This document shows, piece by piece, positions 1-64,000 of a DNA stretch of 64,000 nucleotides. This DNA is from Aeromicrobium erythreum (GTDB lineage: Bacteria; Actinomycetota; Actinomycetes; Propionibacteriales; Nocardioidaceae): contig NZ_CP011502.1 in NCBI RefSeq assembly GCF_001509405.1, forward strand, positions 868,001-932,000. The letters run 5' to 3'. The translations under genes and the position numbers were made by a program. Within the stretch, counting starts at the first letter, position 1. Each line of letters begins with the position of its first letter. The notes under the pieces were generated by a model, which did no database searches, had not been told where the DNA came from, and saw only the letters and a list, made by a program, of their open reading frames with translations.

Positions 1-58
1 GCGATCCTGACGCGACGCCCGCTGGATCCTTGATGCGTCCCGGGCGCAGGCTCTGAGC

Positions 59-229
59 ATGACCGCCGCACCCGACCACCGTCCCGTCCCCGCCGCACCC
101 GCCGACGAGCCGCGACCTCCGCACACGCTGCAGGAGAGTCTGGAGCGGTTCGGCGGCGCGTGGCTGGCGGCCGGCGTGACGACCGTGGTCGGGGCGGTGG
201 CCCTCACGGCGCGTGTCGTCGTCGGGTGA
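59..229 (+). CDS. Small hypothetical membrane peptide (56 aa)
   Basis: This is an unrecognised short reading frame of 56 codons. Its first 23 residues are rich in Pro, Ala and charged residues. They are followed by an amphipathic stretch and a C-terminal run of Ala, Val, Gly and Thr long enough for one membrane helix. It ends 4 bp before the stop codon of the converging YlxP gene. No strong Shine-Dalgarno sequence precedes the ATG, so the call rests on codon usage, position and the helix-like C-terminus. It could be spurious. Confidence 0.33.
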   Translation: MTAAPDHRPVPAAPADEPRPPHTLQESLERFGGAWLAAGVTTVVGAVALTARVVVG

Positions 230-233
230 CGGC

Positions 234-533
234 TCAGTCGAGGTCGTCGCTGCGCACGAGGCGACGACGCACCGACAGCAGGTCGACGTCGGGCCGCGAG
301 GCGAGGAGCCGCTCGGCTCGGTCGAGCAGCGCGTCGGCGTGGGCGTGGTCGCCCGACGTCAGGGCCACGCCCACGACGGTGCGTCGGTAGAGGTCGGTAT
401 GGCCGACCTCGGCCACCGACACGTCGAGCGCGCGTCGCAGCTCGGCCACGACGGGTCGCACGACCGCGCGCTTCTGCTTGAGCGTGTGCACGTCTCCGAG
501 GAGCAGCTCGGCCTCGAGCCAGCCGACCCACAT
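234..533 (-). CDS. ylxP: YlxP-like DUF503 family protein
   Basis: The 99-residue product matches the small DUF503/YlxP family. It opens with MWVGWLEAELLL, followed by HTLKQKRAVVRPV, the usual first strand and basic helix, and later has VGVALTSGD. In many Gram-positive bacteria ylxP lies near infB-rbfA and is linked to ribosome maturation; that operon is not visible here. I start at the ATG giving MWVG because family members begin there. A GTG three codons upstream (end 542) is also possible, and neither start has a clear ribosome-binding site. It lies 14 bp downstream of the epimerase gene on the same strand and is probably co-transcribed with it. Confidence 0.88.
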   Translation of the reverse strand: MWVGWLEAELLLGDVHTLKQKRAVVRPVVAELRRALDVSVAEVGHTDLYRRTVVGVALTSGDHAHADALLDRAERLLASRPDVDLLSVRRRLVRSDDLD

Positions 534-547
534 GGCTGCCACGGCGC

Positions 548-1399
548 TCAGGCGCGGGCGGCCCGCAGCTCCTCGACGAGCGTCGGCCGCGTGGGCTGCC
601 AGCCCAACGAGCGCGCCTTGGCGCCGCTGGCCTGCTGGTCGAGGAGCAGCGCGTCGCCGAAGGCCTCGCCGAGCCTCTCGTGCACGGTCTCGACCGAGGT
701 GCCCGCGACGGCGTCGGCCAGCGCGAGCCCGAGGTCGCGGACGCTGGGGGAGTGGCCGCTGACGCCGAGCAGGCGCCCGTGGCCGGAGCCGCTCGCGACG
801 ACCAGCGCGTAGAGGTCGGCCAGGTCGTCCACGTGGATCGTGGTCCAGTGCTGCTCGCCCGAGCCGACCAGCTCGAGTGCGCCCTCGCCGGTGCGGGGTG
901 CGGCCACGAGCTGCTGGGCGATGCCCTGGCCCGGCGCGTGCACGATGCCGGGCTGCACGACGGTGGCGCGGACCGAGGAGTCGAGGAGCCGGTCCTCGCG
1001 TGCCTGGCGCCAGGCGGTGATGGCGGGCGCGTCGTACGGCGTCTCCTCGTCGAGGTCGGCGCCGGAGCCGTAGGTCCAGACCCCTCCGGTGTGCACGAAC
1101 GGCTTGTCGGTGCCGGCGAAGGCTTCGACCGCGGCGTCGACGACGGCGTCGTCCATGGTCGCGGACGTCTCGTCGCCCGGGGCGGCGGTGTGCACGCCGG
1201 CGTCGTGCTCGCGCAGCTGCGCCGCCAGCCAGGCCCTGTCGAAGAGATCGCCCTGCAGCGGCGTGGCGCCCGCAGCGGCGACGGTCTGCCCGGAGCTCTC
1301 GCTCCGGACGACGGCGGTGACGGCGTGGCCGTCGTCGACGAGGCGGCGCAGCACGGCTGCACCCACGAACCCGGTTCCCCCGGTGAGCAGGATCTTCAT
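548..1399 (-). CDS. NAD-dependent epimerase/dehydratase-type SDR
   Basis: This 283-residue protein has an extended short-chain dehydrogenase fold. The N-terminus MKILLTGGTGFVGAAVLRRL holds the GxxGxxG dinucleotide-binding loop, an acidic residue follows in QGDLFD, and a VHTGGVWTYGS segment lies where the catalytic Ser/Tyr region should be. The usual YxxxK pair is not evident: the segment after TPYDAP reads AITAWRQARED. Activity may therefore be altered or lost, or the protein may only bind NAD(P). The C-terminal part (HWTTIHVDDLADLY) is typical of epimerase-like substrate domains. The start is the ATG before KILL; the frame stays open upstream but that sequence is not protein-like. Substrate unknown. 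Confidence 0.85.
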   Translation of the reverse strand: MKILLTGGTGFVGAAVLRRLVDDGHAVTAVVRSESSGQTVAAAGATPLQGDLFDRAWLAAQLREHDAGVHTAAPGDETSATMDDAVVDAAVEAFAGTDKPFVHTGGVWTYGSGADLDEETPYDAPAITAWRQAREDRLLDSSVRATVVQPGIVHAPGQGIAQQLVAAPRTGEGALELVGSGEQHWTTIHVDDLADLYALVVASGSGHGRLLGVSGHSPSVRDLGLALADAVAGTSVETVHERLGEAFGDALLLDQQASGAKARSLGWQPTRPTLVEELRAARA

Positions 1400-1457
1400 G
1401 GGGTCGTCAACCGTGACGGTCCGCGTGGTGTTCCGGCGTGTCCGCTCCGTGGACGGT

Positions 1458-1739
1458 TCAGCCGAGGATCTCCATGAGCCAGTGCTCCTTCTTCTTCGGC
1501 TTGCGGTAGCGGTCGTCGCGGTACCGGTCGTCGGGGCGGTACCGGTCGTCCCGGTCGCGCTCAGGACGACGCTCGTCGCGCGGCGCGGGGGCTGCGGGGG
1601 CGTCGGCCGTGGCGCGGTCGAGGATCTTGTCGAGCTCGCCACGGTCGAGCCAGACGCCCCGGCACTCGGGGCAGTAGTCGATCTCGACGCCGGCACGCTC
1701 GCTCATGGTCAGGGTGGAACCGTCGGTGGGGCACTTCAT
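1458..1739 (-). CDS. zf-TFIIB (zinc ribbon) domain protein
   Basis: The 93-residue protein begins MKCPTDGSTLTM and continues YCPECRGVWLDRGELDKIL. The CxxD/CPEC ligand set and the WLDRGEL helix are diagnostic of the zf-TFIIB family. The rest is a charged linker with repeated DDRYR units, then a basic KPKKKEHW tail. Such proteins are common in actinobacteria and have no assigned role. The gene ends 58 bp upstream of the epimerase start and may head an operon with it. Downstream DNA in this direction is core sequence; upstream begins a lower-G+C patch. Confidence 0.85.
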   Translation of the reverse strand: MKCPTDGSTLTMSERAGVEIDYCPECRGVWLDRGELDKILDRATADAPAAPAPRDERRPERDRDDRYRPDDRYRDDRYRKPKKKEHWLMEILG

Positions 1740-1924
1740 GGTGCGTCCAACGGCCGGGACCAGTATCGGGTTCCCGGGCAGGTCACTCTGACAAGGGCGC
1801 CGGCCGCAGCCATCTCTCGGACGAGCGGGAAACTGTTCGTCCGTGTCGCGGAGTAGTGGAGCTTGTCCTCGCGGGTGGGGTGCGCGGAGGTGTCCCAGAG
1901 CCAGAGCTTTCCCTGGCCGTGCAG

Positions 1925-2100
1925 GTTGCACATGTTCTCGATCCAGGTCGCGATCGCCAGGCGGAGGTGTAATTGGCTGTCCCCGCGTCGGCTACTAGAA
2001 CGTTCTCTGCAGGATGATGAAGAAGGACTCCGCCTTGGCGTTGTCGCCGTCTCCATAGAATTGCGACGTCGCCAGAGGCCCTCGCCAGGCTCACCCCCGT
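1925..2100 (-). pseudogene. Relic of an IS3-family transposase (OrfB C-terminus)
   Basis: Read on the minus strand, one frame gives YGDGDNAKAESFF, matching the third catalytic-region motif of IS3-family OrfB (usually YDNAxAESFF). After two in-frame stops, another frame gives LHLRLAIATWIENM, matching the next conserved helix (LRIAIVTWIER in actinobacterial IS3 enzymes). The order is right, but a frameshift and stops separate the two pieces and the first two catalytic acidic residues are absent. This is a decayed C-terminal fragment. No convincing terminal inverted repeats were found. It marks past insertion activity in the lower-G+C stretch between the zinc-finger gene and tRNA-Lys. Confidence 0.6.
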
Positions 2101-2269
2101 CGAGATTGGGACGAACTACGTAGCCGCAGAGGCGGCCTAACCGCTACAACGCCTGAGTGTCAACAAGACTTGGGGCAGACCCGAACACCGAACCGACATG
2201 GGTGACCATCGTCACCGACGGCTCGTAGACACCCTGTCTTCTCGGACCGCCTGTCGCCGGGAGCGGGCC

Positions 2270-2977
2270 CTACTTCTGATTGAGCTTGGCGGGCCAGAAG
2301 TAGCGGCCGATCTTCTTCACCCGAACAGCTGCCTTCCGGCGGAATCGCCCGACGTCACGTCGGAAGGTTCTGGGTCGGCGACCGTTGTACCACTCGTTCT
2401 CCACCGACTCCGTCGGCCACCCCACAACCCGTCGCCAGCGCCGCCCGGACGAATCAGTGAAGCGGACGGCGACTGTAAGTCCCAGCATGAGTACCGAGCT
2501 GCCGGCTCTGTCCTTGAAGTGGGGAAGGAGGAGTACGACTGCCTTCGTCTCACCGGGCAACACGATCTGAACTCTGTCGTACGTGAAGCTTTTGACCGTC
2601 GCTCCACCGAGAGTCGCAATCTCGAAGTTGACCGTGGTGATGGGCTCGTCACTACCGTTCACAATCGCTGCGGTGTAAACGAGGGTGACTTGCTTGGGAA
2701 CGATTGTCGACCGCATGGGGTTGCCGTGGGCAGCGGATCGGATCAGATACCCCCCGTGCTCCACATCGTCATGAACGAAGATGTCGAACACCTCAGGCGC
2801 GAACTCGGCGGGCTCATCGGGCTGAACATTTCCCGACCCATGATCTAGGGGATAGACCTGGCGCGCGGCGCGCTCCTCTCTCTCGCGGATGTTCCGCCGG
2901 TACAGGAACAGTGCCCAGACAAGTGCGAGCATCGTTCCGACCGCCGCCACCCAGTCGGCAAGGCTGCCCGCGTCCAC
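2270..2977 (-). CDS. Hypothetical membrane-anchored protein
   Basis: I do not recognise this 235-residue protein. Residues about 8-26 (WVAAVGTMLALVWALFLY) form one transmembrane helix, followed by a basic RRNIREREERAARQ stretch. A mostly beta-type domain follows (for example QVTLVYTAAIVNGSDEPITT), ending in a very basic tail (RRPRTFRRDVGRFRRKAAVRVKK). The layout suggests a cytoplasmic domain tethered by an N-terminal helix. It starts with GTG, preceded at suitable distance by AGGG. Base composition is clearly lower in G+C than the flanking core genes, so horizontal acquisition is likely. It may pair with the next gene, which has the same leader motif. Confidence 0.72.
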   Translation of the reverse strand: MDAGSLADWVAAVGTMLALVWALFLYRRNIREREERAARQVYPLDHGSGNVQPDEPAEFAPEVFDIFVHDDVEHGGYLIRSAAHGNPMRSTIVPKQVTLVYTAAIVNGSDEPITTVNFEIATLGGATVKSFTYDRVQIVLPGETKAVVLLLPHFKDRAGSSVLMLGLTVAVRFTDSSGRRWRRVVGWPTESVENEWYNGRRPRTFRRDVGRFRRKAAVRVKKIGRYFWPAKLNQK

Positions 2978-3040
2978 TAGAGCACCCTACTTCGGAACAA
3001 GGGGCTCGTGATGTCGAGAATTCGAACCCCAGTTACCGGG

Positions 3041-3487
3041 CTACTTCCTTCGGCCTTCCGCGCTACGGCGGTGTGTGAGCCGCTGCAGCAGGGTGACAAC
3101 GATCAGGATCACGCCGGCGATCGTTACGCCGATCGCGAGAACGGTGCCGAAGGCCTCCTCCCTCTCGTCGCGATACAAGTCGCTCACGATCGAGGAGTCG
3201 GCGGTCAGAAGGAGCGCGAAAGCGAAGCCCCAGTAGATGAGAGTGAGCCCGATGAAGAGCGAAAGGCGGTTCCAGAACCGGCTCTTGCCGTGACTCGTGA
3301 CCATGTACAGCCGGACTGCTTCGTCGATCTGATCGCGCATCCGCTGCGCGGCAATCGAGTCAGTGGGAAGCTCCTTGAGGGTCTTCACCTCTTCGCGGAT
3401 CAAGCTGAGTTGTCTTCGAGAGGAGGAGCCGATCGCTACCAAGGCAGGGAGGCCGAAGGTCACCAGTGCCACGAGGATCTGAGTCAC
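3041..3487 (-). CDS. Hypothetical three-helix membrane protein
   Basis: This 148-residue protein is not recognised. An N-terminal helix (ILVALVTFGLPALVAIG) is followed by a charged, probably coiled-coil segment (QLSLIREEVKTLKEL to DEAVRLYMV). Two more helices follow (LSLFIGLTLIYWGFAFALLL and VLAIGVTIAGVILIVVTLL), then a basic tail RRSAEGRRK. It starts with GTG behind an AGGG ribosome-binding site within GAAGTAGGGTGC. The same 12-base leader precedes the downstream gene at 2977, so both share an expression signal. Lower G+C than the core supports acquisition with the neighbouring unknown gene. Confidence 0.68.
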   Translation of the reverse strand: MTQILVALVTFGLPALVAIGSSSRRQLSLIREEVKTLKELPTDSIAAQRMRDQIDEAVRLYMVTSHGKSRFWNRLSLFIGLTLIYWGFAFALLLTADSSIVSDLYRDEREEAFGTVLAIGVTIAGVILIVVTLLQRLTHRRSAEGRRK

Positions 3488-3695
3488 GCACGCACCCTAC
3501 TTCCGGCGACGTCCGGACTGAGGCGGATTGACACGTACCAGTTCCAGATAGCGGTCTAGTTGCAACCGGTCATGAGGTTGGCGCCTGGTCGTTGATGTGG
3601 AGAGAGCCTCGGGGGTGAGGCAGTCGATCGCTCTACCAGGATGTCGAGGCGGTCGAACTGTACCGTCCGCGAGTTATGTCGGCCTCAAGTAAAAG

Positions 3696-3735
3696 AAAGA
3701 GCCGAGGCTGCTATCGACTGCAATCTCGGCTCTTT
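3696..3735 (-). terminator. Rho-independent terminator of tRNA-Lys
   Basis: An 11-bp perfect stem (AAAGAGCCGAG at 3696-3706, its complement at 3725-3735) encloses an 18-base loop. On the minus strand it lies 2 bp beyond the tRNA-Lys CCA end and is followed by a T-rich tract (TCTTTTACTT). The remaining stretch 3488-3695 shows no gene. Confidence 0.8.
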
Positions 3736-3737
3736 CC

Positions 3738-3813
<76 letters not shown>

Positions 3814-3862
3814 TCGCGCTCAGAGAACATTACCAGCAGGGGTCCGGGAGCCGAAATCGGGG

Positions 3863-5524
3863 TCAGCGGCCGAGCAGCTCGAGGAGGGCGTGGGCGGCGT
3901 TGTGGCCCGCGATGCCGCTCACGGCGCCGCCACGTCGGGCGCCGCTGCCGCACAGCAGGATCCGGTCGTGGGCGGTCGCGACGCCCCACCGCTGCGCGGG
4001 GGTCTCGGCGGGCTCGTCGTCCTCGAGCCAGGGCCAGGCGAGGTCGCCGTGGAAGATGTGCCCGCCGGGCATGGCGAGGGCCTGCTCGACGTCGGCGGGC
4101 GTCTTGACCTCCACGCCGAGCACGAGCGGCTCGAGGGGTTCGGCGAGGTACGCGTCGATGGCGGTGAGGAACCGCCGGTACTCGCGCTCGGCGGCTCCGT
4201 CGTCGAGCAGGTTCTCGTAGGGGGTGTGCAGGCCGAACCAGGTGAGGGTCTGGGCGTCGGTCGCCGCCAGCTCGGGTCCGAGGATCGACCGGTCGGTGAG
4301 CGTGTGGCAGTACAGCTCGCCCGACGCGAACGGCTGCTCCCCGCGCTCGGCCGCGGCGTGCAGGGCCTCGACCTGGCTCATGGCCTCGTCGACGTGGAAC
4401 GTCCCGGCGAACGCGACCGTCGGGTCGTCGCCGGAGCGGAGCCGGGGCAGGCGCGAGACGAGCAGGTTGATCTTGAGCTGGGAGCCGGACGGCCGGGGCA
4501 GGCCGGCCTGGTCGTCGGGCCACAGCAGCGCGTCGAGGGCGTGCGGCGCGATGCCGCTGAGCGCGTACGCGGCGCTGACGTGCAGGGGCCCGTCGTCGCC
4601 GACGGCGTCGACGACGACGCCGGCCTCCTCGCCGGGGTCTCCGCAGTCGCACGCCTCGCGCTCCTCGAGCTGCTTGACGCGCGTCACCGTGGCGCCGGTG
4701 AGGATCCGCACCCCCGCCTCCCGCGCCACGCGCTCCAGCTCGCCGGTCACCGCACCCATCCCGCCGACCGGCACGCGCCACTCGCCCGTCCCGTTGCCTA
4801 CGAGGTGGTAGAGGAAGCAGCGGTTCTGCGCGAGGGACGGGTCGTGCAGCGACGCGAAGGTGCCGATGAGCCCGTCGGTGCCGACCACGCCGCGCACGAC
4901 GTCGTCGGCGAAGCGACGCTCCAGCGCCTCGCCCAGCGGTCGCTCGACGACATCGGTCCACACGGGCTGGCCGGTGGCGGGCCCGAGGTCGCCGACCCGG
5001 GGGAGCGGCTGCAGCAGGGTGGGCGCGACGGCAGCGGCGAGTCCGCCGACCTCGCCGTAGAACGCCCGCCAGGCCTCGAACGCGTCGTCGTCGCCGGTGA
5101 GGGCGCGGAAGGACACCCGCGTGGCCTCGCCCTCGTCGGTCTCGACGAGCAGCCCGCGCGGCTCGCCGTCGCGCTCGTAGGGCGTGTAGGAGGCGGTGCC
5201 GCGCGAACGCAGCTCCAGGTCGAGCCCGAGCTCCCTCACGAGCGCCTCAGGCATGAGGCTGACGAGGTAGGAGTAGCGCGAGAGCCGCGCGTCGTGCTCG
5301 GGGAAGGTCCGGGCGCTGACCGCCGCGCCGCCCACGTGGTCGAGCCGCTCGAGCAGCACGACGTCGAGGCCGGCCCGGGCCAGGTAGGTCGCGGCGACGA
5401 GCGCGTTGTGGCCTCCGCCGAGCACCACGACGTCGGCCGTCTCCTCCCGCGACTCCGCGACCTCGTCGGAGGGCACCGCGTACCAGCCCGACCCCTCGGG
5501 CTGCGTGAACCACCTGCGCGTCAT
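3863..5524 (-). CDS. Phytoene desaturase-like FAD-dependent oxidoreductase
   Basis: The 553-residue protein has the CrtI/PYROXD2-type fold. Near residue 32 DVVVLGGGHNALVAATYLAR is the Rossmann FAD-binding motif, then LLERLDHVGGAA contains the acidic ribose-binding residue. The C-terminus ILLCGSGARRGGAVSGIAG HNAAHALL is the second FAD signature (GSG..RGG). The middle has QNRCFLYHLVGNGTGEWRVPVGGMGAV, where CrtI-like enzymes show the GG(M/T)G motif. Such proteins are often annotated as phytoene desaturase, but no other carotenoid genes are nearby, so the substrate is unknown. A short acidic, cysteine-containing insertion (REACDCGDPGEE) near residue 285 looks lineage-specific. It is transcribed toward tRNA-Lys as a single gene. 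Confidence 0.88.
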   Translation of the reverse strand: MTRRWFTQPEGSGWYAVPSDEVAESREETADVVVLGGGHNALVAATYLARAGLDVVLLERLDHVGGAAVSARTFPEHDARLSRYSYLVSLMPEALVRELGLDLELRSRGTASYTPYERDGEPRGLLVETDEGEATRVSFRALTGDDDAFEAWRAFYGEVGGLAAAVAPTLLQPLPRVGDLGPATGQPVWTDVVERPLGEALERRFADDVVRGVVGTDGLIGTFASLHDPSLAQNRCFLYHLVGNGTGEWRVPVGGMGAVTGELERVAREAGVRILTGATVTRVKQLEEREACDCGDPGEEAGVVVDAVGDDGPLHVSAAYALSGIAPHALDALLWPDDQAGLPRPSGSQLKINLLVSRLPRLRSGDDPTVAFAGTFHVDEAMSQVEALHAAAERGEQPFASGELYCHTLTDRSILGPELAATDAQTLTWFGLHTPYENLLDDGAAEREYRRFLTAIDAYLAEPLEPLVLGVEVKTPADVEQALAMPGGHIFHGDLAWPWLEDDEPAETPAQRWGVATAHDRILLCGSGARRGGAVSGIAGHNAAHALLELLGR

Positions 5525-5570
5525 GGCGCCACTCTGGCAGAACGGGCGTCTCGCCCGCGCAGCGTCGGGG

Positions 5571-6143
5571 TCAGCCCTGGCAGAACAGCTGCCCGTACGG
5601 CCCGGCCGAGGAGCGCTGCTCCGTCACCCTGCCGTCGACCGTGATCGTGCACGTGATCGTCGCGCCGCTCGGTCCGGCCTGCATGAACATCTGCGCGTAG
5701 TCGGGTCGGCCGTACACGAGCGTGCTCATCGACCACGACGTCCCGACGCCGGTGACCGTGCCGCTCGGTCGGTCGCGGCTGGTCGGCACGAGGTAGCCGA
5801 CGACGCCGATCGGCTCGCTCGACGTCGCACTCAGGGTGATGCGCCGGGCGCGGACGCTGAAGGAACCGCCACTGCCGGGAAGTCCGGCAGGCTCCTGCAA
5901 CCCGGTCACCGAGCGGGGAGCGAGCCCCTTCGGCTCCGCGTCGGGGTCGGACGCGGCCGCCGACATCGACGGCGACGGGGTGGATCGGCTCAGGCCAGGA
6001 CGCTCGACGCCCTGGTCGTCGGCGGCCGCGGCGTCGCGACCGCTCGCGCCGGACCCGCCCATCGGCACCAGCAGGGCCGCCAGCAGGGCGAGCCCTGCCA
6101 GGATCCCCACCGCCACGAAGGGGTGCCGTCGTATCGCGTCCAC
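5571..6143 (-). CDS. Hypothetical single-pass membrane protein
   Basis: This 190-residue protein has a short cytoplasmic N-terminus (DAIRRHPF) and one helix (VAVGILAGLALLAALLVPM). An Ala/Ser/Pro/Asp-rich linker follows, then an extracytoplasmic beta-rich domain (SFSVRARRITLSATS to ATITCTITVDGRVTEQ). Two cysteines near the end (TITCTI and QLFCQG) could form a disulfide. The start is uncertain: the GTG before DAIRR puts the basic residues just ahead of the helix, while an upstream GTG at 6212 would add a long basic extension. It is divergent from glpD and ends 46 bp from the oxidoreductase gene. Function unknown. Confidence 0.65.
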   Translation of the reverse strand: MDAIRRHPFVAVGILAGLALLAALLVPMGGSGASGRDAAAADDQGVERPGLSRSTPSPSMSAAASDPDAEPKGLAPRSVTGLQEPAGLPGSGGSFSVRARRITLSATSSEPIGVVGYLVPTSRDRPSGTVTGVGTSWSMSTLVYGRPDYAQMFMQAGPSGATITCTITVDGRVTEQRSSAGPYGQLFCQG

Positions 6144-6241
6144 GGCTGCACAACGAGGGAGGCGGCACCGGGTTAGGCCGGGCGCACTGGCGCGGCGCCT
6201 CCCAGGGCGCACCGTGGAGGGGTCTCTGTTTGACTGGAGGC

Positions 6242-7978
6242 ATGCGCCCCGTCCCTCTCTCGCCCCACGCCCGCCAGGCCGCCCTCGACGCGATGGAGGC
6301 CGCCCCGCTCGACGTCCTGGTCATCGGGGGAGGAGTCGTCGGCGCCGGCGCCGCCCTCGACGCCGCCACCCGCGGTCTCTCGGTCGGTCTGGTCGAGGCG
6401 CGCGACTTCGCGTCGGGCACGTCGAGCCGGTCCAGCAAGCTCATGCACGGCGGCCTGCGCTACCTGGAGATGCTCGACTTCCGGCTCGTCGCCGAGGCGT
6501 TGAAGGAACGCGGGCTGAACCTGCAGAAGCTCGCGCCGCACCTCGTGCAGGAGGTGGCCTTCCTGTACCCGCTGCAGCACCGCGGCTGGGAGCGCTTCTA
6601 CGCCGGGTCCGGCGTCGCGCTGTACGACGCGATGAGCAAGGCGTCCGGCTACGGCAAGGGCGTGCCGCTGCACCGCCACCACACCCGCCGCGGGGCGCGC
6701 AAGATCTTCCCCGGCCTGCGCAAGGACGCGCTCGTCGGCGCGCTGCGCTACTACGACGCCCAGGTCGACGACGCCCGCCACACGATGTTCCTCGCCCGCA
6801 CGTCCGCCGCCTACGGCGCGCACGTCGCCAGCCGGACCCGCGTCGTCGACCTGCTCCGCGAGGGCGGTCGCGTGGTCGGCGCCCGCCTCAAGGACCTCGA
6901 GTCCGGGCGCGAGCTCGACGTCCGCGCGTCGGTGGTGCTCAACGCGACCGGCGTCTGGACCGACGAGACGCAGGGGATGGCCGCCGAGCGCGGCCAGTTC
7001 CACGTGCGCGCCTCCAAGGGCATCCACCTCGTCGTGCCGCGCGACCGCATCCGCGGCGAGGGCGGGCTCATCCTGCGCACCGAGAAGTCCGTGCTCTTCG
7101 TCATCCCGTGGGGCCGGCACTGGATCATCGGCACCACCGACACCGACTGGGACCTCTCGAAGGACCATCCGGCGGCCAGCCGCAACGACATCGACTACCT
7201 CCTCGAGCACGTCAACCGCGTGCTGGTCGAGCCGCTGACCCACGCCGACGTCGAGGGCGTCTACGCGGGCCTGCGGCCGCTGCTGGCGGGCGAGGACGAG
7301 GCCACCAGCAAGCTCTCGCGCGAGCACGCCGTCTCCACCAGCGTCAAGGGCCTCGTGGTGATCGCGGGCGGCAAGTACACGACGTACCGGGTGATGGCCA
7401 AGGACGCCGTCGACGCTGCCGTGCACAGCATGACCCGCCAGCTCGACCGCGTCGTCCCGGCGTCGTGCACCGAGGACGTGCCGTTGCTCGGCGCCGACGG
7501 CTTCGAGGCGCTCTGGAACCAGCGGCACCGTTTGGCCGCCGACAGCGGACTCTCCGTCGCGCGCATCGAGCACCTGCTGCGACGCTACGGGTCCCTCGTC
7601 GTCGAGGTGCTCGACCTCGTCACCACCGACGCGACGCTCGGCGAGCCCCTCGGCGGCGCCGACGACTACCTGCGCGCCGAGGTCGTCTACGGCACGACCC
7701 ACGAGGGCGCGCGTCACCTCGACGACGTCATCGCCCGTCGCACCCGCATCTCCATCGAGACCTTCGACCGCGGCACCGAGGTGGCCCGCGAGGTCGCCGA
7801 CCTCATGGGCGACGCGCTGGGGTGGACGGGCGAGCAGCGCGACGTCGAGGTCGAGCACTACCTCAAGCGGGTCGCCGCCGAGCGCGAGTCGCAGACCATG
7901 CCCGACGACGAGACGGCCGACGCCGCCCGCATGGGGGCTCCTGACGTCGTGCCGGTCGCCACCGCCGACACGCCGTGA
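6242..7978 (+). CDS. glpD: Aerobic glycerol-3-phosphate dehydrogenase
   Basis: The 578-residue flavoprotein oxidises sn-glycerol-3-phosphate to dihydroxyacetone phosphate at the membrane, passing electrons to quinone. The FAD motif DVLVIGGGVVGAGAALDAA lies near residue 24. It is followed by the family-specific SGTSSRSSKLMHGGLRYLE, the NATGVWTDE and GIHLVVPRDR segments, IIGTTDTDWD, and VIAGGKYTTYRVMAKDAVD. The C-terminal domain is shortened and ends in an acidic, Ala-rich tail. Start: ATG with CTGGAGG 6 bases upstream. Its stop overlaps the next start (TGATG), so the two are translationally coupled. No glpF or glpK is present in the window. Confidence 0.95.
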   Translation: MRPVPLSPHARQAALDAMEAAPLDVLVIGGGVVGAGAALDAATRGLSVGLVEARDFASGTSSRSSKLMHGGLRYLEMLDFRLVAEALKERGLNLQKLAPHLVQEVAFLYPLQHRGWERFYAGSGVALYDAMSKASGYGKGVPLHRHHTRRGARKIFPGLRKDALVGALRYYDAQVDDARHTMFLARTSAAYGAHVASRTRVVDLLREGGRVVGARLKDLESGRELDVRASVVLNATGVWTDETQGMAAERGQFHVRASKGIHLVVPRDRIRGEGGLILRTEKSVLFVIPWGRHWIIGTTDTDWDLSKDHPAASRNDIDYLLEHVNRVLVEPLTHADVEGVYAGLRPLLAGEDEATSKLSREHAVSTSVKGLVVIAGGKYTTYRVMAKDAVDAAVHSMTRQLDRVVPASCTEDVPLLGADGFEALWNQRHRLAADSGLSVARIEHLLRRYGSLVVEVLDLVTTDATLGEPLGGADDYLRAEVVYGTTHEGARHLDDVIARRTRISIETFDRGTEVAREVADLMGDALGWTGEQRDVEVEHYLKRVAAERESQTMPDDETADAARMGAPDVVPVATADTP

Positions 7979-8760
7979 TGCACGACCCGCCGCCGGGCGC
8001 CCTCGACGACGTGGGTGACCTGGAGGACGACCCGGGACCGTCGCCGCTCGTGCGGACGCTGCGGCCCGTGGTCATCACGGCCGTGCTCGCCGTCCTCGTG
8101 CTCGGCGGGTTCGCCCTCGCGTCGCACCTGTGGGGCGACACCCGCACCGAGACCGGCGAGCTCGACCTGGAGGGATCCGGACTCCTGCGGCTGCAGGCCG
8201 GGCCGACCGACGTGCGGGTCGTGCAGGGTGACGTCACGGTGCCTCGTTACGTGGCGCGCGTGACGAGCGGGCTCTTCGACACGCACTTCGAGGTCGAGCG
8301 GGTGGGCGGGGCGACCCGGCTCGAGGCCGCGTGCCGCCCCCTCCTGAGCCCGGGCTGCGGCGTCGACGTGACGATCACGGTGCCCGAGGGCACGGCCGTC
8401 GACCTCCTGACCGGGTCCGGCGACGTCGACGTCTCGGGACTCGACGGGGCGGTGGCCGTGCGGACCGGGTCGGGCGACGTGGAGGCCGAGCGGCTGCGCA
8501 CGCAGGACCTCACCGTCCGCACCGGGTCGGGCGACGTCGAGGCGACGTTCGCCCGCCCGCCGTTCGCCGTCAAGGTCGCCACCGGCAGCGGCGACGTCGA
8601 CCTCGGCCTCCCGCAGACACGCACGCCCTACGCCGTCGACGCACGCAGCGAGTCCGGCGAGGTCGACGACACCATCCCCGCCACCGACGCGCAGGACGCC
8701 CGCGTCGTACGCGTCAGGACGCAGTCCGGCGACGTCGAGGTCGAGCAGGACGGGTCGTAG
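7978..8760 (+). CDS. DUF4097-like GSGDV-repeat membrane protein
   Basis: This 260-residue protein has a cytoplasmic N-terminus rich in Asp and Pro, one transmembrane helix (about residues 31-53, VVITAVLAVLVLGGFALASHLW), and an extracytoplasmic domain built of short beta-strand repeats. The repeat core [ST]GSGDV appears at least four times (LLTGSGDVDV, VRTGSGDVEA twice, VATGSGDVDL), with degenerate copies SESGEV and TQSGDV. This is the pattern of the DUF4097/DUF4098 beta-solenoid-like family. A Cys pair (ACRPLLSPGCGVD) could form a disulfide. It overlaps the glpD stop by 1 bp. Its role is unknown; coupling suggests an envelope function expressed with glycerophosphate oxidation. Confidence 0.8.
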   Translation: MHDPPPGALDDVGDLEDDPGPSPLVRTLRPVVITAVLAVLVLGGFALASHLWGDTRTETGELDLEGSGLLRLQAGPTDVRVVQGDVTVPRYVARVTSGLFDTHFEVERVGGATRLEAACRPLLSPGCGVDVTITVPEGTAVDLLTGSGDVDVSGLDGAVAVRTGSGDVEAERLRTQDLTVRTGSGDVEATFARPPFAVKVATGSGDVDLGLPQTRTPYAVDARSESGEVDDTIPATDAQDARVVRVRTQSGDVEVEQDGS

Positions 8761-8799
8761 GGGGCTCGGCTCCTGGTTGGGCTGCGGCTGCGTGGGCTG

Positions 8800-9380
8800 C
8801 GGTCGTCTCGTCCTGCTGGTGCGCTGCCTCGGCTGGCGCTGGGTGTGGTCTCCGAAAGGGCCTCGACCGGGCGGCTGGCGACCGCGCTGGTCTGGGGTCT
8901 CGGGCTGTGGCTTTTTGCGCGGGTGGACGCAAGATTCTGCGTTCGTGTGCGGGACTCCAATGCTTCTGCGTTGGCTACGGGATCCCGTCATCAACGCAGA
9001 AGCGTTCGACCTCGAGCGCACGAAGGAAGAATCGTGGGTGCCCTTGCGGGTGGGGTGGGCAGTGCTTCTCCCTTCTCGTGGCACGGTCCACGAGAAGGGA
9101 GAACCTCTGCCACGTCTGACCCTCCCGGCGGTGGATCCGCCACCTGTACAGCGCTGAGAAGGTGGCAGATCCACCGCCGACGACGATTCGGTGGTGAACC
9201 CACCGCTCGACCCTCAACACCGACCCGCAGCCCGAGAACCCAGCGCAGCGCGCCACCCAGCCGCCCGGTCGAGGCCCTTTCGGAGCGCAGGACGAGTCGA
9301 AGCCGCGCCGACGCAGCCCCACTCGACTGAGAAGCCGCGCCAACGCAGCCCCAGGTCGAGCGAGAACCGCCCCTGAACGC
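8800..9380 (+). repeat. Nested imperfect palindrome cluster
   Basis: This gene-free interval lies between converging genes. Outer arms at about 8850-8910 and 9227-9290 are imperfect reverse complements over roughly 60 bp. Inside are: a 15-bp inverted repeat (8959-8973 with 8992-9006, one mismatch) around the palindrome ACGGGATCCCGT; a 16-bp perfect hairpin (9066-9081 with 9088-9103); and a 19-bp hairpin with one mismatch (9127-9145 with 9160-9178). Open frames across it are products of the symmetry, with no protein-like content. It resembles a MITE- or REP-like intergenic element. Confidence 0.75.
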
Positions 9381-9381
9381 G

Positions 9382-9415
9382 ACGACGCCCCCACCGCACG
9401 CGGTGGGGGCGTCGT
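9382..9415 (-). terminator. Hairpin terminator of the cold-shock gene
   Basis: A perfect 15-bp G+C-rich stem (9382-9396 with 9401-9415) has a 4-base CACG loop. It starts 27 bp after the cspA stop codon. No long T tract follows, as is usual in high-G+C actinobacteria. Confidence 0.75.
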
Positions 9416-9442
9416 GTGACTCGTCAGGGTGACGAGCTGAGA

Positions 9443-9646
9443 TCAGAGCGGGCGGATGTTGGCCGCCTGCAGGCCCTTCTGGCCCTGCTCGACGTCGAAC
9501 TCGACCTTCTGGTTCTCCTCGAGCGAGCGGTAGCCGCTCGCCTGGATGGCGCTGAAGTGGGCGAAGACGTCCTCGCCACCCTGGTCGGGGGCGATGAAGC
9601 CGAAGCCCTTGTCAGCGTTGAACCACTTCACAGTTCCGGTAGCCAT
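9443..9646 (-). CDS. cspA: Cold-shock protein, CspA family
   Basis: The 67-residue protein is a complete cold-shock domain, [20 protein letters not shown], with RNP1 (KGFGFI) and RNP2 (DVFAHFSAI) for binding single-stranded RNA and DNA. It ends in [11 protein letters not shown]. Such proteins act as RNA chaperones and antiterminators. A purine-rich GAAGGAGAAA precedes the ATG. Roughly 150 bp between the start and 9800 hold no gene and could be the long structured 5' leader typical of csp mRNAs; GCATGCG repeats occur there (9668-9690). It is single-gene, with its own terminator. Confidence 0.95.
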
Positions 9647-9900
9647 ATGTTTCTCCTTCGGTGGTGCGCATGCGCGTGTCGCATGCGACGGGTGTCGCGA
9701 CGCGCATCAACCGGGAGAAGCTGGAGCGACCGGGGGGACCCGGCGCGCTCGATCTTTCTGGCACAACTAACGCCTACAACTGACACCCACCCTACACGTC
9801 CGGACGAGGAGGACGCACCCCGTGCCAGGCGGGTCGGGTCGATCGCTGCGAGGGGGTGCAGGAGGGGCGGGGAGCGGCCGTCGCGCCGCCCGGACGCGGA

Positions 9901-9949
9901 CGAGGCGCGACCCGCGCCGAGGTGGACACCTCGGGCGGCTCGCGCCTCG
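9901..9949 (-). terminator. Nested hairpin downstream of tRNA-His
   Basis: A perfect 10-bp outer stem (9901-9910 with 9940-9949) encloses a second 7-bp stem (9917-9923 with 9928-9934). It begins 6 bp past the tRNA-His 3' end on the minus strand and most likely terminates or processes that transcript. No T tract is present. Confidence 0.55.
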
Positions 9950-9955
9950 GTCACA

Positions 9956-10032
9956 TGGGGTGGACGACGGGACTTGAACCCGCGGCCACCGGCACCACAA
10001 GCCGGTGCTCTACCAACTGAGCTACGCCCACC
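9956..10032 (-). tRNA. tRNA-His (anticodon GTG)
   Basis: The cloverleaf is complete. Acceptor GTGGGCG pairs with CGTCCAC, D arm GCTC/GAGC, anticodon arm CCGGC-TTGTGGT-GCCGG with anticodon GTG, T arm GCGGG-TTCAAGT-CCCGT. The discriminator is C73, CCA is encoded, and a G is encoded at position -1. The G(-1):C73 pair is the histidine identity element. Confidence 0.95.
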
Positions 10033-10103
10033 ATGCGTGGCGGCAGGCCGTCACGACGCGGACGATCATAGCCCACGTCGCGCGCGGCCCCGCCGGTGCC
10101 CCG

Positions 10104-10736
10104 TCACGACTCCTCGGAGCCCTCCAGACGGCCGAGGGTCGAGCTGGCCGCGACCTCGGCGGCGAGCGCGCGGGCCGCCTCCGTCTCGGGCCCGGGATCG
10201 CCGACGAAGACGGCGCGGCGGTAGTAGCGCAGCTCGTCGATGCTCTCGGCGATGTCGGCCAGCGCACGGTGGTGCCCGGCCTTCGCGGGAGCCGCGAAGT
10301 AGGCACGGGGGAACCACTGGCGGGCGAGCTCCTTGATCGACGACACGTCGATGACGCGGTAGTGCAGGAAGCCCTCCAGCTCGACCATGTCGCGGGCGAG
10401 GAACGTCCGGTCGGTGCCGACCGTGTTGCCCGCGAGCGGCGCCTTGCGCGGCTCCTTCACGTGCTCGCGGACGTAGGCGAGCACCTGCTCCTCGGCGTCG
10501 CGCAGCGTCGTGCCGGCCTCGAGCTCGGTGATCAGCCCGGAGGCGGTGTGCATGCGCGTCACCACGTCGTTCATCTGCTCCAGCGCCTGCGCCGGGGGCT
10601 TGATGACGAGGTCGACGCCCTGCCCCAGCACGTTGAGCTCGTAGTCGGTGACGAGCGCCGCCACCTCCACCAACGCGTCGGTCTCGAGGGAGAGCCCGGT
10701 CATCTCGCAGTCGATCCACACCAGTCTGTCGTTCAC
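10104..10736 (-). CDS. orn: Oligoribonuclease (DEDDh 3'-5' exonuclease)
   Basis: The 210-residue enzyme degrades short oligoribonucleotides to mononucleotides in the cytoplasm. The N-terminus [14 protein letters not shown] carries ExoI (the D and E of DCEMTGL). [18 protein letters not shown] is ExoII, and [19 protein letters not shown] is ExoIII with the DEDDh His and last Asp. It starts with GTG (NDRLV). In actinobacteria Orn is essential for nanoRNA and pGpG turnover. It lies 72 bp from tRNA-His and diverges from the DsbA-like gene. The C-terminal 25 residues form a variable Ala/Glu-rich tail. Confidence 0.95.
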
Positions 10737-10886
10737 GCGACCGACCCTAGGCCACCGTGACAGCCCCAGCCGCCCAGCCCGGGTAGCCTTCCAGGGAACC
10801 GACGGGGCGCGGTCTTCGTTGTGCCCCTCGAACGACGGGCGCACGCGTCCCGTCCTGTCCCAGACGCCGCACAGGAGCCAGACCAC

Positions 10887-11684
10887 GTGAGCAACGACCG
10901 CAAGCAGCGAGCCGAGCAGATGCGCAAGGAGCGCGAGAAGGCCGACAAGCGCCAGCGCAACGTCATCACGATCGCGATCGTCGCCGTCGTCATCGCCCTC
11001 GTCGGCGTCGGCGGCTACGCCGTGAAGTCGACGGCCGACAAGAACGCCAAGAGCACCGACCTCGTCGCGCCGAAGAACACGAAGGACTACGGCATCGTCT
11101 ACGACCAGGCGGCCGCCGAGTCCGCCGACGGTGGCGCCTCCGACGGTGGCGCCGCGTCCGGCGACGCCAAGCCGGTCAGCGTCGAGGTGTACGAGGACTT
11201 CCAGTGCCCCGTGTGCCAGCAGTTCGAGCAGGTCGCCGGTCCGATGCTCAAGCAGCAGGTGGCATCGGGCGAGATCGCGCTCACCTACAAGCCGTTCTCC
11301 TTCCTCGACGAGAATGGTGGCAGCACCAACGACTACTCCAAGCGCGCCACCAACGCCGCGCTCTGCGCCCTCGACGCCGGCGGCGTCGACGACTACGTCA
11401 AGGTCCACGACTTCCTGTACGCCAACCAGCCGCAGGAGGGCACGGCCGGTCCCGAGAACGCCAAGCTCGTGGAGGACCTCAAGAGCCTCGGCATCACCGG
11501 GGCGGGCATCGACTCGTGCGTGAAGTCCGAGAAGTTCGTGCCGTGGGTCGTCAAGGCCAAGGAGGTCGCGCAGGACAGCGACCGCAAGATCAGCGGCACG
11601 CCGACGGTGTTCGTCGACGGCAAGAAGCTCGACGACTTCAGCCCCGCCACGATCCAGAAGGCGGTCGAGGAGGCCAAGGCCTGA
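10887..11684 (+). CDS. Membrane-anchored DsbA-like thioredoxin-fold protein
   Basis: This 265-residue protein has a highly charged N-terminus ([20 protein letters not shown]), one helix ([21 protein letters not shown], about residues 30-50), a Gly/Ala/Asp-rich linker, and a thioredoxin domain from about residue 95. The active-site motif CPVC lies in [14 protein letters not shown] near residue 107. [15 protein letters not shown] provides the cis-proline. It resembles the actinobacterial membrane-tethered DsbA/DsbG-like oxidases that form or repair disulfides in exported proteins. Start: GTG after ACAGGAG. A strong terminator follows the stop. Confidence 0.9.
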
Positions 11685-11700
11685 CCCGGCTCCTCCCGCG

Positions 11701-11733
11701 CACGGCCCTCGCACCCTCGGTGCGGGGGCCGTG
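11701..11733. terminator. Bidirectional hairpin terminator
   Basis: A 15-bp stem (11701-11715 with 11719-11733, one G-T pair) closes a 3-base loop. It sits exactly between the stop codons of two converging genes and can serve both. Confidence 0.75.
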
Positions 11734-12093
11734 TCACGTCAGCAGCAGGCCCAGCCACGCCGCCGCGACGCACACGACGGCGGTGCCCACCGCGTGGGCG
11801 ACGGCCCGGCCGCCCCGGCCGCGGAGCGCCAGGCGGGCGGAGTCGAGGCTCGCGGTGCTGAACGTCGTGTAGCCGCCGAGGAACCCCGTGGCCACGACCG
11901 TCCGGGCGGCGCCGTCGTCGAGCAGCCCGACGGCCAGCCCGATGAGGAACGACCCGGTGACGTTCACCGCGACGATGCCCCACGGGAACCGCCCGGACGA
12001 GCGCTGGCCGACCCAGGTGTCGACGAGCAGCCGCAGCACCGAGCCCGCGCCGCCGGCGACCGCCACCGCACCGGCGAGCAGCGCGCCTGTCAC
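11734..12093 (-). CDS. crcB: Fluoride channel subunit CrcB/Fluc (copy 1)
   Basis: The 119-residue protein has four predicted helices and Fluc motifs: [12 protein letters not shown], then [18 protein letters not shown] (the conserved Asn in the pore helix), then [17 protein letters not shown] with the GGxTTFS signature of the Na+-binding break and phenylalanine box. Fluc channels export fluoride as antiparallel dimers. Here two adjacent genes overlap by 4 bp (GTGA), the arrangement in which two homologous subunits form a heterodimer of opposite topology. Start: GTG inside the upstream crcB end. Confidence 0.92.
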
Positions 12094-12482
12094 CGTGCAC
12101 CCCGGACCCGCAGGGCGCGGCCGACGGCGAGCCCGCCCACCGACGCCGCGAAGCCGCCCGCGACGGTCGCCAGGAGGTAGACGAGGGCGTCGGCGGGTCG
12201 CCCGTCGGCGAGCAGGCCCTGGGTGTCCAGAGCGAAGGCGCTGTAGGTCGTGAAGCCGCCCATCAGGCCGGTGCCGAGCAGCAGGCGGGTGCGCGACGAG
12301 GCGACGGTGGCGGTCAGGACGCCGAGCAGGAACGCCCCGAGCAGGTTGACGCCGAGGATGCCGACCGGCAGTCCGTCGACCGGGTCGACGGACGCGGCCA
12401 CGCCGTAACGGACCAGCGTGCCGACCGCTCCGCCGGCGGCCACCAGCGCCACTGCGTCCGGACGTGGCCAGGTCGTCGCCAT
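12090..12482 (-). CDS. crcB: Fluoride channel subunit CrcB/Fluc (copy 2)
   Basis: The 130-residue partner has GGAVGTLVRYGVA, PVGILGVNLLGAFLLGVL and GTGLMGGFTTYSAFALD, the same Fluc motifs with Tyr in place of the Phe in TTFS. It is the promoter-proximal gene of the two-gene operon, and its stop overlaps the next start. No fluoride-riboswitch-like sequence is apparent in the 35 bp between it and the divergent aldo/keto reductase gene, so expression is probably constitutive or driven from a short shared promoter region. Confidence 0.92.
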   Translation of the reverse strand: MATTWPRPDAVALVAAGGAVGTLVRYGVAASVDPVDGLPVGILGVNLLGAFLLGVLTATVASSRTRLLLGTGLMGGFTTYSAFALDTQGLLADGRPADALVYLLATVAGGFAASVGGLAVGRALRVRGAR

Positions 12483-12517
12483 GCTCGGACTCTACGACCC
12501 GCGGATAGGTTCGTCCC

Positions 12518-13468
12518 ATGGACGTCTCACGGCTCGTGCTCGGCACCATGTACCTCGGCACCCGGACGGACGAGGCGACGTCGCGGGCGCTGCTCGACCG
12601 CTTCCTCGACGCCGGCGGACGCACCCTCGACACCGCCAACTGCTACGCCTTCTGGGTCGACCCGAGCGGGCACGGGGGAGCGAGCGAGCGCGTCATCGGC
12701 GGCTGGCTCGCGGCGGAGCCGTCGCGTCGCGACCGGGTCGAGCTGGCCACGAAGGTCGGTGTCGAGCCGCTCGACGTGCCCCGCCGGGACGGTCATCCCG
12801 TCGAGGGGCTCTCGGCCGAGGTCGTGCGAGCCGGCTGCGAGGCGAGCCTGCGTCGTCTCGGGATCGACGTGATCGACCTGTACTGGGCGCACGGCGAGGA
12901 CCGGGGGACGCCGCTGGAGGAGACGGTGGAGGCGTTCGGGTCGTTGGTCGCCGCCGGCGCGGTGCGACGGCTGGGCGTCTCCAACCACCCGACCTGGCGG
13001 GTGGAGCGGGGCAGGGCCCTCGCCGAGGCGCGCGGGCTCGAGCCGTGGACGGCCCTGCAGCTCACGACGTCGTACGTGCACCCGCGGCCCGGCGCGGCGG
13101 TGGAGGGCAAGGACCACCGGTTCGGCTTCGTCACCGACGAGACCGTCGACTACGTCAGCGAGCACCCCGACGTCGAGCTGTGGGCGTACTCGCCGCTCGT
13201 GCGGGGCGCGTACGACCGGCCCGACCGTCCGTTCCCGCAGGCCTACCGTCACCTGGGCACGGAGCGACGTCTGGCGGTGCTGGACGACGTCGCACAGGCG
13301 CACGGCGTGGCGCGGTCGGTCGTCGTGCTGGCCTGGCTGCTGGCGTCGCGGCCCGAGGTGCGTCCGATCCTCGGCGTCAGCTCGGTGGAGCAGCTCGAGT
13401 CGGCCCTGCGCGTCGCCGACGTCGACCTCGCGCCCGACGAGCTCGCCGCCCTCGACGCCCCTGCGTGA
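12518..13468 (+). CDS. Aldo/keto reductase
   Basis: The 316-residue TIM-barrel enzyme shows the AKR tetrad. Asp and Tyr are in TLDTANCYAFW (about residues 38-47), Lys in ELATKVGVE (about 75), His in IDLYWAHGED (about 125). GVSNHPTW follows, and WAYSPLVRGAYDRP plus GVSSVEQLESALRVAD provide NADPH-binding loops. Family members reduce sugar and aldehyde carbonyls with NADPH; the substrate cannot be predicted. There is no strong Shine-Dalgarno sequence, and the transcript may be nearly leaderless from the short divergent gap with crcB. Confidence 0.92.
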   Translation: MDVSRLVLGTMYLGTRTDEATSRALLDRFLDAGGRTLDTANCYAFWVDPSGHGGASERVIGGWLAAEPSRRDRVELATKVGVEPLDVPRRDGHPVEGLSAEVVRAGCEASLRRLGIDVIDLYWAHGEDRGTPLEETVEAFGSLVAAGAVRRLGVSNHPTWRVERGRALAEARGLEPWTALQLTTSYVHPRPGAAVEGKDHRFGFVTDETVDYVSEHPDVELWAYSPLVRGAYDRPDRPFPQAYRHLGTERRLAVLDDVAQAHGVARSVVVLAWLLASRPEVRPILGVSSVEQLESALRVADVDLAPDELAALDAPA

Positions 13469-13545
13469 CGAGACGAGTCTGCGACGCGCGGATGAGAAGG
13501 GGTTCTGCTCTTCGATCTGAGCACCCGGGGAGGACTCGGTGTGAG

Positions 13546-13619
13546 CGCCCCCGGCAGGAATCGAACCTGCGACCCGAAGATTAGAAGGCTTCTGCTCTAT
13601 CCATCTGAGCTACGGGGGC
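13546..13619 (-). tRNA. tRNA-Arg (anticodon TCT)
   Basis: Acceptor GCCCCCG pairs with CGGGGGC; D arm GCTC/GAGC; anticodon arm GAAGC-CTTCTAA-TCTTC with anticodon TCT and a C-T mismatch at the top of the stem; T arm GCAGG-TTCGATT-CCTGC. The discriminator is G. CCA is not encoded, unlike tRNA-Lys and tRNA-His in this window. Confidence 0.93.
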
Positions 13620-13705
13620 CCGCCCCCACCCTAGTGCCACCGAATCGGGGGGACGTGACGCGTGCCGTGGGGCGCGGGGCGACGCGTTCCCCTAGGCTCC
13701 GGGGG

Positions 13706-14914
13706 GTGAGCCAGCCACACGCGCAGGAGGCCGCGCCGGAGGTGGCGGGCCGCGGGACGATCCCCCGACGGATGCCCCGGTACGTCGAGCGTCCGCGTCA
13801 GCGGGGACGCACCGTGCTGATCGTGCTCACGGGCATCGGCGTGGCACTGGGCCTGGTCGAGGTCGTCGTGGTCGCCGCGGGTGCGGAGGCGCTCGAGGGC
13901 GCGCGCCTGGCCATCATCTACGCGCTGGTGCCGCTGCCGGTGCTGTGGTTCGTGTACTGGTGGCTCGACCGCTACGAGCCGGAGCCGCGTCGCTACAAGG
14001 TGGCCGCGTTCGTGTGGGGCGGTGTCGGTGCGGTCGGCATCGCGCTCGCCGTGCAGGTGCTGCTGGGGGAGACGACCGACCTGACGCAGAAGGAGCTGGC
14101 GACGTTCGTCGCCCCGGCGAGCGAGGAGCCCGCCAAGGGGTTGTTCCTGCTCCTGACGTTCCTGCGCTGGCGCCGCATCATCGACGGGTTCCTGGACGGC
14201 CTGATCGTGGCCGGTCTCGTGGGTCTGGGCTTCGCGTTCGTCGAGAACATCGGCTACTACGCGCTCAGCTACGCCGGCGGACCCGACGTGCCGATCGCCG
14301 GCGCCGAGGGTGCGGCCGGGACGTTCGTCGTCCGCGGGATCGCCAGCCCGTTCGCCCACCCGCTCTTCCTGTCGGCGTTCGGCATCGCGCTCGGCCTGGC
14401 CGTCGGCATCCGCTCGAAGGTGCTGAAGGTGCTGGTCGGCACCCTCGGTCTCGCGATCAGCATGGCCCTGCACGGGCTCTGGAACGGGTCCGCGTCGTAC
14501 TTCGGGGGCGTGGGCTTCGCGCTCACCTACGTCGCGCTGTTCGTCCTGTTCGTCACGCTCGCCGTCGTCGCGATCGTGGCGCGCTCGCGCCAGGTGCGGA
14601 CCCTCGAGCGCTCGTTGTCCTACGTCGCCGAGCGCGGCTGGATCCACCCGGCGGAGATCCCGTACCTCTCGCGCTTCGGCTACCGCAAGCAGGCCCGCCG
14701 GCACGCCCGCCGTCACCACGGCCGCGTGGCCGGACGGATCGTGCGCCGCTACCAGCGCCTCGCCACGGAGATGGCCTTCCTGCACGACGCGATCATGCGC
14801 GGACAGACGAAGCCGCACGGCGTCGAGCGCACCTACGCGTTGCTCGACGCGATGTACGGGCTGCGACCCGCGCTCCGCTTCCCCCCGCCCCTGCCCGTCG
14901 CGCACCGACGGTGA
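13706..14914 (+). CDS. PrsW-family intramembrane metalloprotease
   Basis: The 402-residue protein has about eight membrane helices between residues 30 and 295. PrsW motifs are in order: APASEEPAKGLFLLL (EExxK, near residue 141), DGFLDGLIVAGLVGLGFAFVENIGYY (ENxxY, near 180), and two helices with His (FAHPLFLSAFG near 218, ALHGLWN near 255). These acidic and His residues are the presumed metal site. PrsW in Bacillus starts degradation of an anti-sigma factor; the substrate here is unknown. A basic cytoplasmic tail of about 100 residues follows (RKQARRHARRHHGRVAG). Start: GTG at 13706. Confidence 0.88.
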   Translation: MSQPHAQEAAPEVAGRGTIPRRMPRYVERPRQRGRTVLIVLTGIGVALGLVEVVVVAAGAEALEGARLAIIYALVPLPVLWFVYWWLDRYEPEPRRYKVAAFVWGGVGAVGIALAVQVLLGETTDLTQKELATFVAPASEEPAKGLFLLLTFLRWRRIIDGFLDGLIVAGLVGLGFAFVENIGYYALSYAGGPDVPIAGAEGAAGTFVVRGIASPFAHPLFLSAFGIALGLAVGIRSKVLKVLVGTLGLAISMALHGLWNGSASYFGGVGFALTYVALFVLFVTLAVVAIVARSRQVRTLERSLSYVAERGWIHPAEIPYLSRFGYRKQARRHARRHHGRVAGRIVRRYQRLATEMAFLHDAIMRGQTKPHGVERTYALLDAMYGLRPALRFPPPLPVAHRR

Positions 14915-15011
14915 CGCGACGCGGACGCACCGTGGTCACGCAGAGTCCACTACCGTGTCCCTTGACCCCGCGGAACAGCCGCAACGACACGTCGAGACGG
15001 GAGGAGCACCG

Positions 15012-16745
15012 GTGCCCAGCGAACACGCCTCGGCCGAGCTGCTGGGAGCGCTGAGCAAGCTCCTCACCGACGTCACGGCGGCCCCCCTCGCGCTCGAGGT
15101 CCCGGGTGTCGACGAGGTGCGTTCCACGCGGGCCGAGATGGTCGACCAGCTGTCCGACTACGTCATCCCGCGGCTCGTGCAGCTCGAGGCTCCGCTGTTG
15201 ACGGTCGTGGGCGGGTCCACGGGCGCCGGCAAGTCGACGCTGGTCAACTCGCTCGTGGGGGAGCAGGTCACCCAGTCCGGCGTCCTGCGCCCGACCACGC
15301 GCTCGCCGGTGCTGGTGCACCACCCCGACGACGCGGAGTGGTTCCAGCCCGACCGCATCCTGCCCGAGCTGCCCCGCACCAAGGCGGTCACCAACGACGT
15401 CTACGCCCTGCGCCTGGCGCCCTCCACGGGGGTCCCGCGCGGCCTGGCGATCCTCGACGCGCCAGACATCGACTCGATCGACGCAGCCAACCGCGAGCTG
15501 GCGACGCAGCTGCTCGCGGCCGCCGACCTGTGGCTGTTCGTCACCTCGGCCGCGCGCTACGCCGACCAGGTGCCGTGGGACTACCTCGGGCGCGCCGCGG
15601 AGCGCAGCACGTCGGTGGCGGTCGTCCTCGACCGCACCCACGCCGACGCGGTCGTGGAGGTGCGAGGCCATCTCGCGCGCATGATGACGTCGCGCGGGCT
15701 GTCGGACTCCCCGCTCTTCACGGTGCCGGAGTCGGCGGTCGGCGAGGACGGCCTGCTGCCGCGCGAGGCCGTCGAGCCGATCCGCGGCTGGCTGCGCGAC
15801 CTCGCGGCCGACCCCGAGGGTCGATCGGCCGTCGTCTTCGGCACGCTCGACGGCGCCGTGCGCCACAACGTGCTGCGCTCGCACGTCGTCGCCGACGGGC
15901 TCGACGAGCAGCTCGCCGCCGCACGTCAGCTGCACGACGACGCCACCCGCACCTACGCCGAGGCGGTCGACCTGCTGCGCCGGGCCACCGCCGACGGCAC
16001 GGTCATGCGCGGCGAGGTGCTGACCCGCTGGCAGGAGTTCGTCGGCAACGGCGAGCTGCTGCGCTCCGTCGAGGAGCGCGTGAGCCGGATCCGCGACCGG
16101 CTCGTCGACCAGGTCACCGGCAAGCGCACCCGCTCCGCGGAGGTCAGCGAGGCGGTCGAGTCGGGGCTGCAGACCCTCCTCGTGGAGCAGCTCGAGGCGG
16201 CCGCGGAGGCGGTGTACCGCTCCTGGTCCTCGGTCGGAGCCGGCCGTGCGCTGATCGCCTCCGAGCGCGGTCTCGACCGCGCCTCCCGCGACGTCCGCGT
16301 CAAGGCCGAGCGGCTCGTCCGCGACTGGCAGGCCGAGGTGCTGGAGCTCGTCCGCGCCGAGGGCTCTGACAAGCGCCTCACCGCGAAGTTCCTCGCCTTC
16401 GGCGTCAACGGCATCGGCGTCGCGCTCATGGTGCTGGTGTTCGTCAGCGGCTCCGCGGGTCTTACCGGCGCCGAGGTCGGCGTCGCCGGCGGCACCGCCG
16501 TCGTCGCCCAGAAGCTGCTCGAGGCGATCTTCGGCGACCAGGCGGTCCGCCGCCTCGCCGAGCGCGCCCACACGTCGCTGGTCACCGCGGTCGAGGCGCT
16601 CGCGACGGCGGAGAGCCGGCGCTACCTCGACCTCGTGAGCGACCCGGCCGTGATCGAGGCCTCCCAGGCCCGGCTGCGCGACGCCGCGCGCCGGGCCGAG
16701 TACGCACGTCACATCGACTTCCTGGACGGAGAGACCGCCTCATGA
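15012..16745 (+). CDS. Dynamin-like GTPase, first of a pair
   Basis: The 577-residue protein has a P-loop GGSTGAGKSTLVN near residue 66, a threonine-rich switch I (VLRPTTRSPV), and a LDAPDIDS segment (G3) near 150. A long helical region follows, then a hydrophobic segment around residues 463-510 (GVALMVLVFVSGSAGL) that should act as membrane paddle or anchor. Start: GTG with GGGAGGAG 8 bases upstream; the frame is open 19 codons further upstream without a ribosome-binding site. It overlaps the next GTPase gene by 4 bp (ATGA). Coupled dynamin-like pairs are known in actinobacteria (DynA/DynB in Streptomyces sporulation septa, IniA/IniC in mycobacteria). A membrane-remodelling role is inferred. 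Confidence 0.85.
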   Translation: MPSEHASAELLGALSKLLTDVTAAPLALEVPGVDEVRSTRAEMVDQLSDYVIPRLVQLEAPLLTVVGGSTGAGKSTLVNSLVGEQVTQSGVLRPTTRSPVLVHHPDDAEWFQPDRILPELPRTKAVTNDVYALRLAPSTGVPRGLAILDAPDIDSIDAANRELATQLLAAADLWLFVTSAARYADQVPWDYLGRAAERSTSVAVVLDRTHADAVVEVRGHLARMMTSRGLSDSPLFTVPESAVGEDGLLPREAVEPIRGWLRDLAADPEGRSAVVFGTLDGAVRHNVLRSHVVADGLDEQLAAARQLHDDATRTYAEAVDLLRRATADGTVMRGEVLTRWQEFVGNGELLRSVEERVSRIRDRLVDQVTGKRTRSAEVSEAVESGLQTLLVEQLEAAAEAVYRSWSSVGAGRALIASERGLDRASRDVRVKAERLVRDWQAEVLELVRAEGSDKRLTAKFLAFGVNGIGVALMVLVFVSGSAGLTGAEVGVAGGTAVVAQKLLEAIFGDQAVRRLAERAHTSLVTAVEALATAESRRYLDLVSDPAVIEASQARLRDAARRAEYARHIDFLDGETAS

Positions 16746-18403
16746 GCGAGCGCCCCGGACCTGTCGCGCGCGCGACCTCGGCGCTGTTCGGCGGCGAGCG
16801 CAACGACGTCGCCGCCCGCCTCGACGGCCTCGGCGAGGCGGTCGAGGCCGCCCGGGGCCGTCTCGACGACACCCTGCTGGACCCCGCCGCGGCGCTCGCC
16901 GAGCGGGCCTCGGAGCGGCTGCGGCTCTCCGGCGAGCACACGATCGTGGCGCTCGCGGGTGCCACGGGCTCGGGCAAGTCCTCGCTCTTCAACTGCCTGA
17001 CCGACCTCGAGCTCGCCGGCGTCGGCGTGCGCCGTCCGACGACGTCGTGGGCCCTCGCGTGCTCGTGGGGACCCGACGGCGCGCAGGAGCTGCTCGAGTG
17101 GATGGGCATCCCCGCGCGCCACCAGGTGTCGCGCATGAGCATGCTCGACCGCTCGTCCGCCGACACGAAGCTCGACGGGCTCGTCCTGCTCGACCTGCCC
17201 GACCACGACTCCACCGAGGTCTCCCACCACCTCGAGATGGACCGGCTCGTCCAGTACGCCGACCTCCTCATCTGGGTCCTCGACCCGCAGAAGTACGCCG
17301 ACGCGGCCATCCACGACCGCTACATCCGGCCGATGGCGGCCTACCGCGACGTCACGCTCGTCGTGCTCAACCAGATCGACCGCATCCACTTCTCCGAGCG
17401 GGAGCGGGCGCTGGGCGACGTGCGCGCCATCCTCGACCGCGAGGGTCTGCCGGGCGTGCCGGTCCTCGGCGTCTCCGCGCACCGCGGCGACGGGGTCGAC
17501 GACCTCAAGCGCGAGCTCGCGCGCCGCATCCGCGCGAAGGCCTCCGCCAAGGAGCGCCTCGCGCAGGACATCGCGGCGTCGGCGGCGGGCATCGTCACGG
17601 TCGGGGGCCGCAGCGACATCCCGGGCATCACCGACATCGACCGCCAGGCGCTCGACCTCGCCCTGCTCGACAGCGTCGGCGCACCGCAGCTCGTCGAGGC
17701 GGTGGAGGCCTCGACGCTGCGCACCGCGCGCCGCCACACCGGCTGGCCGCCGCTGCGCTGGGTCGGACGCCTGCGCAAGGACCCGCTGCGCGAGCTCGGG
17801 ATCGACCCCGACGGCTCCATCGCCTCGCTCTCGCGTGCCGTGCGGCCCTCGGTCGGGCACGTCCAGCGCGCCCAGGCCGAGTCGGCCGTGCGCGAGATCT
17901 CCGAGAAGGCGGCCGTCGGCCTCGAGCGACCCTGGCGCGACGCCGTGCGCGAGGCGTCGGTGAGCACGAGCGCCGACGTCGTGCGCGAGCTCGACGAGAC
18001 CGTCGACCGCATCGACCTCGGCCTGTCCCGCACGCCGTTCTGGTGGCGCGCGGTCGACGTGCTGCAGTGGCTCGCGTTCGCGGCGCTCGTGGTCGGCGTC
18101 GGCTGGGGAGCCGTCGAGCTGCTCAGCGGCCTCGTGGGCTGGGAGGTGGGTGACGCGCCGGTCGTGGCAGGCACCTCGCTGCCGCTGCTGCTCCTCCTCG
18201 GCGGGCTGGTCGGCGGCGTGCTGCTGGCCGCGCTGTCCCGTGCCGCGGTGCGGACCAGTGCCCGGCGGCGGGCGCAGCAGGCCGACGCGACGCTGCGTCG
18301 CGCCGTCGCCGAGGTCTCCGAGCAGAAGGTCGTCGCGCCGCTGCAGGCCGAGCTCGACCGCTACGAGCGCTACCGCTCGGGCATCCTGCGCGCCCTGGGC
18401 TGA
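16742..18403 (+). CDS. Dynamin-like/YfjP-type GTPase, second of a pair
   Basis: The 553-residue protein has P-loop LAGATGSGKSSLFN near residue 72, switch I Thr in RRPTTSWALAC, DLPDHDS (G3) near 153, and NQIDRI (NxxD-type G4) near 210. C-terminal to a helical region are two transmembrane helices (about residues 440-500: WLAFAALVVGVGWGAVELL and LPLLLLLGGLVGGVLLAAL), then a coiled coil ending LDRYERYRSGILRALG. Its ATG overlaps the stop of the first GTPase, implying equimolar expression and hetero-oligomer formation. Known relatives assemble on membranes, at septa or under envelope stress. Substrate membrane and cue are unknown. Confidence 0.87.
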   Translation: MSERPGPVARATSALFGGERNDVAARLDGLGEAVEAARGRLDDTLLDPAAALAERASERLRLSGEHTIVALAGATGSGKSSLFNCLTDLELAGVGVRRPTTSWALACSWGPDGAQELLEWMGIPARHQVSRMSMLDRSSADTKLDGLVLLDLPDHDSTEVSHHLEMDRLVQYADLLIWVLDPQKYADAAIHDRYIRPMAAYRDVTLVVLNQIDRIHFSERERALGDVRAILDREGLPGVPVLGVSAHRGDGVDDLKRELARRIRAKASAKERLAQDIAASAAGIVTVGGRSDIPGITDIDRQALDLALLDSVGAPQLVEAVEASTLRTARRHTGWPPLRWVGRLRKDPLRELGIDPDGSIASLSRAVRPSVGHVQRAQAESAVREISEKAAVGLERPWRDAVREASVSTSADVVRELDETVDRIDLGLSRTPFWWRAVDVLQWLAFAALVVGVGWGAVELLSGLVGWEVGDAPVVAGTSLPLLLLLGGLVGGVLLAALSRAAVRTSARRRAQQADATLRRAVAEVSEQKVVAPLQAELDRYERYRSGILRALG

Positions 18404-18470
18404 GGCCACGGAGGCCGCGGACCACCGCGAGGCGCGGCACGTCGGCCGCCGTCGGTAGGCTGGGTGCCCT

Positions 18471-20153
<1,683 letters not shown>

Positions 20154-20174
20154 GCACTCCCATCATGCGAGACG

Positions 20175-20209
20175 CCGACGCCCCTTCCTGGCTCAGGAAG
20201 GGGCGTCGG
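20175..20209. terminator. Hairpin terminator after ettA
   Basis: A perfect 15-bp stem (20175-20189 with 20195-20209) has a 5-base loop. It lies 22 bp past the ettA stop and 23 bp beyond the end of the converging marR gene, so it can serve both. Confidence 0.82.
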
Positions 20210-20231
20210 TGACTCGAGGCGGGGCCCGACG

Positions 20232-20723
20232 TCAGAAGCCGCGACCCTCGAGGCCGGTGCGGACGGCCTCCAGGACCCGCCCGACGGCGGCGAGGTCCTC
20301 GCGGCTGCAGCGTGCGACGAGGTAGTCGTGGACGCCGCGCACGTGGGTGTGGGCGGCCTGGGCGAGCACGTCGTGGCCGTGGTCGGTGAGCACGGCGCTC
20401 ACGCCGCGACCGTCGGTGCAGCTCGCGGCACGGCGCACGATGCCGTCACGCTCGAGCCGCGCGATGGTGTGGGTGATGCGGCTGCGCGAGTGCGAGACGG
20501 CGGAGGCGAGCTCGGCCATGCGGATCGAGCGGTCCTCGGCCTCGGACAGGCGGACGAGGATCTCGTACTCGGCCATCGAGAGGTCGTGCGCGGCGCGCAG
20601 GTCGCGGTCGAGCTGGTCGAGGAGCACCGTCGAGCCGCCGAGGTAGGAGCGCCACCACCGCTGCTGCTCGGTGTCGAGCCAGGGCGTCGTGTCCGAGTTC
20701 TCGTCGATGGGGGCGCTGGTCAT
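20232..20723 (-). CDS. MarR-family transcriptional regulator
   Basis: The 163-residue protein has the MarR winged helix. LSMAEYEILVRLSEAEDRSIRMAELA leads into the recognition helix SHSRSRITHTIARLERDGIV, followed by the wing RRAASCTDGRGVSAVLTDHG. Terminal helices provide the dimer interface. It is divergent from the YceI gene; the 128-bp gap holds two TTGA-N4-TCAA palindromes, so autoregulation and control of yceI are likely. I start at MTSAPIDE; in-frame ATGs further upstream (MCPMTS, MKPQST) would extend it by up to 20 residues and run into the operator. The ligand is unknown; CTDGRG has a cysteine that could sense thiol stress. Confidence 0.9.
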   Translation of the reverse strand: MTSAPIDENSDTTPWLDTEQQRWWRSYLGGSTVLLDQLDRDLRAAHDLSMAEYEILVRLSEAEDRSIRMAELASAVSHSRSRITHTIARLERDGIVRRAASCTDGRGVSAVLTDHGHDVLAQAAHTHVRGVHDYLVARCSREDLAAVGRVLEAVRTGLEGRGF

Positions 20724-20768
20724 GGGGCACATCCTAGGTTCGTGGCGAGGCAGTCCAGGAGAGGGTGT

Positions 20769-20817
20769 TGATTGAGGCTTCAACTACATGGTAGCGTCTT
20801 CCTCGTTGACGGCTCAA
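20769..20817 (+). promoter_or_regulatory. yceI promoter with two TTGA-N4-TCAA operators
   Basis: Palindromes TTGAGGCTTCAA (20772-20783) and TTGACGGCTCAA (20806-20817) share the form TTGA-N4-TCAA, with centres 34 bp apart. A plausible promoter for yceI overlaps the first: -35 TTGATT at 20769-20774, 17-bp spacer, -10 TAGCGT at 20792-20797. The second operator would lie near the transcription start. The layout fits repression by the adjacent MarR protein; that it binds here is inference. Confidence 0.6.
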
Positions 20818-20851
20818 CCACGAGCCGCACCCCGACTTCAGGAGACACCTC

Positions 20852-21385
20852 ATGAGCATCACCACCGGCACCTGGAACCTCGACCCCACGCACACCGAGA
20901 TCGGCTTCGCCGTGCGTCACATCATGAGCAAGGTCCGCGGGAAGTTCGAGACCTTCGAGGGCTCGATCGTCAGCGCCGACCCGATCAGCGACTCGAAGGT
21001 CAGCGTCGAGGTCGACCTCTCCTCGATCAACACGGGCACCGCCGACCGTGACAACCACCTGCGCTCGAGCGACTTCTTCGACACCGAGACGCACCCGAAG
21101 ATGACCTTCACCAGCACCGGCGTCGTCCAGAAGTCCGACGAGTCCTTCGTCGTCAACGGCGACCTCACGATCAAGGGCGTCACCAAGCCCCTGCAGCTCG
21201 ACGTCGACTTCCTCGGCGAGGGCAAGGACCCGTGGGGCGGCACGCGCGTCGGCGTCGAGGCCACCGGCGAGATCAGCCGCAAGGAGTTCGGCATCGACTT
21301 CAACATCCCGCTCGAGGGCGACAAGGTCATGATCGGCGACAAGATCACCATCACGATCAACGCGGAGGCCGTGCTCGAGGCCTGA
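20852..21385 (+). CDS. yceI: YceI-family lipid/polyisoprenoid-binding protein
   Basis: The 177-residue protein is a complete YceI lipocalin-like barrel. TWNLDPTHTEIGFAVRHIM is the opening signature, then VEVDLSSINTGTADRDNHLRSSDFFD, HPKMTFTSTG, and the end strand GDKVMIGDKITITINAEAVL. Family members bind polyisoprenoids such as quinone or carotenoid precursors. There is no signal peptide, so unlike E. coli YceI this is cytoplasmic. A CAGGAGA ribosome-binding site precedes the ATG. It is probably controlled by the divergent MarR. Confidence 0.94.
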   Translation: MSITTGTWNLDPTHTEIGFAVRHIMSKVRGKFETFEGSIVSADPISDSKVSVEVDLSSINTGTADRDNHLRSSDFFDTETHPKMTFTSTGVVQKSDESFVVNGDLTIKGVTKPLQLDVDFLGEGKDPWGGTRVGVEATGEISRKEFGIDFNIPLEGDKVMIGDKITITINAEAVLEA

Positions 21386-21427
21386 GCCCGCACCGCACCC
21401 CTGCGCAGCGCGACTGCGACAGCACCT

Positions 21428-21463
21428 CTGGCGGCGTCCACCCTTACGGGTGGGCGCCGTCAG
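21428..21463. terminator. Hairpin between yceI and tetR ends
   Basis: A 16-bp stem with two imperfect pairs (21428-21443 with 21448-21463) closes a TTAC loop. It overlaps the tetR stop codon and serves two converging genes. Confidence 0.68.
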
Positions 21464-22038
21464 TCGTCGTGCGCCAGGACCATCCGCAGCGCCAGGCGGG
21501 CGTGCAGCTCGGCGACGTCCTGCGGCGTCTGCGGGCCGGTGGGGGAGAACCAGCGCACGAGGTCGATGCTGAGCGACAGGATCGCCCGGGTGGTGCCGAC
21601 GACGTCGTCGACGGCGAAGTCGCCCGAGGCGACGCCCGCCTCGAGCACGCGCTGCATGACGCGCTCGATGGCGCGACGCAGCGCGGCCACCTCGGAGCGG
21701 TGCTCCGGGGTCAGCGCGTCGAACTCGTACTGCACGATGCGGCCGACGCGGCTGTGCGACGCGTGCCAGGCGCTGAAGTCGTGCACGAAGCGCCGCAGAC
21801 GCTCGGGCGGGGCGGCGGCGGGGTCGTCGGCGGACTCCACGACCTGCAGGGCCGAGCGGTGCCCGTCGATGCTGACCGTGAAGAGCAGCGACTCCTTGGT
21901 GTCGTGGTGGACGTAGACCGCTGCCGGGCTCATGCCGGCGCGCGCCGCGATGTCGCGGGTCGTCGTGGCCGTGAAGCCCTTCTCGGCGAACGCCTCGACG
22001 GCGGCCTCCAGGAGCCGCTCGCGCGCTGTGGCGGTCAT
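21460..22038 (-). CDS. TetR-family regulator of acyl-CoA genes
   Basis: The 192-residue protein has the TetR DNA-binding domain: RERLLEAAVEAFAEKGFTATTTRDIAARAGMSPAAVYVHHDTKESLLF. The ligand-binding helices carry LRRFVHDFSAWHASHSRVG and similar. I start at MTATARER because AAAGGGA sits 7 bases upstream; MLSTDERDD at 22068 lacks a ribosome-binding site. It is divergent from an acyl-CoA dehydrogenase, thiolase and SDR operon. The spacer contains a 17-bp element repeated exactly in front of the SDR gene at 39.2 kb, so it is the likely repressor of both operons, probably relieved by an acyl-CoA. Confidence 0.9.
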   Translation of the reverse strand: MTATARERLLEAAVEAFAEKGFTATTTRDIAARAGMSPAAVYVHHDTKESLLFTVSIDGHRSALQVVESADDPAAAPPERLRRFVHDFSAWHASHSRVGRIVQYEFDALTPEHRSEVAALRRAIERVMQRVLEAGVASGDFAVDDVVGTTRAILSLSIDLVRWFSPTGPQTPQDVAELHARLALRMVLAHDD

Positions 22039-22085
22039 GACATCGTCCCTTTCGTCGGTTGACAGCATGGCCCATGCCGGGCACG

Positions 22086-22102
22086 CTAAGCAAGCGCTTA
22101 CC
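22086..22102. promoter_or_regulatory. Candidate TetR operator, site 1
   Basis: The sequence CTAAGCAAGCGCTTACC is an imperfect palindrome around AAGCGCTT. It lies between the divergent tetR and acyl-CoA dehydrogenase starts. Its exact reverse complement occurs at 39203-39219, before the SDR gene. I saw no third copy in the window. Confidence 0.7.
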
Positions 22103-22158
22103 TACTGGCGCGTCACTTCACGTCCGAGCACGAGACACACCAGAGCACGAGGGACCCG

Positions 22159-23304
22159 ATGGACCGCACCGTCTACACCGCCGACCACGAGGACTTCCGC
22201 GACACCTGCGCGACGTTCCTGGCCAAGAAGGTCGCCCCGCACATCGAGCAGTACATCGAGGACAAGGCCCTCCCGCGCGACTTCTGGCTGGCCGCGGGCG
22301 AGCTCGGCCTCCTCGGCCTGGAGATCCCCGAGGAGTTCGGCGGCGCCGGCGCCGAGGACTTCCGCTTCAACGCCGTCTGGGCCGAGGAGCTCAGCAAGGT
22401 CAGCGCCGCCCTCGCGTCCTGCGTCGGCATCCACTCCGACATCACCGCGCCGTACATCGTCGAGCTCGGCACGCAGGAGCAGAAGGAGCGCTGGCTGCCG
22501 AAGATCGCGTCGGGCGAGTGCCTGCTGGCCATCGGCATGACCGAGCCCGGCGGCGGGTCCGACCTCGCCGCGCTGAAGACCACCGCCGTCCGCGATGGCG
22601 ACGAGTGGGTCATCAACGGCTCCAAGACCTTCATCACCAACGGCTACAGCGCCGACCTCGTGGTCACCGCCGTCCGCACGTCGCCGGAGAAGGGCGCCAA
22701 GGGCATCACCCTCTTCGCCATCGAGGCCGGCGACGAGGGCTTCAGCCGCGGCCGCAAGCTCGACAAGGTCGGCCAGACCGAGTCCGACACCGCCGAGCTG
22801 TTCTTCGAGAACGTCCGCGTCGGCGACGACCGCATCATCGGCGAGCTCGACCGCGGGTTCATCCACATGATGCAGAAGCTCCCGCAGGAGCGGCTCAGCT
22901 GCGCGATCTCCAACATCGCCCACGCCAAGCAGATCCTCGTCGAGACCATCCAGTACGCCAAGGACCGCAAGGCGTTCGGCCAGGCCATCGGCAACTTCCA
23001 GTGGAACAAGTTCCTCATCGCCGAGCTCGTCACCAAGATTGAGGTCGCCGAGGCCTACCTCGACAACGCCGTCGCCGCCCACGCCGACGGGAAGTTCAGC
23101 GCCGTCGACGCCGCCAAGGCCAAGTGGTACACCTCCGACGTCCAGAACCAGGTGCTCGACCACTGCGTCCAGATCCACGGCGGCTACGGCTTCATGAACG
23201 AGTACCGCGTGGCCCGCGCCTGGCGTGACGCCCGCGTGACGCGCATCTGGGCGGGCTCCAACGAGATCATGAAGGAGCTCATCGGCCGCGACCTCGGCCT
23301 CTGA
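22159..23304 (+). CDS. Acyl-CoA dehydrogenase, long-chain/isovaleryl type
   Basis: The 381-residue flavoenzyme introduces the alpha,beta double bond into an acyl-CoA thioester. MTEPGGGSDLAALKT and the WVINGSKTFITNG loop bind FAD. The catalytic base appears to be Glu near residue 243 in MMQKLPQERLSCAI, the position used by long-chain and isovaleryl-CoA dehydrogenases. The alternative C-terminal site reads IWAGSNEIMKELIGR, with no Glu where medium-chain enzymes have YEGT. HGGYGFMNEYRVARAWRD is also typical. A GAGGGA ribosome-binding site precedes the ATG. It is first in an operon with a thiolase and an SDR under the divergent TetR. Confidence 0.94.
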   Translation: MDRTVYTADHEDFRDTCATFLAKKVAPHIEQYIEDKALPRDFWLAAGELGLLGLEIPEEFGGAGAEDFRFNAVWAEELSKVSAALASCVGIHSDITAPYIVELGTQEQKERWLPKIASGECLLAIGMTEPGGGSDLAALKTTAVRDGDEWVINGSKTFITNGYSADLVVTAVRTSPEKGAKGITLFAIEAGDEGFSRGRKLDKVGQTESDTAELFFENVRVGDDRIIGELDRGFIHMMQKLPQERLSCAISNIAHAKQILVETIQYAKDRKAFGQAIGNFQWNKFLIAELVTKIEVAEAYLDNAVAAHADGKFSAVDAAKAKWYTSDVQNQVLDHCVQIHGGYGFMNEYRVARAWRDARVTRIWAGSNEIMKELIGRDLGL

Positions 23305-23376
23305 GCAGCGCGCCCGTCCGGACCTGAGCACCAGGCCCGGGCTCCCCGCACGACCCCACCACCGGAAGGCAGCACC

Positions 23377-24594
23377 ATGACCGAAGCCGTCATCGTCTCG
23401 ACCGCCCGCTCGCCCATCGGCCGCGCCGTCAAGGGCTCGCTGAAGGACATGCGTCCCGACGACCTCACCGTGCAGATGGTGCAGGCCGCCCTCGAGAAGG
23501 TCCCCGGGCTCGACCCGAAGGACATCACCGACCTGCACCTCGGCGTCGGCCAGCCGGCCGGCGAGGCGGGTCACAACCTGGCGCGTGCCGTGGCCGTGCT
23601 CTCCGGCATGGACCACCTGCCCGGCGTCACCGTGAACCGCTACTGCTCGTCGTCGCTGCAGACCACCCGCATGGCGTTCCACGCCATCAAGGCCGGTGAG
23701 GGCGACGCCTACATCTCCGCCGGCGTGGAGACGGTGAGCCGCTTCCAGAACGGCTTCTCCGACCTGCCCGGCTCGGAGAACCCGCTGTTCGCCGACGCGA
23801 TCGCCCGCACCGCGAAGCGCGCCGAGGGCGGTGCCGACACCTGGACGGACCCGCGCGAGAGCGGCGAGCTCCCCGACCTCTACATCGCGATGGGCCAGAC
23901 GGCCGAGAACGTCGCCCAGCACCTCGGCATGAGCCGCGAGGAGCAGGACGAGTTCGGCGTGCGCAGCCAGAACCTCGCGGAGGCGGCCATCGAGTCCGGC
24001 TTCTGGGCGAAGGACATCACCCCGGTGACGCTGCCCGACGGCACCGTCGTGTCGAAGGACGACGGACCCCGCGCCGGCGTCACGCTCGAGGCCGTGAGCC
24101 AGCTCAAGCCGGTGTTCCGCCCCGACGGCACCGTGACGGCCGGCAACGCGTGTCCGCTCAACGACGGTGCCGCCGCCGTGGTCATCATGAGCGACGAGAA
24201 GGCCAAGGCGCTCGGCCTGACGCCCCTCGCGCGCATCGTCTCCACCGCCGTGACCGGCCTGTCTCCGGAGATCATGGGCCTCGGCCCGGTCGAGGCCATC
24301 CCGGCCGCCCTGCGCAACGCCGGCATGGGCATCGACGACATCGACCTCTACGAGATCAACGAGGCCTTCGCGGTCCAGTCGTGGGGCTCGGCGAAGGTGC
24401 TCGGCATCCCGCTGGAGAAGCTCAACGTCAACGGCGGCGCGATCGCCGTCGGTCACCCGTTCGGCATGACCGGCGCGCGCATCACCAGCACGCTCATCAA
24501 CTCCCTGCAGTGGCACGACAAGCAGTTCGGCGTCGAGTCGATGTGCGTCGGCGGCGGCATGGGCATGGCGATGGTCATCGAGCGGCTGTCCTGA
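23377..24594 (+). CDS. Acetyl-CoA acyltransferase (thiolase)
   Basis: The 405-residue enzyme has all thiolase landmarks. The nucleophilic Cys is in VNRYCSSSLQTT (about residue 89), the active-site His in AVGHPFGMTGAR (about 359), and the second Cys in SMCVGGGMGMAM (about 390). It cleaves 3-oxoacyl-CoA with CoA or runs in the reverse direction. It lies 72 bp after the acyl-CoA dehydrogenase, with a GGAAGG ribosome-binding site, and overlaps the following SDR start (TGATG). The operon lacks an enoyl-CoA hydratase, which must be supplied elsewhere. Confidence 0.94.
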   Translation: MTEAVIVSTARSPIGRAVKGSLKDMRPDDLTVQMVQAALEKVPGLDPKDITDLHLGVGQPAGEAGHNLARAVAVLSGMDHLPGVTVNRYCSSSLQTTRMAFHAIKAGEGDAYISAGVETVSRFQNGFSDLPGSENPLFADAIARTAKRAEGGADTWTDPRESGELPDLYIAMGQTAENVAQHLGMSREEQDEFGVRSQNLAEAAIESGFWAKDITPVTLPDGTVVSKDDGPRAGVTLEAVSQLKPVFRPDGTVTAGNACPLNDGAAAVVIMSDEKAKALGLTPLARIVSTAVTGLSPEIMGLGPVEAIPAALRNAGMGIDDIDLYEINEAFAVQSWGSAKVLGIPLEKLNVNGGAIAVGHPFGMTGARITSTLINSLQWHDKQFGVESMCVGGGMGMAMVIERLS

Positions 24595-25343
24595 TGGGTC
24601 GCTTCGACGGCAAGGTCGCGATCGTCACCGGCGCGAGCCGGGGGATCGGCCTGGGCATCGCGCAGCGACTCGTCGACGACGGGGCAAAGGTGCTGGTCAC
24701 GGCACGCAAGGCCGACGCGCTCGAGGAGGCCGTGGCGTCGCTCGGGGCCGACCGGGCCGCGTTCGTCGCCGGCTCGGGCGACGACGCCGCGCACCAGGAG
24801 GAGGCGGTCCGCACCGCGATCGAGCGGTTCGGTCGGCTCGACTTCCTCGTGAACAACACCGGCATCAACCCGGTGTACGGCCGCATGATCGACATCGACC
24901 TCGAGGCCGCGGCGAAGATCTTCGCGGTCAACGTGCTGTCGGCCGTCGCGTGGGCGCAGCAGGCGTACCGGCAGTGGATGGGCGAGCACGGCGGCGCGAT
25001 CGTCAACGTGTCGTCGGTGGCCGGGCTGAAGCCGGCCCCGAACATCGGCATGTACGGCGCGTCGAAGTCGGCGCTCATCCACGTGACCGAGGAGCTGGCG
25101 GTCGAGCTCGGCCCCGACATCCGGGTCAACGGTGTGGCGCCGGCCGTCGTGAAGACGAAGTTCGCGAAGGCGCTCTACGACGGTCGTGAGGACGAGGTGT
25201 CGGCCCCGTACCCGCTCAAGCGACTCGGCCTGCCCGAGGACATCGCCGGCGTCGTCGGGTTCCTGCTGTCCGACGACGCGGCCTGGCTGACCGGTCAGAC
25301 GATCACCGCCGACGGCGGCCTCCTGCTGACCGGCGGCGTCTGA
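24594..25343 (+). CDS. SDR-family oxidoreductase
   Basis: The 249-residue classical SDR has VAIVTGASRGIGLGIA at the NAD(P) site, DFLVNNTGINP (NNxG), Ser in NVSSVAGL and the catalytic YGASK near residue 153. The C-terminus WLTGQTITADGGLLLTGG is typical of FabG-like enzymes. ATG overlaps the thiolase stop. With the upstream genes it probably handles the hydroxyacyl/oxoacyl-CoA step of a beta-oxidation-like pathway; the actual substrate is not evident. A hairpin terminator begins 17 bp downstream. Confidence 0.92.
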   Translation: MGRFDGKVAIVTGASRGIGLGIAQRLVDDGAKVLVTARKADALEEAVASLGADRAAFVAGSGDDAAHQEEAVRTAIERFGRLDFLVNNTGINPVYGRMIDIDLEAAAKIFAVNVLSAVAWAQQAYRQWMGEHGGAIVNVSSVAGLKPAPNIGMYGASKSALIHVTEELAVELGPDIRVNGVAPAVVKTKFAKALYDGREDEVSAPYPLKRLGLPEDIAGVVGFLLSDDAAWLTGQTITADGGLLLTGGV

Positions 25344-25360
25344 CGTCGCTGCCGTCCTCG

Positions 25361-25395
25361 ACGACCCCGCGGCCACCTGGTGGCTGCGGGGTCGT
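25361..25395 (+). terminator. Hairpin terminator of the acyl-CoA operon
   Basis: A perfect 10-bp outer stem (ACGACCCCGC at 25361-25370 with 25386-25395) has a further paired GGCCACC/GGTGGCT interior. It follows the SDR stop by 17 bp. Confidence 0.75.
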
Positions 25396-25442
25396 CCGTC
25401 TGTGCCGAGGACCTGCTGCTGCGCTGCGTGACCTTCCCCGTC

Positions 25443-25565
25443 CATCGGTGGATCTGCAACCGCAGGAGTGCCCCTGATGTTGCTGAGGCACCGATGCGCA
25501 GGAGGTCGGCCGGTCGGTGTCGGGGCAACGACAGGAGCGTGTCTGCGGTTGCCCAGGCACCGATG
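25443..25565. repeat. Two 69-bp units of an inverted 18-bp motif
   Basis: Four copies of an 18-bp motif, consensus GTTGCNNNGGCACCGATG, alternate in orientation. They are inverted at 25443-25460, direct at 25479-25496, inverted at 25512-25529 and direct at 25548-25565. Both inverted copies and both direct copies are exactly 69 bp apart, so this is a tandem duplication of an inverted pair with 18-bp inner gaps. It lies between the SDR terminator and the FAS promoter, in a stretch (25396-25620) without a gene. Confidence 0.75.
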
Positions 25566-25620
25566 GGGGGAGGAGAAGCGGGCGGGTGGCGTGCGCCGCG
25601 TCGTGTGACACGAAGAACAT

Positions 25621-25653
25621 GAGGAAACCCTCGGAATAAACTTGAGGTTCCTC
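25621..25653 (+). promoter_or_regulatory. FAS-I promoter with two GAGG..CCTC boxes
   Basis: Box 1 GAGGAAACCCTC (25621-25632) and box 2 GAGGTTCCTC (25644-25653) flank TAAACT (25637-25642), a plausible -10. The same combination, TAAGGT followed 7 bases later by GAGGAAACCCTC, lies before the carboxyltransferase gene at 39.35 kb. The shared core is TAANNTTGAGG. This resembles the FasR/fasO logic of Corynebacterium glutamicum in linking FAS with acyl-CoA carboxylase, but I do not claim the same binding sequence. Confidence 0.65.
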
Positions 25654-25708
25654 TCACGTTTTGCGACGATGGGGGTTCCGCCCACCTGTCGCAGCGAGGT
25701 ATCACGAC

Positions 25709-28700
25709 GTGACCACCACCCCCACGAGCCCGACGAGCACCACCACCGCCACGGGAGGCCGCCGCGAGGCGCTGGTCGACCGGCTCCGAGGGGGCCAGCG
25801 CTACGCCGTGGTCGCCGGCGGGCAGGGGGAGCCGTGGCTCGAGCCGCTCGCCGCGCTCGTGCGCGACTTCGCCCTCGAGTCCGACGTCGCCGGTCTCGTC
25901 GCGCGCGCCGAGCAGCGTCTTGCGCCGGTCGCAGCCGAGCTGCTGCGCACGGGCGTCGACGTCGCGCCGCTCGCCTGGCTCGACGCGCTCGCCGTCGGCG
26001 AGTCGGCCGAGGACGACGACGCTCCTGAGGTCCCCGACGCGGCGGCGCTGCAGGCGCCCGCGGTGTCGGTGCCCGGCATCCTGCTGACCCAGCTGGCCGG
26101 GCTCGCCGCGCTCCAGCGCCAGGGCCTCGACGTCGTTGCGACGCCGCCCGTCGCCAGCGCCGGGCACTCCCAGGGTGCGTACGTGGTGGAGGCGCTGGCG
26201 GGGGCGGACCCGGCCGACCTCTACGCCCACGCGCGGCTGGCGGGCGCCGCCGCGCAGGTCGTCGGTCGTCGCCGTGACCTGCTCGGCGCGACCATGCTCA
26301 GCGTGTCCGGGGAGAGCCCCGAGCGGGTCGCCGCAGCTCTGTCGTCGCTGCCCGCCTCGGCCGGCGTCGTCACCCGTCTGCGCAACGGTCGCCGCGCCGT
26401 CGTGCTGTCCGGGCCGCAGGAGGGTCTGCACCGGGCCGTCGCGCTGCTCGACGAGCTCGCGACGGCGGAGAAGGACGAGCGGGCCCGCAAGGTGACCGGC
26501 GGTGCCCCGTTCTCGCCCGTCGTGGAGCCGGTCGCTGCCCGGCTCGCCTTCCACCACCCTGACCTCGACGCCGCCGCCGACCTCGCCGCGACGTGGGCCG
26601 AGGCGTGCGGTCTCGACGCCGAGCAGGTTCGCCGGCTCACGCGTCGGGCGATCGTCGACCCGGTCGACTGGGTCGCGGAGGTCGAGCGTGTCCTCGACGC
26701 CGGCGCCGAGTGGCTGCTCGACGTCGGCCCCGGCGACCTCGCGGCGCGTCTGAGCGCCGGGGAGGCCAAGGTCCGGGGAGCGGGCGTCGTGTCCGTCGCG
26801 ACCCGGCGCGGGCACCGCGAGCTCACCGTGCCGGGCGCCGCGCCGCGTCGGAGCCGTCCCTGGAGCTCCTACGCCCCCACGGCCGCCACGCTGCCCGACG
26901 GCTCGCTGCGCGTCGAGACCGCCTTCACGCGCCTCACGGGCCTCTCGCCCGTCCTTCTCGCCGGCATGACTCCCACGACGGTCGACGCGAAGATCGTCGC
27001 CGCAGCCGCCAACGCCGGGTTCTGGGCCGAGCTGGCCGGCGGCGGGCAGGTCAGCGAGCCGATCTTCGCCGACCGCATGGTCGAGCTGCGAGAGCTGCTC
27101 GACGAAGGTCGCACGTTCCAGTTCAACTCGCTCTTCCTGGACCCGTACCTCTGGAAGCTGCAGCTCGGCGGCCAGCGCCTGGTGCAGAAGGCGCGCGCGG
27201 CCGGTGCCCCGGTCGACGGCGTCGTCGTCACCGCGGGCGTCCCCGAGCTCGACGAGGCCGTCGCGCTCGTCGAGGAGCTCTCGGAGGTGGGGGTCCAGCA
27301 CGTCGCGTTCAAGCCGGGCACCGTCGCGCAGATCCGTCAGGTGCTCGCCATCGCGGAGCAGGTCGCACCGCGTCCGGTGATGATCCAGATCGAGGGCGGG
27401 AAGGCCGGCGGTCACCACTCCTGGGAGGACCTCGACGACCTGCTCGTCGCCACGTACGCCCAGCTGCGCGCGCACGACAACGTCGTGGTGTGCGTCGGCG
27501 GTGGCATCGGCACGCCCGAGGTCGCCGCGGCCTACCTGACCGGGGAGTGGGCGCGTGCCCACGGCCACCCGGTGATGCCGCTCGACGGCGTGCTCGTCGG
27601 CACGGCCGCCATGGCGACGCTCGAGGCCACCACCGCGCCCGACGTCAAGCAGCTGCTCGTCGAGACCCCCGGCACCACCGACTGGGTGGGTGCGGGCCAC
27701 GCGTCCGGCGGCATGGCGTCGGGTCGCAGCCAGCTCGGTGCCGACATCCACGAGATCGACAACACCGCCTCGCGCACCGGTCGCCTGCTCGACGAGGTGG
27801 CCGGTGACGCCGAGGCCGTCGCGGCCCGGCGCGACGAGATCGTCGAGGCGCTCGACCGCACCGCCAAGCCGTACTTCGGCGACGTCGCCGCCATGACCTA
27901 CGGCGCGTGGCTCGACCGCTTCGCGGCCCTCACGACCGACCATGTCGCCTCGACGGGCATCGACGAGGACGGAGGCAGCACCTGGCTCGACGTGACCTTG
28001 CGCGATCGCTTCCACACGATGCTGCAGCGCGCGGAGGCGCGTCTGGCGCGCGAGGACCACGGCCCCGTCGCCACCCTCTTCGCCGCGCCCGAGGACGTCG
28101 AGGACGCCACGGCCGCGCTGGCCACCCTGCGGGAGACGTACCCGGCCGCCGACGACGTCGTGCTCCACCCGGCCGACGTGCCGTTCTTCGTGCAGGTGTG
28201 CCGCCGCCCGGGCAAGCCCGTGCCGTTCGTGCCGGTGGTCGACGCCGACGTGCGGCGCTGGTGGCGCTCGGACTCGCTGTGGCAGGCGCACGACCCGCGC
28301 TTCGGCGCCGACCAGGTCTGCGTCATCCCCGGCACCGTGTCCGTCGCCGGCATCACCCGCGTGGACGAGCCGGTGGGCGACCTGCTGCGCCGCTTCGAGG
28401 ACGCGACGGTCGACGCGGTGCTCGCCGCAGGCGCCGCGCCGCGCGAGGTCGTCGGCCTGCGTCGCGCGGAGGGTGCCGACGGCGCCGTCTCGCTCGTGCT
28501 GGCGGCGCCGGACGCCGTCTGGGCCGGCCGCACGGTCCGCAACCCCGTCCACCGGCTCGGGGCCCCGGCCTCGACGTCGAGCGGGTGGGTCATCGTGGCG
28601 CCCGAGCGCGCGGAGCACCCCGAGACGGGTGCCGTGCTGACCGGGGCAGGGAGCACGGCCGAGCTGACGGTCCCGCTCGACCGCGCCGGCCGGGTGCTGA

Positions 28701-31700
28701 CCCTGGCCTTCGACGTGACCGACGCCGTCGCCACCGGCGCGGCGCCCGTCGTGCCGGTCTCGACCGCCGCGTCGGCCATGGTCGAGCTGCTCACCGCCGC
28801 GGCGGGTGGCTCGCTGCCGACGGTGACGGACGGCGCCGCCGAGCTCGTCGCCCCCTGGAGCGACGACGTCGTGGCCGACCACGCGGGCGTCACGTCCGGC
28901 ACCACGACCGACGTCGTCCCCGACGCGCTCGTCGGGCTGGCCTGGCCCGCGGTCTTCGCGGTGATCGGCGCGGCCCGCGCTGCGTCGGGCGAGCCGGTCG
29001 TGGAGGGCATGCTCGACCTCGTCCACCTCGACCACGCCGTCGCCCTCACCGCCACGCCGGCCGACGGGGCCGACCTCGCCGTCCGCGCCTCGCTGCGCTC
29101 GGTGGAGGCCACCGACCTCGGGCGCGTCGTCACGGTCGACGTCGCGGTGCGCCAGCACGACTCCACCGTCGCGACGCTCGTCGAGCGCTTCTGCGTCCGC
29201 GATCGCCCGGGTGACGCCCACGCCGGGGAGCCCGTGCGCGCCGGCGGACGGCTCGAGGACGTCGAGGTGCACCCGACCCCGCGTCGCACCCGCGCCGAGG
29301 GCACGGTCACCGCTCCCGCCGACCTGCGCGCGTTCGCCGCGGTCTCGGGCGACCACAACCCCATCCACACCAGCACGGCCGCCGCACGCCTCGCCGGCCT
29401 CGGCGAGCCGATCGCCCACGGCATGTGGCTCTCGGCCGCGGCGCAGCGCGTCGTCGTCGAGCAGACCGGGCGCACCCTGCTCGGCTGGACCACGCGCTGG
29501 CTCAGCCCGCTGGCTCCGGGGGCGGAGGTCTCGGTCAAGGCCGAGCGCACCGCCCTCGTCGAGGGCGACGAGGTCGTCGAGGTCACCTGCCGTGCGGGCG
29601 GTGAGCTCGTCATGGCCGCCACCGCACGGCTGCGTGCGCCGCGCACCGCGTACGCGTTCCCGGGCCAGGGCATCCAGCACGCAGGCATGGGCATGGCGGG
29701 CTACCAGCGGTCGAAGGCGGCCCGGGCCGTGTGGGACCGTGCCGACGCGCACACCCGCGAGGCGCTCGGCTTCTCGATCCTCACGGTGGTGCGCGACAAC
29801 CCGACCGTCCTCGTCGCTGACGGCGTCACGCACCGCCACCCCGACGGCGTGCTCTTCCTGACGCAGTTCACGCAGGTGGCCATGGCCGTCCTCGGGGCGG
29901 CGCAGATGGCCGAGCTGCGCGAGTCGGGTGCGTTCGTCGAGGGCTCCGTGCTGGCCGGCCACTCCGTGGGCGAGTACAACGCCCTCGCAGCGGTCTCCGG
30001 CGTGATCCCGCTCGAGGCCGTCGTCGAGGTCGTGTTCCAGCGCGGCTCCGTCATGCACACCCTCGTCCCGCGTGACGAGCAGGGCCGCAGCGACTACCGG
30101 CTCGCCGCCATCCGTCCGTCGCAGATCGGACTGGAGGACGACACGGCGGGGGCGGCGTCGGGCCGTGGGCGACAGATGGAGACGGTCACGGACTACGTCG
30201 ACGGCGTGGCCGAGCGCAGCGGCGAGTTCCTGCAGATCGTCAACTACAACCTGCGCGGCTCGCAGTACGCGATCGCCGGCACGGTGAAGGGCTTGGAGGT
30301 GCTCGAGGCCGACATCGCCGAGCGTCGGGAGCGGTTCGGCGGCAAGGCCGCGTTCATCCTGGTGCCGGGCATCGACGTGCCGTTCCACTCGCGCGTGCTG
30401 CACGGTGGCGTGCCCGACTTCCGCGCCCGCCTGGAGGAGCTGCTGCCGGCCGAGATCGACCCGTCGATCCTCGAGGGCCGCTACGTGCCGAACCTCGTGC
30501 CGCGGCCGTTCTCGCTCGCGGAGGACTTCATCCAGGAGGTCGCCGACCTGGTCGGCCCCTCGCCTCTCGACGCCGTCCTCGCCGACGTCGACGCGTGGAC
30601 CGCCCGCCCCCAGGCGCTGTGCCGCACGCTGCTCGTCGAGCTGCTGGCCTGGCAGTTCGCCAGCCCGGTGCGCTGGATCGAGACGCAGGACCTCATGTTC
30701 GCGAGCGTCGAGAACGGTGGCCTCGGGGTCGAACGGTTCGTGGAGATCGGCGTGGGACAGTCGCCGACGGTCGCGAACCTGGCGTCGTCGACGCTCAAGC
30801 TCCCGGCGGTGCAGTCGACGTTCGGCGCCCGCGGCGTCGACGTCGCGAACATCGAGCGCGACGCCGCCGCGGTGTTCGCGACCGACGAGGACCCGGCGCC
30901 GGTCGAGGACGAGGTCGTCGCGGAGTCCCCGGCTGCCGAGGGAGCAGCCGCTCCCGTCGCCGCGGCGCCCGCTGCTGCACCCACGTCGTCGGGTCCCCGT
31001 CCCGACGACCTCGCCTTCGACGCCGCCGACGGCACCCGCACGCTCATCGCGTGGTGGACCAAGCTGCGGCCCGAGCAGATCGGTGCCGCCGACTCCATCG
31101 AATCGCTGTGCGACGGTGCGTCGTCGCGCCGCAACCAGCTGCTCGTCGACCTCGGCGGCGAGCTGTCGCTGGGGGCCATCGACGGTGCGGCCGACGCCGA
31201 CGTGCCGACCCTGTCGGCCCAGGTGAAGGGTCTGGCCCGCGGCTACAAGCCGTTCGGGCCGGTGCTCTCGGCGACCTTCGCCGACCACCTGAAGAAGGTG
31301 CTCGGGCCGACGGGTCGCAAGCAGTCGGCCGTGGCCGACCGCGTGACCGACGTCTGGCAGCTCGGCGCGGGCTGGGCCAGCCACGTGCTGGCCGAGCTGG
31401 CCCTCTCGACGCGTGAGGGCGCGAGCGTGCGCGGGGGCGACCTCGCCACCGTCGCCATGCCGACGAACGGTGCCGAGGTCGACGCGGCCGTCGACGCCGC
31501 CGTGCAGGCCGTGGCGGCACGCCACGGCGTGAGCGTCGCGCTGCCGTCCACCGGCGGCTCCGACACCACCGTCGACGCCGCCGCGCTGGCGGAGATTACC
31601 GGCGAGATCACCGGACCCGACGGCGTGCTCGCGAGCACCGCCCGTCACCTGCTGGACCGGCTCGGCCTCGCGGCCGAGGCGCCCGTCGTCGAGGACGACG

Positions 31701-34700
31701 AGGACGCCCGGCGCGTGCTCGCGCGGGTCGAGGCCGAGCTCGGCTCCGACTGGGTCGAGGCCGTCGCGCCCGCGTTCGACGAGCGTCGGGCCGTGCTGCT
31801 CGACGACCGGTGGGCGAGTGCCCGTGAGGACCTGGCGCGGCTCGCGCTCGGTCAGGTCGACGTCGAGCCCGGCCGGTTCACGGGTGCCGGCGACGTCATC
31901 GCGAGCCAGGCCCGCTGGTGGGCGGGGCGCACCGACGACGCAGGACTCAAGAGGCGTCTGGAGCAGGTGGCCGACGTCGCGCTCGACACGACGCCCGGCG
32001 CCTGGGCCGACGACGTCGCGCTCGTCACCGGTGCCAGCCGCGGCTCCATCGCCGCGTCGGTGGTGGGCGAGCTGCTCGCCGGCGGCGCGACGGTCGTCGC
32101 CACCACGTCGAGCCTCGACAGCCGCAAGGTCGGCTTCTTCCGCGAGCTCTACCGCTCGCACGCCCGCACCGGCGCCCGCCTCTGGGTGGTCCCCGCCAAC
32201 ATGGCCTCGTTCGCCGACGTCGACGCGCTCGCGTCGTGGGTGGTCGCCGAGCAGTCGCGCACGGTCGGCAGCACCAAGCACGTGACCAAGCCGGCCCTCG
32301 TGCCGACGATGCTCGTGCCGTTCGCGGCGGGGCGCGTCATGGGAGACCTGTCCGACGCGGGAAGCCGCACCGAGGTCGAGGCCCGCATCCTGCTGTGGTC
32401 GGTGGAGCGCCTCGTCGGCGCCCTCGCCACGACCGGCCGCGACCACGACCTCGCCTCGCGTCTGCACGTGCTGCTCCCGGGCTCGCCCAACCGCGGCATG
32501 TTCGGTGGCGACGGCGCGTACGGCGAGGCCAAGGCCGCGCTCGACGCCGTCGTCACGAAGTGGCGTGCGGAGAAGGCGTGGTCCGCGCGGGTGACGCTCA
32601 CCCACGCGATCATCGGCTGGGTCCGCGGCACGGGCCTGATGGGCGGCAACGACCCGCTCGTGCGGGCCGTCGAGGCTGCGGGCGTCCGCACCTGGAGCCC
32701 CGAGGAGATGGCGTCCGCGCTGCTCGAGCAGGGCTGCACCGCGGTCGTGCGCGAGCAGGCCGCCGTCGCCCCGGTCGAGCTCGACCTGACCGGCGGCCTC
32801 GGCGAGGCCGACCTCGACCTGCGCGCCCTCGCCGAGGGCGTGGAGCGACCGAGCACCGACGTCGACGACGAGACCGCGACGGTCTCGGCCCTCGCACCGT
32901 CGCCCGCGCAGCTGCCCGACGCTGCCACCCCCGCGTGGGGCGAGGTGTCGGCGCGTCCCGAGGACCTGGTGGTGGTCGTCGGCTCCGGCGAGCTCGGCCC
33001 CTACGGCTCGGCCCGCACGCGCTTCGAGATGGAGGTGCACGACGAGCTGTCCGCCGCCGGCGTGCTCGAGCTGGCGTGGAGCACCGGGCTCCTGGCCTGG
33101 GACGACGCGAACCAGGGCTGGTACGACGTCGAGACGAACGAGGCGGTCGACGAGGCCGACGTGCACGAGCGCTACCACGACGCCGTCGTCGAGCGTTGCG
33201 GCATCCGCACGTACGGCGACGACGGCTCGATGGTCGACAACAGCGCACCGCTGCTGACGTCGGTGTTCCTCGAGCAGGACCTGACGTTCGCCGTCGGCAG
33301 CGAGGCGGAGGCGCGCGCCATGCACGCCGCCGACCCCGAGCGCACGACGATCACGTCGTCCGACGACGGCGAGTGGTCCGTCACCCGCAAGGCCGGCACC
33401 GAGATCCGCGTGCCGCGCCGCATGGAGCTCACCCGCACCATCGGGGGGCAGATCCCGACCGGGTTCGACCCGGCGGTCTGGGGCGTGCCGGCCGAGATGC
33501 TGGAGAGCATCGACCGCGTGGCGATCTGGAACCTCGTGTGCACCGTCGACGCGTTCCTGTCGAGCGGGTTCACGCCCGCCGAGCTGATGCGCTGGGTGCA
33601 CCCGGCCTTCGTCGCGAACACGCAGGGCACCGGCATGGGCGGCATGGCCTCCATGCACGCGCTGTACATCAACACGCTGCTCGGTGAGAGCAACCCGAAC
33701 GACATCCTCCAGGAGGCGCTGCCCAACGTCATCGCCGCGCACGTCGTGCAGTCGTACGTCGGCAGCTACGGCGCGATGATCCACCCCGTTGCCGCGTGCG
33801 CCACCACGGCCGTGTCGGTCGAGGAGGGCGTCGACAAGATCAAGGTCGGCAAGGCGGAGTTCGTCGTGGCCGGTGGCTTCGACGACCTGAGCACGGAGGG
33901 CATCATCGGCTTCGCCGACATGTCGGCCACGGCCGACTCCGGCGCGATGCTCGCCCAGGGCATCGACCCGCGTCGCGTCAGTCGCGCCAACGACCGACGT
34001 CGCGGCGGGTTCGTCGAGTCGCAGGGCGGCGGCACGCTGCTGCTGGCCCGCGGCGACGTGGCGGCGCGGATGGGCCTGCCGGTGCACGCCGTGGTCGCGT
34101 ACGCCGGCTCCTTCGCCGACGGCGTGCACACGTCGATCCCGGCGCCCGGCATCGGGGCCCTGGCGGCCGGCATCGGGGGCCGCGAGTCGCAGCTGGCGCG
34201 GTCGCTGCGCACGCTCGGCCTCGACGCCGACGACGTCGGCGTCGTGAGCAAGCACGACACGTCGACGGCCGCGAACGACCCGAACGAGTCCGAGCTGCAC
34301 GAGCGGCTCGCGGCGGCGATCGGGCGCAGCGCCGGCAACCCGCTGTTCGTCGTGTCGCAGAAGACGCTGACCGGTCACGCGAAGGGCGGTGCTGCCGCAT
34401 TCCAGCTGATCGGTCTCACCCAGGTGCTCGCGAGCGGCGTCCTGCCGCCGAACCGCAGCCTCGACTGCGTCGACGACGTGCTGGCCGAGCACGAGCACCT
34501 GGTGTGGCTGCGCGAGCCGCTCGCCGGAGCGCCGCTCAAGGCGGGCCTGGTGACCAGCCTCGGGTTCGGCCACGTGGCTGGTCTCATCGCGCTGGCCCAC
34601 CCGGAGGCGTTCGTGCAGACGCTCCCCGAGGGCGAGCGCGAGACGTACCGGGCGCGGGCGCGCGAGCGTGCCGTCGCTGGTCGGATGCGCCTCGCGCGGG

Positions 34701-34849
34701 TGATGGTCGGTGCGGCGTCGGCGTACGAGCGTCCGTCGGGACGTCGGCTCGGCACGGACGGCGTCCGCGGTCGCGAGGCGTCGGTGCTGCTCGACCCGCA
34801 GGCGCGTCTCGGCGACGACGGCGTCTACGTCGGGCCGTCGTGCTCGTGA
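25709..34849 (+). CDS. fas: Type I fatty acid synthase (single-chain FAS-I)
   Basis: The 3,046-residue protein has the mycobacterial/corynebacterial FAS-I order. Acetyltransferase: SAGHSQGAYVV, Ser near 152. Enoyl reductase, flavin barrel: SPVLLAGMTPTTVDAK near 415, then VCVGGGIGTPE. MaoC-type dehydratase: SGDHNPIHTS near 1211. Malonyl/palmitoyl transferase: LAGHSVGEYNAL near 1418. ACP: LCDGASSRRNQLLVDLGGE near 1800, with the phosphopantetheine Ser. Ketoreductase: LVTGASRGSIAAS near 2105. Ketosynthase: Cys near 2697 in AACATTAVS, His in VSKHDTSTA and LTGHAKGGAA. It makes acyl-CoAs de novo in the cytosol. I start at GTG 25709 (VTTTPTSPTS) with an AGGT site; a TTG at 25661 is less likely. Pro/Ala-rich linkers separate domains. 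acpS follows with a 4-bp overlap. Confidence 0.97.
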   Translation: MTTTPTSPTSTTTATGGRREALVDRLRGGQRYAVVAGGQGEPWLEPLAALVRDFALESDVAGLVARAEQRLAPVAAELLRTGVDVAPLAWLDALAVGESAEDDDAPEVPDAAALQAPAVSVPGILLTQLAGLAALQRQGLDVVATPPVASAGHSQGAYVVEALAGADPADLYAHARLAGAAAQVVGRRRDLLGATMLSVSGESPERVAAALSSLPASAGVVTRLRNGRRAVVLSGPQEGLHRAVALLDELATAEKDERARKVTGGAPFSPVVEPVAARLAFHHPDLDAAADLAATWAEACGLDAEQVRRLTRRAIVDPVDWVAEVERVLDAGAEWLLDVGPGDLAARLSAGEAKVRGAGVVSVATRRGHRELTVPGAAPRRSRPWSSYAPTAATLPDGSLRVETAFTRLTGLSPVLLAGMTPTTVDAKIVAAAANAGFWAELAGGGQVSEPIFADRMVELRELLDEGRTFQFNSLFLDPYLWKLQLGGQRLVQKARAAGAPVDGVVVTAGVPELDEAVALVEELSEVGVQHVAFKPGTVAQIRQVLAIAEQVAPRPVMIQIEGGKAGGHHSWEDLDDLLVATYAQLRAHDNVVVCVGGGIGTPEVAAAYLTGEWARAHGHPVMPLDGVLVGTAAMATLEATTAPDVKQLLVETPGTTDWVGAGHASGGMASGRSQLGADIHEIDNTASRTGRLLDEVAGDAEAVAARRDEIVEALDRTAKPYFGDVAAMTYGAWLDRFAALTTDHVASTGIDEDGGSTWLDVTLRDRFHTMLQRAEARLAREDHGPVATLFAAPEDVEDATAALATLRETYPAADDVVLHPADVPFFVQVCRRPGKPVPFVPVVDADVRRWWRSDSLWQAHDPRFGADQVCVIPGTVSVAGITRVDEPVGDLLRRFEDATVDAVLAAGAAPREVVGLRRAEGADGAVSLVLAAPDAVWAGRTVRNPVHRLGAPASTSSGWVIVAPERAEHPETGAVLTGAGSTAELTVPLDRAGRVLTLAFDVTDAVATGAAPVVPVSTAASAMVELLTAAAGGSLPTVTDGAAELVAPWSDDVVADHAGVTSGTTTDVVPDALVGLAWPAVFAVIGAARAASGEPVVEGMLDLVHLDHAVALTATPADGADLAVRASLRSVEATDLGRVVTVDVAVRQHDSTVATLVERFCVRDRPGDAHAGEPVRAGGRLEDVEVHPTPRRTRAEGTVTAPADLRAFAAVSGDHNPIHTSTAAARLAGLGEPIAHGMWLSAAAQRVVVEQTGRTLLGWTTRWLSPLAPGAEVSVKAERTALVEGDEVVEVTCRAGGELVMAATARLRAPRTAYAFPGQGIQHAGMGMAGYQRSKAARAVWDRADAHTREALGFSILTVVRDNPTVLVADGVTHRHPDGVLFLTQFTQVAMAVLGAAQMAELRESGAFVEGSVLAGHSVGEYNALAAVSGVIPLEAVVEVVFQRGSVMHTLVPRDEQGRSDYRLAAIRPSQIGLEDDTAGAASGRGRQMETVTDYVDGVAERSGEFLQIVNYNLRGSQYAIAGTVKGLEVLEADIAERRERFGGKAAFILVPGIDVPFHSRVLHGGVPDFRARLEELLPAEIDPSILEGRYVPNLVPRPFSLAEDFIQEVADLVGPSPLDAVLADVDAWTARPQALCRTLLVELLAWQFASPVRWIETQDLMFASVENGGLGVERFVEIGVGQSPTVANLASSTLKLPAVQSTFGARGVDVANIERDAAAVFATDEDPAPVEDEVVAESPAAEGAAAPVAAAPAAAPTSSGPRPDDLAFDAADGTRTLIAWWTKLRPEQIGAADSIESLCDGASSRRNQLLVDLGGELSLGAIDGAADADVPTLSAQVKGLARGYKPFGPVLSATFADHLKKVLGPTGRKQSAVADRVTDVWQLGAGWASHVLAELALSTREGASVRGGDLATVAMPTNGAEVDAAVDAAVQAVAARHGVSVALPSTGGSDTTVDAAALAEITGEITGPDGVLASTARHLLDRLGLAAEAPVVEDDEDARRVLARVEAELGSDWVEAVAPAFDERRAVLLDDRWASAREDLARLALGQVDVEPGRFTGAGDVIASQARWWAGRTDDAGLKRRLEQVADVALDTTPGAWADDVALVTGASRGSIAASVVGELLAGGATVVATTSSLDSRKVGFFRELYRSHARTGARLWVVPANMASFADVDALASWVVAEQSRTVGSTKHVTKPALVPTMLVPFAAGRVMGDLSDAGSRTEVEARILLWSVERLVGALATTGRDHDLASRLHVLLPGSPNRGMFGGDGAYGEAKAALDAVVTKWRAEKAWSARVTLTHAIIGWVRGTGLMGGNDPLVRAVEAAGVRTWSPEEMASALLEQGCTAVVREQAAVAPVELDLTGGLGEADLDLRALAEGVERPSTDVDDETATVSALAPSPAQLPDAATPAWGEVSARPEDLVVVVGSGELGPYGSARTRFEMEVHDELSAAGVLELAWSTGLLAWDDANQGWYDVETNEAVDEADVHERYHDAVVERCGIRTYGDDGSMVDNSAPLLTSVFLEQDLTFAVGSEAEARAMHAADPERTTITSSDDGEWSVTRKAGTEIRVPRRMELTRTIGGQIPTGFDPAVWGVPAEMLESIDRVAIWNLVCTVDAFLSSGFTPAELMRWVHPAFVANTQGTGMGGMASMHALYINTLLGESNPNDILQEALPNVIAAHVVQSYVGSYGAMIHPVAACATTAVSVEEGVDKIKVGKAEFVVAGGFDDLSTEGIIGFADMSATADSGAMLAQGIDPRRVSRANDRRRGGFVESQGGGTLLLARGDVAARMGLPVHAVVAYAGSFADGVHTSIPAPGIGALAAGIGGRESQLARSLRTLGLDADDVGVVSKHDTSTAANDPNESELHERLAAAIGRSAGNPLFVVSQKTLTGHAKGGAAAFQLIGLTQVLASGVLPPNRSLDCVDDVLAEHEHLVWLREPLAGAPLKAGLVTSLGFGHVAGLIALAHPEAFVQTLPEGERETYRARARERAVAGRMRLARVMVGAASAYERPSGRRLGTDGVRGREASVLLDPQARLGDDGVYVGPSCS

Positions 34850-35367
34850 CGTCGGACCCGTCCGGCGCCGCGGCCGCTGGGGCGGGCCGGGTCGAGCGGG
34901 CCGGCCTGGGGGCAGCGGAGGCCGTCGCGCCCGGGGTCGCCGTGCCCGAGATCGTCGTGTCCGGTGCTGTCGTGCTGGGCGTCGGGGTCGACCTGGTGCA
35001 CGTGCCGTCGTTCGAGCAGCAGCTGGAGCTGGCGGGGTCGCGGTTCGCGGGCGTGTTCACGCCGGGGGAGCGGCGCGACGTCGCCGACCGGGCGGCCGGT
35101 CACGGCGGCGGCTCGGGGCGCCACCTGGCCGTGCGCTGGGCGGCGAAGGAGGCGCTGGTGAAGGCGTGGTCGGCGTCGCTCTTCGGTGAGCCGCCGGTGA
35201 TGGGTGACGAGGCGCTGCGCCAGGTGGAGGTGGTGTGCGACGCGTGGGGCCGCCCCCGCCTGCGCCTCCTCGGCGCCGTCGCCACCCACCTCCCCGACGT
35301 CGAGACCCACCTCAGCCTCGCCCACGACGCGGACCACGCCCTCGCCTACGTCCTCCTCACCCACTAG
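34846..35367 (+). CDS. acpS: Holo-[acyl-carrier-protein] synthase
   Basis: The 173-residue protein transfers 4'-phosphopantetheine from CoA to the ACP serine. The core GVGVDLVHVPSFEQQL (Mg-binding Asp) and the WAAKEALVKAWS signature are intact. It ends HLSLAHDADHALAYVLLTH, the usual final strand. About 45 residues precede the core, Ala/Gly/Val-rich and not conserved. If translation begins at the GTG overlapping the FAS stop (GTGA), expression is coupled to FAS. Mycobacteria likewise place acpS directly after fas. Its obvious substrate is the FAS-I ACP domain. Confidence 0.93.
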   Translation: MTSDPSGAAAAGAGRVERAGLGAAEAVAPGVAVPEIVVSGAVVLGVGVDLVHVPSFEQQLELAGSRFAGVFTPGERRDVADRAAGHGGGSGRHLAVRWAAKEALVKAWSASLFGEPPVMGDEALRQVEVVCDAWGRPRLRLLGAVATHLPDVETHLSLAHDADHALAYVLLTH

Positions 35368-35387
35368 CCCCCTCCCCCTCCCTGCGG

Positions 35388-35467
35388 TGCGCGTTTACGT
35401 GGGGCCCAACGTAAACGCGCAGAACTGGCGCATGTTTGCGTGGGGCGGAGCCGGTTTGCTTGGGGGA
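35388..35467. repeat. Left palindrome-tipped arm of the nuclease-gene module
   Basis: A 34-bp palindrome with one mismatch (35388-35421, half-site TGCGCGTTTACGTGGGG) is followed inward by a 40-bp inner arm (35428-35467) containing two degenerate half-sites. The inner arm matches the reverse complement of 36547-36586 at 35 of 40 positions. It stops one base before the stop codon of the enclosed gene. Confidence 0.85.
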
Positions 35468-35468
35468 G

Positions 35469-36455
35469 TCAGGCGACCGGAAGGTACAGACGCCGGGAGC
35501 GAGCGCGCGCGGCCTCGATGCGGGCGACGGTGGACGCCTGGTTCGACCAGTGCAGATCCACCCAGCCCCACCGGGAGACCCCGCGCCACGTGTCACGAAC
35601 CTCGTCCTCACGGAGCTTCTCCTCGACGATCCCCAGGCCGGGGTCCTGCAGGTGCGGGTTCAGGCGTCCGTACTTGATGAGTCCGTCGAACTCGCCGACG
35701 TGGCGATCTGCGGTCCACTCGAAGTCGACGCGTCCGACCCTTCGGCCGTGACCATCGACGATGATGACCTGGAGGTCGGGCAGGTCTGTCCCATGGCGCC
35801 AGAACATCACGAACGAGCGAGCCTCTCCCGCGCTCTCCAGGCGTCCGTCGGCGAGCTGGACGGTCTGGCGCACCGTCTCTGCCCCTGCCCATGACCGGAA
35901 GCGTGCGACCTGCTCGCCGAGCTCGGCCTCGGTCGTCCCGCGAGATCGAAGCGCCGAGCTCAGCGCGACGACGCCCTGCTCCACGCCGGTGAACGCAGCG
36001 ATCTGCAGCGCTGCGATCGATGGGAGGACGGTGGGCACGCCGGCGGCGATGGTGACGTCGTCCGCGCGGAGGTCCGGTTCGTGCCAGACGACCCCCGCTA
36101 TGTGACGCCCTGACCTCCCGTCGGTGCGGGCGAGGTGGATGAGTGAGAGGTCGGTGCCCCAGAGGTCGAGACCGAGCAATGCCGCTGCGGACTGGTGGGT
36201 CGCAACGGCACCGTCGTCAGCGCGCTCGAGCACCGAGCGGGTGAGGATCGCGTGCTTCTGTACGGCGTCGGCATGCTCCCACAAGCCCCGTGGCACGTAC
36301 GTACCGTGGCGCGGCCGTGCGAGCACACCCTCGCGGGTCAGCGAGCAGATGCGCCGTTGGCTGAGTCCCAGCTCGAGCAGATGACGCGTCAGCAGGTAGC
36401 CGCCGTGATGATGGGCGAGTGCGGCGAGCTCGTCGTGAGTCATCCTCCCAACCAA
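35469..36455 (-). CDS. AbiEi-like N-terminus with DUF559/Vsr-like nuclease domain
   Basis: The 328-residue protein begins with a winged-helix segment like the AbiEi antitoxin N-terminus (GGYLLTRHLLELGLSQRRICSL, then LARPRHGTYVPRG). The middle resembles the AbiEi domain (LTRSVLERADDGAVATHQSAA, HIAGVVWHEPDL). The C-terminus has a PD-(D/E)XK/DUF559-like pattern: GRVDFEW, GEFDG (about residue 252), KYGR, then KLREDEVRDTWRG and a final hydrophobic strand. I start at TTG 36455, 2 bases after GGAGAAGG; ATG at 36443 is an alternative but has GGGAGG directly abutting it. No toxin gene is adjacent. Both ends of the gene are bounded by palindrome-tipped inverted arms, so it may be the cargo or the enzyme of a small mobile unit. 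A DNA-cleaving role is inference. Confidence 0.78.
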   Translation of the reverse strand: MVGRMTHDELAALAHHHGGYLLTRHLLELGLSQRRICSLTREGVLARPRHGTYVPRGLWEHADAVQKHAILTRSVLERADDGAVATHQSAAALLGLDLWGTDLSLIHLARTDGRSGRHIAGVVWHEPDLRADDVTIAAGVPTVLPSIAALQIAAFTGVEQGVVALSSALRSRGTTEAELGEQVARFRSWAGAETVRQTVQLADGRLESAGEARSFVMFWRHGTDLPDLQVIIVDGHGRRVGRVDFEWTADRHVGEFDGLIKYGRLNPHLQDPGLGIVEEKLREDEVRDTWRGVSRWGWVDLHWSNQASTVARIEAARARSRRLYLPVA

Positions 36456-36546
36456 GACCTTCTCCAGCTGGAGGAGGAGGCCACGCCGACGCCCTGTGGA
36501 CGAGCTGATCGTCTCCGGTGGGTGCGCGGCGTCTTTGTGGACCAAC

Positions 36547-36630
36547 ACCCCCACGTAAACCGGCTCCGCCCCACGCAAGAATGCGCCTCACGTGCGCGTT
36601 TACGTGGGGCCCCACGTAAACGCGCACGTG
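36547..36630. repeat. Right palindrome-tipped arm of the nuclease-gene module
   Basis: The inner arm (36547-36586) is the inverted counterpart of 35428-35467. It is followed outward by a perfect 42-bp palindrome (36589-36630, centre CCCC between 36609 and 36610) with the same half-site ACGTAAACGCGCA as the left tip. The outer end lies 10 bp from the tetR stop. Confidence 0.88.
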
Positions 36631-36640
36631 CGGGGAGGGG

Positions 36641-37273
36641 TCAGCGGGGGTCGGGCTCGGAGGCGAGGAGGTAGGAGGCGAGGAGGCGCTTGAGCTCGAT
36701 GACGGCCTCGGCGTGGCTCTGGCCGTCGCGGACGGAGAAGTTCAGCATCGAGTAGGTCACGTGCACGAGCACCTCGGCCATGATCTGGCGACGTTCGCGC
36801 GGGGTGCCCGGGGTGAGGGGGGCGAGGAAGCGGGCGACGGCGGCGGCCAGCTCGCGCTCGGTCACGGCGGCGGTCGCGCGGGTCGCGGGGGTCGACTGCA
36901 CGGCCAGCCACACGGCGCGCCGCGACGGGTCGTCGGACCACAGGCCCGCCATGTGGTCGATCATCCGGTCGAGGAAGCGCAGCCAGTCCAGCGACGGGAT
37001 CATCTCCGAGAAGCGGGTGAGCTCCTCGTGCACGGCGACGGCGTCCTGGCGGTCGAGCTCGCAGACGATCACGTACTTGTTCGCGAAGTACTGGTAGAGC
37101 GTGCCCGTCGGCAGCCCCGCGCGCTGCGAGACCTCCTCGCACGTGAACGACTCGAACCCGACGTCGAGCAGCAGGTCGCGCGCCGTGCGCAGCAGCAGCT
37201 CGAACTTGGCCCGACTGCGCTCCTGCGTGGGGCGACGTCGGGGCTCGAGGATCTCGGCGGTCACGCGGCCCAC
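36641..37273 (-). CDS. TetR-family regulator
   Basis: The 210-residue protein has the TetR helix-turn-helix RSRAKFELLLRTARDLLLDVGFESFTCEEVSQRAGLPTGTLYQYF near residues 18-62. Helical ligand domain motifs include LDRMIDHMAGLW and IMAEVLVHVTYSML. Two GTG starts are possible (37273 and 37264). It ends 10 bp from the right arm of the palindrome module. A GTGACC-N8-GGTCAC palindrome lies 40 bp upstream (37313-37332). The target is unknown; neighbours are the APH-like kinase/SDR genes and, beyond the module, FAS-I. Confidence 0.9.
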   Translation of the reverse strand: MGRVTAEILEPRRRPTQERSRAKFELLLRTARDLLLDVGFESFTCEEVSQRAGLPTGTLYQYFANKYVIVCELDRQDAVAVHEELTRFSEMIPSLDWLRFLDRMIDHMAGLWSDDPSRRAVWLAVQSTPATRATAAVTERELAAAVARFLAPLTPGTPRERRQIMAEVLVHVTYSMLNFSVRDGQSHAEAVIELKRLLASYLLASEPDPR

Positions 37274-37312
37274 CCTAGGGGACGCGCGACGACGAGGAGT
37301 GCGTTCCCGGCC

Positions 37313-37332
37313 GTGACCTACTCGCGGGTCAC
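37313..37332. promoter_or_regulatory. Candidate operator GTGACC-N8-GGTCAC
   Basis: This perfect 6+6 palindrome with an 8-bp spacer lies 40 bp upstream of the tetR start and 60 bp past the end of the kinase gene. It is a reasonable autoregulatory site. No second copy was noticed. Confidence 0.35.
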
Positions 37333-37391
37333 CACGCGCTCCGCCGCGACGACGACGGGGCGACGGGGCGACGACGTGGGGGAGCGGCGCC

Positions 37392-38423
37392 TCAGGCCCG
37401 CAGGCCGGCCTGGATGAGCGGCTCGATGAGGTCGCCGATGCCGTCGAAGCCGGCGCCCAGGGTCTGGCCGTGGCTGTGCCGGAAGTGGATGCCCTCGAGG
37501 ATCACGGCGAGCTTGAAGAAGGCGAGCGCCAGGTGGAAGTCGATGTCGGAGACGTCGCGTCCGGACTGCTGTGCGTAGCGCGCCAGCACCTCATCGCGCG
37601 AGAGGTACCCGGGTGCCTGCGCGGCGTCGGTGACCAGCCCGGCCCCGGCGCCTGCGCCCGCCTCCTCGGCCAGCTGCTGGTAGGCGAGCAGCACGGCGAC
37701 GTCGGTGAGCGGGTCGCCGAGCGTGCTCATCTCCCAGTCGAGCACCGCGGTCACCTGGTCACCGCCGTCGGGGCTCGCGTCGACGAGGAGGTTGTCGAGG
37801 CGGTAGTCGCCGTGCACGATCGTGCCCTCACCGGCCGCCGGGATCGACGCGTCGAGGCGCGCGATCAGCTCGTCCATGCCCGGGAGGTCGCGGCTGCGCG
37901 ACGCGTCGAGCTGCTTCTTCCAGCGCCGCACCTGACGCTCGAGGTACCCGTCGGGCCGGCCGAAGTCGCCGAGGCCGACGTCGTCGGGGTCGACGGCGTG
38001 CAGGTCGGCGAGCACGTCGACCATGCGCCCGGTGATGGTCCGCACCCGCTGCTCGCCGAGGGCGGCGAGGTCCGACGCCCGCGCGAACGGCGTGCCGACG
38101 ACGCGCTCCATCACGTAGAACGGCGCCCCGACGACGGTGTCGTCCTGGCAGAGCCCGTAGGTGGTCGGCACGGGGACCGCGGTGTCGGCGAGCGCCGCGA
38201 TGACGCGGTGCTCGCGGCCCATGTCGTGGGCGGTGGCGAGCACGTGCCCGAGGGGCGGCCGGCGGACGATGACGTCGCGACGTCCGTCGGTGACGGCGTA
38301 CGTCAGGTTCGACTTGCCGCCGGTGATGAGCGACGCCTCGAGCGGGCCGACGAGCAGGCCGGGAGCCTGCTCGTCGAGCCAGCGCGCGAAGGCGTCGAGG
38401 TCGAGTCCCTCGGGCGTGCTCAC
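37392..38423 (-). CDS. APH-like phosphotransferase (ACAD10/LvaA kinase-like)
   Basis: The 343-residue protein has an aminoglycoside-phosphotransferase-type kinase fold: LITGGKSNLTYAV (nucleotide loop), DVIVRRPPLG, the GREHRVIAAL helix, catalytic IVHGDYRLDNLLV near residue 203, and metal-binding VLDWEMSTLGDPLTDVA. Closest functional precedents are the kinase domain of ACAD10/11 and LvaA of Pseudomonas putida, which phosphorylate 4-hydroxyacyl-CoAs; that role is inferred. The gene starts 7 bp after the FabG-like SDR on the same strand and is co-transcribed with it behind the shared 17-bp operator. Confidence 0.9.
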   Translation of the reverse strand: MSTPEGLDLDAFARWLDEQAPGLLVGPLEASLITGGKSNLTYAVTDGRRDVIVRRPPLGHVLATAHDMGREHRVIAALADTAVPVPTTYGLCQDDTVVGAPFYVMERVVGTPFARASDLAALGEQRVRTITGRMVDVLADLHAVDPDDVGLGDFGRPDGYLERQVRRWKKQLDASRSRDLPGMDELIARLDASIPAAGEGTIVHGDYRLDNLLVDASPDGGDQVTAVLDWEMSTLGDPLTDVAVLLAYQQLAEEAGAGAGAGLVTDAAQAPGYLSRDEVLARYAQQSGRDVSDIDFHLALAFFKLAVILEGIHFRHSHGQTLGAGFDGIGDLIEPLIQAGLRA

Positions 38424-38430
38424 GGTCGAT

Positions 38431-39189
38431 TCAGTCCTTCGGTCCGCCGGCGACGTAGATGACCTGGCCCGACACGAAGCCGGCGCCCTCGCTCACGAGG
38501 AACGACGCGGTGTGCGCGATGTCCTCGGGCTGGCCGACGCGCTGGACGGGGATCTGCTCGGCGCTGAACTTGATGAAGTCGTCGAACGGGACGCCGATGC
38601 GCTCCGCGGTCGCGGCCGTCATGTGGGTCTGGATGAAGCCCGGGGCGATCGCGTTGGCCGTCACGCCGAACTTGCCGAGCTCGATGGCGAGGGTCTTGGT
38701 GTAGCCCTGCAGACCGGCCTTGGCGGCGGAGTAGTTCGCCTGGCCGCGGTTGCCGAGCGCGGAGGTGCTCGAGAGGTTGACGATGCGGCCGAACTTCGCC
38801 TCGACCATGTGCTTCTGGGTGGCCTTGACGGTGTTGAAGGAGCCGCGCAGGTGGACGGCCATGACGGCGTCCCAGTCCTCGACGGTCATCTTGAACAGCA
38901 GGTTGTCGCGGATGATGCCGGCATTGTTGACGACGACGGTCGGGCCGCCGAGCTCGGCGGTGATCCGCTCGACGGCGGCGTCGACGGCGGCGGGGTCGGA
39001 GACGTCGGCGCCGACCGCGAGGGCCGCGCCACCGGCCGCGGTGATGGCCTCGACGGTGTCGGAGCAGGCGTTCTCGTCGAGGTCGACGACGGCGACGGCC
39101 AGGCCGTCGGCGGCCAGGCGCTGGGCCACGGCGGCACCGATGCCTTGGGCGGCGCCGGTGACGAGGGCGGTGCGGCGGTTCTCGCTCAT
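38431..39189 (-). CDS. FabG-like SDR oxidoreductase
   Basis: The 252-residue classical SDR has TALVTGAAQGIGAAVAQRLA, VVVNNAGIIRDNLLFKM, NLSSTSALGNRGQANYSAAKAGL with the Ser and YxxxK catalytic set, and GFVSGQVIYVAGGPKD. It is close to 3-oxoacyl reductases/3-hydroxyacyl dehydrogenases. A CAGGAG ribosome-binding site lies 6 bases before the ATG, and the 17-bp TetR-type operator lies 14 bp upstream of the start codon. It heads a two-gene operon with the APH-like kinase. Confidence 0.93.
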   Translation of the reverse strand: MSENRRTALVTGAAQGIGAAVAQRLAADGLAVAVVDLDENACSDTVEAITAAGGAALAVGADVSDPAAVDAAVERITAELGGPTVVVNNAGIIRDNLLFKMTVEDWDAVMAVHLRGSFNTVKATQKHMVEAKFGRIVNLSSTSALGNRGQANYSAAKAGLQGYTKTLAIELGKFGVTANAIAPGFIQTHMTAATAERIGVPFDDFIKFSAEQIPVQRVGQPEDIAHTASFLVSEGAGFVSGQVIYVAGGPKD

Positions 39190-39202
39190 GCAGTTCTCCT
39201 GA

Positions 39203-39219
39203 GGTAAGCGCTTGCTTAG
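39203..39219. promoter_or_regulatory. Candidate TetR operator, site 2
   Basis: GGTAAGCGCTTGCTTAG is the exact reverse complement of the element at 22086-22102. It lies just upstream of the SDR ribosome-binding site, where bound protein would block transcription. It links this operon to the tetR/acyl-CoA dehydrogenase locus. Confidence 0.7.
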
Positions 39220-39329
39220 GTCTGGGCTCACGGTAGCGCACGGCGCTCGCCGCGACCAGGGCCCGACCCGGCCCTCGGTCGTCGCCAGGCGCGGCGCGGC
39301 GGCGACGCGCGAGGTGAGTCACAGAAGAT

Positions 39330-39370
39330 GAGGAATCCCTCGGTTTTGGGGTAAGGTTGAGGAAACCCTC
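39330..39370 (+). promoter_or_regulatory. Carboxyltransferase promoter with FAS-type boxes
   Basis: Boxes GAGGAATCCCTC (39330-39341) and GAGGAAACCCTC (39359-39370) flank TAAGGT (39352-39357), a plausible -10. The second box begins 7 bases after the -10 start, as in the FAS-I promoter, and is identical to FAS box 1. The first box is 6 bp further upstream than in FAS. Confidence 0.65.
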
Positions 39371-39387
39371 ATGTTTCAGGAGATCGC

Positions 39388-40931
<1,544 letters not shown>

Positions 40932-40935
<4 letters not shown>

Positions 40936-41186
40936 GCGCCACGACCACCGCGACGGCGAGCGCCGACATCGTCTCCAACGTCTGGAAGCTCGTCACCGAG
41001 ATCGGCGCGCAGGTGCGCCAGGGCGACGTCCTCGCCGTGCTCGAGTCGATGAAGATGGAGCTGCCCGTGCACGCGCCGGCCACTGGCACCGTGGCGGAGG
41101 TGCTCGTCACCGAGGGGCAGATCGTCCAGGAGGGCGACCCCCTCGTCGTCATCGCCACCGCGGACGAGGGGCCGGCTCCCGTCTGA
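40932..41186 (+). CDS. Biotinyl carrier protein, TB7.3-like
   Basis: The 84-residue protein is a single biotinyl domain. The lysine near residue 40 in VLESMKMELPV is the biotinylation site, followed by APATGTVAEVLVTEGQIV and GDPLVVI, the mirrored strands of the domain. It resembles the 71-residue mycobacterial TB7.3 protein. ATG overlaps the accD stop (ATGA), so the carrier and the carboxyltransferase should be made together. A free small carrier is unusual here because actinobacterial carboxylases normally carry the biotinyl domain on the biotin carboxylase (alpha) chain. Confidence 0.9.
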
Positions 41187-41198
41187 GAGCATGCTCGG

Positions 41199-41915
41199 GT
41201 GACCGAGCCGACCACGCCCCTCGTCCACGACCTGCCGATGCGCTGGGCCGACCTCGACCAGCTGGGCCACGTCAACAACGTCACCTACGTCGACTACGCC
41301 GCCGAGGCGCGGGCGGTGCACGTGGCCGACGGCGACCTGCAGGACCGGCGGGCGCGCACCGTGTCGGTGGAGTACCTGCGGCCCCTGCTGCTGAGCAGCA
41401 CCCCCGTGCGCGTGACGTCGACCGACGACGGCGAGCGCCTGGTGCAGGAGATCGCGCCGGCCACGGCGACGACCCCGTTCGCCCGGGCGACCTGGCACGA
41501 CGAGCCGCTGCCCGACCTCGGCCTCGGTGCCTCGGGGGAGACCTACGACCTGCGCGTGCGGCAGAGCGACCTGGGCCCCGACGGCGACGCGACGGTCGAG
41601 GCGCTCTTCGAGTTCGCCCAGGAGGCGCGCATCGTCTCGGTCGTCCGCGTGGCCGGCACCGCGGGGAGCGGTCGGTACGTGGTCGCGAGGGTCGACGTGC
41701 AGCGCGGCGGCCCCTTCACCTGGGGTGCCGTCACCACGCGGGCACGCAGCGTCGTCACGCGCGTCGGACGCTCGTCGTTCACCGTCACCACGCTCTTCGA
41801 CGACGGGCGCCAGGGTCGTGCCGACGCGGTGCTCGTCGGCTTCGACCTCGAGACCCAGACGTCGCGCGTGCTCGGCGCCGAGGAGCGGGCCGTGCTGGAG
41901 GCGCAGCTCAGCTGA
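41199..41915 (+). CDS. Double hotdog acyl-CoA thioesterase
   Basis: The 238-residue protein has two hotdog domains. The first carries MRWADLDQLGHVNNVTYVDYAAEAR, the 4HBT signature with the Asp nucleophile/base. The second begins YDLRVRQSDLGPDG and lacks this motif. It probably hydrolyses acyl-CoA products of the neighbouring carboxylase/FAS pathway, or recycles CoA. It starts with GTG 12 bp after the biotinyl gene and may end that operon. Its 3' end overlaps the converging haemoglobin gene by 8 bp. Confidence 0.87.
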   Translation: MTEPTTPLVHDLPMRWADLDQLGHVNNVTYVDYAAEARAVHVADGDLQDRRARTVSVEYLRPLLLSSTPVRVTSTDDGERLVQEIAPATATTPFARATWHDEPLPDLGLGASGETYDLRVRQSDLGPDGDATVEALFEFAQEARIVSVVRVAGTAGSGRYVVARVDVQRGGPFTWGAVTTRARSVVTRVGRSSFTVTTLFDDGRQGRADAVLVGFDLETQTSRVLGAEERAVLEAQLS

Positions 41916-42300
41916 CGGGCGCGTCGTCGGCGGTGTTCACCATGAACGTCGCCGCGTGCTGCACGTAGGCCCAGAACTGCGCGTCCTGCTCGGGCGTGAG
42001 GTCGACCGCGTCGAGGCCGGCGCGGAAGTGGTGCAGCCAGCGGTCGCGGGCGGCCATCGTGACGGCGAACGGCGCGTGGCGCATGCGCAGGCGCGGGTGG
42101 CCGCGCGTCTCGCTGTACGTCGTCGGGCCTCCCCAGTACTGCTCGAGGAACAGGGTGAACCGCTCGGCCGCCGGCGCGAGGTCCTCCTCCGGGTACATGG
42201 GGCGCAGCAGGGCGTCGGTGGCCACCCCGGCGTAGAAGACGGCGACGATCCGCTCGATGGTCGCGCGGCCGCCGATCTCCTCGTAGAACGTGGTGCTCAC
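41908..42300 (-). CDS. glbO: Truncated haemoglobin, group II (trHbO-like)
   Basis: The 130-residue protein has the 2/2 globin pattern: FYEEIGGRATIERIVAVFYAGVATD with Tyr B10, PRLRMRHAPFAVTMAARDRWLHHF with proximal His F8 and the Trp G8 that marks groups II/III. It binds O2/NO and may handle reactive nitrogen species. It starts with GTG overlapping the mscS stop (GTGA). Coupling with a mechanosensitive channel is probably local operon packing rather than a joint function. Confidence 0.92.
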   Translation of the reverse strand: MSTTFYEEIGGRATIERIVAVFYAGVATDALLRPMYPEEDLAPAAERFTLFLEQYWGGPTTYSETRGHPRLRMRHAPFAVTMAARDRWLHHFRAGLDAVDLTPEQDAQFWAYVQHAATFMVNTADDAPVS

Positions 42301-43214
42301 GGCGCGGGCCTCTCGAACGGGATGGCGCTCGACGGGATGCGGATGCCGGCCTTGTCGAAGCGACGCTTGACGCGCTGGCGCAGCGTGCGGGCCACGAGCC
42401 ATTGCTGCAGCGGGGCGGTCTTCAGGACGACGCGCACGACGACGCCGTCCTTGTCGAAACGCTCCACACCCCACACCTCGGGCTCCTCGATGATGACGCC
42501 GGCGAAGCGGTCCTCACGGTACATCGACTCGGCCTCCTCGGCGAGGATCGACTGCACCTCGTCGAGGTCGGAGTCGTAGTCGACGGTGACGTCGAGGACG
42601 GTGCGCGCCCAGTTCTGGCTCTGGTTGCCGACCCGGAGGATCTCGCCGTTGCGGACGTACCAGACGGTGCCGTTGACGTCGCGCAGGCGGGTGACGCGCA
42701 GGCCGACGGCCTCGACCGTGCCGCTCGCCTCGCCCAGGTCGACGGAGTCGCCGACGCCGTACTGGTCCTCGAGGATCATCGAGACGCCCGCGAGGTAGTC
42801 CTTGACGAGGGTCTGGGCGCCGAAGCCGAGTGCGACGCCGAGGATGCCGGCGCTGGTGAGCAGCGGCGCGATCGGCACGCCGACGACGCCGAGCACCATC
42901 ACGAACGCGACGCCGGCGATGACGAGGCCGACGATCGAGCTCAGCAGGTCGCCCATGGCCTGGGCACGCTGCTTGCGCCGCTCGCCGGAGCCGGGGCGCA
43001 GGTCCGACAGGAGGGCCCCGGCGCGGCTGTTGGCGAGCGCGTCCGGCACCTGCCCCTCGCCGGCTCGCTTGACGACCCGACGGATCGCGCGGCGGGTGAC
43101 CCAGCGGACCACCATCGCCACGAGGAGGATCACGAGGATCTGGGTCCCGCTCTCCATCAGCCGGTCGCCGGTCCAGGCCGACGGCAGGTTCACGTCGAGG
43201 CTCAGCATGGTCAC
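42297..43214 (-). CDS. MscS-family mechanosensitive ion channel
   Basis: The 305-residue protein has an N-terminal helix (ILVILLVAMVVRWVT), a second (LLSSIVGLVIAGVAFVMVL), and the pore helix TSAGILGVALGFGAQTLVKDYLAGV. The beta domain (YGVGDSVDLGEASGTVEAVGLRVTRLRD, RNGEILRVGNQSQ) and a C-terminal alpha/beta vestibule follow. It opens on membrane tension and releases solutes. Start may be GTG 43214 or ATG 43208. It is the promoter-proximal gene before glbO. Confidence 0.92.
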   Translation of the reverse strand: MTMLSLDVNLPSAWTGDRLMESGTQILVILLVAMVVRWVTRRAIRRVVKRAGEGQVPDALANSRAGALLSDLRPGSGERRKQRAQAMGDLLSSIVGLVIAGVAFVMVLGVVGVPIAPLLTSAGILGVALGFGAQTLVKDYLAGVSMILEDQYGVGDSVDLGEASGTVEAVGLRVTRLRDVNGTVWYVRNGEILRVGNQSQNWARTVLDVTVDYDSDLDEVQSILAEEAESMYREDRFAGVIIEEPEVWGVERFDKDGVVVRVVLKTAPLQQWLVARTLRQRVKRRFDKAGIRIPSSAIPFERPAP

Positions 43215-43252
43215 CAGCCTACGGGCGGGGCCAGGGACGATACGATGGCCCC

Positions 43253-43537
43253 ATGAAGGCTCCCGCGCGCATCCTCGCCGTCGTCGTCTCCACGCTCGTG
43301 GTGCTCGGCACGACCTCTGCCACGGCCTGGGCCGACTCGCCCGCCTCCGAGGCCTGGCCCGCCCCGCCGGAGCGCAGCACGCTCGAGTGGATCCTCCTCG
43401 TCGGCGGCGGCACCGTGGGTCTCTTCGTCGTCGTCGCCCTCTTCGGCCTGCTCACGGCGCGCAACAACTACGTGCCCCCGCCGCCGTCCACCGACCTCGA
43501 GGTCGCGCCCGGCAACGAGGCTGCGCACCACCACTGA
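43253..43537 (+). CDS. Small secreted/membrane protein
   Basis: This 94-residue protein is not recognised. It has a signal peptide (MKAPARILAVVVSTLVVLGTTSATAWA, probable cleavage after AWA), a short Pro/Ser/Glu-rich exterior segment, one helix (ILLVGGGTVGLFVVVALFGLL) and a short Pro-rich tail ending in HHH. It is divergent from mscS and followed by a palindrome cluster. Many actinobacteria have such small unknown envelope proteins. Confidence 0.75.
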   Translation: MKAPARILAVVVSTLVVLGTTSATAWADSPASEAWPAPPERSTLEWILLVGGGTVGLFVVVALFGLLTARNNYVPPPPSTDLEVAPGNEAAHHH

Positions 43538-43598
43538 CCGACCCTCACCTCGGCCGGCTCGTCCTCGGCGGGCCGGCCGAGGTGCGTCGTGGGGCGGG

Positions 43599-43747
43599 AG
43601 ATTCCCAGGTGGACCTGGGAATCTTCGCTAGGCGCGAGAATCTCTGGCCAGGCACGGGAATCTCAGCCAGGCACGGAAAGGTACCCGTGCTTCCCTGAGA
43701 TTCCCGTGCTCGGTGGAGATTCCCAGGTCGACCTGGGAATCTCCACC
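43599..43747. repeat. Gene-free inverted palindrome cluster
   Basis: A 26-bp palindrome (43599-43624, arms AGATTCCCAGGT) and a perfect 36-bp palindrome (43712-43747) with the same core form the two ends. Between them a perfect 15-bp inverted repeat (43652-43666 with 43695-43709) and a GCACGG/CCGTGC stem sit at the centre. The design, palindromic tips and inward half-sites, parallels the arms around the nuclease gene at 35-36 kb, with unrelated sequence. It lies between converging genes, 10 bp from the pepN stop. Confidence 0.8.
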
Positions 43748-43757
43748 CTCAAGGAGC

Positions 43758-46274
43758 TCAGCTGGCGGCGCGGGCGCGGAGGGCGCGGGCGAGGTCGTCG
43801 CGCCCCTCGGACACGTAGCGCTTGGCGGCGGCCGGGGCGTCGGTGGAGCCGAGCCAGGCGTCGACCGCGTCGAGGGTGGCCTGGGTCGGGTTGGCCAGCG
43901 GGAAGAGGTAGACGAGCGCGACCTGGCCGATCCAGACGCCCTTGTCCTCGATCACCGTGTCGGCCATCTCGAGGTAGCGCTGGACGAACGGCTCGAGCAC
44001 GTCGGCCTGGCCCGACACCTGGAACGCCGAGGCGGTCTGGCGGCGGGTCTCGTTGGGCGTCGACGTGTCGACGACCGCCGCCTGCCACGCGGCCTCCTTG
44101 GCCTCCGACGAGGGGCGCACGGCGCGGGCCGCGGCGGCCCGCTCGCGGCCGGAGATGGTCTGGTCGCGCTCGAGCTCGGCCGCGATCTCGGCCTCGTCGG
44201 CCGCACCGAGACGCGCCAGCGCGGTCACGAGCGTCCACCGCAGGTCGGTGTCGACGTCGAGACCCGGCAGGCCGTCCTCGAGCAGGCCACGCAGCGGCTC
44301 GGGCGACGTGGCCGCCGACGCGTAGCCGCGCACGAACGCCAGCTGGTGGTCGCTGCCGGGCTCGGCGGCCTCGGCGAGGGCCCGGACCCCGGCCTCCCAG
44401 CGCTCGGCGAGCTCGGGACGCTTCTCGTCGGACGTGTACAGGTTCACCGCGGACTGGCCCTGGCGCAGCAGCGACGAGACGGCCGTCAGGTCGCTCTCGG
44501 AGCCGATGCCCGCGAGCACCAGCGACACGAAGTCCGTCGACGACAGCTCGGCGTCACGCGTCATGTCCCAGGCCGACCCCCAGCAGAGGGCACGCGGCAG
44601 CGACTCCTCGAACGCCATGTCGTGCTCGACGAGCGACGCGAACGACTGCTCGTCGAGCCGGATCTTGGCGTAGGTGAGGTCGTCGTCGTTGAGCAGCACG
44701 AGCGCCGGGCGCCGCAGACCGGCCAGCTCGGGGACCTCGGTGCGCTCGCCGCGGACGTCGGTCTCGACCCGCTCGGTGCGCACGAGGCGACCGTCGACGA
44801 CGTCGTAGAGGCCGATCGCGATGCGGTGGCGACGCAGCGTCGGGTACGCCTCGATCGCGGTCTGCTCGACGGCGAAGGACGTGAACGTGCCGTCGTCGCC
44901 GACCTCGGCGTCGGCGCGGAGCGTGTTGACGCCCGACGTCTGCAGCCACTCCTCGGCCCACGACGCCAGCTCCCGGCCCGAGGCCGCCTCCAGCTCGGTC
45001 AGGAGGTCCTGCAGCGTGGTGTTGCCGTACGCGTGCTTGGTGAAGTAGGCCCGCAGCCCGGCGAAGAAGTCCTCGACACCCACCCAGGCGACGAGCTGCT
45101 TGAGGCTCGACGCGCCCTTGGCGTAGGTGATGCCGTCGAAGTTCGCCTCGACGGCGTGCAGGTCGTAGTTGTCGGCCGCGATGGGGTGCGTGGAGGGCAG
45201 CTGGTCCTGGCGGTAGGCCCAGTTCTTGCGGTTGTTCGTGAAGCCCGTCCACGCGTCGGTGAAGCGCGTGGCCTCGACCGAGGAGTGGTGTGCCGCGAAC
45301 TCCGCGAACGACTCGTTCAGCCACAGGTCGTCCCACCACTTCATGGTCACGAGGTCGCCGAACCACATGTGCGCCATCTCGTGCAGGATCGTGTTCGCGC
45401 GCTGCTCGTAGGCGGCCACCGTCTGGCGGCTGCGGAAGATCATCTCGTCGCGGAAGGTCACGCAGCCGGCGTTCTCCATCGCGCCCATGTTGTACTCCGG
45501 CACGAACAGCTGGTCGTACTTCACGAAGGGGTACGCCATCTGGAACGCGTTCTCGAAGAACGCGAAGCCCTGCTTGGTGACGAGGAGGATGTCGTCGGCG
45601 TCGAGGTGCTCGACGAGCGACTGACGGCACCAGACGCCCAGCGGGATGTCGCCGTACTCGCCGGAGTAGACGTCGGTGACGCCGTGGTACTCCCCGGCCA
45701 CGAGGGCGGTGATGTAGGTGGACATGGTCTTCGTGGTCTCGAAGACGCGCGTGCTGACGCCGCCGTCGCCCTCGACCGTCTCCGCGACCGGGGCGTTGGA
45801 CACGACGGCCCAGTGGCTCGGCGCGGTCACGCGGAAGTCGAAGGTGGCCTTGAGGTCGGGCTGCTCGAAGGTGGTGAACACACGGCGTGCGTCGGGCACC
45901 TCGAACTGGGTGTACAGGTAGACGCGCTCGTCGGCGGGGTCGACGAAGCGGTGCAGCCCCTCGCCGGAGTGGGAGTAGGCGCAGGTGGCCTCGACGCGCA
46001 GCTCGTTCTCGGCCTGCAGGTCGGGCAGCGGGATGCGGCTGTCGGCGTAGGTGGCGGGGTCGAGCGAGGTGCCGTTGAGGGTGATCGACGCGATCTCGCC
46101 GCCGACGAGGTCGGCGAACGTGGAGGAGCCGGGCACGGCGCCGAACCGCACGGTGGTGACCGACCCGAACCTCTCCGTGCCCTGGGTCAGGTCGAGCTCG
46201 ACGACGTAGTGGTCGGTCGAGACGATGCTGGCGCGCTCGGTGGCTTCTTCACGGGTCAGGTTCGTTCCGGGCAT
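43758..46274 (-). CDS. pepN: Aminopeptidase N (M1 metallopeptidase)
   Basis: The 838-residue cytoplasmic exopeptidase has the M1 exopeptidase motif GAMENAG near residue 262 and the zinc site HEMAHMWFGD near 297, with the third ligand in WLNESFAEF near 318. A catalytic Tyr lies downstream as usual. The ERAP1-like C-terminal domain fills the second half. ATG start (MPGTNLTREEATERAS) is typical of actinobacterial PepN, whose N-terminal residues are conserved. It is monocistronic, ending against the palindrome cluster. Confidence 0.95.
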   Translation of the reverse strand: MPGTNLTREEATERASIVSTDHYVVELDLTQGTERFGSVTTVRFGAVPGSSTFADLVGGEIASITLNGTSLDPATYADSRIPLPDLQAENELRVEATCAYSHSGEGLHRFVDPADERVYLYTQFEVPDARRVFTTFEQPDLKATFDFRVTAPSHWAVVSNAPVAETVEGDGGVSTRVFETTKTMSTYITALVAGEYHGVTDVYSGEYGDIPLGVWCRQSLVEHLDADDILLVTKQGFAFFENAFQMAYPFVKYDQLFVPEYNMGAMENAGCVTFRDEMIFRSRQTVAAYEQRANTILHEMAHMWFGDLVTMKWWDDLWLNESFAEFAAHHSSVEATRFTDAWTGFTNNRKNWAYRQDQLPSTHPIAADNYDLHAVEANFDGITYAKGASSLKQLVAWVGVEDFFAGLRAYFTKHAYGNTTLQDLLTELEAASGRELASWAEEWLQTSGVNTLRADAEVGDDGTFTSFAVEQTAIEAYPTLRRHRIAIGLYDVVDGRLVRTERVETDVRGERTEVPELAGLRRPALVLLNDDDLTYAKIRLDEQSFASLVEHDMAFEESLPRALCWGSAWDMTRDAELSSTDFVSLVLAGIGSESDLTAVSSLLRQGQSAVNLYTSDEKRPELAERWEAGVRALAEAAEPGSDHQLAFVRGYASAATSPEPLRGLLEDGLPGLDVDTDLRWTLVTALARLGAADEAEIAAELERDQTISGRERAAAARAVRPSSEAKEAAWQAAVVDTSTPNETRRQTASAFQVSGQADVLEPFVQRYLEMADTVIEDKGVWIGQVALVYLFPLANPTQATLDAVDAWLGSTDAPAAAKRYVSEGRDDLARALRARAAS

Positions 46275-46330
46275 GGCGCCCACTCTATGCACCGACGGTC
46301 GGGCGTGACGCGCCGAATCCCCTCGGGTGC

Positions 46331-47005
46331 TCAGGCGCGGGTGCCCTCGAAGTACGTGAGTGCGCCGGCGCGGTCGAGCCGCACGTCGACGAGGCCGGCC
46401 GCGACGAGCCAGGAGCGCACCTCGGTGCTCCGCACGGGAGGACCGAGCACGCCGAGGGCCCGCCCGATCCGATGCCCCGGGAGGTACAGCAGGCCGGCGT
46501 CGACGCAGAAGGCGCTCCCGACGAGTCGTCCACCGGACCGCAGCACCCGCGCCAGCTCGTGCACCGCGGCCTCGGGGTCGGGGAAGCAGTGCAGGCTCGT
46601 GAACGTGAGCACGAGGTCGTAGGTCTCGTCGGCGTCGGCGAGCTGCTCCACGTCGGCCACGCGGGTCTCGACGTCGGCCGCGACGCCGAGCCGCTCGGCC
46701 TCGCCCCGCGTGCGCTCGAGCATGGCGGGCGAGATGTCGGCAGCCACGTAGTGCAGGGCGTGGTCCACCGGCAGGTCGCGCAGCACGACCCCGCCCCCGC
46801 AGGGCAGGTCCAGCACCGTGCCGCCCGCGGGCACGGCGGCGAGCTCGCGACGCGCCCGACGGTGCAGCTCCTCGACGCTCGAGCCCATGCCGACCCGCCA
46901 CAGCAGCGCCCCGAGGTGCGGGTCGCCGCTGATCCGGTCGTAGACCGCGGCCCACGGGTGGTCGCGCTGCCACGTGCCGCTCGAGTCGCGCCTGCCGTCG
47001 CTCAT
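46331..47005 (-). CDS. Class I SAM-dependent methyltransferase
   Basis: The 224-residue protein has the Rossmann methyltransferase motifs: GGTVLDLPCGGGVVLRDL (motif I), HYVAADISPAMLERTRGEAE (acidic residue for SAM ribose), VADVEQLADADETYDLVLTFTSLHCFPD (motifs II-III) and LARVLRSGGRLVGS. It belongs with the Methyltransf_11 group. Substrate unknown. It is divergent from the GCS2-family ligase by 39 bp and precedes pepN on the same strand with a 56-bp gap. Confidence 0.88.
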   Translation of the reverse strand: MSDGRRDSSGTWQRDHPWAAVYDRISGDPHLGALLWRVGMGSSVEELHRRARRELAAVPAGGTVLDLPCGGGVVLRDLPVDHALHYVAADISPAMLERTRGEAERLGVAADVETRVADVEQLADADETYDLVLTFTSLHCFPDPEAAVHELARVLRSGGRLVGSAFCVDAGLLYLPGHRIGRALGVLGPPVRSTEVRSWLVAAGLVDVRLDRAGALTYFEGTRA

Positions 47006-47044
47006 GGTGGGACGATACGACCTCGGGCCCGGACCTGCGGCAGG

Positions 47045-48205
47045 ATGGACGCCGTGGACCTTCCCTTCGCGCGCTCCGAGCGCTCGTCCGTCGGGATCGA
47101 GTGGGAGCTCGCCCTCGTCGACGCCGACTCGGGCGACCTGCGCCAGGTCGCCCAGACCGTGCTCGACGCCGTCGCCCCCGCCGGCGGGGGCGAGCACCCC
47201 CTGATCCGGCAGGAGCTGCTGCTCAACACCGTCGAGGTGGTCTCGCGCGTGCGGCGCACGGTCGCGGAGGCAGGCGCCGACCTGCAGGAGGCCATCGACG
47301 AGATCCGCACGGTCACCGACCCGCTGCGCGTCGAGCTGATGAGCGCCGGCACCCACCCGTTCGCGCGGTGGGACAACCAGAAGGTCACCGACAAGGAGCG
47401 GTACGCGACGCTCATCGACCGCACGCAGTGGTGGGGCCGGCAGATGCTCATCTACGGCGTGCACGTGCACGTCGGCATCGAGGACCGCGCGAAGGTGCTG
47501 CCCATCAGCAACGCGATGCTCGCCTACTACGGCCACCTGCAGGTGCTGAGCGCGTCGTCGCCGTTCTGGGGCGGTGAGGCCACGGGCTACGCGTCGAACC
47601 GCGCGCTGATGTTCCAGCAGCTGCCGACGGCGGGTCTGCCGTTCCACTTCCAGGAGTGGTCCGAGCTCGAGCAGTACGTCGACGACCTCACCACCACGGG
47701 CGTCATCGACGTGTTCGACGAGATCCGCTGGGACCTGCGCCCGTCGCCGAAGTTCGGCACGCTGGAGGTGCGGGTGTGCGACGGCATCCCGACCATGAGC
47801 GAGCTGCTGAGCATCTCGGCGCTCACCCACTGCCTCGTGGAGCACTTCTCGAGCGAGCTCGACGCAGGTCGCGACCTGCCCGACCTGCCGCCGTGGTTCG
47901 CGCAGGAGAACAAGTGGCGCTCGGCGCGCTACGGCATGGACTCCTGGCTGATCCTTGACCAGCACGCGCGCGAGGACCTCGTGACCGCCGACCTCTCCCG
48001 CCTCCTCCTCACCCTGGAGCCGGTCGCCGAGCGGCTCGGGTGCAGCGAAGAGCTCGCCGGCGTCGCCGACATCGTGCGCACCGGGCCGTCGTACCGACGT
48101 CAGCGTCGGGTCGCCGAGGCCCACGACGGACGTCTCGACGCCGTCGTCGCCTCGCTCGTCGCGGAGATGCGCGCCGGTCACCCCGTGCCGGTCAGCGCTC
48201 CCTGA
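47045..48205 (+). CDS. GCS2/YbdK-family carboxylate-amine ligase
   Basis: The 386-residue protein fits the glutamate-cysteine ligase type 2 family. SSVGIEWELALVDADSGDL is the family start, IRQELLLNTVEVVS follows, then HPFARWDNQKVTDKERY, MLIYGVHVHVGIEDRAK and FGTLEVRVCDGIPTMSEL. Members use ATP to join glutamate to an amine, usually cysteine. In actinobacteria they occur beside mycothiol or ergothioneine metabolism, so the physiological product here is uncertain. ATG start has only a weak AGG site. Its last 28 bp overlap the converging cbiX gene. Confidence 0.9.
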   Translation: MDAVDLPFARSERSSVGIEWELALVDADSGDLRQVAQTVLDAVAPAGGGEHPLIRQELLLNTVEVVSRVRRTVAEAGADLQEAIDEIRTVTDPLRVELMSAGTHPFARWDNQKVTDKERYATLIDRTQWWGRQMLIYGVHVHVGIEDRAKVLPISNAMLAYYGHLQVLSASSPFWGGEATGYASNRALMFQQLPTAGLPFHFQEWSELEQYVDDLTTTGVIDVFDEIRWDLRPSPKFGTLEVRVCDGIPTMSELLSISALTHCLVEHFSSELDAGRDLPDLPPWFAQENKWRSARYGMDSWLILDQHAREDLVTADLSRLLLTLEPVAERLGCSEELAGVADIVRTGPSYRRQRRVAEAHDGRLDAVVASLVAEMRAGHPVPVSAP

Positions 48206-48903
48206 GCCGCCGACGCGGTGGCGTAGCGGTCGACCACGAGGTCGACGAGCCGGGGGTCGGCCGGGTCGGCGTCGAGCAGGGGACGGCTCACGACGTCGAC
48301 GTCGCAGCGCGCCACGCGGTCGTGGAAGAACCCCGGGGCCATGAGCAGCGACGAGACCACGACCCGACGGTCGGCGTTCTGCGCCCGGACGTCGGCGACC
48401 ACGTCGTCGAGCGGACGACCGGTGCCGCCGACGTAGCCGAGCGGCACGACCTGGCCGATGGCGACGCTCAGGTCGCGGGCCATCTGCTCGAAGCAGGCCT
48501 GTGCGACCGGGTCGCTCGAGCCGGCCGACGCCATGACGACGACGTCGGCGTCCTGCGTGCCGGCCTCGAGCAGCCGGCGCACCAGGGCGCCCACGAGCCG
48601 GTCGTCGGGACCGAGGGTCGGGGCGGCCACGCAGCCGGGCGCCGACGCGGCGCGGGCGACGTCGACCCGCACGTGGAACCCCGGGGCGAGCAGCAGCGGC
48701 ACCACGACGGCGGGACCGGCGAGCCCGGCCACCACGTCGTCGGGCGTCGGCGACTGCACGTCGACGTACGCGTCACGCACGTCGACGTCGGGCAGCCGGC
48801 GACGCACCGCCTCGACGAGGCCGAGCACCGCCCGCCGACCTGCGGGGCTCGACGTGCCGTGGCTGGTCGCGACGAGCGCGGGACGGGTGGGGTGCGGGTT
48901 CAT
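48178..48903 (-). CDS. Sirohydrochlorin chelatase-like (CbiX/SirB) protein
   Basis: The 241-residue protein has ATSHGTSSPAGRRAVLGLVEAV with the metal-binding His near the N-terminus and a second copy of the fold (VVPLLLAPGFHVRVDV with His, SSLLMAPGFFHDRV). This is the long CbiX arrangement. It inserts Fe (or Co) into sirohydrochlorin; here it would finish sirohaem for NirB. It is the last gene of the nitrate operon and overlaps hemD by 4 bp (ATGA). A two-gene hemD-like/cbiX-like pair next to narK is also known in M. tuberculosis (Rv0260c-Rv0259c). Confidence 0.88.
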   Translation of the reverse strand: MNPHPTRPALVATSHGTSSPAGRRAVLGLVEAVRRRLPDVDVRDAYVDVQSPTPDDVVAGLAGPAVVVPLLLAPGFHVRVDVARAASAPGCVAAPTLGPDDRLVGALVRRLLEAGTQDADVVVMASAGSSDPVAQACFEQMARDLSVAIGQVVPLGYVGGTGRPLDDVVADVRAQNADRRVVVSSLLMAPGFFHDRVARCDVDVVSRPLLDADPADPRLVDLVVDRYATASAAQGALTGTG

Positions 48904-50021
48904 GGGTGCTCCTGCACGGCGAGGCGGTAGCCCCGCTTGACGACGGTGAGGACGGCGGACCGGCCGATCGCCTCGCGCAGGCGCGCGACGGCCATCTCGG
49001 CGGTGTGGGGGTCGGTCGACTCCCCGGGCAGGACGGCGAGCAGCTGCTCGCGGCTGCACACGGTGCCGGGCCGCTCGGCGAGCAGCCGCAGCACGGCGAG
49101 CCCGCTCGGGGAGACCGGGAGCGGCTGGTGGTCGAGCGTGGCCGTGGTGGCGTGCAGCCGAAGCTGGCCGTCGGGCAGCGCGATCGCGGCGGCGTCCTCG
49201 CCGAGGTGCACGATCAGCTCCCGCACGAGGGCCCCGAGGCGGTACCGCTCCGGCACGAGGGGCTCGAAGCCGCGGGAGACGAGCGGCTCGGCGGTCACCG
49301 GGCCGACGGCGGCGAGGGTCAGCCGGCCCGCCGCGACCAGGGCGCGCAGCGCGTCGAGACCGTCGTGCCGTTCGACGACCTCGAGCCACGCCGATGCGCC
49401 GGGCGCCGAGGTGAACACGACCGCGTCGTAGCCGCCCGCGGTCGCCGAGACCACCGAGCGCTCGACGGCCTCGGGGTCCGGCGGAGGGCCCCAGCGGTAG
49501 ACGACGAGGGTCGTCGTGACCGCCCCGCCCCCCTGCAGCGCCTTCTCGATGCCGTCGTCGCCCGCGCCGTGGTGCTGCACCGCCACGTGCAGGCCGTCGA
49601 CGCCCTCCGTCAGGAGCAGCTGCACGATCTCGGCCGACGTCTCGGACTCCGCGACCCAGTCGGGCACGAGACCCGCCGCCTGGAGCGCACCGCGCGCCTT
49701 GGGCCCGCGGGCCACGATCCGGGTCTGCGCGAGGGCCTCGACGAGGTCGTGGCCGAGGCCCGACGCCTCCGCGGTGTCCAACCAGCCGCGGAACCCGATG
49801 CCCGTGGTCACCACGAGCACGTCGGGAGGGTCGGCGACGAGCTCGCGGGTCGCGGCCAGCAGACCGGCCTCGTCGAGGTGGGATTCCACGCCGAGCGCCG
49901 ACGCGGTCGTCACCTCGGCGCCGCGCCGCTGCAGGGCGCCGGACAGCTCGTCGGCTCGCCGTTGGGCGGTCACCAGCACGGTGGTGCCGGACAGGACGGG
50001 ACGCAGGACGTTCACGATCAC
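48900..50021 (-). CDS. Uroporphyrinogen-III synthase fused to a winged helix
   Basis: The 373-residue protein has a HemD fold in residues 1-260 (TTVLVTAQRRADELSGAL, VVTTGIGFRGWLDT, DAVVFTSAPGASAWLE, VGPVTAEPLVSRGFEP). A C-terminal OmpR/PhoB-type winged helix follows (PVSPSGLAVLRLLAE, VCSREQLLAVL, TAEMAVARLREAIG, VVKRGYRLAV). The synthase part closes the tetrapyrrole ring towards sirohaem. The DNA-binding part, as in mycobacterial Rv0260c, suggests it also regulates the nitrate operon; this is inference. It starts with GTG overlapping nirD by 4 bp and overlaps cbiX similarly. Confidence 0.9.
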   Translation of the reverse strand: MIVNVLRPVLSGTTVLVTAQRRADELSGALQRRGAEVTTASALGVESHLDEAGLLAATRELVADPPDVLVVTTGIGFRGWLDTAEASGLGHDLVEALAQTRIVARGPKARGALQAAGLVPDWVAESETSAEIVQLLLTEGVDGLHVAVQHHGAGDDGIEKALQGGGAVTTTLVVYRWGPPPDPEAVERSVVSATAGGYDAVVFTSAPGASAWLEVVERHDGLDALRALVAAGRLTLAAVGPVTAEPLVSRGFEPLVPERYRLGALVRELIVHLGEDAAAIALPDGQLRLHATTATLDHQPLPVSPSGLAVLRLLAERPGTVCSREQLLAVLPGESTDPHTAEMAVARLREAIGRSAVLTVVKRGYRLAVQEHP

Positions 50022-50386
50022 CCAGTCTGCGGGACGCCGACGTGCACCACACCGTCGACGACGTCGACGGTGTAGGTGTCGAGGGCCACGTCGGGGTCGT
50101 CGAGGCAGCGTCCGGTGCGCAGGTCGAAGGCCTGCTTGTGCAGCGGCGAGACGACGATCGCGACGTCGCCGCGCGAGCCCACCAGGCCACGCGCGATGAC
50201 GTTCGCCCCGGTGAACGGGTCGCGGTGGGACACCGCGCGGACCTCGCCGGTGTCGGCGAGCCGGAACAGCGCCACCTGCCGGCCGTCGACGAGCGCGGCG
50301 GCGCCGCGGTCGGGGTGCAGGTCGTCGAGCCGGCACACGGGCACGAGCGTCGGGGACGCGTGGGGCGCGTCGAGGAACGTGGTCAC
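50018..50386 (-). CDS. nirD: Nitrite reductase small subunit NirD
   Basis: The 122-residue protein has the Rieske-like NirD fold without the usual cluster ligands: LVPVCRLDDLHPDRGAAALVDG, VALFRLADTGEVRAVSHRDPFTGANVIARGLVGS, VVSPLHKQAFDLRTGRCLDDP. It partners NirB in the cytoplasmic NADH-dependent nitrite reductase. GTG start with GGAGGA upstream; overlaps both nirB (GTGA) and hemD (GTGA). Confidence 0.93.
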   Translation of the reverse strand: MTTFLDAPHASPTLVPVCRLDDLHPDRGAAALVDGRQVALFRLADTGEVRAVSHRDPFTGANVIARGLVGSRGDVAIVVSPLHKQAFDLRTGRCLDDPDVALDTYTVDVVDGVVHVGVPQTG

Positions 50387-52956
50387 AGGGGTCCTCCGGC
50401 GGTGCGGACGGGCAGGGTGGGTCCACCGATCACGACGCCACGCTCCTCGGCCGTGGCGGGGCGCTTCTGGCCACGCTCGGGCACGTAGGCGAGGTCGGGG
50501 TCGGCGACGTCGGGGGCGTTGACGAACGACGCGAACTTGCGCAGCTTCTCGGGGTCCTCGAGGGTGGCCGCCCACTCGTCGCGGTAGCCGCCCACGTGCG
50601 CGTCCATCGCGGCGTCGAGGTCGGCGGCGATGCCGAGCGAGTCGTCGAGCACGACGGCGCGGATCGCGTCGATGCCGCCCTCGACCGACTCCACCCACGG
50701 TGCCGTGCGCTGCAGCCGGTCGGCGGTGCGCACGTAGTACATGAGGAACCGGTCGATCGCGCGGACGAGCTGCTCGGTCGTCAGGTCCTCGGCGAACAGC
50801 TGGGCGTGCCGCGGCGTGAACCCGCCGTTGCCGCCGACGTACATGTTCCAACCGTGGTCGGTGGCGATGACGCCGACGTCCTTGCCGCGCGCCTCGGCGC
50901 ACTCGCGGGCGCAGCCGGAGACGCCGAGCTTGATCTTGTGCGGCGAGCGCAGGCCGCGGTAGCGCAGCTCGAGCGCGATGGCCAGGCCCACCGAGTCCTG
51001 CACGCCGAAGCGGCACCACGTCGACCCGACGCACGACTTCACGGTGCGCAGCGACTTGCCGTACGCGTGGCCCGACTCGAACCCGGCGTCGACGAGCCGC
51101 GACCAGATGGCGGGCAGCTGCTCGATGCGCGCGCCGAACAGGTCGATGCGCTGGCCGCCGGTGATCTTCGTGTAGAGCCCGAAGTCCTTGGCGACCTCGC
51201 CGATGACGATGAGCCCCTCGGGCGTCACCTCGCCGCCGGGGATGCGCGGCACGACCGAGTACGTGCCGTCCTTCTGCATGTTGGCCATGACGTGGTCGTT
51301 GGTGTCCTGCAGGGCCGCGCGCTCGCCGTCGAGCACGTGCTCCTGGTACAGCGACGCGAGGATCGACGCGGCCACCGGGCGGCACACGTCGCAGCCGCGC
51401 CCGCGCCCGTGGGTCGTGAGCAGCTCGCTGAACGTGCGGATGCCGCTGACGCGCACGACGTCGAAGAGCTGGGCGCGGCTCAGCGAGAAGTGCTCGCACA
51501 AGTCGTTCCCGACCTCGATGCCCGCCTCGGCGAGCTGGGCGTGGAGCAGCTGCTTGACCATCGGCACGCACGAGCCGCAGCTCGTGCCGGCCTTCGTGCA
51601 CGCCTTCACGCCGGCCACGTCGGTGCAGCCCTGGTCGGTCACGGCGCAGCGCACCGTGCCGGCGGTGACGTTGTTGCACGAGCAGACGGTCGCCGCGTCG
51701 GGCAGGGCGCCCGTCGTCGGGCCCTCCGCCGACTCCGGCAGCAGCCAGGCGGACGGGTCGCCGCCGAGCGGGTGGCCGACGAGCGGACGCAGGCTGCCGT
51801 ACGCGGACGCGTCGCCGACGAGCACGCCGCCCAGGAGGGTCGAGGCGTCGTCGCTGAGGACGAGCTTCTTGTACAGGCCCTGCACGGGGTCGGCGTAGAC
51901 GACCTCGAGGCTGTCGGGCGTCGTCCCGAAGGCGTCGCCGAAGCTGGCGACGTCGACCCCGAGCAGCTTGAGCTTCGTCGACAGGTCGGCGTCGGCGAAC
52001 GTGGCCTCGCCGCCGAGCAGACGGTCGGCCACCACCTCCGCCATCGTGTAGCCCGGCCCGACCAGCCCCCAGACCCGGTCGGACACGCAGGCGACCTCGC
52101 CGACGGCGTAGACGGCGGGGTCGCTCGTGCGGCACCCCTCGTCGGCGAGCACCCCGCCGCGCGGGTGCACCGCCAGCCCGGCGCCGCGGGCGAGCTCGTC
52201 GCGCGGACGGACACCCGTGGCGAACACGACGACGTCGACGTCGAGCGGGTCGCCGGACGCGAACTCCATCCGCTCCACCCGGCCGGCGTCGTCGGCGACC
52301 ACGCGCGACGTCGCGGTCGACGTCCGGACCGCCACGCCGAGGCCCTCGACCAGCCGGCGCAGCGCCTCGCCGCCGCCTGCGTCGACCTGGACCGGCATGA
52401 GCCGGTCGGCGAACTCGACCACGGTGGTCTCGGTGCCGAGCGCGGTGAGGGCGCCGGCGGCCTCCAGGCCCAGGAGCCCGCCGCCGACGACCGCGCCGCG
52501 GACGGGGCGGCCCAGCGCGGCCTCGCGCTCGGACACCCAGGTGCGCAGGGCGTCGAGGTCGTCGACCGTCCGGTAGACGAAGCAGCCGCGCAGGTCGGCG
52601 CCCTCCACCGGCGGCACGGCCGCGTACGAGCCGGTGGCCAGGACGAGCGCGTCGTAGCGCCGCTCCTGCCCGCCGACGACGACCGTGCGCGCCGACGCGT
52701 CGACCGACTCGACCGCCGTGCCCGTGTGCAGCGTGACCCCGGGGGTGTCCCACAACGACGCGTCGCCGAGCAGCAGCTCCTCGGGTCCGGAGAGGTCGAA
52801 GTAGCTGGTCAGCGCCACCCGGTCGTACGGGGCGTGCACCTCCTCGCCGTAGACCTCCACGTCCCACCGCGAGGTCGCGTCGCGCTCCACGAGGGCTTCG
52901 ACGAGACGACGGGCGACCATGCCGGCTCCGGCCACGACCAGGGTGCTGCGTTCCAT
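50383..52956 (-). CDS. nirB: NADH-dependent nitrite reductase large subunit NirB
   Basis: The 857-residue enzyme reduces nitrite to ammonium. Order: FAD domain (TLVVAGAGMVARRLVEALVE), NAD domain (GAVVGGGLLGLEAAGALTALG), a BFD-like [2Fe-2S] region (VCSCNNVTAGTVRCAV then TSCGSCVP, about residues 425-465). Then the nitrite/sulfite reductase ferredoxin-like and catalytic parts with SCVGSTWCRFGVQDS (about 640) and GVSGCARECAEARGKD (about 678), the Cys set binding [4Fe-4S]-sirohaem. I start at ATG MERSTLVV because the FAD motif begins directly after; an upstream in-frame ATG adds 24 unrelated residues. A 46-bp gap separates it from the upstream flavoprotein gene. Confidence 0.95.
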   Translation of the reverse strand: MERSTLVVAGAGMVARRLVEALVERDATSRWDVEVYGEEVHAPYDRVALTSYFDLSGPEELLLGDASLWDTPGVTLHTGTAVESVDASARTVVVGGQERRYDALVLATGSYAAVPPVEGADLRGCFVYRTVDDLDALRTWVSEREAALGRPVRGAVVGGGLLGLEAAGALTALGTETTVVEFADRLMPVQVDAGGGEALRRLVEGLGVAVRTSTATSRVVADDAGRVERMEFASGDPLDVDVVVFATGVRPRDELARGAGLAVHPRGGVLADEGCRTSDPAVYAVGEVACVSDRVWGLVGPGYTMAEVVADRLLGGEATFADADLSTKLKLLGVDVASFGDAFGTTPDSLEVVYADPVQGLYKKLVLSDDASTLLGGVLVGDASAYGSLRPLVGHPLGGDPSAWLLPESAEGPTTGALPDAATVCSCNNVTAGTVRCAVTDQGCTDVAGVKACTKAGTSCGSCVPMVKQLLHAQLAEAGIEVGNDLCEHFSLSRAQLFDVVRVSGIRTFSELLTTHGRGRGCDVCRPVAASILASLYQEHVLDGERAALQDTNDHVMANMQKDGTYSVVPRIPGGEVTPEGLIVIGEVAKDFGLYTKITGGQRIDLFGARIEQLPAIWSRLVDAGFESGHAYGKSLRTVKSCVGSTWCRFGVQDSVGLAIALELRYRGLRSPHKIKLGVSGCARECAEARGKDVGVIATDHGWNMYVGGNGGFTPRHAQLFAEDLTTEQLVRAIDRFLMYYVRTADRLQRTAPWVESVEGGIDAIRAVVLDDSLGIAADLDAAMDAHVGGYRDEWAATLEDPEKLRKFASFVNAPDVADPDLAYVPERGQKRPATAEERGVVIGGPTLPVRTAGGPL

Positions 52957-53002
52957 GTCGACGACGCTAGGCAGCCCGTGTGTCGGGTCCCGACGCCGCC
53001 GG

Positions 53003-54475
53003 TTACCGGGCTGCAACACCTCGCTCACGCACCGCAGCCGCCTGCTGTGAGGTCGCCGGGACGGCCGGGTCGACCTCCTGTAGCCAGTCGACGAGGCCGC
53101 ACACGAGGGTGCGGCAGCCGCCGCATCCCGTGGTCGCGCGCGTGCTCGCGACCACGTCGTCGACCGTGCAGCAGCCGCCGTCCCAGGCGGCGACGACGTC
53201 GGCCTTCGTGACCCCGTTGCAGCGGCACACGGTCGTGCTCGACGGCATGGTCGTGGGCGAGCCCGGCTGGTCCTCGGGTGCGCCGACGAGGAGCTGGAGC
53301 GGGTCGGGCGGGACGATGCCCGGACGGTCGAGCTGCACGGCGAGCCGCGCGGCCAGCTCCGGCGAGCCGACGCACGTCATCCCGACGAGCGTGCCCTGCC
53401 GGACGACGACCTCGACGTAGCGCCGGGCGCCCGCGTCGTCGAGGGCCAGCACCCGGTCGTCCTCGTGCGCCGTCGACGCGCGCGTTCCCGCCGTGACCAC
53501 GTCGAGCCCGACGGCCTTGAGCCGTAGGGTCGCGCCCTGGACCGGCAGCGCCGGGACGGGTCGGTCGCGCACGAGTCGCGCGGCGAGCGCGTCGGCCTGC
53601 GCCCACCCCGGGGCGACCAGGCCGCTCACGCCGTCCGGCGTCTCGGCGCAGTCGCCGATCGCGCTGACGCTCGGGTCGCTGGTGCGCAGGTCGGCGTCGA
53701 CGACGATCCCGTGGCGCACGGTCAGACCGGCCTCGACGGCCAGCTCGGTGCGCGGGACCGACCCGGTCGCGAGCACGAGGAGGTCGGTCGGCACGCGGGT
53801 CCCGTCGCCGAGGACCACCGCGTCGACGTGGCCCTGCGCGACGTCGACCGCCCGCACGCCGGCCTGCGGCACGACCGCGACGTCGAGGTCGCGCAGGGTG
53901 CGGGTCGCTACGGCCGACACGCGCGGGTCGAGGTCGCGGTCGAGCACGCCGTCGCGGGAGGCGAGGACGGTCACGTCCAGGCCGCGCCGACGCAGCCCGC
54001 ACGCGACCTCGACGCCGATCGCGCCCGCCCCGACCACGCACGCCCGACGCGCGTTGAGCGCGCCCGCGACGACGCCGCGCGCGTCGTCGACCGTCCGCAG
54101 CACGTGCGCCCCACCGACGAGCCGGCCGCCGCCGGCGTCCAGCCCGGCGAGCGGCAGCACGCGCGCCCGCGCCCCCAGCGCCAGCACGAGGTGGTCCCAC
54201 GGCTCGTCCGACCCGTCGTCGAGCAGGACCCGACGGGCGGCGACGTCGAGCTCGACCGCCCGCACGCCGCGCCGGACCCGCGCGCCGGACGCCTCGGGCA
54301 GCGTGAGCGACGCGAGGTCGGTGCGACCGGCGACCAGCTCCGACAGCAGGACGCGGTTGTAGGGCTCGTAGGACTCCTCGCCGAGCAGCACCACGTCGGC
54401 CGCGGGGTCGAGCCGCAGCGCCTCCTCGACGAACCGGTGGCCGACCATCCCGGCCCCCACGACGACGATCCTCAC
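53003..54475 (-). CDS. Assimilatory nitrate reductase electron-transfer flavoprotein
   Basis: The 490-residue protein has [19 protein letters not shown] (FAD), ACVVGAGAIGVEVACGLRRRG (NADH), and a C-terminal BFD-like [2Fe-2S] domain, CRCNGVTKADVV...CTVDDVV...TTGCGGC, near residues 420-460. It resembles the N-terminal half of NirB and the NasB-type electron-transfer subunit, and would pass NADH electrons to the molybdenum nitrate reductase encoded just upstream. The GTG start overlaps that gene by 4 bp, supporting a two-subunit enzyme. Confidence 0.88.
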   Translation of the reverse strand: MRIVVVGAGMVGHRFVEEALRLDPAADVVLLGEESYEPYNRVLLSELVAGRTDLASLTLPEASGARVRRGVRAVELDVAARRVLLDDGSDEPWDHLVLALGARARVLPLAGLDAGGGRLVGGAHVLRTVDDARGVVAGALNARRACVVGAGAIGVEVACGLRRRGLDVTVLASRDGVLDRDLDPRVSAVATRTLRDLDVAVVPQAGVRAVDVAQGHVDAVVLGDGTRVPTDLLVLATGSVPRTELAVEAGLTVRHGIVVDADLRTSDPSVSAIGDCAETPDGVSGLVAPGWAQADALAARLVRDRPVPALPVQGATLRLKAVGLDVVTAGTRASTAHEDDRVLALDDAGARRYVEVVVRQGTLVGMTCVGSPELAARLAVQLDRPGIVPPDPLQLLVGAPEDQPGSPTTMPSSTTVCRCNGVTKADVVAAWDGGCCTVDDVVASTRATTGCGGCRTLVCGLVDWLQEVDPAVPATSQQAAAVRERGVAAR

Positions 54476-56634
54476 GACTCGACCTCCTGCAGCACGCGGG
54501 CGGCGGACGGCCCGGCGTCGTCGGCGACCCGCTCGACGCGGACCGCGCACACCTTGAACTCGGGCATGCCGGACACGGGGTCGGTCGCGTCGTTCGTGAG
54601 CGCGTTGACCAGGCTGTCCCCGGCGAAGTGGAACGGGACGAACACGGTGTCGGGCCGCACGTCGCGGGTGATGCGGGCGGGCGCGACCATCGAGCCGCGG
54701 GCCGACGTGACGCGCACGAGCTCGGCCCCGTCGAGGCCGAGCCGCGCGGCGAGGCTCGGGTGCAGCTCGACGTGCGGTCCGCCGGCGGCGTCGCAGAGGG
54801 CCGGGACGCGACGGGTCTGGGCCCCCGACTGGTAGTGCGCGAGGAGCCGGCCGGTCACGAGGTGCAGTGGCGCCTCGGCGTGGACGTCGTCGTCGGGTCC
54901 GACCGGTCGCACCGGCACCATCCGGGCCCGGCCCGACGGCGTCGCGAAGCGGTTGGTGAACAGCCGCGGGGTGCCCGGGTGGTCCGGGTCGGGGCACGGC
55001 CAGTGCAGCGCCTCGCCCGTGTCGAGCCGGGCGTGGCTGAGTCCTGCGTAGTCGGCACGTCCGCCCGCGCTCGCCCGCGCGAGCTCGTCGAAGACCAACG
55101 ACGCGTCGGTGGACCACGTGCCGGGGGCGTCCAGGCGCCGGGCCAGCTCGGACCAGATCCACAGCTCGTCGCGCACGTGCGCCGGCGGGTCGACGTGGCG
55201 ACGGCGGCGCAGCACCCGACCCTCGAGGCTGGTCATCGTGCCCTCCTCCTCGGCCCACTGCGTGACGGGGAGGACGTAGTCGGCGAGCAGGGCGGTCTCC
55301 GACGGGACGACGTCGCAGACCACCAGCAGGTCGAGCGACGCGAGCCGGTCGCGCACGCCGCCCGCGCGCGGCGCGCTGACCACGACGTTGCTGCCGTGCA
55401 CGAACAGACCGCGGGGCCCGCTCTCGGTGCCGAGCGACGAGAGCAGCTGCACCGCGGGGACCCCGGACCGGGGGAGGAGCTCAGGGTCGACGCCCCACAC
55501 GGCGGCGACGTGCGCGCGGTCGGCGGGGTCCTCGATCGAGCGGTACCCCGGGAGCTGGTCCGCTTTCTGCCCGTGCTCGCGTCCGCCTTGGCCGTTGCCC
55601 TGGCCGGTGAGCGCGCCGTACCCGCCGCGGTGCGCGCCCGGCAGGCCGAGCGCGAGGGCGAGGGAGATCGCCGCGCTGACCGTGTCGGTGCCGTCGACGT
55701 GCTGCTCGGCGCCACGGCCGGTGAGCACGTACGCGCCCCGGCCGCCGCGGTGCGGCGACGCGTCGGCGAGCCGGTGCGCCACGCTGCGCAGCTGGCCCGC
55801 CGGCACGCCCGTCACCGTCTCGACCCGCTCGGGCCACCAGGCCGCGACCGAGCGGCGCACGTCCTCGACGCCGTCGACGCGCTCGTCCAGGTAGGTGACG
55901 TCGGCGAGCCCCTCGCCCAGCACCACGTGCAGGAGGCCGAGCAGCAGGACGAGGTCGGTGCCCGGCAGGGGCTGCAGGTGCGTGCCTGCGCCGTCGTCGC
56001 AGAGCCGTGCCGTGGCCGAGCGCCGAGGGTCGACGACGACGAGGCCGCCCCGCGCGCGTGGTCCTGCGAGGTGCTGCACCGACGGCGGCATCGTGTCGGC
56101 CAGGTTGCTGCCCAGCAGCAGCACCGCGTCGGCGTCGTCGAGGTCGGTGAGCGGGAACGGCAGACCCCGGTCGACGCCGAGGCTGCGGTTGGCGGCCGCC
56201 GCGGCCGACGCCATGCAGAACCGCCCGTTGTAGTCGACGAGGCGGGTGCGCAGCGCGAGCCGAGCGAACTTGCCGAGCTGGTACGCCTTCTCGTTGGTGA
56301 GCCCGCCACCGCCGAACACCGCCACCGCGTCGGGTCCGTGATCGGCTCGCAGCGCCCGCACGCGTGCCGCGATGTCGTCGAGTGCGTCGTCCCACGTGGT
56401 CGGGACGAGCCCGTCGGCGGTGCGACGCAGCGGCTGGGTGAGCCGGTCGGGGGCGCGCAGCAGGTCGGCCGACGTCCACCCCTTCTGGCAGAGCCCCCCG
56501 CGGTTCGTGGGGAAGTCCCGCGGCTCGGCGGCCACCGGGTGGCCGCCGAGCCGCTGCGCGCACTGCAGCGCGCAGTAGGGGCAGTGGGAGTCGGTCGTCG
56601 GGCCCTGCGCGACCTGGTCGTGGGGCACGGGCAC
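54472..56634 (-). CDS. nasA: Assimilatory nitrate reductase catalytic subunit (molybdopterin)
   Basis: The 720-residue protein of the bis-MGD family has an N-terminal [4Fe-4S] site CPYCALQC...LCQKGW (Cys near 18, 21, 25 and 49). Then [46 protein letters not shown] (Cys likely to be the Mo ligand), [41 protein letters not shown] and the C-terminal molydopterin-binding barrel ([18 protein letters not shown]). No twin-arginine signal, so cytoplasmic, as for assimilatory enzymes. GTG start two bases past the narK stop. It lacks the C-terminal BFD domain of some NasA proteins, which is instead on the neighbouring flavoprotein. Confidence 0.92.
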
Positions 56635-56635
56635 C

Positions 56636-58192
56636 TCAGACCCGGGCGCGGGACATCGCCGACCCGGGCCGCAGGTACACCGCCCAGGTGACCAGCAGGC
56701 ACACCACGTAGAACCCGGCGAACACGGCGAACGCGCTGCGCACCGCGGCGACCGGGTCGTCGATCCACGGGGCGCCGAACGTCATGGGGATGAGGAACCC
56801 GCCGATCGCGCCGATGGCACCGACGATGCCGAGCACGGCCGACGCCTCACGGGTGGCCTGGACGAGCGCCGCGCCCCGCTCGGGCGACCCCTCGGGGCCG
56901 GCCGCCTCGGCGCGCACCTTCCAGATGATCGGGATCATGCGGTACGTCGAGCCGTTGCCCATGCCCGACGCGGCGAAGACGAACAGGAAGGCGGCGAGGA
57001 AGAACCAGAAGACCTGCTCGTTCGACTCGACGGCGCTGCGGACGGCGTCGGGGTAGGTGAACGTCGCGGGGTCGACGGTCGTCGGGTCGACCTTCGGGAC
57101 GGGCGTCAGCCGGGTCAGCGTCACCAGCACGGCGAGCGTGCCGATCGTCATGAGGGCGAACGACGCGACCGTCACGCGCGCACCGCCGAAGCGGTCGGCG
57201 AGCCAGCCGCCGAAGGGCCGCGTGATCGAGCCGACCAGCGCCCCGAGGAACGCGAAGGACGCGACGTTGATGCCGATGCCGACCACGTCGGGCGTGGGCT
57301 GGTTGAAGAAGTTGATCTTGATGAGCAGCGGCATGGCGGCGGAGAAGCCGATGAACGAGCCGAACGTGCCGATGTAGAGGAACGCCATGATCCAGGTGTG
57401 CCGGTAGCGGACGACGCGCAGCTGCTCGCGCGGCCGCGACGAGGCGACCGCGAGGTTGTTCATGAAGAAGAAGGCGCCCGCCGCAGCGACCAGGGCCAGG
57501 CCGCCCCACACGTAGGCGGCGCGCTCGAGGTGGATCGAGCCGCTCGCCGCCACCAGGCCGAAGAGCCCGGCGCCTCCGACGATCACCGGCAGGAACAGCT
57601 GCACGAGCGAGACGCCCAGGTTGCCGCCGGCGGCGTTGAGGCCGAGCGCCGTGCCCTTGCGGCTCGCCGGGTAGAAGAAGTTGATGCTCGCCATCGACGA
57701 CGCGAAGTTGCCGCCGCCGACGCCCGCCGTGGCCGCGATGACGATGAACACCCAGTAGGGGGTGTCCGGTCGCTGCACGAAGAACGCGAAGAGCGCGGTC
57801 GGCACGAGGAGCAGCGCCGCGCTGACCACGGTCCAGTTGCGTGCGCCGAAGCGGGGCACGGCGAACGTGTAGGGGAGCCGGATGAGCGAGCCGACGAGGT
57901 TCGGTGCCGCGACGAGCCAGAACAGCTGCTGGGGCGTGAACGCGAAGCCGGCCGAGGCGAGGAAGGTGGCGGTGACGCTCCACAGCAGCCAGACGGAGAA
58001 CCCGAGGTGCTCGGCGAAGATCGACCACGCCAGGTTGCGGCGGGCGACGCGCTTGCCGGTCGACTCCCAGAACGCGGTGTCCTCGGGGTCCCAGTGGTCG
58101 ATCCAGCGGCCGGTGCGCCGTCGGGGCGGGGCGGTCGCGTCGGCGTCGGGCGCCGTCGCGGTGGGACGCGGGGTGTCGATCTCGATCGTCAT
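56636..58192 (-). CDS. narK: Nitrate/nitrite transporter, NarK family (MFS)
   Basis: The 518-residue protein has about 12 membrane helices. NNP signature segments are present: [17 protein letters not shown] (first nitrate signature), a Gly-rich [17 protein letters not shown], and [21 protein letters not shown] (second). The N-terminus ([30 protein letters not shown]) is the usual NarK1-type leader. It imports nitrate and/or exports nitrite. It is the first gene of the minus-strand operon narK-nasA-flavoprotein-nirB-nirD-hemD-cbiX. The ~200 bp upstream (58193-58393), shared with the divergent DsbA-family gene, holds the promoter; I cannot identify a definite operator. Confidence 0.94.
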
Positions 58193-58393
58193 GGACTGCC
58201 TCGCTCGGTTCCTGCGCGGGCCGCTGGTCGGCCCGTGGTCGTCGCCGACGTTAGGGACGGCGTGTTTCGCGTCGTGCGCTTCTCGTGTCAGGTCGGGGTA
58301 ACACCGTCCGCACGCTGCGGTGGGGACGACTGTGAGATCGGTGAGCCGGAGGTCGCGGGGAATGGTGCCGCGTCGCCCGTGGTTGAGGCGTGC

Positions 58394-59011
58394 ATGACTG
58401 AGTCGCAGACCGTCGAGACCGTCGACTTCTGGTTCGATCCGCTGTGCCCCTGGGCCTGGATGACGTCCCGCTGGATGCTCGAGGTGGAGCAGGTGCGCGA
58501 CGTGCACACCGTCTTCCACGTCATGAGCCTCTCGGTGCTCAACGAGGACAAGGACGTCCCCGAGGAGTACAAGGAGATGATCCAGCGCGGGTGGGGGCCG
58601 GTGCGCCTGGCCATCGCGATCGAGCAGCAGCACGGGCAGGAGAAGCTGCGCGAGTTCTACACGGCCATCGGCACGGCGCGTCACCCCGGCGGTCGCGACT
58701 TCACCCACGACCTCTACGTTGAGGTGCTGGAGCAGATCGGTCTGCCGACGGAGCTGGCCGCCGCGGCCGACGACACGTCGTTGGACGACGCGGTGCGCGC
58801 CTCGCACCAGGACGGCATCGAGCGGGTGGGCCAGGAGGTCGGCACGCCGGTCATCTCGGTCGGTGGCACGGCGTTCTTCGGTCCGGTGCTGTCGCCGGCT
58901 CCGAAGGGTGAGGACGCCGGTCGCGTGTTCGACGGCGCGCGGCTGCTCGCGGGATACGACGGCTTCTACGAGCTGAAGCGCACCCGCGACCGCGACCCGA
59001 TTTTTGACTGA
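58394..59011 (+). CDS. Mycothiol-dependent nitroreductase-like DsbA-family protein (CPWA)
   Basis: The 205-residue protein closely follows Rv2466c of M. tuberculosis, a mycothiol-dependent reductase: [28 protein letters not shown] at the N-terminus, [49 protein letters not shown] (cis-Pro loop) and FYELKRTR near the end. In Rv2466c the active site reads CPWC; here the second Cys is Ala (CPWA), leaving a single nucleophilic Cys near residue 19. A monothiol mechanism relying on mycothiol is therefore likely. ATG start; divergent from narK. Confidence 0.88.
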
Positions 59012-59227
59012 ACCTGAGCGAGCGCAGCGAGCGAACGGTTCAGTCAGGTCGAGTGGTGCACCGGCGAAGCCGGTCTCGCTGTATCGAGACCTGGTGGGTG
59101 TCCAGACCCCCGCAGGTCCAGGGCGTAGCCGCGACGGACGAGTAGTCCACCGGCGAAGCCGGTCCCGCTGTATCGAGACCTGGTGGGCGTCCAAGCCCAC
59201 GCAGGTCCAGGGGCGTAGCCCCGACGG
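59006..59227 (+). repeat. Terminator-like hairpin and two tandem 89-bp repeats
   Basis: GACTGAACC/GGTTCAGTC (59006-59014 with 59037-59045) forms a hairpin overlapping the stop of the DsbA-family gene, with CGAGCG-CAG-CGAGCG inside. Two direct repeats of about 78 bp follow, starting at 59060 and 59149 (period 89). Each contains ACCGGCGAAGCCGGT and TATCGAGACCTGGTGG. The TATCGAGACC word recurs in the repeats at 62.9-63.5 kb. No gene lies in 59012-59266. Confidence 0.75.
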
Positions 59228-59266
59228 CCGCTCTGGGCGGGCCCCCACCCCACCTACGATGACGCC

Positions 59267-60166
59267 ATGACGCTGCACCCGCAGGCCCGCGCCTACCTCG
59301 ACGCGCTCGGCACCGACGACACGCCGCTCGACGTGGAGCTGGTCCGCACGATGCGGTCGGTGTCGCGCGAGGCGGCGCTGGCGGAGCCGGTGCGGACCGA
59401 GGTCGACCACGTGGCCGACGTCGACGCCGACGGCGTGCCGTGTCGTCTGTACCGGCCGGCGGCGGGCGCACCGGTGGCGCTGTACGTGCACGGTGGCGGG
59501 TGGGTGCTCCACGACCTCGAGACGCACGACTCGTTCTGCCGGTACCTGGCCGACACGACGGGGTGGGCCCTGCTGGCCGTCGACTACCGGCTCGCCCCGG
59601 AGCATCCCTACCCGGCGCCGCTCGACGACGTGGAGCGGGCGGCGCGGTGGCTGCGCGCGCACGGCGACTCGCTCGACGTCGACACCGCCTGGGTCGCCGG
59701 CATCGGCGACTCCGCTGGCGCCAACCTCGTGGCGGGGCTGTGCGTGCGCGACCCGCGCCTGCTCGACCACCAGGTGCTGCTGTACCCGGTCACCGACCGT
59801 CGCGCCCCGCTCGACCCGGCCCTCGAGAACGCCGCGCTCGACCTCGCGTCGATGACGTGGATGTGGGACGCCTACGCGGCCGACGACGTCGCCGACCGGC
59901 CCGACGTCAGCGTGGCCCGGGCGACGAACCTCGCCGACCACCCGCCGGCCGTCGTGGTCACGTGCGAGCACGACGTGCTGCGCGACCAGGGCGAGGCGTA
60001 CGCGGCGGCGCTCGCCGACGCCGGCGTTCCCGTGATGGCCGTCCGCGCTCTCGGCATGATCCACTCGTTCTGGCGCCAGCCGGAGGTCTTCGACGCGGCG
60101 CGGAGCACGGTCGCCGCCGTCGGCGCGTGGCTCGACGCCGCCCGCGCGTCGTCCCGCACGCCCTGA
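59267..60166 (+). CDS. Alpha/beta hydrolase, hormone-sensitive-lipase family
   Basis: The 299-residue protein has the HSL-family oxyanion motif YVHGGGWVLHD (about residues 73-83). The nucleophile elbow GIGDSAGANLVAG is near residue 149. Asp lies in EHDVLRDQGEAYA and His in GMIHSFWRQPE near the C-terminus. Family members hydrolyse short- to medium-chain esters. There is no signal peptide, so it is cytoplasmic. It is preceded by the tandem repeats at 59.0-59.2 kb and followed by rpiB after 44 bp. Confidence 0.92.
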   Translation: MTLHPQARAYLDALGTDDTPLDVELVRTMRSVSREAALAEPVRTEVDHVADVDADGVPCRLYRPAAGAPVALYVHGGGWVLHDLETHDSFCRYLADTTGWALLAVDYRLAPEHPYPAPLDDVERAARWLRAHGDSLDVDTAWVAGIGDSAGANLVAGLCVRDPRLLDHQVLLYPVTDRRAPLDPALENAALDLASMTWMWDAYAADDVADRPDVSVARATNLADHPPAVVVTCEHDVLRDQGEAYAAALADAGVPVMAVRALGMIHSFWRQPEVFDAARSTVAAVGAWLDAARASSRTP

Positions 60167-60210
60167 CGGGCGGACGACGACCCCGGCCCCGGTTCTGGGA
60201 CACTGACGGC

Positions 60211-60669
60211 ATGCGCGTGCACCTGGGAACCGACCATGCCGGACTCGAGCTGAAGGACCGTCTCGCCGCCTGGCTGACCGACCACGGGTACGAGCCCGTC
60301 GACCACGGCGCCTACGAGTACGACGCGGAGGACGACTACCCGCCGTTCTGCGTGGCGGCCGCGCAGGCCGTCGCCGACGAGCCCGGGTCGCTGGGCGTCG
60401 TCATCGGCGGCTCCGGCAACGGCGAGCAGATGGCCGCGAACAAGGTGCGCGGCATCCGCGCCGCGCTCGCGTGGAGCGTCGAGACGGCGCGGCTCGCCCG
60501 TGAGCACAACGACTCGCAGGTGGTGTCCGTGGGCGGTCGCATGCACACGTTCGAGGAGGCCGTGGAGATCATCGAGACCTTCCTGACGACGCCGTTCAGC
60601 GGCGCGGAGCGTCACCAGCGTCGGATCGACCTGCTCGGCACGTACGAGACCACCGGCGGCTTCGGGTGA
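60211..60669 (+). CDS. rpiB: Ribose-5-phosphate isomerase B
   Basis: The 152-residue protein interconverts ribose-5-phosphate and ribulose-5-phosphate. RVHLGTDHAGLELKDRL carries the Asp/His near residue 8-10. The segment GGSGNGEQMAANKVRGIRAA has Glu where E. coli RpiB uses Cys; this is the Glu-type active site of mycobacterial RpiB. REHNDSQVVSVGGRMHTFEEA and the phosphate-binding Arg residues follow. ATG start without a strong ribosome-binding site. Confidence 0.95.
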   Translation: MRVHLGTDHAGLELKDRLAAWLTDHGYEPVDHGAYEYDAEDDYPPFCVAAAQAVADEPGSLGVVIGGSGNGEQMAANKVRGIRAALAWSVETARLAREHNDSQVVSVGGRMHTFEEAVEIIETFLTTPFSGAERHQRRIDLLGTYETTGGFG

Positions 60670-60711
60670 CCCACGGGTCCCTCCCGACCTCTCGACCTGC
60701 AGGGCCCCACG

Positions 60712-61560
60712 GTGCCTGAGGGTCACACCATCCACCGGCTCGCCCAGCGCGTCGACGACGCGTTCGCCGGCGACCGGGTCACCTCCAGCAGCCCGCAGGG
60801 TCGCTTCGAGGAGGGTGCCGCACGCATCGACGGGCTGACGCTCGTCTCGGCCGACGCGTGGGGCAAGCACCTGCTGGTCCGGTTCGACGGCCTGGCCGAG
60901 CAGGTGCACGTGCACCTCGGGCTCTTCGGCAAGTTCCGCGTCCGCAAGCACCCGGAGGGCGAGGTCCCCGAGGTCACCGGACAGGTGCGCTGGCGGCTCG
61001 TCGGACCGGCGGAGTGGCCCACGCGGACGGGCGACCTGAGGGGGCCGACGGCCTGCACGCTGCTGCTGCCCGACGAGATCGACACGCTGCTGTCGCGGCT
61101 CGGGCCCGACCCCCTGCGCGACGACGCCGACCCGGGCCGCGCGTGGGCGCGCATCCACCGCTCGCGGGCACCGATCGCCACCCTGCTCATGGACCAGTCG
61201 GTGGTCGCGGGGATCGGCAACGTGTACCGGGCGGAGGTGTTGTTCCGTGGCGGCATCGACCCGTTCCTGCCGGGCCGGGAGCTGCCCGAGCCGTTCTGGG
61301 ACGCGATGTGGGCCGACCTGATCGCCCTGATGCGCGAGGGCGTGCGCAAGGGTCGCATCGACACCGTGCACGTCGAGCACGGTCCCGACGTCATGGGTCG
61401 CGCGCCGCGTCGCGACGACCACGGCGGGGAGGTCTACGTGTACCGACGTGACGGTCGCGCCTGCTACGTCTGCGGCGACACGGTCCGCAAGCAGGAGCTC
61501 GCGGCCCGCAACCTGTTCTGGTGCCCGACGTGCCAGCGCGCGGGTACGCTCGGCCGGTGA
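60712..61560 (+). CDS. nei: Fpg/Nei-family DNA glycosylase (endonuclease VIII type)
   Basis: The 282-residue bifunctional glycosylase/AP lyase starts with GTG, giving after Met removal the catalytic N-terminus PEGHTIHRLAQRV (Pro and Glu). The helix-two-turn-helix DQSVVAGIGNVYRAEVLFRGGI is intact. The C-terminal zinc finger is CYVCGD...FWCPTC. PEGHT, rather than PELPE, marks the Nei group acting on oxidised pyrimidines. The next gene overlaps the stop by 4 bp (GTGA). Confidence 0.94.
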   Translation: MPEGHTIHRLAQRVDDAFAGDRVTSSSPQGRFEEGAARIDGLTLVSADAWGKHLLVRFDGLAEQVHVHLGLFGKFRVRKHPEGEVPEVTGQVRWRLVGPAEWPTRTGDLRGPTACTLLLPDEIDTLLSRLGPDPLRDDADPGRAWARIHRSRAPIATLLMDQSVVAGIGNVYRAEVLFRGGIDPFLPGRELPEPFWDAMWADLIALMREGVRKGRIDTVHVEHGPDVMGRAPRRDDHGGEVYVYRRDGRACYVCGDTVRKQELAARNLFWCPTCQRAGTLGR

Positions 61561-62669
61561 GGTCACGTGTGAGCCATGCGCGGATGCGCCTGAGCCGGTA
61601 CGTGGACGACCGCGTCGTCCGCTGGCAGACGGGCACCCGCGAGGGACAGGTCGCCGTCCTCGCCGTGCTGCTGGTCGCCTGCCTCGGGATCTTCGCGCTG
61701 TCGATCACCAACTACGCGGTGTTCCCGGCGCTCACGTTCGTCATCCCGCTGCTGATCGGCAGCATCACCCTGCGGTTCCAGCCGTTGCTGGTGCTCGTCG
61801 GCGTCATCGTCGTGCTGGTGACGATCACCGTCTCGCTGGAGTACGTGCGCGAGGGGATCACGGTCAGCCGGGTCAGCTCCCTCGTCATGATGGCGACGGT
61901 CGCCGCGATCCAGCTCTGGGAGGCGCGGCGTCGGCGCAGCGGACTCCCCGGACCGCTGGGCGAGGCCATGCTCGTCGACCTGCGCGACCGGCTCCACGCG
62001 CAGGGCAAGGTGCCCCCGCTGCCGAGCGGGTGGTACTCGGAGTCGGCCATGCTCACCGCCGGTGGTGTGCACTTCTCCGGCGACTTCATGGTCGCGAACC
62101 TGTCGGCCGACGAGGTCGAGCTCGAGATGATCCTCGTCGACGTCTGCGGCAAGGGCGTCGCGGCGGGCACGCAGTCGCTGCAGCTCGCGGGTGCACTGGG
62201 CGGACTGATCGGCGCCCTGCCGCCGCAGGCCCTGTTCGCGGCCGCCAACGACTTCCTGCTGCGGCAGCAGTGGGAGGAGGGCTTCGCGACGGCGGTGCAC
62301 GTCTCGATCGACCTGCGCACCGGCTCCTACGGGATCATCAGCGCCGGTCACCCGCCCGTCCTGCACTGGCGCCCGTCGACGGGGGAGTGGGCGATCGACG
62401 AGGCGCGCGGCACGGCCCTCGGCATCATGCGTCACCCGCTCTTCACCCAGACGCACGGACGCCTGGAGCCGGGCGAGACGCTGCTCTTCTACACCGACGG
62501 CGTCGTCGAGTCGCGCGACCAGGGTGTCGAGGAGGGCGTCGCGTGGCTGCGCACGGCGGCGACGCGTGCCCTCCGCGCAGGCGTCGAGGGTGCTGCGGGT
62601 CGGATCCTCGGCCGGGTCCGCGCGAAGGACGACGACCGCGCCGTCCTGCTCGTCGCACGCCAGGACTGA
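61557..62669 (+). CDS. Membrane SpoIIE-type PP2C phosphatase
   Basis: The 370-residue protein has three or four N-terminal helices (VAVLAVLLVACLGIFAL, ALTFVIPLLIG, VLVGVIVVLVTITV, residues about 30-110). A cytoplasmic SpoIIE/RsbU-like phosphatase domain follows: SGDFMVANLSADEVELEMILVDVCGKGVAAG (metal-binding Asp), GYGIISAGHPPVLHW-type strand, LFYTDGVVESRDQGVEE (metal Asp). Such phosphatases usually activate anti-anti-sigma factors. No sensor beyond the helices and no sigma-factor genes nearby, so the pathway is unknown. GTG start overlaps nei. Confidence 0.88.
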   Translation: MRSRVSHARMRLSRYVDDRVVRWQTGTREGQVAVLAVLLVACLGIFALSITNYAVFPALTFVIPLLIGSITLRFQPLLVLVGVIVVLVTITVSLEYVREGITVSRVSSLVMMATVAAIQLWEARRRRSGLPGPLGEAMLVDLRDRLHAQGKVPPLPSGWYSESAMLTAGGVHFSGDFMVANLSADEVELEMILVDVCGKGVAAGTQSLQLAGALGGLIGALPPQALFAAANDFLLRQQWEEGFATAVHVSIDLRTGSYGIISAGHPPVLHWRPSTGEWAIDEARGTALGIMRHPLFTQTHGRLEPGETLLFYTDGVVESRDQGVEEGVAWLRTAATRALRAGVEGAAGRILGRVRAKDDDRAVLLVARQD

Positions 62670-62733
62670 CCGAGCCCCGCCCCGGCCCCGGGTCGACGCG
62701 GTGTGGCATCATGGACCCGCTTCGGCCCCGAGA

Positions 62734-62807
62734 GCGGACGTAGCTCAATTGGTTAGAGTCTCTGCCTTCCAAGCAGAATGTTGCGAGTTCGAGTCTCGTC
62801 GTCCGCT
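62734..62807 (+). tRNA. tRNA-Gly (anticodon TCC)
   Basis: Acceptor GCGGACG pairs with CGTCCGC; D arm GCTC/GAGT (one G-T pair); anticodon arm TCTGC-CTTCCAA-GCAGA with anticodon TCC; T arm GCGAG-TTCGAGT-CTCGT. Discriminator T; CCA not encoded. The flanks extend the acceptor stem into a perfect 20-bp inverted repeat (62721-62740 with 62800-62819), so the precursor's leader and trailer can pair over 13 bp beyond the mature ends. Confidence 0.94.
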
Positions 62808-62854
62808 CTCGGGGCCGAATCACGTCTCCACCCGCCCCGTCGCGGCGTCGTCCC

Positions 62855-63500
62855 TTTCGACCAGCGAAACGTTCCGCTGGTCGAGTAGCAGGGACGAGCT
62901 TGCGAGGTCCCTGCGTATCGAGACCATCCGGCAACAGGTCAGCGCGAGCCGGCCCCCAGCGACCGCTTCGAGTGGTCTCGACCTCCGCCAGCTCCTTCGG
63001 CCCCCGCAAGCGGGAGGTGCCCCCAGCGGCGTCGACTACTCGACCAGCGGAGGGTTCCGCTGGTCGAGTAGCGGCGACGGCGAGCGCCAGCGAGCTCGTC
63101 GGTGCGTATCGAGACCACTCGGCGACGGCTCAGCGCGGGTCGGCCCCCAGCGATGGTTTGGGGTGGTCTCGATACGCCCGGAGCACGCTCGTGCCTCGCG
63201 GCTCCGCGCTACTCGACCAGCGACGCGTTCCGCTGGTCGAGTAGCGGCGACGGCGAGCGCCAGCGAGCTCGTCGGTGCGTATCGAGACCACCCGGCAACG
63301 GCCCAGCGCGGGCCAGTTTCCAGCGACGGCTTGGAGTGGTCTCGATACGTCGGCCCCAGGCTCGTTCCTCGCCGGGACCGACTACTCGACCAGCGGAGGG
63401 TTGCGCTGGTCGAGTAGTCCGACCGGCTGGGGGCACCTCCCGCTTGCGGGGGCCGAAGGAGCTCGTCGGTGCGTATCGAGACCACCCGGCAACGGCCCAG
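62855..63500. repeat. Four tandem ~175-bp palindromic repeats
   Basis: Four palindromic units with half-site CGACCAGCG and its complement CGCTGGTCG are centred near 62870, 63052, 63226 and 63399, spaced 182, 174 and 173 bp. Between them inverted copies of GTATCGAGACCAC and GTGGTCTCGATAC recur, and CTACTCGACCAG/CTGGTCGAGTAG extends three of the palindromes. Conserved blocks (GGCGACGGCGAGCGCCAGCG) fill the gaps. No gene is present from 62808 to 63582. The array abuts a DUF222 endonuclease gene. Confidence 0.85.
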
Positions 63501-63582
63501 CGCAAATCAGCCGAAATCCCCGTATCCACAGTGGTCTTCCGGGCTGGAGGGGGGTGTCGGAGGGGGTCTCTAGGTTGGAGAC

Positions 63583-64000
63583 ATGAACCCCACCGACACC
63601 CTCCTCGCAGACGCGGCAGTCGCGTCGGCGCGGGTGTGGGCTGGTGAGGCGGAGCAGGCTCGGGCGGTGCTGCGGTTCGTGGAGACCCGCCGCGCCGACG
63701 CCCTCGCCCAGGGTCTGTCGGCGCGTCAGGTCGAGGACGCCCGTCAGGTCGCGATCCTGGAGGTCGCCGTCGAGCTCCACGTCGCGCAGGGGTTCGTCGC
63801 GAACCTGGTCTCGGCCACCCGCACCCTGGTGATGGACCTGCCCGTCGTGTGGGCCGCTCACGTGCGGGGTGAGGTCGACCGGGCCAAGGCCCGCGAGATC
63901 GCCTCGACCGCCTGGAAGCTGCATGCACCGCAGAACCTCGCCCGGTTGGACGAGACCGTCCTCGCCTACGCCGCCAGCCACACGTTGGGTCAGTTGAAGG
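63583..64000 (+). CDS. DUF222 (13E12-type) HNH endonuclease, N-terminal part
   Basis: The frame runs off the window after 139 residues. MNPTDTLLADAAVASARVWAGEAEQARAVLRFVETRRAD and the EVAVELHVAQGFVANLVSATRTLV segment match the DUF222 domain of actinobacterial 13E12-repeat proteins, which normally carry a C-terminal HNH nuclease domain (beyond the window). GGAG precedes the ATG by 5 bases. These genes exist in several copies per genome and are often beside inverted or tandem repeats, as here; mobility is suspected but not shown. Confidence 0.85.
   Translation, partial: MNPTDTLLADAAVASARVWAGEAEQARAVLRFVETRRADALAQGLSARQVEDARQVAILEVAVELHVAQGFVANLVSATRTLVMDLPVVWAAHVRGEVDRAKAREIASTAWKLHAPQNLARLDETVLAYAASHTLGQLK

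Follow-up and report, generated by a model that had tools for sequence, protein, structure and literature searches.

To our knowledge, the dedicated enzymes of REP sequences known so far are Y1 transposases, and RAYT enzymes are IS200/IS605-like Y1 HUH transposases. As described in the published accounts, a REPIN-RAYT system comprises a single-copy, mainly vertically inherited enzyme gene with cognate flanking repeats and many extragenic palindromes, often arranged as doublets, and several distinct enzymes, each single-copy, may share one genome (PMC3116915, PMC3733652, PMC6006769). One of these accounts also describes TIRYTs and TIRtrons, in which the long terminal inverted repeats on either side of a gene make up small repeat families (PMC3733652). 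AbiEi and Rv2827c, of the AbiE/MenAT type IV toxin–antitoxin systems, bind 23-bp inverted repeats upstream of their own genes (PMC7319586). The open-access literature that we searched yielded no account of an AbiEi/Vsr-like nuclease paired with a REP family, and no REP system described for Actinomycetota.

Layout of the locus and its repeat family

The window, a 64-kb stretch (64,000 nucleotides) of the Aeromicrobium erythreum genome (G000; other G-numbers denote compared genomes and L-numbers loci), contains the following features.

34978–35367 (start tentative), plus strand: acpS (holo-ACP synthase type; PF01648, E 1.8e-14), left neighbour converging on the block
35388–35421, no strand: left outer palindrome, 34 bp (one mismatched pair), belonging to the genome-wide repeat family (from the sequence)
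35433–35445, plus strand: left linker half-site TGTTTGCGTGGGG, similar to the linker of dispersed copies (from the sequence)
35453–35466, plus strand: inner half-palindrome, closing the left arm (from the sequence)
35469–36443, minus strand: nuclease gene, 324 aa, AbiEi-like DNA-binding region plus predicted Vsr/I-Bth0305I-like nuclease domain (AbiEi_4, fold matches)
36548–36561, minus strand: inner half-palindrome, closing the right arm (from the sequence)
36569–36580, minus strand: right-arm linker half-site, ends approximate (from the sequence)
36589–36630, no strand: right outer palindrome, perfect 42 bp (from the sequence)
36641–37273, minus strand: tetR (TetR_N, TetR_C_22), right neighbour, adjoining the nuclease gene in 11 genomes of the genus
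43598–43743, no strand: solo copy of a second repeat family (GAGATTCCCAGGT..), G000:C1:911598-911743, cognate to the homologue at C1:2003281 (from the sequence)

The nuclease gene is the sole gene between acpS (end 35367, plus strand) and tetR (end 36641, minus strand); the preliminary description had placed the block between converging acpS and tetR, and the PF01648 and TetR domain matches bear this out. Each arm reads, from the outside inward, outer palindrome, linker with half-site, and half-palindrome. The tip palindromes reported earlier, 34 bp with one mismatch on the left and a perfect 42 bp on the right, are confirmed in the sequence, and the extra half-sites said to lie inward of them are present in both arms (35433–35445 and 35453–35466; 36548–36561 and approximately 36569–36580). 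The inverted arms themselves are real, with a revised extent and score: over 40 bp, the best inverted pair has 36 rather than 35 matching positions, and the whole arms (35374–35469 versus 36545–36640, inverted) agree at 79 of 96. The gene span first given, 35469–36455, stands at its stop end, but its start was probably placed 12 bp too far upstream, the better start being the ATG at 36443, with which the starts of homologues agree. The left arm, said to end 1 bp before the stop, has its last G-run ending 2 bp before the stop triplet (35469–35471). Elsewhere in the window, the solo copy at 43598–43743 consists of two GAGATTCCCAGGT palindromes with an inner inverted repeat.

The window palindrome belongs to a family dispersed through the genome. 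With up to one mismatch, CGTTTACGTNGGG has six matches in the 64-kb window, against 0.16 expected, and five of the six lie inside the nuclease-gene block. A 13-base half-site, at the same tolerance, has 76 matches in the 3.63-Mb G000 genome, and its backwards pattern has none. The 24-base window palindrome, with up to two mismatches, is found in 51 copies in G000, 39 in G026 and 19 in G039, so that the arms occur well beyond this locus; among the 49 genomes of the genus it has two further matches in G025, both a look-alike carrying two mismatches, and none in the remaining 45. The preliminary interpretation of the block as a compact mobile unit is partly supported. The block has palindromic ends, but these ends are part of a dispersed REP-like family rather than private to the unit, and movement of the gene looks rare (see below).

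A survey of G000 that allowed up to four mismatches and no indels yielded 22 dispersed arrays, comprising 14 doublets at 61-bp spacing, four triplets, two quadruplets and two singles (a 23rd region fetched contained no palindrome). By eye, the linkers share one direction in arrays of three or more palindromes. Insertion of the nuclease gene midway into an older three-palindrome array was considered and dropped because of these unidirectional linkers and because the inverted framing is repeated at other homologues. GTAG or CTAC lies within 12 bp of 1 of 50 window-family palindrome copies. The outer palindromes of the family are loopless, which is easier to reconcile with a dimer that recognises double-stranded DNA than with RAYT-style reading of a single-stranded hairpin.

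Many arrays are shortly preceded by a stop triplet (by eye, frame unchecked), and an automatic and crude gene call assigns 10 of the 22 to convergent, 9 to codirectional and 3 to divergent contexts. Such placement speaks for a host function of the repeats, in nucleoid organisation, termination at convergent genes, recombination control or defence, with the nuclease fold being secondary; the same can be said of the gene being kept at one junction in 11 species and of the fit of PADLOC AbiEi models to the N-terminal part of the protein. Related species, however, have different palindromes, and a protein search at E 0.001 found no homologue in 7 of the 49 genus genomes, some of which are incomplete. 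We regard a host function as quite improbable.

The encoded protein and its homologues

Residues 1–199 of the protein form an AbiEi-type region, identified by an AbiEi_4 domain match, fold matches and PADLOC AbiEi models, while the C-terminal domain has a predicted Vsr/I-Bth0305I-like nuclease fold. A second fold search has the catalytic domain of a homing endonuclease as its top match. I-Bth0305I is intron-encoded, and Vsr accompanies a methylase. The acidic residues E207, D240, E251 and D253 of the nuclease domain are invariant in the alignment of homologues and presumably resemble EDxHD catalytic residues. A domain search found no Y1_Tnp/HUH domain in the window protein, and PF01797 (Y1_Tnp) has no match in the G000 genome, whereas the same model matches in 5 of 14 control genomes. 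The MTES_1575 Vsr-type domain occurs in other, giant proteins (PMC3710099).

An ordinary type IV antitoxin, regulating its own gene through inverted repeats at the promoter, would share the AbiEi-type region and, like AbiEi and Rv2827c (PMC7319586), would bind repeats upstream of its gene; the upstream arm ends ~60–120 bp before the start codon in most loci of the main group defined below. No DUF1814 nucleotidyltransferase toxin, however, lies beside the gene, which acpS and tetR adjoin in the window. Moreover, a matching arm stands behind the stop, the palindrome is dispersed genome-wide, and the protein has a conserved nuclease-like domain. An ordinary antitoxin is disfavoured and, in our view, very improbable.

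A protein search finds homologues in 42 of the 49 genus genomes. Seventy-two homologue loci were taken; a local search left 8 of them unmatched at E 1e-3, and the other 64 were scored for arms. The main group comprises 48 loci (the window gene, a second homologue in G000, L037–L065 and L189–L205). Inverted palindromic arms are present at all 48, each scoring at least 31.5, and 46 of the 48 exceed the maximum of a random null (800 1-kb segments; median 15.5, 99th percentile 30.0, maximum 35.5). In a null of mismatched pairs (n = 400), the 95% point is 28.0 and the highest score 63.0, the latter because sister species have arms and flanks in common. The arms of main-group homologues differ in sequence by clade. 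In a more distant clade of the genus, 14 of 23 loci score above 35.5, a weaker result with somewhat longer scoring windows and, for some loci, long GC-rich alignments. In the first scoring, L206 (28% identity), with a score of 15.5, and L003, with 22.0, fall below the arm threshold.

Five profile matches to the nuclease family were counted in G000. A third, distant homologue in this genome, L003 (G000:C1:651570), has a profile E of 1.4e-44, arm scores of 22.0 and 23, and no clear arms. The homologue at L204 (G002:C1:3223991-3224916) matches in two pieces in different open frames; its arms are well matched, with a score of 63.

A profile search of the phylum found members in 206 of 396 evenly drawn genomes, representing 140 of 245 genera. 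Among 29 loci from other genera, a non-random sample made up of the best match per top-ranked genome, 23 score above the 99th percentile, 26 above the 95th, and 19 above the maximum of 812 mismatched pairs. The arm half-site of one of these genomes, G423, is dispersed, with 14 matches in a 400-kb sample against 1, 1, 2 and 1 in four samples of other genomes. In the spread sample from G423 (L343), half-site copies at 3341 and 4556 are inverted and 1.2 kb apart, which is the spacing of another gene unit. Palindromic borders, which the preliminary description linked to the encoded protein, are thus found at all 48 main-group loci of the genus and at most top-ranked loci outside it.

Coincidence would mean that some other enzyme spreads the repeats, that these come to rest at gene ends, and that the gene is a mere passenger in a repeat-rich gap. 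Units are indeed frequently near gene ends, but the inverted framing at every main-group homologue, set against the random null, and the joint occurrence of palindrome and gene lineage, including two families inside G000, argue against it. We disfavour coincidence and assign it very little probability.

Pairing of palindromes with gene lineages, and turnover at shared sites

Nuclease lineages and palindromes tend to be paired. The second homologue in G000, at C1:2003281, is 34% identical to the window protein and is framed by GAGATTCCCAGGTCGACCTGGGAATCTC. With up to three mismatches, the GAGATTCCCAGGTCGACCTGGGAATCTC palindrome occurs 28 times in G000, 29 in G026, 23 in G039 and 21 in G018, the genomes that have the second homologue at that position, and in none of the other 45. 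G018 has the second family and its gene, while neither a window-type main-group gene (protein search) nor a window-type palindrome (whole-genome count) was found there. L222, a distant-clade homologue in G042, is framed by inverted TCGCGAGAGACTTTGTTACC, a site with 41 matches in G042, one in G031 and none in the 47 other genomes. Taken together, the four palindromes counted genome-wide are limited, with nearly no exceptions, to genomes with the matching gene lineage. Furthermore, arm similarity tracks protein identity (Spearman 0.53 for 47 loci and 1,081 pairs, with 0 of 999 permutations as high), a caveat being that same-locus pairs have some flanking sequence in common. By eye, the neighbours of the homologue at C1:2003281 resemble uvrC and uvrA.

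The whole-genome counts superseded counts in 400-kb samples, in which a few short patterns had no match, their own genomes lying outside the samples. BLAST of ~200-bp flanks against four such samples gave many off-diagonal counts, too much noise to be of use, and was set aside. Among short patterns in the same samples, the G000 palindrome matched G000 alone (3) and the G003 pattern G003 alone (2); the second-family half-site had 8 matches in G000 against 1, 0 and 1 elsewhere; GGTTTACCACGG had 4 in G021 but also 2 in G003; GACGCCCCACGG, with 20, 14, 6 and 6, was uninformative; and the G039 and G010 patterns matched G000 and G012, respectively, once each. When palindrome clusters were sought de novo, GC-rich coding sequence swamped the outcome, which cannot show that gene-less genomes are free of all REPs; clusters were smallest in G012, which has no homologue by protein search and of which ~14% was sampled.

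The order acpS–nuclease gene–tetR is found in 11 genomes of the genus, in 10 by both flanks and in G047 by one; in G038, a fragment of the gene adjoins tetR where the contig ends. Other species either have acpS and tetR next to each other with no such gene between them or carry the gene elsewhere. The block is thus not fixed among relatives, a result that does not contradict the mobile unit first proposed. By a lenient one-flank rule, the genus has main-group genes at 15 positions, a count limited by contig ends and shared domains. The gene-less junctions of G021, G019, G022 and G042 contain a solo unit matching the arms that their own nuclease has elsewhere or, slightly better, those of a sister species. 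Coding sequence of tetR and acpS contaminates this matching, and only these four of the 17 scored junctions were used; for G021 and G019, a different genome gave the top score. The remaining 13 have no such match (own-genome scores at most 26). As a counter-case, the G031 junction contains one palindrome of the G030 type, not of the type of its own known gene, and G009, whose nuclease is 80% identical to its G019/G022 relatives, has a short junction without the unit. Given the same junction in 11 species, movement of the nuclease gene looks rare, much as RAYT genes tend to stay.

Comparison of G039 with G000 at this locus shows tetR to be 98% identical and the nuclease 63% identical, with G039 arms that carry CACCCTTTGGGTTGGGCCCAACCCAAAGGGTG; the two palindromes have a common core, TTTnnGTGGGGCCCCACnnAAA, bar one position, and otherwise differ by paired changes. 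Of 12 repeat sites in G000, nine are resolvable in G039, six being of window type and three of G039's own type, which indicates that the repeats changed type along with the enzyme at some sites, incompletely. G039 retains 19 window-type palindromes, though its own nuclease has other arms. Nine of the same 12 sites are resolvable in G018, and none has a window-type unit: five are short segments of 29–64 bp between matched flanks, two are longer without a unit, and two contain a third palindromic family. Orthologous sites with and without the unit have diverged too far for a target-site duplication to be read. In G026, the closest relative, 19 repeat sites besides the gene locus were fetched from among the matches listed; 18 are common to G000 on both flanks and the remaining one on a single 47-bp flank, and palindrome number differs at some common sites. 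The differences in G018 and G039, with the sharing in G026, point to turnover between species and give no sign of a recent jump between G000 and G026, the closest pair.

The third family in G018 (ATTCCACCG...CGGTGGAAT) lies at L320 and L314, orthologous to the G000 sites L016 and L019. At L017 (near G000:C1:3223900), a unit resembling the G039 type, GGGGTGGGGCCCCACCCC, stands just upstream of the first window-type palindrome, which suggests that both palindrome types may have been together in an ancestor.

Replacement at shared sites could also arise from homing-type drive, in which the nuclease cuts family palindromes and ectopic gene conversion homogenises or replaces them, the original dispersal being due to something else. 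The homing endonuclease domain at the top of the second fold search, the three of nine resolved sites of other type in G039, the hybrid palindromes seen in G000 arrays and the variable array length at shared sites all favour such drive. Against it, the complete lack of window-type units at the nine resolved sites in G018 implies whole-unit gain or loss too, and genes that are related, and whose arms are related as well, occupy different positions. We consider homing-type drive unlikely.

A proposed REP partner compared with known systems

We think it reasonably likely that one REP-like family has this single-copy, sequence-specific nuclease as its dedicated partner and probably its propagator, with a REPIN-RAYT-like lifestyle and an unrelated enzyme. 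AbiEi-type proteins bind inverted repeats (PMC7319586), so that an attached Vsr-like domain would cut there; we infer that the nuclease binds and cuts the palindromes and thereby mobilises and spreads the units. Specifically, the AbiEi-type N-terminal region would read the palindromic half-sites, the Vsr/homing-endonuclease-like C-terminal domain would nick or cut the DNA at them, and host repair would copy or insert the short palindromic unit elsewhere, replacing older units. The gene would stay single-copy between inverted copies of its own unit and would rarely move. Such a mechanism would account for the arms of the gene, the dispersed units, their co-variation, the replacement of one type by another and the long stay at one junction.

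A broader proposition, which we judge to be evenly balanced, is that Actinomycetota contain a phylum-wide REP-propagating class unrelated to RAYTs, in which a single-copy AbiEi/Vsr-like PD-(D/E)XK nuclease acts on loopless palindromes of its own, cutting them and spreading them as short intergenic units, co-evolution drives rapid replacement species by species, and several pairs coexist in a genome. If true, this would be a second, unrelated class of REP enzyme, and the same lifestyle (a single-copy enzyme, long vertical persistence and fast-changing cognate repeats) would have evolved more than once. It would also explain repeats in Actinomycetota, provide a set of enzymes whose DNA specificity is readable from their own gene borders, and call for a re-reading of genes now named solely for their AbiEi region.

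The predicted fold of the C-terminal domain is that of I-Bth0305I (EDxHD) and Vsr, but the window gene is a free-standing intergenic gene whose product joins this domain to an AbiEi region, and palindromes frame it. Residues 1–199 and the inverted repeats near the gene recall AbiEi and Rv2827c, whereas the window gene has no adjacent toxin, has an extra nuclease-like domain, and has repeats on both sides and genome-wide. As in TIRYTs, the gene is flanked by inverted repeats that belong to a repeat family; TIRYTs, however, are tyrosine (HUH) transposases, which the window enzyme is not. REPIN-RAYT systems and TIRtrons are the nearest known systems. As in the former, inverted copies of the cognate REP flank the enzyme gene, and the family palindromes are dispersed mainly as doublets (14 of 22 arrays). 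The enzyme, in contrast, is an AbiEi/Vsr-like fusion in a genome without Y1_Tnp, and the palindromes are loopless, with GTAG/CTAC near only 1 of 50. Organisation and lifestyle thus match those of REPIN-RAYT systems but the enzyme and the repeat signature differ, and we therefore do not class the locus as a member of that group.
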